The notes beneath the pieces were generated by a model. It made no database searches. It saw only the letters and a list, made by a program, of their open reading frames with translations, and was not told the origin of the DNA. A program made the translations under genes and the position numbers. From a virus: DNA of 30,185 nucleotides. This document shows positions 1 through 30,185 of this stretch, piece after piece. Numbering within the stretch: position 1 is the first letter of the stretch; each line of letters starts with the position of its first letter. The stretch is from positions 1-30,185 of IMG/VR virus record IMGVR_UViG_3300031521_000274; one strand, given 5' to 3'.

Positions 1-68
1 GTACATCGTCTGACACAGACCCATCATGGATGATCGACGGAGACTATCGAGACATTGTGGTGCCATAA
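1..68 (+). CDS. C-terminal end of an upstream gene (partial)
   Basis: An open frame enters from the left edge. Its codons from position 3 read TSSDTDPSWMIDGDYRDIVVP and end at TAA 66-68. The codons look normal for this phage. The tail is too short to assign. From context (tail fibres follow directly) it is probably the end of another minor tail protein. Its stop overlaps the ATG at 68 in a TAATG junction, so the two genes may be translationally coupled. Confidence 0.6.
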   Translation, partial: TSSDTDPSWMIDGDYRDIVVP

Positions 69-1216
69 TGGCATACTATGAAAGATGGATTGCGTCAAGT
101 GGGCAGCTTTTAAGACCGGGAAGGTTGAGCAGATCGCTCTCTTCCAGATCATCACTCATCTATGGAACATATAAGCCTTCCGTAGCTACCGCTGGTACAT
201 TGACTCCACGAGCAGACCTTTTGGACGGCACACACAACTATAACTCTCCAAGCACAGTGTCTGTGACCATTGCTGACGGAGCAGTCATCACCAGCAAGGT
301 AATCTACGGCAAGGTCACGCACGCAGGCTCAGCGCTTATCACTGACTGTATTCTTATGGGAAGTCCCAATGCCCTTACGTCAGGAAATGACGCGGTAGTC
401 CTTTGTACCAACACCCGAACAGGTATTGCAGTTTACAAGGACTGCGAAGTATTCCCACAGGTAGAATCACCGGGACGAAACTGTTTCCTTGGTTGGCAGT
501 ATGAGGCAGAAAGAGTTTGGGGGCACGGTGGAGAGGATATCTTCGGAGTCTACAACACTACAGCCGCAGCAAACAATGTAAAGATCAAGGGATGCCTGAT
601 TGAGGATATGGCGTATTCCTATCCTGACAGGGATCACGCTGACGGTTCTCACTCTGACGGTATTCAGGTTCAGGGCGGTACGAATACAGACATTATCGGT
701 AATGCCATTTGGGGAACTGCTCACTACATGTTGGGTTCGAGTACCTATTACAATGTTGCCGGAAACAATGTCAATGACTTGGGAGACTGGACTTTGCTCA
801 AGTCCCCAGCACAAAACCCCGGTGCAGGATTGATTCTTTCATGGGCATCAGCCAGTGGTGTTGTTGCACCAGTAGACTCTACCGTTGTTGTTGATAGCAA
901 CTACTTCCACCACACCAAGGCCCAGCTATTGATCAAGAACACAGCTAACAACTTTGTGTGCACGAACAACAAGTTCTCTACTACGTATGCACCAGTAGCA
1001 AACGTTAATGGTACCGTCCATAACTCAGTAGCGCTTAACTTCACCCACAATCCATACTGGATTCGCTTTGACAACATTGTCACTTCTGGAAATGTCTCAG
1101 GACTTACTTCTGGTGGAGCAATCGTTAATACGACAAACAAGTGGATGGATGGTGGGTCAAGTGGAACAGCCTTGACTTCCCCTCGTGCAAGCGGTATTCA
1201 GAACGATGGAACGTAA
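68..1216 (+). CDS. Tail fibre/spike with right-handed beta-helix (pectate-lyase-like)
   Basis: About 382 residues if translated from ATG 68. The middle has the short, Asn- and Gly-rich strand repeats of parallel beta-helix proteins, with an HADGSHSDGIQVQGG segment (roughly residues 190-205) like the H-x-D-G-I-Q turn of pectate-lyase-fold phage proteins. Such proteins bind or cleave cell-surface polysaccharide; no catalytic set can be confirmed here. The stop is followed at 10 nt by the next minor tail gene. The start is uncertain. ATG 68 overlaps the upstream stop (TAATG) and has only a weak GGTG as ribosome binding site. The first 35 residues (Arg/Ser-rich, AGA codons) look less natural than another frame over the same DNA. 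The confident coding part begins near the YGTYKPS segment at about 161. A broken or shifted N terminus is possible. Confidence 0.75.
   Translation: MAYYERWIASSGQLLRPGRLSRSLSSRSSLIYGTYKPSVATAGTLTPRADLLDGTHNYNSPSTVSVTIADGAVITSKVIYGKVTHAGSALITDCILMGSPNALTSGNDAVVLCTNTRTGIAVYKDCEVFPQVESPGRNCFLGWQYEAERVWGHGGEDIFGVYNTTAAANNVKIKGCLIEDMAYSYPDRDHADGSHSDGIQVQGGTNTDIIGNAIWGTAHYMLGSSTYYNVAGNNVNDLGDWTLLKSPAQNPGAGLILSWASASGVVAPVDSTVVVDSNYFHHTKAQLLIKNTANNFVCTNNKFSTTYAPVANVNGTVHNSVALNFTHNPYWIRFDNIVTSGNVSGLTSGGAIVNTTNKWMDGGSSGTALTSPRASGIQNDGT
85..174 (+). CDS. Possible 29-codon ORF overlapping the fibre gene start
   Basis: In a different frame from the fibre gene, ATG 85 opens a 29-residue frame that starts MDCVKWAAFKTGKVEQ and stops at TAA 172-174. 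Its codons (AAG for every lysine, GTC, ATC, CAG) fit the phage's usage better than the fibre frame over the same bases. No good ribosome binding site precedes it (only GAAAG directly adjacent). It could be a real mini-gene, the true N terminus of the fibre separated by a frameshift near 170, or chance. I do not recognise the peptide. Confidence 0.2.
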   Translation: MDCVKWAAFKTGKVEQIALFQIITHLWNI

Positions 1217-1225
1217 GGAATATAG

Positions 1226-2236
1226 ATGACAGTTCTTAAGACTCTTGCAGCTACCGGAGCACAAGCCGACAACACAGTAGTCTCCGCTACCCTTGTACCG
1301 GGATTCAGTGCGACAGGCTTCTCTATTGGTTCTGGAAACGCATTCACGTTCCAGTCTTCCGTAGCAACAGGTTTTGGAATGACATACGGTTACCGCATGA
1401 ATCAGGCGGCAGCCAACCAGATCACAACCTATATCGACTTGGCGTCACCCGAAACTGGTATCTTCGCTTGGAGAGAATATTTCAGGTATCAAAACACCCC
1501 CGTCAATACCGTTGTCCGTAGGTTCTATCCAGACTCTACGCACGCAGTAAATGCTGGCTCAATGACAATCACCAGTACAAACAGGATGCAGTTTGTGGAG
1601 GGTGGAGCAGGAACTCCCTTAAGCGTAACCTCTACGGGTACAGCAATGACGCCGGGATCATACTATGCAGGTATGGGAAAGATTGACCTCGCTGCAAACA
1701 CATTCACCTATACTCTTTACCCTCTTGCTTCTGCAACTCAAGTATTCACCATCACTGGAACGCTTGGCGCAGATATGGCAGCAGCTACTGGACTTCAATC
1801 AATGCGTGTTGGTATCAATACAGCAACAAGCGGTATTGGAAACTATGAACTTGGTGGAGATACAGCCGTTGGTAATGGTGGCTTCCTTCCACGTACAGAC
1901 ATTTCTAATGTTTTGCCGGTAGCTGGTGCTGGTGCCGATGTTACCGTAGAAGGTGGTAGGCCATTTACATTAACGGGTACGGCTACAGACGCAGATGGAA
2001 CGGTAGCCTCAGTAGAATGGAAGCGTGGAGCAACAGTTATTGGAACAAGCAATACGCTGAACCTTACTGCCCCACTATTGCTAACACAAACTACAGATAC
2101 TTTGACATTCACGGCGACAGACAATCTTGGTGGAGTTAGCACGGCAGACACAATCGTTGTGACATACCTTCCAGCAATGCGAAGACTCAAGCTTGGTGGA
2201 GTCATTGTTCCCGTAATGAGTAAGTCGGTTGGATAA
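1226..2236 (+). CDS. Minor tail protein with C-terminal Ig/PKD-like domain
   Basis: 336 residues. The start ATG follows TAAGGAA (1214-1220) by 5 nt. The N-terminal two-thirds is rich in beta strands with Gly/Thr/Ala turns and resembles a concanavalin/LamG-like jelly roll (WREYFRYQNTP and YYAGMGKIDLAANTF segments). From about residue 230 there is a PKD/Ig-like domain: VTVEGGRPFTLTGTATDADG, then VASVEWKRGATVIG, then a strand ending TDNLGGVSTADTIVV. Such domains are common on phage tail surfaces and bind carbohydrate weakly or act as spacers. It lies between the beta-helix protein and a fibre-like protein, so it probably belongs to the tail tip. The exact role is not recognised. Confidence 0.75.
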   Translation: MTVLKTLAATGAQADNTVVSATLVPGFSATGFSIGSGNAFTFQSSVATGFGMTYGYRMNQAAANQITTYIDLASPETGIFAWREYFRYQNTPVNTVVRRFYPDSTHAVNAGSMTITSTNRMQFVEGGAGTPLSVTSTGTAMTPGSYYAGMGKIDLAANTFTYTLYPLASATQVFTITGTLGADMAAATGLQSMRVGINTATSGIGNYELGGDTAVGNGGFLPRTDISNVLPVAGAGADVTVEGGRPFTLTGTATDADGTVASVEWKRGATVIGTSNTLNLTAPLLLTQTTDTLTFTATDNLGGVSTADTIVVTYLPAMRRLKLGGVIVPVMSKSVG

Positions 2237-2243
2237 TGTCCCA

Positions 2244-2252
2244 TGATACAAT
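2244..2252 (+). promoter_or_regulatory. Extended -10 promoter-like element TGATACAAT
   Basis: TGA plus TACAAT lies in the 39-bp gap before the gene at 2276. No -35 hexamer is seen at 16-18 bp. Transcription would begin near 2259, giving a leader of about 17 nt that contains the AAGGAAGG ribosome binding site (2265-2272). The 8-bp palindrome ATTGCAAT (2251-2258) overlaps the end of the element. It is one of eight matches to TGNTAYAMT in the window's gaps. Confidence 0.5.
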
Positions 2253-2275
2253 TGCAATGAACCGAAGGAAGGTAA

Positions 2276-3280
2276 ATGCCTAGCCCAATTTTGCCCAACA
2301 TGACTGATCTTGCTAATATCAGGACAACTCTTAATGGCCTGTATTACGGTCAGGACGTTGCTACGGAAACACCATCGCAAGGACTTGCGAAGGAACTGAC
2401 TGATATCAGGACAAACGTATCGACAGTTGAGACAACTCTAGGAAACCGTAAGCCACCCAAGATTGTTGCACAGGCAACTGATCCCGGTACTCCAAACACC
2501 GCAGACTCTATTGGTGGATTGTGGATTGACACTTCCGGTTCTGTTGTTGATCCAACGACTACCCTCGCAAAGTATTGGGATTCCAACACAAATGCTTGGG
2601 TAACTTTGAGCGGCAAGGTAAGACAAGACCTCGCGTACACATGGACAGCCGCACACGTATTCAAGTCAACACTCAACTACTTTGCAGATGCAACAGCGAG
2701 GGATGCAGCCATTACAGCACCCGTTATTGGTCAATTTGCTGTCGTTGGAAACAGGGTACAGGTCCGTGGAGCATCGTCATGGCTCAGCGTAACTCCACCA
2801 GCAGCAGGAGCTTCTGGACAAGCCCTAGTTAAGCTTAGTAGTACAGACTTTGATCTAGGATGGGCTAACGTAGTCACTCCTACAGGATCACACACCTTGA
2901 GTGGTACCAACTCGTTCACGGGTAATACGTCGTTCGCTCTAAAGGTGAACATGGCAACAGGACTCGACGTAGTTGGCACAACAGACCTTGACACCTTGAA
3001 CGTGTCCCTGAACTCTGCTCTGTCAGGATCGTTGTCTGTCGGAACAACTCTTTCTGTATCAGGAGCAGCAACATTGAGTGCTGCCTTGACAGTGGCAGGA
3101 CTGTTGACTTCTAACGGTGCGCTCACGGTGGCAGGCATCTCTACCCTTAACGGTAAGACCATTGTTCCCAACTCTGCTACAGTCAGAGACACTGGGTTCT
3201 TCTTTGCAGGCAAGCGCTTCTGGGTGTCTCCAACCCAGCCAACAACAGCAGTTGCGGGCGACCTTTGGATTCAAGCCTGA
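2276..3280 (+). CDS. Repeat-rich tail fibre/minor tail protein
   Basis: 334 residues. ATG is preceded by AAGGAAGG (2265-2272). Residues 1-55 look helical and may form a trimerisation coil (DLANIRTTLNGLYYG). Next comes a GGLWIDTSG motif (about residues 81-89), a small beta unit common in phage fibres. Residues about 205-305 are a low-complexity Ser/Thr/Ala/Leu-Val array of short repeats (SVSGAATLSAALTVAGLL type) expected to form a fibrous beta-helix or triple-stranded shaft. The protein ends in GDLWIQA, a second copy of the LWI unit that stops directly after its first strand. The likely role is host attachment. It is the last gene before the promoter of the ribonucleotide reductase. Confidence 0.75.
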   Translation: MPSPILPNMTDLANIRTTLNGLYYGQDVATETPSQGLAKELTDIRTNVSTVETTLGNRKPPKIVAQATDPGTPNTADSIGGLWIDTSGSVVDPTTTLAKYWDSNTNAWVTLSGKVRQDLAYTWTAAHVFKSTLNYFADATARDAAITAPVIGQFAVVGNRVQVRGASSWLSVTPPAAGASGQALVKLSSTDFDLGWANVVTPTGSHTLSGTNSFTGNTSFALKVNMATGLDVVGTTDLDTLNVSLNSALSGSLSVGTTLSVSGAATLSAALTVAGLLTSNGALTVAGISTLNGKTIVPNSATVRDTGFFFAGKRFWVSPTQPTTAVAGDLWIQA

Positions 3281-3281
3281 C

Positions 3282-3310
3282 TTGCGGAAGCCTACAAACG
3301 GTGCTATACT
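3282..3310 (+). promoter_or_regulatory. Sigma70/HrdB-type promoter of the reductase gene
   Basis: TTGCGG (3282-3287) and TATACT (3305-3310) are separated by exactly 17 bp, and TGC directly before TATACT makes it also an extended -10. This is the only gap element with a recognisable -35 box, so it is the best promoter in the window. Transcription should start near 3317, a few bases before the hairpin at 3322. It gives the reductase its own transcript, independent of the upstream fibre genes. Confidence 0.7.
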
Positions 3311-3321
3311 CGTAGAACACA

Positions 3322-3339
3322 GGGACTCTTCGGAGTCCC
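3322..3339 (+). promoter_or_regulatory. UUCG-capped hairpin in the reductase leader
   Basis: GGGACTC-TTCG-GAGTCCC is a perfect 7-bp stem closed by the very stable C(UUCG)G tetraloop. It begins about 5 nt after the predicted start of transcription from the promoter at 3282-3310. The sequence after it (ATGTTTGTC) has no U-tract, so intrinsic termination is unlikely. A 5' mRNA-stabilising cap or translational control are the more likely roles. The ribosome binding site AGGGG (3353-3357) is outside the stem, 3 nt from the ATG. Confidence 0.6.
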
Positions 3340-3360
3340 ATGTTTGTCAGTTAGGGGAAA

Positions 3361-5292
3361 ATGAGCATAATTACGGAGAGCGGAACTCTCAAGAATAGCT
3401 ATTCAAGTTTTATCGCAACAAGTCGCTACGCACGATGGATTGAATCCAAGGGACGCAGGGAGACTTGGCAGGAAACTGTTACTCGCTACGTTGATTACAT
3501 GCGTAGCCACTCAACACTATCATTCAGTGATCCCATCTTTGATGAGATTTTTGAAGCAATCCTGAACCATGAAATCATGCCTTCGATGCGTGCGCTCATG
3601 ACAGCAGGGCCAGCACTTGAACGTGACAACATCGCAGGCTACAACTGTAGCTTCATCGGTGTTGACAACCTACGTGCGTTTGACGAAACGGTATACATCT
3701 TGATGAATGGTACCGGCGTAGGATTCAGTGTGGAAGAGAAGTACACAAGCAAGCTCCCAATCATCGCAGACGAATTCTTCGACACGAACACCACGATTGT
3801 CGTTGAGGATTCCAAGCTTGGTTGGGCAAAGTCATATAAGGAACTTCTAAGCTTGCTCGTCACTGGACAAGTCCCAAAGTGGGACACAACAAAGGTTCGT
3901 CCAGCAGGCGCAAGGCTCAAGACATTCGGTGGTCGTGCATCAGGTCCAGAGCCATTGGAGAACCTATTCGAGTTCTCTGTAGAGATGTTCAAGAAGGCAG
4001 CAGGCCGTAGGCTCAAGCCGATTGAAGCACACGACCTTATGACCAAGATCGCAGAAATCGTTGTTGTGGGTGGCGTTCGTCGTTCCGCATTGATTTCCCT
4101 TTCCGATCTAGACGATTACTCAATGGCTACAGCAAAGTCTGGTAGCTGGTGGGAAATGTTTGGTCACCGCGCACTTGCCAATAACTCAGCGGTATACAAT
4201 GGCAAGCCAAATACAAGTCAATTTTTGACAGAATGGAAGAACCTATATGACTCCAAGAGTGGTGAAAGAGGTATTTTCAACCTTGAGTCAGTCCGTAAGC
4301 ATGTTGATTCATTCGGCAGGCGAGACTCGACAAAGATCGCAGGAACAAACCCATGCGGAGAGATTCTACTTCGCTCAAACCAGTTCTGTAATCTAACAGA
4401 AGTTGTTATCCGTGAGGATGACGACACCAAGAGTATTCTTCGCAAGGTTCGCCTCGCAACAATCCTCGGTACATGGCAGTCAAGCTTGACAGACTTCAAG
4501 TACATCCGTAAGATTTGGAAGACCAATTCTGAGGAAGAGCGCCTTCTTGGTGTTTCCTTTACTGGCATCTTCGGTAACACATTTATGTCTACCCCAAGCG
4601 CAGAGCTTGCAGACTTCCTTGATGTTGCTAGGGAATACTCAGTATCTGTGAATGCAGATTGGGCTGTGTCATTCGGCATCAACCCTTCCACAGCAATCAC
4701 ATGCGTAAAGCCAAGCGGTACAGTAAGCCAGCTAACAGGAGTTTCCAGCGGTATTCATCCATGGTACTCACCTTACTACTTGCGTACCGTTAGAGCAGAC
4801 AACAAAGACCCACTTACCAAGCTCATGAAGGACGAGGGCATCCCTTGGGAACCTGACGTGATGAAGCCAGATGCCACAACGGTATTCTACTTCCCAACCA
4901 AGGCTCCCGAAGGCGTCAAGTATACAAATGACTTGACAGCAATCGAGCACCTTGAAATCTGGAAGCTTTACCGTGAGCACTGGACAGAACACAATCCTTC
5001 TGTGACAATCAATGTCAGGGAAGATGAATGGACTGGCGTTGGTGCTTGGGTATTCGACAACTTCAATCATATCGGTGGAGTTTCATTCCTACCAGCTTCT
5101 GAACATTCATACAAGCAGGCTCCATATCAGGAAGTCTCCAAGGATGAATATGAAGCTTGGCTAGAGAAGATGCCTTCCTCTGTAAACTGGGGATTGCTTC
5201 CATTGTATGAGCTAGAAGATGGCACAACGGGAACTCAGGAATTGGCTTGTATGGCTGGCGCTTGTGACGTAGCCGACCTAGTATCAGCCTGA
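3361..5292 (+). CDS. nrdJ: Adenosylcobalamin-dependent (class II) ribonucleoside-triphosphate reductase
   Basis: 643 residues. It reduces ribonucleoside triphosphates to deoxy forms in the cytoplasm, feeding phage DNA synthesis, using coenzyme B12 to make the active-site thiyl radical. All five cysteines of the Lactobacillus leichmannii enzyme can be matched: C96 (AGYNCSF), radical C332 in NPCGE, C343 in FCNLTEV (11 residues later, as in C408/C419), and the C-terminal pair C630-xxxx-C635 (ACMAGAC) that re-reduces the site. GTGVGFS (about 118) and TCVKPSGTVSQLTG (about 448) are further family motifs. It is about 95 residues shorter than the 739-residue relative, mostly between C96 and C332. 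That is the part which holds the effector-binding insert in the relative, so allosteric control may be reduced. It has its own promoter and interrupts a run of tail genes. No partner thioredoxin or NrdH is in the window. Confidence 0.93.
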   Translation: MSIITESGTLKNSYSSFIATSRYARWIESKGRRETWQETVTRYVDYMRSHSTLSFSDPIFDEIFEAILNHEIMPSMRALMTAGPALERDNIAGYNCSFIGVDNLRAFDETVYILMNGTGVGFSVEEKYTSKLPIIADEFFDTNTTIVVEDSKLGWAKSYKELLSLLVTGQVPKWDTTKVRPAGARLKTFGGRASGPEPLENLFEFSVEMFKKAAGRRLKPIEAHDLMTKIAEIVVVGGVRRSALISLSDLDDYSMATAKSGSWWEMFGHRALANNSAVYNGKPNTSQFLTEWKNLYDSKSGERGIFNLESVRKHVDSFGRRDSTKIAGTNPCGEILLRSNQFCNLTEVVIREDDDTKSILRKVRLATILGTWQSSLTDFKYIRKIWKTNSEEERLLGVSFTGIFGNTFMSTPSAELADFLDVAREYSVSVNADWAVSFGINPSTAITCVKPSGTVSQLTGVSSGIHPWYSPYYLRTVRADNKDPLTKLMKDEGIPWEPDVMKPDATTVFYFPTKAPEGVKYTNDLTAIEHLEIWKLYREHWTEHNPSVTINVREDEWTGVGAWVFDNFNHIGGVSFLPASEHSYKQAPYQEVSKDEYEAWLEKMPSSVNWGLLPLYELEDGTTGTQELACMAGACDVADLVSA

Positions 5293-5298
5293 TATACT
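5290..5298 (+). promoter_or_regulatory. Extended -10 element TGATATACT, predicted leaderless promoter
   Basis: The reductase stop codon TGA (5290-5292) supplies the TG of the extended -10, and TATACT follows at 5293-5298. The next gene's GTG start is at 5305, six bases after the element, exactly where transcription should start. The intervening TGTCTGT... has no ribosome binding site. No -35 box is seen. TATCA-GCC-TGATA (5284-5296) forms a small dyad over the element. Confidence 0.55.
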
Positions 5299-5304
5299 GT
5301 CTGT

Positions 5305-6690
5305 GTGGGCAGTTTATATTCAGATAGAGTTTATGGCGAACATCCAATCGGTCTGTGGTCTTTCAGCGAAGGTATCAATTACCTGACGTTGTTGGACCCA
5401 GCCGATGAGGATGTAACTACTTGGGCAGGGTCTTCCGTTGCGAAGTACATTGCTTTTGTTCGTGACCGCATTCCTTCATTCCCCGGCATTGGTGATTCTT
5501 ACCAAGTGTCGGGGACTGCCACATCTAATTACCTTGAAGTGCATAAGCACGGAATTCTAGACCCTACTACATTCGCTCACGTCGGTTCATTCGACGTGGG
5601 CTTTTGGGGTTTCTATTCGGGTCCATTCAGCTACTTTGAGGTAGTTCCTATTGACGCAGATGGAAACATTCCCCAGATTGGCGTTGACGAACTCGCAGCC
5701 CCAACCTATTACGTTCCCTCAATTATCCTTGCAAACCCTGATGCATGGACACCAATCATTGCAACGTTCGCAGAACCACAACCGGGTTATGAATCAGTGT
5801 TCGGTGTGAGGATCAGAGCATATTACCCTGACACTCTCGCTCACACATTCCTTATTGGAGGTATTGCATCGGGGCAGCTAATGGGTTCCAAGATGCTTTC
5901 TGAAAACGGTATGCAGCAGTTCAAGCCACCAGTAAGTTCAGGACTGCAATACTTTGATATCAGCAGCGTTGTTGGAATCAATGAGTATGGCTTTGGAATG
6001 GACACGGCATATGCGGTTGTTGATACCAATAAGCTTCTGGCAAATAGCCGAGGTATTCCAATGGTCTATGGTGACAGTTCTTCTGTACATCTAACTCCCA
6101 GCACACTACCTTCCATTGTGTTCCCCGGTAAGGGATGCTTCAATGAGTCTGGCAGGAACAGGGAACTCACATTAGAGCTTTGGTTGCGCATTAAGAACTC
6201 TTCGCACATTGAGACAAGAATCCTCGGTCCACTAGGATCAAGTGATGGATTGTGGATTTCGGACAACGCTCTTGTTCTTGTTGTTGGGGAGCATATCGCA
6301 TCGTACGACACGAGGGACTTGTTCGCCCCCAAGCTTGTCCAGATTGTTTTTGTCCAGTCAGGTGTAGCGTTGGTTGTCGATGGTACTGAGGTAGCGAAGG
6401 TTCCGTACAACGGTGGTTTCCCGAACAACTATAACCACAACGCAGACTGGATCGGCTTGTTCATGGACCCAGACCTAGACCTCTTCGAGATTGGTCCTGT
6501 TGCTGTCTATCCATACCAAGTATCATCCTTGATGACCAAGCGCAGGTACGTCTGGGGTCAGGGCGTGCGCAACATTGGAACTGGGGACTTGGCAAGCTTC
6601 CAAATGTCTACAGCGGTATACAACAATACTGCCAACATTCCGATCACCCAAGTCTTCGATCCATCCATAGTAGGAGAAGGAATTGATTAG
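5305..6690 (+). CDS. Minor tail protein, LamG/concanavalin-like
   Basis: 461 residues. It opens with YSDRVYGEHPIGLWSFSEG, the short N-terminal signature (position-ADxPxxYWrLdE type) common at the start of LamG-type phage tail proteins. A second jelly-roll region follows at about residues 285-410 (ELTLELWLRIKNSS, LVQIVFVQSGVALVVDGTEVA, IGLFMDPDLDLFEIGPVAVYP), typical of laminin-G/concanavalin folds that display or bind sugars. The start is forced. The frame is closed by the reductase stop at 5290 and the only start codon before the conserved segment is GTG 5305, which has no ribosome binding site and lies just after a -10 element. It overlaps the next gene by 8 nt and is in the same frame as the reductase. 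Probable tail-tip or fibre component. Confidence 0.75.
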   Translation: MGSLYSDRVYGEHPIGLWSFSEGINYLTLLDPADEDVTTWAGSSVAKYIAFVRDRIPSFPGIGDSYQVSGTATSNYLEVHKHGILDPTTFAHVGSFDVGFWGFYSGPFSYFEVVPIDADGNIPQIGVDELAAPTYYVPSIILANPDAWTPIIATFAEPQPGYESVFGVRIRAYYPDTLAHTFLIGGIASGQLMGSKMLSENGMQQFKPPVSSGLQYFDISSVVGINEYGFGMDTAYAVVDTNKLLANSRGIPMVYGDSSSVHLTPSTLPSIVFPGKGCFNESGRNRELTLELWLRIKNSSHIETRILGPLGSSDGLWISDNALVLVVGEHIASYDTRDLFAPKLVQIVFVQSGVALVVDGTEVAKVPYNGGFPNNYNHNADWIGLFMDPDLDLFEIGPVAVYPYQVSSLMTKRRYVWGQGVRNIGTGDLASFQMSTAVYNNTANIPITQVFDPSIVGEGID

Positions 6691-7969
6691 TACAAGATTC
6701 GGTATGGAACGAGAAACAACCAAGACCATTGCTTACAGCAGAGGATCAATTCCTTTGTCAAGTCTTGCTCGCGTGTACACAGATGCAGGCGGTAGGACTG
6801 TCAGCAACCTTGACTTCATGCAAATCAACCTCAATACAAAGAACATCAATTCCGTAGTACATGTTTCGTTCAATAGGGTTGGGCACAGGACAATGGAGTT
6901 CGTTGAGAGCTTCCCAACCGTTGTTTCGGGTTCATCAATCCTAGAGGCAGACAGCTTGACAACTCTTTACCGAGTGTCAGATGGTTCTGTTGTCCGTCCA
7001 CACTTCAAGTATCCTCACTTGTACGAAATGATTGTCCACGTTCAAACGACTGTTGAGTCACTTATCCCATTCGATAGTCCAACCATTACCGTTGTCTCAG
7101 TGACACACGATGATAATTTCCAGACGATAGGAACACAGGGAAGCCTTTCTGCATACCCATATACCAAGGAAGGTATCTATTTCGGAAAGAAGGCTAAGTC
7201 TCCTTATGAGATAGGAACCATTGAGGGCGCTGCCCTCTATCTTGGTGATACCACCGGGGTATCAGTTCTAGATGGTTCCGTAACTGTTTCTGGCCGTAGA
7301 CTACAAACGTTCCTAGGACTACAGATGTGGATAAAGTTCACTGGTGGAGAAGGAACTATTGAACTGGACATTGAAGACCAATTGGCAACATTCTACATTC
7401 AGGCTTCTGGTGACAGGGCTACCTTGGGTGAGGGCTTGTCCACAATCGATTCAACGTTCACTATGTATCAGGATGGTCAAAAGGTAAGAACTCCAACATT
7501 GTACAAGGACGTATGGACCTCGATTGGAATCTCCCTGAACTCCCCAGTAGAAATTTCCACGGGGCAGCCAGAACTGAACTTTAGTGGTGGTGCAGTCTAC
7601 AAGAACATTCTCTTCTATGGTGGAGATGCATTGTCCAAGCTCATCAACTTCCGCACATGGGCGCAGGTAGCATTCAACGGTACAGATTTGCACTGGGATG
7701 ACTGGGACGAAGTTACATGGAAGGAAGTGTTCACCTTCGAGGGTAACGTCCCTGCAATGAATATCGGCAAGCAATACCTCGGAACAATTGGTGCAAACAG
7801 GTACGTTGTTGGTGAAGATGAGGGAGAAGATAGTCGCACTCTCGTCATTATTGACGCAGGTACATCAATTGTGTCCAAGGAAATCAGGGATAGCGGTAGT
7901 GGTATCACGGCAACAAGGTCAGTAATAAGCACACCATCATGGAGAGCGGTCGGTACATATTCAGCCTAA
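6683..7969 (+). CDS. Minor tail protein, beta-rich, companion of the LamG protein
   Basis: 428 residues. The TTG start at 6683 is preferred because AGGAG (6672-6676) lies 6 nt upstream. ATG 6704 is the alternative but has no good site. The gene overlaps the previous stop by 8 nt, so the two are probably coupled. The sequence is beta-rich with jelly-roll-like stretches at about residues 170-310 (GAALYLGDTTGVSVLDGSV, LQMWIKFTGGEGTIELDIED, NILFYGGDALSKLINFRTW) and ends in a compact domain (YVVGEDEGEDSRTLVIIDAG). No signal peptide or membrane segment is visible. It is probably displayed with the 5305 product at the tail tip. Specific function is not recognised. Confidence 0.7.
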   Translation: MISTRFGMERETTKTIAYSRGSIPLSSLARVYTDAGGRTVSNLDFMQINLNTKNINSVVHVSFNRVGHRTMEFVESFPTVVSGSSILEADSLTTLYRVSDGSVVRPHFKYPHLYEMIVHVQTTVESLIPFDSPTITVVSVTHDDNFQTIGTQGSLSAYPYTKEGIYFGKKAKSPYEIGTIEGAALYLGDTTGVSVLDGSVTVSGRRLQTFLGLQMWIKFTGGEGTIELDIEDQLATFYIQASGDRATLGEGLSTIDSTFTMYQDGQKVRTPTLYKDVWTSIGISLNSPVEISTGQPELNFSGGAVYKNILFYGGDALSKLINFRTWAQVAFNGTDLHWDDWDEVTWKEVFTFEGNVPAMNIGKQYLGTIGANRYVVGEDEGEDSRTLVIIDAGTSIVSKEIRDSGSGITATRSVISTPSWRAVGTYSA

Positions 7970-7971
7970 TA

Positions 7972-7980
7972 TGCTACAAT
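7972..7980 (+). promoter_or_regulatory. Extended -10 element TGCTACAAT, predicted leaderless promoter
   Basis: TGC plus TACAAT sits in the 18-bp gap after the stop at 7967-7969. The ATG at 7988 begins 7 nt after it, at the expected transcription start, and no ribosome binding site precedes it. The hairpin CATATT-CAGCCT-AATATG (7956-7973) overlaps its left end. No -35 box is seen at 16-18 bp. Confidence 0.5.
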
Positions 7981-7987
7981 GTGGTAT

Positions 7988-8338
7988 ATGGATGGTATTG
8001 AAGGTAAGCATAAGACGACAGTAGTTCCCAAGATGTATGATTGGGGACTTTTCTTTTGGAGACTCCCTAGTGGACACCTATTTGGTGACGGCAACGGTAA
8101 CCTATTAAACGTGCAGGCAGACTCCAAGTTTGACTTTGCAGCTATTGGTAAGATCACGCGGGCAGCGGCACATTATGGTCAGCCAGATGGTAAGCCATGG
8201 TTCCAGCCCGGTCTTAAGCGTGCGACCGATGACCAGTATGCAGAACAAAAGGAAAGGTTCCTCAATGGGGAAGTCCTTTTGAATGATCTAGGTGCCGTAC
8301 ATGCAGCACAGCAAGGACTCCAAAATGAACGAAGATGA
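7988..8338 (+). CDS. Small protein immediately upstream of the portal, function unknown
   Basis: 116 residues from ATG 7988. The in-frame ATG 7979 would add MWY but lies upstream of the predicted transcription start. The sequence starts MDGIEGKHKTTVVPKMYDWG, has an aromatic patch (YDWGLFFWRLPSGHLFGD), a short helical middle (AIGKITRAAAHYG) and a charged C-terminal helix (YAEQKERFLNGEVLLNDLG, then AQQGLQNERR). There are no cysteines or membrane segments. Its 3' end overlaps the portal start by 14 nt, so the two are probably translated together and the product may act in prohead assembly. I do not recognise the family. A small terminase is not supported: I see no DNA-binding motif. Confidence 0.7.
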   Translation: MDGIEGKHKTTVVPKMYDWGLFFWRLPSGHLFGDGNGNLLNVQADSKFDFAAIGKITRAAAHYGQPDGKPWFQPGLKRATDDQYAEQKERFLNGEVLLNDLGAVHAAQQGLQNERR

Positions 8339-10016
8339 CGAGACTCCTGTATGGGAGCAGCCAGTATTTGTCAAGAGTGGCCCATCTGATTTCAAGGTTA
8401 GCCCTTATGACAACATGGACCCATTCGACCAGTCGTGGGATACCCTTAAGTCATTTAATGGTCTTGAAAAGAACTTCGTCCGCAGGACAACTCGTAAGGC
8501 TTTAGGTCAGCCTGTTACTGAGGAATACGAACGTCAGTCAGGAATGAATCCTCAGGGAACCGGGGCAGAGTCAAAGCAGATCAATCCCGGCAAGGTTAAC
8601 TATGTCAATGGATATGGTGCCTTCGACGTTATCAACCCACCATACAACCTTTACGTGTTGAGTGGATTCTTCGACACATCATTCTCTAACCACTCTGCAA
8701 TCATCTCCAAGGTTACGGCATCTGTTGGAGCAGGATATACCTTGAACCTCACGCGCAAGGCTCTTCAAAGTCTACAGAACAAGGACAGCGAAAAGCAGGA
8801 CGGCGCAGCGAAGAAGCTGGATAAGATCAAGGTTGAGGTCACTGATTGGCTTGAGGGTCTTAATGACCAAGACGGATTTACTGACACAATGAAGAAGGTA
8901 GTTACAGACTATGAGGCCACAGGAAACGGTTATCTCGAAATTGGTAGGACTACAGCAGGCCGTATTGCCTATGTTGGTCATATCCCTTCCACAACCATTA
9001 GGGTACGTCGTCTCAAGGATGGCTACGTTCAGATCATTGGACAGAAGGTTGTCTACTTCAAGAACTTCGGTGCCAAGAATCCTGACCCTCTTGGACTTGA
9101 CCCTAACCCCAACGAGATAATCCACTTTATGATGTACTCACCACTGAACACCTATTACGGTGTGCCAGACATTGTGTCAGCGGCAACGTCAGTGGTTGGA
9201 GACCAGCAGGCAGAGCAGTACAACCTTGAATACTTCGAGAACAAGGCGGTACCTCGTTACATCATTACCTTGAAGGGTGCAAAGCTTAGCCCAGAGTCAG
9301 AAGACAAGCTATTTAGATTCCTACAGACTAACCTCAAGGGACAGAATCACCGTACGCTTTATGTACCGTTGCCACCTGACTCAGAAGGCAACAAGGTTGA
9401 ATTCAAGATGGAGCCTGTGGAGAATAAGATTCAGGACGCATCATTCGACACGTACCGCAAGTCAAACCGTGAAAACATCCTTTTGGCACATCAGGTTCCT
9501 TTGTCCAAGCTCGGTGTTGGCGAGGGTAGCGGTGTAGCAGCAGCAGTAACACAGGACCGTACATTCCGTGACAATGTTGTACGTCCATTGCAGCGTTACC
9601 TAGAGAAGATTGTTTCCAGATTCATCAGGGAAGCAAGCCAGCTTGTTGAGGTAAAGTTTAACGAGGCATCCGTTGTTGACGAAGTTGCACAGGCCAACAT
9701 TCACGAGAAGTACCTTGTCAATGGAGTTATCAAGCCTAACGAAGTACGTCAGGAATTGGGTAAGCCACAGATTGATGGTCTTGATACTGAAAAGGCAGAT
9801 CAGGCAAAGGAACAAATGCAGATGCAGCTTGATGCTACTGCTCAGCAGAATGACGCAAAGATGCAGGCTCAGGCAGATGCAAAGGCACAACATGATGCAA
9901 CGAGCAATGACAAGAAGGACCAAGCCGCTTCCCAGAATGCTTCTGATTCTCCCACAACTTCTACGGGCAGGAACCCAAAGGGTAGTGGTGCAAAGCAAGA
10001 TGGTAAGAATGCTTAA
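8325..10016 (+). CDS. Portal protein
   Basis: 563 residues from ATG 8325, with AAGGA (8313-8317) 7 nt upstream. An upstream GTG at 8292 and an ATG at 8301 lack this support. The protein forms the dodecameric ring at the capsid vertex through which DNA is packaged. HK97/PBSX-type portal features are clear: the NPPYNLYVLSGFFDTS opening, LEIGRTTAGRIAYVGHIP, EIIHFMMYSPLNTYYGVPDI with the following AATSVVGDQQAEQYN helix, and YFENKAVPRYII, then the NRENILLAHQVPLSKLGVGE crown segment. The C terminus from about residue 495 is a Gln/Ala/Asp-rich low-complexity tail. It is followed by the protease at 24 nt. No terminase lies beside it, unlike the usual terminase-portal order. Confidence 0.92.
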   Translation: MNEDDETPVWEQPVFVKSGPSDFKVSPYDNMDPFDQSWDTLKSFNGLEKNFVRRTTRKALGQPVTEEYERQSGMNPQGTGAESKQINPGKVNYVNGYGAFDVINPPYNLYVLSGFFDTSFSNHSAIISKVTASVGAGYTLNLTRKALQSLQNKDSEKQDGAAKKLDKIKVEVTDWLEGLNDQDGFTDTMKKVVTDYEATGNGYLEIGRTTAGRIAYVGHIPSTTIRVRRLKDGYVQIIGQKVVYFKNFGAKNPDPLGLDPNPNEIIHFMMYSPLNTYYGVPDIVSAATSVVGDQQAEQYNLEYFENKAVPRYIITLKGAKLSPESEDKLFRFLQTNLKGQNHRTLYVPLPPDSEGNKVEFKMEPVENKIQDASFDTYRKSNRENILLAHQVPLSKLGVGEGSGVAAAVTQDRTFRDNVVRPLQRYLEKIVSRFIREASQLVEVKFNEASVVDEVAQANIHEKYLVNGVIKPNEVRQELGKPQIDGLDTEKADQAKEQMQMQLDATAQQNDAKMQAQADAKAQHDATSNDKKDQAASQNASDSPTTSTGRNPKGSGAKQDGKNA

Positions 10017-10024
10017 AGATAGTG

Positions 10025-10030
10025 TATAAT
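10025..10030 (+). promoter_or_regulatory. TATAAT -10 element before the protease gene
   Basis: A consensus TATAAT lies in the 24-bp gap before ATG 10041. It departs from the TGN spacing of the other gap elements (TG abuts TATAAT directly). Transcription would start near 10037, leaving a leader of only about 4 nt. The AGGA at 10032-10035 could serve as ribosome binding site only on read-through mRNA. No -35 box is seen. Confidence 0.4.
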
Positions 10031-10040
10031 TAGGACTAAC

Positions 10041-11513
10041 ATGACGAAATTAAATGGAACCTCAGGATCGATTGTTGACGGACGAATTCAGTTCTCCGTC
10101 CCAATCTCCAAGGTCGATACCGAGTTGCGTATGGTTCACGGGTTTGCAACCCTTGATAATATCGACCTACAAGGTGACATTGTTCCTCTAGAGTCTTCTA
10201 TTAGGGCTTTCGAAAAGTTCCGTGGAAACATCAGGGAAATGCACAACGCCCTTAAGGCTGTTGGCAAGATGGTGTCATTCCGTCCTGAACGCTATTACGA
10301 TCCAGAGACAGGTACCGTGTACAACGGTATCTTTGTTTCTGTGTACGTTTCCAAGGGGGCAGAGGATACGTGGCAGAAGTGCCTTGACGGAACTCTAGCT
10401 GGCTTCTCCATTGGTGGAGTAGTAACCGAGGTATTCGATCAGATCGTAGAAAAGGGTATCTATAGGGTAATCGCTGATTACTTCCTTACAGAGCTATCCC
10501 TAGTAGACAACCCAGCCAATCAGTTTGCAAACATCATCTCCATTGAGAAGAATTCCGATGGTGGATATCTTTCCAAGACAGCAGCAGAGAACGTCTTCTG
10601 GTGCAAGTCTGACAACACCTTGCAGATCACAGCTTCTGATTCAACAACTTGTTTCTCTTGCAAGTCACCTATGCAGAACATCGGATTCGTAGAGTCCAAT
10701 GACGATGATAGAATGACTGTAGCAAAGAATCTTTTGGCTAATGCAAAGAACGCTCCTACTATTGGAGACAACGTAGATTTCGATGAGGGCATCGGCCACA
10801 TTGATTCCATTTTAACAAAGGGACAGGTTAAGTTGGACAGTAGTGATGAAACACTTACTGCCACCGAAATTGACCCCGTTGCCGTTATTCAGGTTTTTGT
10901 TGAAAAGGATGATACAATGGTTTCGGTAAACCGTCGTATTGTCAAGAACATTTCTTCTTTGACAAAGACAAAGGAAAAGGAGGTTGAGAACATGGAAGAT
11001 ACTGACGTAACAATTGTGGAGGAAGTAATCGAAAAGGCCGCTGATGCAGTCGTAGTAGAGGAAGCAGCAGCCGAAGAGCCAGCCGTTGAGGTTGAGCCTG
11101 AGGTAGTTGTAGAAGAGTCCACAGTAGTTGAAGAGGTTGTCGAGAAGGCAGAGGAAGCCGTTTCGGAACCTGTTGTAACTGTTGAGAAGCAGTTCACAGA
11201 CATTCAGGACATGCTCAAGGGTCTCACTGAGGCTTTGGTACCGATGGTGGAGATGCTTAAGTCTCTTGGTACAAGCACTCAGACAAATTCCGAGGCTATC
11301 GCTAAGATGGCAGCAGAACTTGACGAGACAAAGGTAAAGGTCAGCGCCGTTAAGGCTGACACAGATGTTTTCGGGAAGCGCGTAGATGCCGTGGAAGGCA
11401 CAACCGCATTCCGTAAGTCCGCTGATCTTGGCGAGCAGCGCACAGAGCAGCCATTGGTTGCTAACAGCAAGTGGGGTGGGAGTTTCCTCGACACCGCCTA
11501 TTACAACAACTGA
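10041..11513 (+). CDS. Capsid maturation protease (XkdF-like) fused to scaffold-like C terminus
   Basis: 490 residues. Residues about 15-165 match the prohead protease fold of the XkdF/HK97 gp4 type: VHGFATLDNIDLQGDIV, MHNALKAVGK with H68, AGFSIGG with S123, and ELSLVDNPAN (D156). H68 and S123 are my candidates for catalytic residues. Residues about 185-215 hold three cysteines (VFWCKSD, then TTCFSCKSPM), a partial zinc-ribbon pattern. From about residue 318 the sequence becomes very acidic, with Val-Glu repeats (VVVEEAAAEEPAVEVEPEVV), then a predicted coiled coil, as in scaffolding or delta domains. A strong internal ribosome binding site and in-frame ATG at 10992 suggest the C-terminal part is also made separately. 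The product processes scaffold and capsid subunits in the prohead. Confidence 0.87.
   Translation: MTKLNGTSGSIVDGRIQFSVPISKVDTELRMVHGFATLDNIDLQGDIVPLESSIRAFEKFRGNIREMHNALKAVGKMVSFRPERYYDPETGTVYNGIFVSVYVSKGAEDTWQKCLDGTLAGFSIGGVVTEVFDQIVEKGIYRVIADYFLTELSLVDNPANQFANIISIEKNSDGGYLSKTAAENVFWCKSDNTLQITASDSTTCFSCKSPMQNIGFVESNDDDRMTVAKNLLANAKNAPTIGDNVDFDEGIGHIDSILTKGQVKLDSSDETLTATEIDPVAVIQVFVEKDDTMVSVNRRIVKNISSLTKTKEKEVENMEDTDVTIVEEVIEKAADAVVVEEAAAEEPAVEVEPEVVVEESTVVEEVVEKAEEAVSEPVVTVEKQFTDIQDMLKGLTEALVPMVEMLKSLGTSTQTNSEAIAKMAAELDETKVKVSAVKADTDVFGKRVDAVEGTTAFRKSADLGEQRTEQPLVANSKWGGSFLDTAYYNN
10977..10994 (+). promoter_or_regulatory. Strong internal ribosome binding site and start codon inside the protease gene
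   Basis: AAGGAGG (10977-10983), then 8 nt, then ATG 10992, in the same frame as the protease. This is as good a Shine-Dalgarno site as the one for the major capsid protein and better than that of the protease itself. It falls exactly at the switch from the cysteine/linker part to the acidic scaffold-like part. Confidence 0.65.
10992..11513 (+). CDS. Nested scaffolding protein (in-frame internal start)
   Basis: 173 residues from ATG 10992, sharing the frame and stop of the protease. It begins MEDTDVTIVEEVIEKAADA, is dominated by Glu, Val and Ala up to about residue 65, then has a heptad-rich helix (DIQDMLKGLTEALVPMVEML, then EAIAKMAAELDETKVKVSAV) and a C-terminal WGGSFLDTAYYNN that could be the capsid-binding end. 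Lambda Nu3, nested in the lambda protease gene C, is the known precedent. The major capsid protein downstream has a Gly-rich N terminus rather than a charged delta domain, which is consistent with a separate scaffold. This is inferred from the start site and composition and is not proved. Confidence 0.6.
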   Translation: MEDTDVTIVEEVIEKAADAVVVEEAAAEEPAVEVEPEVVVEESTVVEEVVEKAEEAVSEPVVTVEKQFTDIQDMLKGLTEALVPMVEMLKSLGTSTQTNSEAIAKMAAELDETKVKVSAVKADTDVFGKRVDAVEGTTAFRKSADLGEQRTEQPLVANSKWGGSFLDTAYYNN

Positions 11514-11530
11514 CAGATATACATATTTTC

Positions 11531-11539
11531 AGGAGGTGA
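11531..11539 (+). promoter_or_regulatory. Optimal ribosome binding site of the major capsid gene
   Basis: AGGAGGTGA is a full match to the 3' end of 16S rRNA, 5 nt from AGGAGG to ATG 11542. It decides the capsid start over longer in-frame extensions from 11386. The 28-bp gap has only an imperfect -10 (GATATACAT), so the gene probably relies on mRNA from upstream and on very efficient initiation. Confidence 0.8.
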
Positions 11540-11541
11540 AA

Positions 11542-12606
11542 ATGTCAGAGGAAGTTCTTACTAAGGCCGCAGAAGCTGGTGTATTCGCTGCCGGTGGCGT
11601 AGGTGGAGTTACATCCCCAGCCGCAGGATCAGTGGGTAACATTGCAGGAGGCTATTTCGGTAGCACATCAGGTGCGAACGCCGTTAATCCATCTGGTATC
11701 GCTGGTGGAGGAATCCTACAGCCAGACCAGTCAAAGCAGTTCATTGACTACATTTGGGACGCAGCATATCTTGCAAAGGATGGCCGTCACCTTACAATGA
11801 ACGCTAACACCGCAGAAATCGAAAAGCTCAACGTAGGCGAGCGCGTTATTCGTCAGGCCAATCAGGCTGACGGTACATACGAGAATGCAGGTGCAGAGTT
11901 CACAAAGGTCGAAATCACAACCAAGAAGATTCGTCTTGACTGGGAAATCGCTCGTGAAACTCTCGAAGACAACATCGAGAAGGACGCACTTGAGGATCGT
12001 ATTGTTCGCAATATGACTTCCGCTCTTGCTAACGATATCGAAGACTTGGCAATCAACGGTCTTGGTACCGGTGCTGACAAGTTCCTAAAGATCATGCCGG
12101 GATTCATTGCCCAGTCTGATGCCTCTGGTTCTGGTGCTCACGAGTACGCAGTAACCGTTGCTAATGGCGCATGGACACCAGAAGTGATTCAGGGTCTTAT
12201 CAACACAATGCCACGTAAGTACCGTGCATTGAAGAGTGGTTTGAAGTTCTACGCCGGTACCAACACATTCGCAGACGTTGTTAAGAACAACGGTACTCTT
12301 GCAAATGCTGTTTGGACTGACGGCAACAAGCAGACATACCTTGACGGTGTGGGTCAGGTCATCGGTGGTCTCAAGACTACTCGTGTACTTGGTGTACAGC
12401 TTGCGGAAGTTCCTTACTTCCCAGAGAACCGCATCGAGCTAACATTCCCACAGAACCGTGTATGGGGATTCCAGCGCGACGTACAGGTACTTCGTGAGTA
12501 CCGTAACAAGAAGGACACAATCGAGTACACCGTATACGTACGTTTCGGACTCGCTTGGGAAGAGCTTGATGCAATGGCTTACGCAGACGCAGCAGCAGAT
12601 ATCTGA
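11542..12606 (+). CDS. Major capsid protein
   Basis: 354 residues, consistent with an HK97-fold capsid subunit. The first 55 residues are Gly/Ala/Ser-rich (GGVGGVTSPAAGSVGNIAGG, then IAGGGILQPDQSKQF), after which the typical pattern begins: FIDYIWDAAYLAKDGRHLTM, an E-loop with NVGERVIRQANQADGTYENA, VEITTKKIRLDWEIARETLED (spine-helix entry), NDIEDLAINGLGTG, and a C-terminal P/A domain with YAGTNTFADVVKNNG, LAEVPYFPENRIELTFPQN and TVYVRFGLAWEELDAMAYAD. It follows protease/scaffold, has the best ribosome binding site of the window and is closed by a strong terminator, all fitting the most abundant head protein. Confidence 0.93.
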   Translation: MSEEVLTKAAEAGVFAAGGVGGVTSPAAGSVGNIAGGYFGSTSGANAVNPSGIAGGGILQPDQSKQFIDYIWDAAYLAKDGRHLTMNANTAEIEKLNVGERVIRQANQADGTYENAGAEFTKVEITTKKIRLDWEIARETLEDNIEKDALEDRIVRNMTSALANDIEDLAINGLGTGADKFLKIMPGFIAQSDASGSGAHEYAVTVANGAWTPEVIQGLINTMPRKYRALKSGLKFYAGTNTFADVVKNNGTLANAVWTDGNKQTYLDGVGQVIGGLKTTRVLGVQLAEVPYFPENRIELTFPQNRVWGFQRDVQVLREYRNKKDTIEYTVYVRFGLAWEELDAMAYADAAADI

Positions 12607-12622
12607 TAGATATTCGTTAAGA

Positions 12623-12648
12623 GGGGGTAGCTTCGGCTGCCCCCTTTT
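12623..12648 (+). terminator. Intrinsic terminator after the major capsid gene
   Basis: GGGGGTAGC (12623-12631), loop TTCG, GCTGCCCCC (12636-12644), then TTTT (12645-12648). The stem is 9 bp with one G-U pair, closed by a C(UUCG)G loop. The U-tract is short, so some read-through is expected. It separates the head-shell unit from the neck and tail units and would leave capsid mRNA in excess. Two -10-like elements follow directly. Confidence 0.85.
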
Positions 12649-12652
12649 CGCG

Positions 12653-12666
12653 TATAATGGTACAAT
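12653..12666 (+). promoter_or_regulatory. Tandem -10 elements after the capsid terminator
   Basis: TATAAT (12653-12658) and TGGTACAAT (12658-12666) overlap by one base. The second matches the recurring TGNTAYAMT element. Transcription would start near 12665 or 12673, at or just before the AAGGAGG ribosome binding site (12673-12679) of the next gene. A promoter directly after a terminator is the expected way to restart the neck and tail operon. Confidence 0.55.
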
Positions 12667-12683
12667 GTATCGAAGGAGGATTT

Positions 12684-12980
12684 ATGACTAATGGAACTAT
12701 TGAAGAGGCTGCTCCACATGAAGATGGAGAGGGTGCAATCGTTATGGGACGTACTGGAATTACCACCAAGTCCCCAAAGAAGCCTAGAAAGGTTACCCCA
12801 AAGCCAGTAGAGTCTGATAAGGCGCTGGTATATTCCACAGGGAATATCACCTTTCCCGGTGTGGGAGAACTAAAGTTCGGATTCAACGTTGTCTCAAAGA
12901 CAGCGGCAGCTAAGTGGGTAACACTTAAGAAGGTCCGTGAAGCAACCGTTGACGAAGTAAAGGAATTCTACGGAGTATGA
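12684..12980 (+). CDS. Small head-associated protein, function unknown
   Basis: 98 residues from ATG 12684, chosen because AAGGAGG (12673-12679) lies 4 nt upstream. A longer frame from 12657 would translate the ribosome binding site itself. The N-terminal half is charged and probably disordered, with a basic stretch (TTKSPKKPRKVTPKPV). The C-terminal half is compact: VYSTGNITFPGVGELKFGFN, then KKVREATVDEVKEFYGV. Position directly after the major capsid protein and overlap with the adaptor suggest a head-completion or decoration role; I do not recognise a named family. It overlaps the next gene by 4 nt (ATGA). Confidence 0.75.
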   Translation: MTNGTIEEAAPHEDGEGAIVMGRTGITTKSPKKPRKVTPKPVESDKALVYSTGNITFPGVGELKFGFNVVSKTAAAKWVTLKKVREATVDEVKEFYGV

Positions 12981-13840
12981 TCATTTACAGGGTGCCGCCA
13001 TTTCCACTATTCAGCACAATCGTTGTGCCACAGAAGAATCACGAATACGATTTTATCGTTAGTGATGAGTTTGGCGAAGAACTAATCATTGGAAGCGCAA
13101 CTTCGGACAATGACGGCAACCTGAGCTTCAACTCACCAAGCATCAGGTACGACGCTAACTACGTATTGGAAGTACAGGATGCGGGAGAAACGGTTCTCAT
13201 TGAGCCACTATTCGTTATCCGTCCATACGGGAAGCTACCAGTAACAGAAGATGAAATCAGGCTAGAAGCTATTGCTCGTGCGATCATCGATTCCACGACC
13301 AACGGATTCTATTACACATTGGCTACATTCGAAACTGAGGGGAGTGGATCAGACTATCTTCCTATCCCAAGTAGGATCAATAAGCTCACAAAGGTTTGGG
13401 AGAACGGTGAGCTTGTCTTTACAAACGGAAACGTTGCAAACTCCAAAACGTTTGCAGTATCCAAGGATCGATCATCCGTCATAATCACTGGCGAAGATAG
13501 CTTTGAATCTGGAAAGCCTATCAGGGTTACCTATGCAGGCTCAGACTCATTCGGTGGATTCAATAGCAATGGTGGTTCATTCCCCTCAGGATCAGATTAC
13601 GTTGTTGAGTACGAAACGGGTTACTTGGTTGTTCCCAACGAGGTTGCTCAAGCCGCAGCTATTCTTGCGGTTGACGTAGCTGAGGGTGATGAGTATCTAA
13701 ACCGTTACATCAGCGAATATGACACTGACCAGTACAAGGTCAAGTATTCAGCCCGAGTATTCGGGGGCACAGGAAACAAGACAGTAGACCAGCTACTTAA
13801 GAAGTTCAGAGACTACACCGTTAGGGCAGGACTTATTTAA
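12977..13840 (+). CDS. Probable head-to-tail adaptor (connector)
   Basis: 287 residues starting at ATG in an ATGA overlap. The N-terminal 90 residues look like a beta-sandwich (PLFSTIVVPQKNHEYDFIVS, GNLSFNSPSIRYDANYVLEV). From about residue 97 (TEDEIRLEAIARAIIDSTT) there is the helical pattern of gp6/gp15-type adaptors that sit under the portal, followed by a beta module (INKLTKVWENGELVF, SSVIITGEDSFESGKPIRVT) and a final helical part with VPNEVAQAAAILAVDVAEG and VDQLLKKFRDYTVRAG. The added N-terminal sandwich is not in minimal adaptors and may decorate the neck. Assignment rests on gene order plus this pattern; no catalytic features are seen. Confidence 0.65.
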   Translation: MIIYRVPPFPLFSTIVVPQKNHEYDFIVSDEFGEELIIGSATSDNDGNLSFNSPSIRYDANYVLEVQDAGETVLIEPLFVIRPYGKLPVTEDEIRLEAIARAIIDSTTNGFYYTLATFETEGSGSDYLPIPSRINKLTKVWENGELVFTNGNVANSKTFAVSKDRSSVIITGEDSFESGKPIRVTYAGSDSFGGFNSNGGSFPSGSDYVVEYETGYLVVPNEVAQAAAILAVDVAEGDEYLNRYISEYDTDQYKVKYSARVFGGTGNKTVDQLLKKFRDYTVRAGLI

Positions 13841-14286
13841 TGTACCCAATGCTGGCAGATATCTATTACGCAGAACAGGTTCAGAAGCCTTCGGGTGAAA
13901 TGAGAAACACATGGGCCTTTGATCGTACCGTCAAGTGTGAACTCAAGACTGGTTCATTTAATACGGAGATGCGTTATGCGACACAGACATTCGATGACTT
14001 CTTTACGTTGCCTACCGTTTTGTACGGCAGGTTCAAGGATGACATTCAGTCTGGTAGCGATGACAGCCAGCATATGACAACAGAGATTCTTGTCACCAAC
14101 ATTCGCACGAACAAGCCGGGGGACACTGGCAAGGTATTGTTTACTGAACCCAATGATACAGAAGACGAACAAGTCCCAATCCTTTATGAGCTTCGTAGCC
14201 TTAGTCCTTTCATCAATATGTGGGGACGTGCAGAGCACTACAAGACGCAGCTAATGCGTAGCGATAATCAGGAAGCCCTTATATGA
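13840..14286 (+). CDS. Probable head-closure (stopper) protein
   Basis: 148 residues. ATG overlaps the previous stop by one base (TAATG), so it is translationally coupled. The sequence is beta-rich with a long central loop (DDIQSGSDDSQHMTTEILVT) and ends in a strand-turn-strand segment (VPILYELRSLSPFINMWGR). Size, beta content and position between adaptor and an HK97 gp10-like protein fit the head-closure/stopper class, which plugs the portal channel after packaging. No clear sequence motif proves this. Confidence 0.55.
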   Translation: MYPMLADIYYAEQVQKPSGEMRNTWAFDRTVKCELKTGSFNTEMRYATQTFDDFFTLPTVLYGRFKDDIQSGSDDSQHMTTEILVTNIRTNKPGDTGKVLFTEPNDTEDEQVPILYELRSLSPFINMWGRAEHYKTQLMRSDNQEALI

Positions 14287-14960
14287 CGGTAAGCCTTGAC
14301 TTCTCAGAACTTGTCAGGAAGCTCAATAATGCTGTCGAGTACAGCACTGGATTCGTCATGGCGATAGAGCAGGAGCGTCTAGCTTTCAACATGAAGCTAG
14401 GGGAAGTCATCAAGCAGATGCTTGAGAAGTACGTTGACTCTCAAGCTAGTTTGTCACCTGAACGTCTTCATCACGTCTACGAGTGGGGACAGGCAGGCGA
14501 TCCCAGTGCAAGGCTGTTCGATTTCAATATGGTTGCTACAGCAACACACATCACGCTTCACAGCACCTTCCGTCAATCGCAGTCTGCCAGCCCTTCTGGT
14601 GGTGCTCCGTTTGCGGACAAGGCAACAGTAATGGAAAGTGGTGCCAGCATCACGATCACTCCCAAGGACAGTGGAGTCATCGCCTTCGATGTTGACGGAG
14701 AGACTATCTTCACAAGCTCCGAAGTTTTTGTGGAACATCCCGGTGGTCCAGAAGTTGCAGGAGCATTCAAGGCAACCATAGAAGGATTCCTTGTGGGATA
14801 TGTAAAGCCAGAAGTAATTCTGCCAATCTTTAGGTCAATGTCAACAGCAAGAGAATTTAAGCAGTATTTCCCAGCCGGTGTAAATGGTGGGGGATTCAAT
14901 ACAGGACAAAAGGCCGGTAGGCAATACATGAAGATTAAGGGTGGTTTGGATGTTAATTGA
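14283..14960 (+). CDS. Probable HK97 gp10-like neck/tail-completion protein
   Basis: 225 residues in an ATGA overlap, with AGGAAG (14270-14275) 7 nt upstream of ATG. The first 60 residues form a long amphipathic helix pair (SELVRKLNNAVEYSTGFVMA, FNMKLGEVIKQMLEKYV), then a beta part (RLFDFNMVATATHITLHSTF, GASITITPKDSGVIAFDVDG) and a C-terminal FKATIEGFLVGYVKP segment before a flexible Gly-rich basic tail. Helical start plus beta body is the layout of gp10-like neck proteins. Its 3' end overlaps the tail terminator by 11 nt. Confidence 0.55.
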   Translation: MTVSLDFSELVRKLNNAVEYSTGFVMAIEQERLAFNMKLGEVIKQMLEKYVDSQASLSPERLHHVYEWGQAGDPSARLFDFNMVATATHITLHSTFRQSQSASPSGGAPFADKATVMESGASITITPKDSGVIAFDVDGETIFTSSEVFVEHPGGPEVAGAFKATIEGFLVGYVKPEVILPIFRSMSTAREFKQYFPAGVNGGGFNTGQKAGRQYMKIKGGLDVN

Positions 14961-15459
14961 TAGTGTAGAACCTATCCATGTTGTGAACAAGTATCTTTGG
15001 AGTAAGTTCAAGGAAGAAATTGCTGCGGGTACAACTGCCGAAAAGGCAAGGTACAACTATGGAACACTTATCCCCATCTTCCCAGTAAACGACTCTACGT
15101 CTGGTGATGCAAAGTGGATCAATCGACCATACTTTGTGTACACAGAAGCATTTAGGGTTACCCATGGACTATATGTGATGAAGAAGTCCACCTTCGTTTA
15201 CAGCCTCAAGGCAAACGTTGATGACCATCTTGGTTGGGCAGCATTGCTCCAAAGAACGCTTGACCGTCAGGACGACGCCGCAGCAGACGTAAATGATTAC
15301 AACTTGATGCTAAAAGAAACAAGGCCAGCAGAATACTGCCCAGTAATCTTTCATTCATTCCGTGTTTATCAGAATGAGCCAGCCAAGCCTAGTGGCTCTG
15401 TATCCACTCCCGCAGTAACTGCACACTTTATGGTCGTTGCAGAATACCATTTGATATGA
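14950..15459 (+). CDS. Probable tail terminator (tail-tube completion) protein
   Basis: 169 residues from ATG 14950, preceded by GGGTGG (14939-14944) at 5 nt. A GTG at 14941 is less likely. It is a mixed alpha-beta protein: a helical start (IHVVNKYLWSKFKEEIAAG), strands with IPIFPVNDSTSGD and PYFVYTEAFRVTHGLYVM, a helix ALLQRTLDRQDDAAADVND, and a final paired strand (AVTAHFMVVAEYHLI). Size, layout and position right before the tail tube fit tail terminators that cap the head-proximal end of the tube. The last codons contain the left arm of an 8-bp repeat whose right arm holds the next promoter element. Confidence 0.6.
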   Translation: MLIDSVEPIHVVNKYLWSKFKEEIAAGTTAEKARYNYGTLIPIFPVNDSTSGDAKWINRPYFVYTEAFRVTHGLYVMKKSTFVYSLKANVDDHLGWAALLQRTLDRQDDAAADVNDYNLMLKETRPAEYCPVIFHSFRVYQNEPAKPSGSVSTPAVTAHFMVVAEYHLI

Positions 15460-15465
15460 AACCAA

Positions 15466-15474
15466 TGGTATACT
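15466..15474 (+). promoter_or_regulatory. Extended -10 element TGGTATACT before the tail-tube gene
   Basis: TGG plus TATACT lies 47 nt before ATG 15522. It overlaps the right arm (15464-15471, AATGGTAT) of a perfect 8-bp inverted repeat whose left arm ATACCATT (15444-15451) is inside the preceding gene. Transcription would start near 15481, giving a 41-nt leader, the second longest of the gap promoters. No -35 box is seen. Confidence 0.5.
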
Positions 15475-15518
15475 TCTAATTGAGGAAACGCCCATAAACT
15501 TATATTAGAAAGAGGTGA
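15474..15518 (+). promoter_or_regulatory. Leader dyad and ribosome binding site of the tail-tube gene
   Basis: TTCTAAT (15474-15480) and ATTAGAA (15504-15510) form a 7-bp inverted repeat with a 23-nt loop. The right arm ends where the ribosome binding site AGAGGTGA (15511-15518) starts. The site is an excellent match and lies 3-5 nt from ATG 15522. Because the predicted transcription start is inside or just after the left arm, only read-through mRNA would carry the full stem. Confidence 0.4.
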
Positions 15519-15521
15519 CAC

Positions 15522-16115
15522 ATGGCTTATACCCGTGGAGACTCCAAGAAGATTATCGTTGGTGCCGCTGCCCTATTCGTTTTCGAAGCGGGCGAGATGG
15601 CAGCAGCCGATCTTCCAACTTGGGTCGCAGCAACAAAGGCAGTAGATACACTCTCTGCCGACGCAGATTTCCGTAACGTTGGATTCACGTCCAACGGTCT
15701 TGAGCTTACAGTTCAGCCAGACTTCGGTGAAGTTAAGGTTGACCAGCTACTTGACGTTGCCAAGCTTTTCAAGCAGGGTATGCAGGTAACACTTAAGACA
15801 ACCCTTGCAGAAGCAAGCCTAGAAAACTTGGTTCTTGCAATCGCAGCTAATGATGCCGACCTTGTGTCCGGTACTCTTAACCTTAAGTCAGGTGAACTAG
15901 GAGACGCTCCAATCGAGCGTGGAATTATCGCAGTTGGCCCCGGTCCACAGACAGTTCCAACAGAGCGCGTCTACGCAGCTTACCGTGCATTGTCCATGGA
16001 CAGTGTTACAATTAGCGCAAAGCGTGACGAAGCTTCTCAGTTCGACGTGTCTTTCCGTATGCTTCCAGACAACACAGGAGCCTATGGAAAGGTCATTGAC
16101 AGGGTTCTTTCCTGA
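15522..16115 (+). CDS. Major tail (tube) protein
   Basis: 197 residues. It is the subunit that stacks in rings around the tape measure to form the tail tube. The N terminus (YTRGDSKKIIVGAAALFVFE) and a beta-sandwich pattern with VGFTSNGLELTVQPDFGEVK, GMQVTLKTTLAEASLENLVL (the tube-protein helix), and DSVTISAKRDEASQFDVSFR and a final strand (GAYGKVIDRVLS) fit the siphovirus major tail fold. It has its own promoter-like element and an excellent ribosome binding site. It is followed by a structured 93-bp gap and then the frameshifted chaperones, the classic order tube-chaperone-tape measure. Confidence 0.87.
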   Translation: MAYTRGDSKKIIVGAAALFVFEAGEMAAADLPTWVAATKAVDTLSADADFRNVGFTSNGLELTVQPDFGEVKVDQLLDVAKLFKQGMQVTLKTTLAEASLENLVLAIAANDADLVSGTLNLKSGELGDAPIERGIIAVGPGPQTVPTERVYAAYRALSMDSVTISAKRDEASQFDVSFRMLPDNTGAYGKVIDRVLS

Positions 16116-16122
16116 TCAGTGC

Positions 16123-16198
16123 CAAATAGCTGAATACGATGGTCTGCTCTCTATGGAGGGCAGGCCATTGTGCTATACTTTTGCTATTCAGCTATTTG
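16123..16198 (+). other. 76-nt two-tier hairpin between tail tube and chaperone genes
   Basis: The outer stem is a perfect 14-bp inverted repeat: CAAATAGCTGAATA (16123-16136) with TATTCAGCTATTTG (16185-16198). Directly inside it, 16137-16151 pairs with 16156-16170 (15 bp, three G-U pairs, loop TATG). The only unpaired part besides the loop is 16171-16184, which contains TGCTATACT. The right outer arm ends at the base before the ribosome binding site AAAGGAA (16199-16205). It could be a processing or attenuation site for tail-tube mRNA, or a DNA element controlling the promoter in its bulge. The inner stem lacks a proper U-tract, so a plain terminator is less likely. Confidence 0.7.
16171..16179 (+). 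promoter_or_regulatory. Extended -10 element TGCTATACT before the tail chaperone gene
   Basis: TGC plus TATACT is the same nonamer as in the reductase promoter. It occupies the bulge of the 76-nt hairpin. Transcription would begin near 16186, at the start of the right outer arm, so promoter-initiated mRNA lacks the hairpin while read-through mRNA contains it. No good -35 is seen (CTATGG at 17 bp). Confidence 0.5.
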
Positions 16199-16208
16199 AA
16201 AGGAAACC

Positions 16209-16514
16209 ATGGCTACAAGTGTGTACGAGACCGAAACTCTAGAATTAGCAGACGGTCTAACAGTCGAGATGCGACCATTGAAGATCGCAGGACTACGAAA
16301 GTTCATGAAAGAGTTCGGCAAGCTAGAAGCTGTGCAGGACGATAACGACAAGTCGTTCGACGTGTTGACCGCGTGTGTAGTCCTTGCACTCAAGCAGTAC
16401 AAGGAAGAAATCGCAAACAAGGTATGGGTTGAGGACAATCTAGACCTCAACAACTATTACGAAATCATCAAGGCTGCGGCAGGCATTGACATGCGTGCTG
16501 TGGGAAACGTGTAA
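16209..16514 (+). CDS. Tail assembly chaperone, short (G-like) form
   Basis: 101 residues, ATG preceded by AAAGGAA (16199-16205). The N-terminal beta part (YETETLELADGLTVEMRPL) and helices (IAGLRKFMKEFGKLEAVQD, DVLTACVVLALKQYKEEIAN) fit G-type chaperones, which coat the tape measure and recruit tube protein and are absent from the finished virion. The gene ends GTG-GGA-AAC-GTG-TAA, with a slippery GGGAAAC two codons before the stop, so a fraction of ribosomes go on into the next frame. Confidence 0.88.
   Translation: MATSVYETETLELADGLTVEMRPLKIAGLRKFMKEFGKLEAVQDDNDKSFDVLTACVVLALKQYKEEIANKVWVEDNLDLNNYYEIIKAAAGIDMRAVGNV
16502..16508 (+). other. Programmed -1 ribosomal frameshift site GGGAAAC
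   Basis: In the chaperone frame the bases read G-GGA-AAC, a canonical X-XXY-YYZ heptamer. After a -1 slip the tRNAs re-pair as GGG and AAA, and translation goes on from 16508 with CGT-GTA-AGC into an open frame that ends at 16882. The zero-frame stop TAA (16512-16514) is only one codon further. No strong downstream hairpin is obvious by eye. Confidence 0.88.
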
Positions 16515-16882
16515 GCGGCGGGACTAGTTGGGAAGACACCGACTTAGTAAAGTTGGAGTCAGAAGCGTTCCTGCTTGGAATCTGGAAGGACTACCAAGAC
16601 CTCGAAGAGTCACTATCCATGCAGGAACTAACCGCAGTTCTCGTCGCCAAACATGACGCAGATTATCAACAGAAGAAGTTTGCAGCGGCACTCAAGGGAG
16701 TAGACCTTGATGAGCAGCAGGGAGATTCTGAACAGCCACAAGACTTCCAGTCATTCGCTGAAAAGACTATTGCCAAGCATTCTGGGGATAATCCTGATGA
16801 CGTTATTTCCCTCAAGGGAGATGCAGCACAGAAGCTTGGATTTGGTATTGGTATGGGCTTGGATTACGAACTCATAGAATAG
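16508..16882 (+). CDS. Frameshifted extension of the tail assembly chaperone (T-like part)
   Basis: Read after the -1 slip, this adds 124 residues to the first 100 of the chaperone, giving a fusion of about 224. It begins RVSGGTSWEDTDLVKLESEA and goes on with FLLGIWKDYQDLEESLSMQE, a typical T-part opening with no start codon or ribosome binding site of its own near the junction. The rest is helical and acidic and ends in GFGIGMGLDYELIE. In lambda the GT fusion binds tube subunits through its T part. An independent start at 16619 (ATG) is possible but has no good site. The stop is 31 nt before the tape measure. Confidence 0.85.
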   Translation, partial: RVSGGTSWEDTDLVKLESEAFLLGIWKDYQDLEESLSMQELTAVLVAKHDADYQQKKFAAALKGVDLDEQQGDSEQPQDFQSFAEKTIAKHSGDNPDDVISLKGDAAQKLGFGIGMGLDYELIE

Positions 16883-16888
16883 CCTATC

Positions 16889-16897
16889 TGATATAAT
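16889..16897 (+). promoter_or_regulatory. Extended -10 element TGATATAAT before the tape measure gene
   Basis: TGA plus the consensus TATAAT lies 16 nt before ATG 16914. CCTATC (16883-16888) and GATAGG (16902-16907) form a 6-bp inverted repeat around it, and the right arm overlaps the ribosome binding site AGGAG (16905-16909). A transcript started near 16904 would lack the left arm and leave the site free. Read-through mRNA could partly hide it. No -35 box is seen. Confidence 0.5.
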
Positions 16898-16913
16898 CAT
16901 TGATAGGAGAAAT

Positions 16914-19900
16914 ATGACACAGGACGTAACGGCTGGTATTGGGGTACAGGTTAATTCTACGAGTGCGCTCGCAGAACTAAAGAGACTCCAAATTGGAATT
17001 TCACAGTTCAATCAGTCGGTTATCGCAACGAACTCCACGGCGGTAAGCAAGCAACGTGAACTGATTTCCACCTTCGCTGCCCAAGCTGAGGCAACAAAGG
17101 GATTCACCACCCATATGACAGGAGTAGAAACTTCTGTCTCCCAATTGGGTAAGGCAATCGACAAGGGCAAGCTAAGCCTTGGTCAATACTTCACATACGG
17201 TGCAGCAGCATCGGGCAAGTTCAATAACATCTTTGGCAAGCAGCACAAGGAAGTTATGAGTCTTGCCGAGGATCGCGTCAAGCGTTTGCAGACAAAGTAT
17301 GTCGCACTTGGCGAGGCCACGAATGGAGTGACCAAGGCTCTTGCCGTACGTCCACTAAACTTGTTCAACGCTGACGCAGCAATTGGCGTACAGCGTATGC
17401 AGCTATTCAACAAGATGATGAGCAGCGGCGCTACATCAATGATCAACTGGGGTAAGAATACACAGTGGGCTGGCCGTCAGCTTATGGTGGGATTCACTGT
17501 ACCGTTGACAATCTTCGGAACAATGGCTGCCAAGGCTTTCATTGATATTGAGAAGGCAATGGTTTCCTTCAAGCGTGTCTATGGTGACACGATGACAACA
17601 GCGGCAGAGACAGATAAGGCAGCAGCGGGAGTACGTGCACTCGCAGACGAGTACACCAAGTATGGCATCAAGATTTCTGACACAATCAACTTGTCAGCAA
17701 AGGCCGCTGCCGCAGGTTTTGCAGGAGAAAAGCTAACCGCCCAGACAGTTCAGGCAACACGCCTTGCAACGCTTGGTCAGATTGACCACCAGCAGGCACT
17801 TGATACGACAATCAGCTTGCAGTCCGCATTCAACATTTCCTCTAAGGATTTGGGTAACACCATTGACTTCTTGAATGCTGTGGAAAACCAGACTGTAACA
17901 TCACTAGACGACATTACCGTCGCTATTCCAAAGGTAGCTCCCGTAATCAAGGGTCTTGGTGGTAACGTCAAGGACTTGGCAGTAATGCTTACCGCTATGC
18001 GTGAAGGTGGAGTAACGGCGGCACAGGGAGCAAACGCCCTTAAGTCAAGCCTTGCATCATTGATTGCACCAACAAAGAAGGCTAAGGACGAAGCCAGTTC
18101 ATTCGGTATCAACCTTGAAGCCATTGCCGATAACAATAAGGGAAACCTTATGGGAATGGTCAACGAATTCGGTAGTGCACTAAAGAAGCTTTCCAATTCT
18201 GACCAGCAGGTTGTTCTTGCCAAGGTATTCGGTAAGTTCCAGTTCGCACGTATGGGTGCAATGTTCAAGAACCTTGGCCGTGATGGCTCACAGGCATCTA
18301 GGGTTATGGACCTTGTTGGAGCTTCCACTCAAAGCCTTGCTAATCTTTCCGAGAAGGAACTTTCCAAGGTAGAGAATGCTATCAACGTCAAGTTCACAGG
18401 AAGCCTAGAAAGACTACAGGGAGCAATCGCTCCAATTGGTGAGCAGTTCCTTAAGATCGCTACACCAATCTTGGACGTTCTTACCAATGTTGCCAATGCG
18501 TTCAATGGTCTTAGTCCAGTAGCGCAGACAGTTCTTACGGGCATTGTTGCAGGTATCTTCCTTATTATGCCAGCAGCCACAATGCTTATTGGTTTGTTCG
18601 CTAACATGTTTGGTACCCTCACAAAGTTCGGTATCTCTATCGGTAACCTATTCGCACGTTTGCGTAAGGGTGGCGCTGACACAATGTACATGGCTGAGGC
18701 AGAGCTTGATACCGCCGCAGCAGCAGCAAGTCTTGAAGGAAAGGTTTCTAGCCTTACAGGAGCACTTGCAGTACAGCGTACAGAAGTTCTCATGCTTGCT
18801 GACGCCTACCGTGTCATGCTTTCTTCCGCAGCTTCTGCAATTCAGCAGAACCCAGCAGGATTCCGCATTGGTAAGATCAAGGGATTTGCCAACGGTAGAG
18901 TTGGAAAGGTTATGGGTTCCGGTAATAGGGACACAGAACTTGCAGCGTTGACTCCCGGTGAGTCTGTTGTAAATGCAGCGGGTACACGAGACAACGCAGG
19001 AGTTATCTCAGCTATCAACCGTGGTGCAAAGATCAGTGGATTCTATGCTGGTGGAAAAGACCCCAACGCATCAGTAAACTTGGCTGGACAGAAGGTCAAC
19101 TTCCGCATGGACTCTCGTGCAGACGCTGTTAAGTTCACAGCCCTTGTAGCAGAAATCAAGGCTGGTGGAATTGCAGCAGAGCAAGAGTTCGCAAGGATCA
19201 TTCAGTCCTTCGGTAACATGGCTGTCAGTGGCAACAAGCTTTCCACAGCCCTAGGTGAATCCTCTAACCATTTGGTTAAGGAAGCTGGCAAGGTCTACGC
19301 TGTTGAGAAGAGCTATTCCGCACCTGAGAACTACAGGAAGCGCACACAGCAGATTGCTGGGTCAGGCGTACGTGATTTTGCGGCAGAAGGCAAGGCAGCT
19401 ACTGACAGGGTAGCCGCTCGTGGTGTCAAGCTTAATGCTGAGCAGATCAGGTCCATGACAAGCATTGACGCTTCCCACCTTTCAAAGCGTACTATTGGCA
19501 ACGACAAGCTATGGGAAGGAAACAACCTTGTTCCTGAGCTTGGTTCCATCAACAAGTACCTGAACCGCATTGAGGTTCCTCTTGCCAAGCTAGACAAGTC
19601 CAGCCCAGCATTCCTTGAGATGGTTGCCAACGCAGAGAAAATGGGTCTTTCCGAGGCTGAATTCGCAGCAGAAATCACCAAGTTCACAAAGGGATTCCAC
19701 CCTGCATCCGTAAAGGCAATGCAGGCACTGAACGTTATTGCAACAATGGACGAAAAGCTTTCCTTGCAGCAGGGCATGAAGGGAAATACTGCACTTGGAA
19801 CAAAGGCAGAGACTGGTCACCTTGCAATGGGAGCAGCAGGTACTTCTGGATACATTCTCAACAACAACCCAGAAGAACGTATGAAGGCTGTCAAGGGAAG

Positions 19901-22900
19901 CTATTCAGACCTTAATGCAAGAGTCGTTTCTTCCACCACCGGTGTCTCCAAGGAAATTGATGTTCAGGCAGGTATCCTTGCAGGAGCTATTGTCAAGATG
20001 GGTGAGCAGCTTGTTTGGGCAGAGCAGAAGGCAGCTACAGCACTAGCTGGTGCACAGACAGCTATGGGTATTCATTCTCCCGCTCAGGCAGTATCTAGAG
20101 TTGGTACGGAAACTGAGGCTGGTGCAGTAATTGCATCAGGCGCTCTCAGCAAGGCAACTCAAATGATGACTGGAATGATGAAGCGCTCAGCAGCAGAAAT
20201 AGAGGTTGCAGGAGCAGCAGGATCGCTAAGGGCAGGTCCAGCAGGAAGCGTGGGCAAGGGTGGACTTGGAATGGGAGCAGGTAAGTTCCAAGGAATTATG
20301 TCTGCCGTTTCAGGTATCTCCATGGCATTGAGCTTCGTCCCCGGTCAGATTGGTGAATGGTCTTCCTACGTTATGATGGCATCAATGGGTGCTCAGTCAC
20401 TTGTTGGTGTTATGGATATCTTTAAGGGTGGAAAGATTGCTACAATGTTTACAGGGCTGGGTACTGCGGGTGCAGGAGCAGCGGCAGGTATTGGAGCAAT
20501 GATTCTTCCAGCATTGGGAGTTGTGGCAGCACTTGGAGTTGTTGGCTATGGACTATGGAAGATCAAGGACGATTACGACAAGCATCAGGCAGCACTAAAC
20601 CAGTTCAGTGAAGCTGTTAAGACTTCTTCTACTACGCTTACTGGGTTTGCAGCTAAGTTCGGATACACCGAACTGGTGTCTGGTATTTCCACACAGACAA
20701 CAGCAACCGATAAGGGTGGTCGTGAGCGTGCAGTAACAGCTAAGTCAGCAGTTCAGGACCAGCTTAAGGAAGGTGTCGATCCAGCATTCAAGACCAAGAT
20801 CGAGGCTCTTAGAAAGTCAACTGAACAAGAAGCTGAGCAGGCACTTAAGTCAACATTCTTCGCTCTAATTTCAAGCGGTGCACCACAAGATGTAGCTAAG
20901 TCAATTGTTGAGCAGATCGCTATTGAGACAAATAAGCAGGATGTTTTCAAGGGAATGGCTGACGACTTCAAGGTTGAGTTTGACAAGAACGGAAAGCTCA
21001 AGAAGTCTGCCGAACTTATTAAGAAGACACTCGCCCCAAACCTCAAGGAAGCTGCGAAGAATACACTTGCGCTAGCAGCAGCACAGGCCAAGATGGACAA
21101 GTTGGATGCCGCTCGTGCATACAACGATTGGAGTCCAAAGACAAAGGCCGAACTTGAGGCACAGAAGAATCTAGATATCCTTAAGGATAAGCAGATCAGT
21201 CTTGGAAAGGTAACCAAGGAAACAACGACAGAAGTTTCTGATTCCCTTAGCAAGATGTATGCCGGTGGAATGATTTCACAGACAGAATACTCTGATGGAT
21301 TCTTGACAATGCGTCAGTCAATGACAGACGCATTTGGTGGAGACGAGAAGGGTCTTACCGATGCTCTTACTGGATCAATTCAGGCATTGTCCCCAGCACT
21401 TAAGGATGTAAACCTTTCAGCCATGGACAGCAACGCTCAGTTCGCTATCTTGAAGGCTCTTATGACTGGTGTTGCTCCCGGTGACATTACTAAAATCCTT
21501 AACGACACAGGAAACACAGCAGATGTTGCAGCAGTCAAGATTGCCAACCTCACCAACCAGATTCTTAACAACCAAGCTGCCGGTGGTATCAACACTGGTG
21601 GAGTTGATGCACAGATTGGTACAGTAAAGACTCAGCTTGCATCAGCAACAAAGAACCTTAAGTCTTTGCAGGGACAGAAGCCTAAGTCATCCGGTGGTGG
21701 CGGTGGGGGCGGTGGTGCTCCAAAGAAGTCCAAGTACGATAAGAAGTCTGATGTTATTGCTAGGGCTAACGCACGCCTTGATTTGGCAGAAGTCAAGATC
21801 GATAAGACCGAAGACAAGAAGATTCAGAATGCATTGACCAAGCGCTTTGGTTCAATGACATTTGAAATTGCCGGTATGAAGATTACGATGAAGAATGCCG
21901 CAGACGTTGAATACGCTATGCAGCAGATCGATGAAACAATCGAGGATATCAACCGTAACCAGATCGATCCTTTGAACGAGAAGCTTGATAAGCTTCACGA
22001 CAAGCAGGATGCAATCAATCGTCAGACTGACCTTTACCAGCAGGAAATTGACAAGATCAATGAGTCCTATGACGAAATGATCAAGCCTGTTGAAAAGGTC
22101 AATACTGCCCTACAGGCACAGTCTGATGCCCTTGAAGCTCAGCGTGACGAAGCACTCAATGGTGTAGAGATTCAGATCGCAGCACTTGAGAACCAGATTT
22201 CCGTAACCGAATATGCCGCACAGCAGGCTACAGACCTTATCGATGCACAGCAGGCAAAGAACTCCGCAACCAAGGACTTGATTGATCAGCAGGTTTCTGC
22301 TATCGATGATCAGATCGCAGCGTTGCAGGAAGTCGCTGACATTAACCAGATTATTGCTGACCAGCAGAAGAACCAGCTTGATCTTGCAGGGGCACTGTCA
22401 AGTGGTGATGCGGGAGCCGCAGCGTCAGCTATGTTGGGTGCTCAGTCAAGCTCTGCGTCAAACAACAGCAGCTTGCAGACAAAGGGTCTCGAATCTTCTA
22501 AGGGTGGACTTGAGAGCCAGTCCAAGGCACTTGACGAACAGAACTCATTGTTGGACAAGCGTAAGGAAGCTATCCAGAAGGGTGTTGACGCACTCAACAA
22601 GCAGCTTGATGCACTCAGCCAGCAGAAGACTCTTATCGAGAACAACTACAAGATTGAGCTACAGGCAATCTCAGATGTAATCGCAAGGAACTCCGAATAC
22701 ATTCGTCAGCTTGAGGTACAGCGTGATTTGCAGACCTCTAATTGGCAGAAGCAGATCGACAAGTACGCTCCCGCATTGCGCGACATTGACAACGAAATCT
22801 ATGGTATTGAACAGAAGATCAAGACCATTCAGGACGAGAAGATCAAGCCACTCGAAAAGCAGAAGGCTTTGCTTGAAGACATTCTTGGTGACGTTAAGGA

Positions 22901-23642
22901 CCAGATCGCTCGTGAGAAGGCAGTCATTGACCAGAAGCGCAAGCAGCTTGACTATGCAAGCAAGATCAACAATGCAATGAAGACCTTGCACGACAAGAAC
23001 AAGACTGCCGCAGGAAGCGCTGGTAGCGTAGGAACAGCTATGGGAAACTGGGCCAAGAAGATCAAGGCGGCACAGGATGAAATCGATAGGCTCAATAAGC
23101 TATTGAAGAAGCTTCTTACCGAGAAGACATTGAGTGTCAAGGTTAAGTACATCAACGGTAAGGAAGTCTACTTCTACAGGGATGGATCAATGTCCATCGG
23201 TAAGGGTGGTCCTCACTTCAAGGCTGCCCGTGGTGGTATCGCTAGCCTTAAGGGTCTTGCTGGTGGAGGAATTCTTCCCGGCTTCCGTGGAGTTACCCAT
23301 GGAGACAATGTTCCTGCAATGCTCCGTTCTGGCGAGGGCATCACAGTCAGTGAAGCATTGAAGACAAATAAGTTTGAGACCAAGAGGCTTATGGCTTTGA
23401 ATAAGGCAGCACTCAGCGGTAACATGGCTGGGTTCTACCAAGACTTTGCAATGCCAACATACACGACTCCAAAGGTAGCGTCAGTATCACCTGTCCATAC
23501 AGACAATAGCTCAACAGTGTATAATGAGTATAGGCTAGAAGTTAATGTTCCAAATAGCAATGCTTCTGCCGATGAAATTGCAAACACAGTGATGTTGAAG
23601 ATCAAGGATTTCCAGCGTGGACAAGTTAGGAGTGGGTCGTGA
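16914..23642 (+). CDS. Tape measure protein
   Basis: 2242 residues. It runs through the tail tube, sets tail length and is ejected ahead of the DNA. The first 150 residues are helical. Residues about 150-520 match the TP901-type tape measure core (QLMVGFTVPLTIFGTMAAKA, RVYGDTMTTAAETDKAA, AGVRALADEYTKYG, VMLTAMREGGVTAAQGANAL). Membrane-like segments lie at about 535-566 and 1187-1216. Gly-rich PGE loops of the kind often seen in these proteins occur at about 680 (LTPGESVVNAAG) and 2138 (RSGEG). After an eight-Gly run (1594-1601) a long coiled coil, rich in Gln, Asp and Lys, fills about 1630-2065. No peptidase or lysozyme motif was recognised. At about 1.5 Angstrom per residue the tail would be near 340 nm. 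The stop overlaps the next GTG. Confidence 0.95.
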   Translation: MTQDVTAGIGVQVNSTSALAELKRLQIGISQFNQSVIATNSTAVSKQRELISTFAAQAEATKGFTTHMTGVETSVSQLGKAIDKGKLSLGQYFTYGAAASGKFNNIFGKQHKEVMSLAEDRVKRLQTKYVALGEATNGVTKALAVRPLNLFNADAAIGVQRMQLFNKMMSSGATSMINWGKNTQWAGRQLMVGFTVPLTIFGTMAAKAFIDIEKAMVSFKRVYGDTMTTAAETDKAAAGVRALADEYTKYGIKISDTINLSAKAAAAGFAGEKLTAQTVQATRLATLGQIDHQQALDTTISLQSAFNISSKDLGNTIDFLNAVENQTVTSLDDITVAIPKVAPVIKGLGGNVKDLAVMLTAMREGGVTAAQGANALKSSLASLIAPTKKAKDEASSFGINLEAIADNNKGNLMGMVNEFGSALKKLSNSDQQVVLAKVFGKFQFARMGAMFKNLGRDGSQASRVMDLVGASTQSLANLSEKELSKVENAINVKFTGSLERLQGAIAPIGEQFLKIATPILDVLTNVANAFNGLSPVAQTVLTGIVAGIFLIMPAATMLIGLFANMFGTLTKFGISIGNLFARLRKGGADTMYMAEAELDTAAAAASLEGKVSSLTGALAVQRTEVLMLADAYRVMLSSAASAIQQNPAGFRIGKIKGFANGRVGKVMGSGNRDTELAALTPGESVVNAAGTRDNAGVISAINRGAKISGFYAGGKDPNASVNLAGQKVNFRMDSRADAVKFTALVAEIKAGGIAAEQEFARIIQSFGNMAVSGNKLSTALGESSNHLVKEAGKVYAVEKSYSAPENYRKRTQQIAGSGVRDFAAEGKAATDRVAARGVKLNAEQIRSMTSIDASHLSKRTIGNDKLWEGNNLVPELGSINKYLNRIEVPLAKLDKSSPAFLEMVANAEKMGLSEAEFAAEITKFTKGFHPASVKAMQALNVIATMDEKLSLQQGMKGNTALGTKAETGHLAMGAAGTSGYILNNNPEERMKAVKGSYSDLNARVVSSTTGVSKEIDVQAGILAGAIVKMGEQLVWAEQKAATALAGAQTAMGIHSPAQAVSRVGTETEAGAVIASGALSKATQMMTGMMKRSAAEIEVAGAAGSLRAGPAGSVGKGGLGMGAGKFQGIMSAVSGISMALSFVPGQIGEWSSYVMMASMGAQSLVGVMDIFKGGKIATMFTGLGTAGAGAAAGIGAMILPALGVVAALGVVGYGLWKIKDDYDKHQAALNQFSEAVKTSSTTLTGFAAKFGYTELVSGISTQTTATDKGGRERAVTAKSAVQDQLKEGVDPAFKTKIEALRKSTEQEAEQALKSTFFALISSGAPQDVAKSIVEQIAIETNKQDVFKGMADDFKVEFDKNGKLKKSAELIKKTLAPNLKEAAKNTLALAAAQAKMDKLDAARAYNDWSPKTKAELEAQKNLDILKDKQISLGKVTKETTTEVSDSLSKMYAGGMISQTEYSDGFLTMRQSMTDAFGGDEKGLTDALTGSIQALSPALKDVNLSAMDSNAQFAILKALMTGVAPGDITKILNDTGNTADVAAVKIANLTNQILNNQAAGGINTGGVDAQIGTVKTQLASATKNLKSLQGQKPKSSGGGGGGGGAPKKSKYDKKSDVIARANARLDLAEVKIDKTEDKKIQNALTKRFGSMTFEIAGMKITMKNAADVEYAMQQIDETIEDINRNQIDPLNEKLDKLHDKQDAINRQTDLYQQEIDKINESYDEMIKPVEKVNTALQAQSDALEAQRDEALNGVEIQIAALENQISVTEYAAQQATDLIDAQQAKNSATKDLIDQQVSAIDDQIAALQEVADINQIIADQQKNQLDLAGALSSGDAGAAASAMLGAQSSSASNNSSLQTKGLESSKGGLESQSKALDEQNSLLDKRKEAIQKGVDALNKQLDALSQQKTLIENNYKIELQAISDVIARNSEYIRQLEVQRDLQTSNWQKQIDKYAPALRDIDNEIYGIEQKIKTIQDEKIKPLEKQKALLEDILGDVKDQIAREKAVIDQKRKQLDYASKINNAMKTLHDKNKTAAGSAGSVGTAMGNWAKKIKAAQDEIDRLNKLLKKLLTEKTLSVKVKYINGKEVYFYRDGSMSIGKGGPHFKAARGGIASLKGLAGGGILPGFRGVTHGDNVPAMLRSGEGITVSEALKTNKFETKRLMALNKAALSGNMAGFYQDFAMPTYTTPKVASVSPVHTDNSSTVYNEYRLEVNVPNSNASADEIANTVMLKIKDFQRGQVRSGS

Positions 23643-24226
23643 CAGTAGCATATGATTTGCTAGCTCGAAAGACCTACAATCGTCCTCAGGCAATGATCTG
23701 GTCAGATCGTAAGTTTTCCTACACGGATTCTACGGCTGAATACCTCGCACCTGTTGATCTAGATGAAGAGATGATGCAAGCCATTGTTCTACCGGACCAT
23801 GGCCGCGCACCGCTCAACTTGGGAGTTAACCGCATTGAATCCCGTAATAGGATGATCAATGGAACCTCTCGTGCATTCTGGACAGCAGACAAGCGTACTC
23901 TTTCAACTTCTTGGGAAAACCTCCCATCACGTCTTGCCGAGTTTGGAATGACTTGGGTTAATGGTATGCAAGTACCAGAAGGCCCAATGTTCCTTGCTGA
24001 CAATGCTGCACCAGCGCAGCTAATCAAGATGTGGCACGAGGCGCACCCAGAACCTTTCTACGTTTATCTCTCTTACGATGATGCGAAGACAGATAAGGGT
24101 GGAGCTAGACTTTTGCAACGTTATGTTGACGAGAAGCGTATGTACTTTACCTCTTTCAACTACACCATCGGCAAGCGAGGAATCTATGACTTCGTGAATA
24201 TCGATGTGGCGTTGGAGGAAGTTTAG
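23639..24226 (+). CDS. Distal-tail-like minor tail protein
   Basis: 195 residues. GTG 23639 overlaps the tape measure stop as GTGA. The sequence is beta-rich (AMIWSDRKFSYTDSTAEYLA, RMINGTSRAFWTADKRTLST) with a Trp-rich centre (SWENLPSRLAEFGMTWVNG) and ends in MYFTSFNYTIGKRGIYDFVN and IDVALEEV, the last-strand pattern of distal tail/tube-like domains. Directly after the tape measure this is the position of the distal tail protein, which forms the hub ring joining tube and tip. The next gene starts in its stop codon (TAGTG). Confidence 0.7.
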   Translation: MTVAYDLLARKTYNRPQAMIWSDRKFSYTDSTAEYLAPVDLDEEMMQAIVLPDHGRAPLNLGVNRIESRNRMINGTSRAFWTADKRTLSTSWENLPSRLAEFGMTWVNGMQVPEGPMFLADNAAPAQLIKMWHEAHPEPFYVYLSYDDAKTDKGGARLLQRYVDEKRMYFTSFNYTIGKRGIYDFVNIDVALEEV

Positions 24227-27200
24227 TGTTTGATGCACCTGTACTAAAGAAGCACTTTGAAACAGCAAGTGTTATCCGTTCTATTCCTAGGGTCGTTGGG
24301 GAAATCAACCTCAACGATCTTGGTCGTATTGGAAACATGGGTAACTACAGGTGCAACCCTTTCGTGGGAACACAGCCAAACTCTGTGTACTACGAATCAG
24401 ACCCAGCAATTGATGAGGCAACCGTAAGCTATGCGGTAGATACCTTGACAGCAGCGTCAAGCGATCCTGCAACAGCAGACCAAGTTGTGTTCCACAAGGA
24501 AGACAATACCCTCGCTCAGCTTTACCCAATTCAGGATGTGTTCAAGTCCAACCGTCCACGTTCAGGTATCAACAAGCTCATGTACTTCGGGCAGCGTTTC
24601 ATTGACGACATTCCCAGTGCACTACGTCCACGCTACTATGTATCTAATCGTCACGACCCCTTTAAGTATTGGACAAGCTTCCGTACTGAGGGAGCAGTCG
24701 AAAAGGGCATCTCCAAGTCTGACAAGTCTATTGAGGATTGTGCACCTTTCGTTGTGTACAACGAGACCATTCCTGCCAACCGTATCGTTATCAAGATGCA
24801 GACACATGTTGGTTCTGACAACAAGGGAGTTTTCAGGGATTCCAATGGTCAGCCATTCAACGATCCATTCTTCGGTTCTGTAAACCAGCGCACACCTGAC
24901 AGGTGGAAGGTTCAGGTTCTCAAGGACGGAATGTGGACAGACGCCTACAGCTTCAACGGTGGAGTTCCAGCAGACGGCTATGTAGAACTTGGATATGGAC
25001 TTGTCCTTGAAGGTAACCTTGGTGATTCATTTGAGCTTAAGGGTGAACTTGAATCACCAGACTTACTTCCAATTCCTGCCGGGTACGATCAGGGAGATGC
25101 TTTCCTTGTAGGATCAGGGCTATACGTAATGGTAGATGGAGCATGGAAGTCCATTACTCCTGTGTATGGTTGGTCACCAGCCAACAATAGCCACATCATC
25201 AAGACACTCATGAACCCACCAGCTTTCCAGAACGGTAGCTACCTTGGCTTCCGTGAGTTCGATACCATTGACGGTATTCGTATTGTCGTAACTACAATGA
25301 ACGTGGTAGACGCACCATTCGAACTTATCGAGCTTAGCCCCCGTTTGAACTTTGAGCTTACCGAACGTGCAGAGTCATTCAACATCACAAAGACAATGGG
25401 AGACCTTGGAACCTCAAGCCTTCCTGTCGGTGACTTGATTGCTGGTACAGGCAACGTTGTGCTCAATAACAACGACATGGCATTGAATGAGAACTACGCA
25501 CTCGACTACACAACTGGCGAGGGTAGCGTAGTGGCACGTTACCTTGGTGCAGAAACTAAATACACATTTACAGAAACTATCTACAACGTCAATGGACAGA
25601 AGTACACTGTGCCATGGAAGACGTTGTACTCTGAGGCTTCCCCAACAATCAGGAACTCCCCAATCAACGTATCCTTGGATTTGCGTGATGCATTCTTCAT
25701 GTTCGAGAAGGCAACTCCACCCCAGCTATTGCTTGAGAATGTCAGCCTTTCTCGTGCAGTCATGGTATTGCTTGACGGCATTGGATTCAGCAACTACGCA
25801 TTCTTGCGTAAGGATGGTGTGCCAGAGCCAACCATTCCTTACTTCTTTGTAAGTCCAGATACTAATGTTGCGCAGGTTCTTTCAAGTCTTGCTCAGGCAA
25901 CACAATCAGCAATGTATTTCGATGAGGATAACAACTTCATCGTATCAATGCCTGAATATGTATTGCCAGCAGTAGGAGAGCGTAATACAGACTTCGTTAT
26001 GCGCGGTAATGACAGCGAAGCAGGAATCGCAAACATTCAGGAAATCAGTTCCGCATCCAAGGATGTATTCAATGCGGGAGAACTTACTTTTACAAAGCGT
26101 TATATTCAGCGTCAGAACCCATTGAGTCAGAGCCTTTACGATGACAAGTCTCGTGAATGGATTTATGCTCCCGTAATGGTATGGGAAGTTTCCGGTAAGG
26201 AAAACACAAAGGCACAGAATGACGCAGTTGCTGAGCAGTCAGCATTTACTCTTGCAGCATTCCCACTTAATTCACCATTGTCCATCGACGTTCCTACCGT
26301 TGTGGGTGGAGTGGTAAAGAACAATACCCTCGATGTTGGGGAGTCAATCAATTACTACGCAGGATACAATGGATACCTTTGGGCCAATGGAGAAATCATT
26401 CGCTATGACGCTATCCAATTCTCCGTGGGTGGCATGGCTGCCCCTGTCTGGGTAACGTCAGCAGATGAGTACCAAGACTACTTCTTGAACTTGCCATTCG
26501 GTAAGCGCATCTTCCCAACAGGACTCATTCGCATCTTTGCTGAGCCATTGACCGAAGACTTCGGTGGAGTCACCATCCTTGCAGAAGGGGACTGCGACTC
26601 TCATGGTCGTGGGCAGTTCAATACAGTTGTGGCAGACCACCCAGTAGGCTTGGACTCAGACTGGAACACCAACGTTCGTGGAATGTTCCAGAATGGTGAC
26701 TACCTATTTACACTAGCATCTACCATCGTGTACCCAGCCAGCCTCACAACAAACACGGCAGGCGGAAAGATGTTGGGTGCTGTCAACGCAACAGAGCGTG
26801 CTTCAACCAACTCAAGCCGTAGCAGCGTCATTGCCAACAACCTTTCCATGACTCATGCGTCAGGAGATGTGGATACCCTACAGGCATCAGCAATGGTTTT
26901 CACGGGGGCAAACGAAGGACGCGACCATGTTTCTTACGCATTCAGGCAGATGGACCACAAGTACACTAGCTATGGAACTCGTATGCGTATCATCGGAGAT
27001 ATTCTCACAAGTGGAGACCAAGAGCCAGTAGGCGCACAGGTTCTCTCCAAGCCTTTCACCAAGACACCATTGAGCGACCTTGCAATTTCTGGTGGCGGGG
27101 GAGGAATGGGAATCCTTGTCAACCCAGATACCAACCATGGATACTTCATGGAGCTTGAGGCTCTTACGAATGCTTCTGGTGAATATGCATTGGACGAAAT

Positions 27201-30185
27201 GGAGCACGAGGCTGATCTAGGAAAGCTTACAGCAGCAACGGTAGTGAACAATGAAGCCAAGCTCACCCTTGCGAATGTTCCTTCCAACCTCGTTGTAGGG
27301 GATACCATTACGGTTGCAGGATTCGCCTATGAAGAGGTAGACATTACTGGATCATTTGTGATCACAAAGATCGAGGGCAATGACATTTACTACACCCTTC
27401 CAGTAACTGCGTTCACATTCTACCCACCATTTGATGTTACCCCAACAATCACCAAGGTCTCAGGTTCTGGGCTTGCAGCTATTCTTGCAGCAGACATTGT
27501 TACCATCTCTATTGACGACAAGGGAGTTGCGCTTGTCACTCTTGTTGGTGGAACTAATCCCGGTGTCAGCATTGGAACTGTTCTTGACTTTGCTGGATTT
27601 GAATTCTCTGCAACCATTCCAAACATCAACGGTAATGTTACAGTAACATGGGTTGGTGACGATACATTCAAGTTCAGTGTTCGTCCACAGAACATCACGT
27701 TCAGTAACGGTATTGCAGGAGCAGGACTAAGCTACAGTGGTGTGTCAATTGTCGAGGGAGAAATCGATAATGTTTCCGCAACGACAGAAGACCTCACATT
27801 CATGCTTGCAGAGACAGACAAGGTTCTTCCAGAACTCCCAATCGCATTGAGTGGTTCTACTCTGACATTGAACAGAACTAACCGTGCAACAAACCCTCGC
27901 ATGTCTCACGTAGATGCAGCAGTTGCCCTTGCATACAACTATGCAGAAGACCCAAGGGCTGCCAAGGCTGCCCCACAGAATGTCGTAGGACGCTGGACAC
28001 CAAGCCTTGCTTCAACCACCAAGGGTGGCAAGCTAGCCATTGCTCAGGAATTCATCGCAGACGGACCAGTCGGTACTGCCACAAGGTTGACATATGCAAA
28101 GGGGACATCTTGGGATGGTCGTGGATTCCTTATTGCAGGAAACCCAACCCTTAGTGCAGAAGGTACTGGACTCAACCAGACAACAGCCTTGCCAGTGAAC
28201 GCAGTAGATGGAAACATTCAGATTGGATTCTGGGTAAAGTCTTCTGCCAGCACGAACGTCTATGTCATGGGTCGTAGGTCAGACAAGTGGACCTACAAGA
28301 AGGGCAAGGCAACGATCAAGGAATTCAAGATCGGCAAGGAAGTCAAGATCGACAGCAAGACAGGCTGGAAGTGGATCAGCGTCAACTACGATCCTGATGG
28401 AGCATTCGCAAATGGTTCACGTTTGCACTTGCGTATCAAGTTCAGCAAGTCTGGTGCAAAGGCATCCTATTCTGCTACAGGGTTGATGATTCAGAAGAAC
28501 CCAACAGTATCTAGCTTCTTTGACAAGGACTATTCCTTCGACCCTGCATATTTCAGCACTTGGGATGCAGCTAACCACCGCGCTACATTGAGCTACTACT
28601 CTGTTACCAGCGCAACACCAGTCAACTGCCGTGCGTTCCGTGCGCCGGTATACGGCAAGGACGATATCTACTCATTGCAGGTACAGCGTGTATGGAGTGG
28701 AGACGCATGGGCAAGAATCAGCCTTGGAACAGTTGCAGCAGGACGATTCCTCGTATCCACTATTGCTTCTGGAAATGAAGATGGATTCATCATGGGAAAC
28801 TCTCCTGCTCTTGTCAAGGATGGGGATGAAGCGCACCCAATCAACATTTGGCCTGCACCAACGGTAGACGCAGAGACACCAGTAGGAACACGTCAGTCTG
28901 ATGAGGAATTGCGAGCAGTTGTCACCCTTGCCGCAGGTACATACACCTTGAGGCTTCCAGCGCCAACCACAGGATCAATCTGGTACGACTCACTTTTGTT
29001 CGAGAGCATTCCAGCAGATATCCTAGAGCGTGACATTGAGGGAATGAACTTCTTTAGCGGTGCAGACTTCGGTTCAGACTGGACAGGTACAGCAGACAAC
29101 TCCACTTCAATCATCAATGGATTCGACTTCGGTGTGAATGTTCACGCAGCCATTTCCAGTGTGACAGGAACAACGGGAACAATCACTTTGCACACAGTCG
29201 CAGCGCATGGTGGTCTTACTGGACAGTTCGCAGTTATCACTGGCGTTGATGGACTTGTCGGGCAGTACAAGGTGACTTCTGGTTCTGGAACTATATTCAC
29301 GATTACAGCAACAGGAGTTACCGGAACATTGGCTGAGGATGCTCAGGTTGTCTTTGTCAAGCCGGTATACGTAACGCTACCAGCACTTAGCCTTAGCAAC
29401 ATGGAATTCTACCCATTGGCAATCGAATATGATGCCAGCACCAAGACAGGTGTTGTCACGGTAGATGCTTCTGGACTTACCGCACACATCTACGACAACC
29501 CATTCAGGGTTGCTACAGTGATGAAGACGTGGGTGGATACTCCCAAGCTATTCAACATCTTCTTCTACAAGACAGTTTCGGATGACCGTGGTGGCGTAAT
29601 TACCGGAAGCAGCGCCAACGAGCTAACAGTCCCTAACCATACTCTTAAGCGTGGAGATATCGTCAAGCTTTCAGGTAGCGTTGTTCACTACACAGTATTG
29701 AATCTTGTGGGAGAGCGCGTGGTACTTGGATCAGATAGTGGCACACCAACATTCACAGGAGTTAGTGGTCAGTGGGTTGGACTTGTCAATGCCTTGATCA
29801 CTCCATACCGCTTGTGGGCAGGACTTACTTCAATCATCGTAGACTCTGGACAGTTCTATGGACAGCAACGTCAGGTTGGTGTAGCTGACCAATCCATTTA
29901 CGATGTGGCTATCGAGTACACAGGATCAGAAGACAGCCAGTACACGTTCTACCTTTACTTGAATGACAAGCTTGTGGGAACAGTTACTGATACTGACCCA
30001 CTTCCAGAGTACGATAACGCAGCACTATTCGTCCGTGGCAAGTCCAAGGTAATGTTCGAACACTTCTACGCAGTAGGACAGAAGACAGGTGGAGTTGCAC
30101 CAACAGCAGGACTAGCTGAGGTAACCAATAACCAGTCTCGTTTCGACTCTGTTCGTCGTAGCGGCATTTCAGGAACAATGCGTTC
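24226..30185 (+). CDS. Giant multidomain minor tail protein (continues past the window)
   Basis: At least 1986 residues with no stop before the window ends. The frame was read through most lines and is open at the end. GTG 24226 is the last base of the previous TAG (TAGTG), so it is translationally coupled. Residues about 1-480 are a tail-hub-like part. Residues 499-575 (SRAVMVLLDGIGFSNYAFLR, VAQVLSSLAQATQSAMYFDE) resemble the conserved core of actinophage tip proteins. Diverged beta repeats of the type VGDTITVAGF...GSFVITKIEG lie near 1001-1060, 1091-1164, 1651-1715 and 1791-1855. Carbohydrate-module-like jelly rolls are at about 1270-1420 (GNIQIGFWVKSSASTNVYVM) and 1430-1590, and a LamG-like domain is near 1870-1960. 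It probably forms the tail tip and binds the cell surface. Domain limits are by eye. Confidence 0.85.
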   Translation, partial: MFDAPVLKKHFETASVIRSIPRVVGEINLNDLGRIGNMGNYRCNPFVGTQPNSVYYESDPAIDEATVSYAVDTLTAASSDPATADQVVFHKEDNTLAQLYPIQDVFKSNRPRSGINKLMYFGQRFIDDIPSALRPRYYVSNRHDPFKYWTSFRTEGAVEKGISKSDKSIEDCAPFVVYNETIPANRIVIKMQTHVGSDNKGVFRDSNGQPFNDPFFGSVNQRTPDRWKVQVLKDGMWTDAYSFNGGVPADGYVELGYGLVLEGNLGDSFELKGELESPDLLPIPAGYDQGDAFLVGSGLYVMVDGAWKSITPVYGWSPANNSHIIKTLMNPPAFQNGSYLGFREFDTIDGIRIVVTTMNVVDAPFELIELSPRLNFELTERAESFNITKTMGDLGTSSLPVGDLIAGTGNVVLNNNDMALNENYALDYTTGEGSVVARYLGAETKYTFTETIYNVNGQKYTVPWKTLYSEASPTIRNSPINVSLDLRDAFFMFEKATPPQLLLENVSLSRAVMVLLDGIGFSNYAFLRKDGVPEPTIPYFFVSPDTNVAQVLSSLAQATQSAMYFDEDNNFIVSMPEYVLPAVGERNTDFVMRGNDSEAGIANIQEISSASKDVFNAGELTFTKRYIQRQNPLSQSLYDDKSREWIYAPVMVWEVSGKENTKAQNDAVAEQSAFTLAAFPLNSPLSIDVPTVVGGVVKNNTLDVGESINYYAGYNGYLWANGEIIRYDAIQFSVGGMAAPVWVTSADEYQDYFLNLPFGKRIFPTGLIRIFAEPLTEDFGGVTILAEGDCDSHGRGQFNTVVADHPVGLDSDWNTNVRGMFQNGDYLFTLASTIVYPASLTTNTAGGKMLGAVNATERASTNSSRSSVIANNLSMTHASGDVDTLQASAMVFTGANEGRDHVSYAFRQMDHKYTSYGTRMRIIGDILTSGDQEPVGAQVLSKPFTKTPLSDLAISGGGGGMGILVNPDTNHGYFMELEALTNASGEYALDEMEHEADLGKLTAATVVNNEAKLTLANVPSNLVVGDTITVAGFAYEEVDITGSFVITKIEGNDIYYTLPVTAFTFYPPFDVTPTITKVSGSGLAAILAADIVTISIDDKGVALVTLVGGTNPGVSIGTVLDFAGFEFSATIPNINGNVTVTWVGDDTFKFSVRPQNITFSNGIAGAGLSYSGVSIVEGEIDNVSATTEDLTFMLAETDKVLPELPIALSGSTLTLNRTNRATNPRMSHVDAAVALAYNYAEDPRAAKAAPQNVVGRWTPSLASTTKGGKLAIAQEFIADGPVGTATRLTYAKGTSWDGRGFLIAGNPTLSAEGTGLNQTTALPVNAVDGNIQIGFWVKSSASTNVYVMGRRSDKWTYKKGKATIKEFKIGKEVKIDSKTGWKWISVNYDPDGAFANGSRLHLRIKFSKSGAKASYSATGLMIQKNPTVSSFFDKDYSFDPAYFSTWDAANHRATLSYYSVTSATPVNCRAFRAPVYGKDDIYSLQVQRVWSGDAWARISLGTVAAGRFLVSTIASGNEDGFIMGNSPALVKDGDEAHPINIWPAPTVDAETPVGTRQSDEELRAVVTLAAGTYTLRLPAPTTGSIWYDSLLFESIPADILERDIEGMNFFSGADFGSDWTGTADNSTSIINGFDFGVNVHAAISSVTGTTGTITLHTVAAHGGLTGQFAVITGVDGLVGQYKVTSGSGTIFTITATGVTGTLAEDAQVVFVKPVYVTLPALSLSNMEFYPLAIEYDASTKTGVVTVDASGLTAHIYDNPFRVATVMKTWVDTPKLFNIFFYKTVSDDRGGVITGSSANELTVPNHTLKRGDIVKLSGSVVHYTVLNLVGERVVLGSDSGTPTFTGVSGQWVGLVNALITPYRLWAGLTSIIVDSGQFYGQQRQVGVADQSIYDVAIEYTGSEDSQYTFYLYLNDKLVGTVTDTDPLPEYDNAALFVRGKSKVMFEHFYAVGQKTGGVAPTAGLAEVTNNQSRFDSVRRSGISGTMR

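Follow-up and report, generated by a model that had tools for sequence, protein, structure and literature searches.

A promoter-carrying nested hairpin between the tail-tube and tail assembly chaperone genes of a putative actinobacterial phage, and a candidate role in insulating the chaperone from read-through

Translational hairpins that carry an internal late promoter are known from genes e, soc, 49 and I-TevI of phage T4, and also from segB and mobE. In the case of T4 e and I-TevI, the proximal late promoter gives rise to a short RNA that lacks the 5' arm of the hairpin and is therefore free for translation (PMC3014915, PMC2988022). A very stable hairpin has also been predicted directly upstream of a free ribosome binding site in seg43(25) of Aeromonas phage 25 (PMC2988022), and Cluster K mycobacteriophages contain ESAS, 17-bp imperfect inverted repeats located just upstream of the ribosome binding site (PMC3203893). 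ESAS occur in several copies per genome, mostly with a spacer of 4-13 bp, and are tied to a 13-bp SAS motif.

The hairpin considered here lies at positions 16123-16198 of a 30,185-base virus record (the whole stretch of DNA analysed, henceforth referred to as the window), which holds a siphophage-type tail module consisting of a capsid-family protein, a tail-tube protein, two chaperone frames and a tape measure protein, and also a ribonucleotide reductase. The tube stop codon is 7 nt 5' of the outer stem of the hairpin. The named relatives of the tube and chaperone proteins are all from Streptomyces phages, the annotated ones that we opened being Stanwilliamsviridae, and from this kinship we infer that the host of the window virus is actinobacterial. 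In addition to the match listed below, the tube protein matched Pfam Phage_TTP_17 just under the cut-off. The features of the locus are as follows:

15522-16115, plus strand: tail-tube (major tail) protein gene (PHROG 2175 Ig-domain protein, E 7e-32; homologues annotated as major tail protein)
16123-16136, plus strand: left arm of the outer stem, CAAATAGCTGAATA, present only on RNA started upstream (pairing, and paired changes in two lineages)
16137-16151, plus strand: left side of the inner stem, a terminator-type hairpin (equivalent hairpin in relatives)
16156-16170, plus strand: right side of the inner stem, with no clean U-tract directly after it
16171-16179, plus strand: extended -10 promoter TGCTATACT, located in the bulge (most relatives have it at the corresponding position)
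16185-16198, plus strand: right arm of the outer stem, TATTCAGCTATTTG, and predicted 5' leader of the promoter-started chaperone RNA (start from the -10 spacing)
16199-16204, plus strand: Shine-Dalgarno sequence AAAGGA, outside the hairpin (sequence; unpaired probability)
16209-16514, plus strand: tail assembly chaperone gene, first frame (PHROG 10504, unnamed there; Streptomyces phage homologues annotated as tail assembly chaperone)

A first-pass annotation had described the hairpin as a perfect 14-bp outer stem abutting a 15-bp inner stem, with a single 14-nt bulge that carries a promoter, and both direct complementarity and RNAfold bear this out. The outer arms are complementary at 14 of 14 positions; the inner stem contains 15 pairs, three of which are G-U, and is closed by the loop UAUG; the only bulge (16171-16184) is TGCTATACTTTTGC, in the interior of which RNAfold places one extra, weak 2-bp pairing. 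The predicted energy of the hairpin is -41.2 kcal/mol compared to a shuffle mean of -16.3 (z -9.1), none of 200 shuffles was as good, and no 90-nt stretch elsewhere in the 30 kb folds more strongly. Under a first-order Markov model, 0.01 perfect 14-bp inverted repeats with up to 120 nt between the arms are expected per window; one is observed. This expectation and the z value together lead us to reject a chance origin of the hairpin, and the reading as a repeated element is rejected because the hairpin is single-copy within the window. No Rfam family scored above the gathering threshold in the window and 14 related loci, and no tRNA-related identity was found for the hairpin.

The -10 hexamer (16174-16179) lies between the two outer arms. 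Judging from its spacing, we infer that the chaperone RNA starts at about 16185-16187, inside the right arm. Since the promoter is 3' of the left arm and the right arm forms the chaperone leader, the outer stem is limited to read-through RNA and, given this predicted start, RNA from the bulge promoter cannot form it; the geometry thus supports the distinction between the two RNAs that had been drawn in the first-pass annotation. In this respect the hairpin is like the T4 type, where the promoter is likewise placed so that only upstream-started RNA holds both arms (the start here being predicted at ~16186). In contrast to the T4 type, where the Shine-Dalgarno sequence or the AUG is inside the helix, the Shine-Dalgarno sequence here is outside: as had been noted, the right arm, with its last base at 16198, stops one base short of AAGGA (16200-16204), and the chaperone ATG follows at 16209. 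Furthermore, the T4 hairpins obey an early-versus-late logic, whereas here a terminator-type hairpin is nested in the structure, the promoter has the look of a host sigma-70 promoter and both genes are tail genes. The Shine-Dalgarno core (16200-16204) had an unpaired probability of 0.6-1.0 in all folds tried. Sequestration of the Shine-Dalgarno sequence or of the AUG is not supported, as the former is mostly unpaired in both RNAs and the latter is outside the hairpin; predicted AUG accessibility did not cleanly separate read-through from promoter-started RNA. The promoter-started RNA has no special structure (z -0.4), and a weak 6-bp pairing between the right arm and the start codon of this short RNA was set aside, being not kept in the L002 sequence. 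Because sequestration is not found, we do not class the hairpin as a member of the T4 type, although its mode of action would be analogous.

In anatomy, the seg43(25) hairpin comes closest, its ribosome binding site likewise being just outside the stem. Unlike the window hairpin, however, it belongs to a homing endonuclease gene, has no nested terminator described and comes from an unrelated phage. Compared to ESAS, the window hairpin is present in one copy, has 48 nt between its outer arms and lacks SAS, and is not counted among them. The statement in the first-pass annotation that no named element has this design was nevertheless too strong, since a promoter within a hairpin is known from T4 e and I-TevI (PMC3014915, PMC2988022).

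We then compared the junction, defined as the sequence from the tube stop codon to the chaperone start, across contigs (80 loci with a tube relative, and 44 and 44 loci with a chaperone relative) and Streptomyces phages; some junctions, which had been read one gene too far downstream into the tape-measure gap, were left out. In nearly all sampled junctions, the tube stop codon is followed by a GC-rich terminator-like hairpin, then by a TATAAT/TATACT-like hexamer, mostly preceded by an extended G or TG in the relatives, and then by the chaperone start. Every member of the Stanwilliamsviridae that we examined shares this order of terminator-like hairpin and -10 promoter at the junction. Since hairpin and -10 recur in nearly all relatives, the inner stem is, as judged by sequence, the terminator-type hairpin of the clade and the bulge carries the chaperone promoter; in other words, inner stem and bulge promoter are the local form of an ordinary, family-wide terminator-promoter cassette, which the first-pass annotation had missed. 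In keeping with a terminator, a stable hairpin lies shortly 3' of the tube stop codon in the window and in the relatives, and TGCTATACT conforms to the extended -10 form of sigma-70 promoters (TGnTATAAT-like). The tail after the inner stem, UGCUAUACUUUU, passes a loose terminator scan with its U run late; in the relatives, UUUCU or UUUU is the usual sequence. The -10 region stands in place of the U-rich tract after the stem in both the window and L088, and the efficiency of termination is therefore uncertain. The locus is thus like phage intrinsic terminator-then-promoter junctions in its inner stem and -10, as in the relatives, and unlike them in that the outer stem spans both terminator and promoter and in this replacement of the U-rich tract (window and L088). 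In many freshwater-type contigs, including L005, only ~6 nt separate the -10 hexamer from the chaperone ATG and these contain no Shine-Dalgarno sequence, which suggests that their chaperone mRNA is leaderless. Elsewhere in the window, at 12616-12670, a strong hairpin with TTTT and a TATAAT-like sequence lie in this order between the capsid-family gene and the next gene, a junction of the same type.

The outer stem is much rarer. It is carried by the window and by six IMG/VR contigs with two distinct sequences, which makes three distinct sequences: the window itself, a first lineage of L083/L085/L087 (contigs of L088-L090) and a second lineage of L082/L084/L086 (contigs of L002-L004). Searches of IMG/VR, two by pattern and two by chaperone, returned the same six contigs only. 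Two looser-pattern matches in the genome collection (L132 and L133) were taken as chance, and L132, on inspection, has no such structure. The tube proteins of the three outer-stem lineages are 73-84% identical in amino acid sequence. In each lineage the outer stem is significant (5, 11 and 2 of 20,000 shuffles reach the two-segment pairing energy), and none of the other parsed junctions (n=43) has comparable pairing, the next best being -11.4 kcal/mol, which is reached by 21% of shuffles. Compensatory arm changes in relatives, which the first-pass annotation had named as a check, are present: three outer-stem pairs are changed on both sides (C-G to G-C, A-U to U-A and A-U to G-C). L088 has one G-U intermediate and one broken end pair, and L002 has one broken pair (C-A). 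Overall, 95% of the outer-stem alignment cells are paired, compared to 19-55% when the partner is slid, and a covariation shuffle control on the three sequences was reached by 22 of 500. With only three sequences and this control, the covariation evidence for selection on outer-stem pairing is good but not overwhelming. In the inner stems, the sequence is rewritten between lineages and the pairing is kept. From these comparisons, the outer stem appears as an unusual addition to the cassette that is conserved in a small clade.

We considered how such an addition might act at the junction. To build a tail, tube protein is presumably required in far larger amounts than chaperone. Tube transcription would meet the inner hairpin, which would protect the 3' end of the tube RNA and end part of the transcription, and the chaperone gene would be transcribed from an extended -10 promoter of its own, immediately 3' of the hairpin, from which RNA would start in the right arm with an open leader. 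Polymerases that read through would produce an RNA in which the left arm is paired to the chaperone leader, yielding a 29-pair hairpin that stops one base before the Shine-Dalgarno sequence. The little free standby RNA left for the ribosome would lower chaperone initiation on the read-through RNA, and chaperone output would then track its own promoter and not tube transcription. In the standby-site model, a hairpin that is tall and leaves hardly any free RNA on its downstream side is strongly penalised (PMC3936740). Applied to this locus, the equations of the model give a penalty of 4.6-7.9 kcal/mol on the read-through RNA after optimal partial unfolding and of 0 for the short leader. Converted with a scale factor beta of 0.45, this corresponds to ~8- to 35-fold weaker modelled initiation on the read-through RNA, in a model fitted to E. 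coli and applied to a family of actinobacterial type. Ribosomes that terminate at the tube stop codon, which is 7 nt 5' of the stem, could unwind the stem base and relieve part of the penalty. A terminator-promoter cassette with an outer stem that senses read-through and insulates chaperone translation from it is the reading that we tentatively prefer, at a little short of an even chance; against insulation are the uncovered Shine-Dalgarno sequence, the count of three distinct sequences and the family at large, which does without the outer stem. We are more doubtful about the wider proposal that one nested RNA fold serves at once as a terminator, as the carrier of the promoter and as a translational insulator specific to read-through, with the origin of the message, and not a ligand or protein, deciding whether the leader is buried beside an uncovered Shine-Dalgarno sequence. 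If true, the phage packs a transcription stop, a restart and translational insulation from read-through into ~80 bases, and the T4 principle would hold also in phages of actinobacterial type and for structural genes, with the ribosome binding site left uncovered. The locus would also provide a natural phage test case for whether a tall hairpin beside a free Shine-Dalgarno sequence represses, a question left open by seg43(25).

The absence of the outer stem from most relatives, which have the same gene order and promoter, and its restriction to three carrier lineages would also be expected if the locus were a simple terminator-promoter junction, in which the inner hairpin and promoter matter and the outer stem is a lineage accident (e.g. 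a template-switched arm) of little effect. We consider this unlikely, given that 14 perfect pairs by chance amount to ~0.01 per window and that the paired changes are kept across lineages only 73-84% identical in the tube protein. The same rarity counts against a role in RNA processing and stability, in which host RNase III would cut the read-through duplex to yield a 3'-protected tube mRNA and a short-leader chaperone mRNA, with any translational effect being secondary. Although the 14 and 15 pairs are stacked as one long, sense-strand-specific duplex, and the L002 arms are still paired despite sequence change, the broad family has a single terminator-type hairpin only, so a long duplex is not generally needed, and the bulge breaks one strand at mid-duplex; processing of this kind therefore seems to us distinctly unlikely.

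The match of left and right arms within each lineage, and the position of the right arm, at which the chaperone RNA is predicted to begin, would suit an action in trans, whereby the free left arm on tube RNA that ended at the inner hairpin pairs with the leaders of separate chaperone mRNAs beside the Shine-Dalgarno sequence and so tunes chaperone to the level of tube mRNA. This is improbable: pairing in cis would win on read-through RNA, and the arms are not privately tuned, the L002 left arm pairing even better with the window right arm (-25.3). The first-pass annotation had also raised a DNA cruciform that exposes or masks the promoter. The arms do enclose the -10, and single-stranded DNA can fold in this way (-22.5), but in each of the three lineages the sense RNA forms a more stable fold than the antisense (-41.2/-28.8, -38.7/-28.4 and -39.6/-33.9), the G-U pairs of the inner stem becoming A-C mismatches on the other strand, and the bulge is asymmetric. 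A cruciform is thus disfavoured, and a DNA-level element of any kind, whether the repeat extrudes or binds a regulator, strikes us as highly improbable.

Other promoters and leaders in the window were also inspected. In the tube leader (TTGAGGAAACGCCCATAAAC, 15467-15500), the -10 of the tube promoter is closely followed by GAGGAA, at the predicted 5' end of the tube mRNA. Of 93 distinct tube leaders, 89 have GAGGAA in this position, often as GAGGAAAC, and they span freshwater-type contigs and Streptomyces phages; in the latter the motif runs on as GTGCCTAGCCAGCAC, a small hairpin with the loop CUAGCCA. The motif matched no Rfam family and is a candidate conserved leader element. In many relatives, short inverted repeats flank the tube promoter (15440-15510 in the window), e.g. 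AAAAGGGCT ... AGCCCTTTT or AATAGGC ... GCCTATT. Own-arm pairing there beats swapped arms (0 of 5000 permutations, among related sequences of which a few rows, the window's own included, were mis-parsed), and RNAalifold gave no consensus stem across relatives, so that we draw no conclusion from this pairing. The tape-measure promoter TGATATAAT (16883-16905) is enclosed by CCTATC/GATAGG with the right arm overlapping the Shine-Dalgarno sequence, a small T4-like arrangement; this enclosure is found in the window and L088/L140 and is not general, as judged from 10 distinct loci (permutation 0.91). At 16502-16514, just 5' of the first chaperone stop, GGGAAAC is kept in L088 and L002 and is consistent with the -1 frameshift by which two tail-chaperone frames are known to be joined. 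Finally, at 3303-3350, an extended -10 and then a TTCG-loop leader hairpin (GGGACTCTTCGGAGTCCC) precede the start of the ribonucleotide reductase gene.
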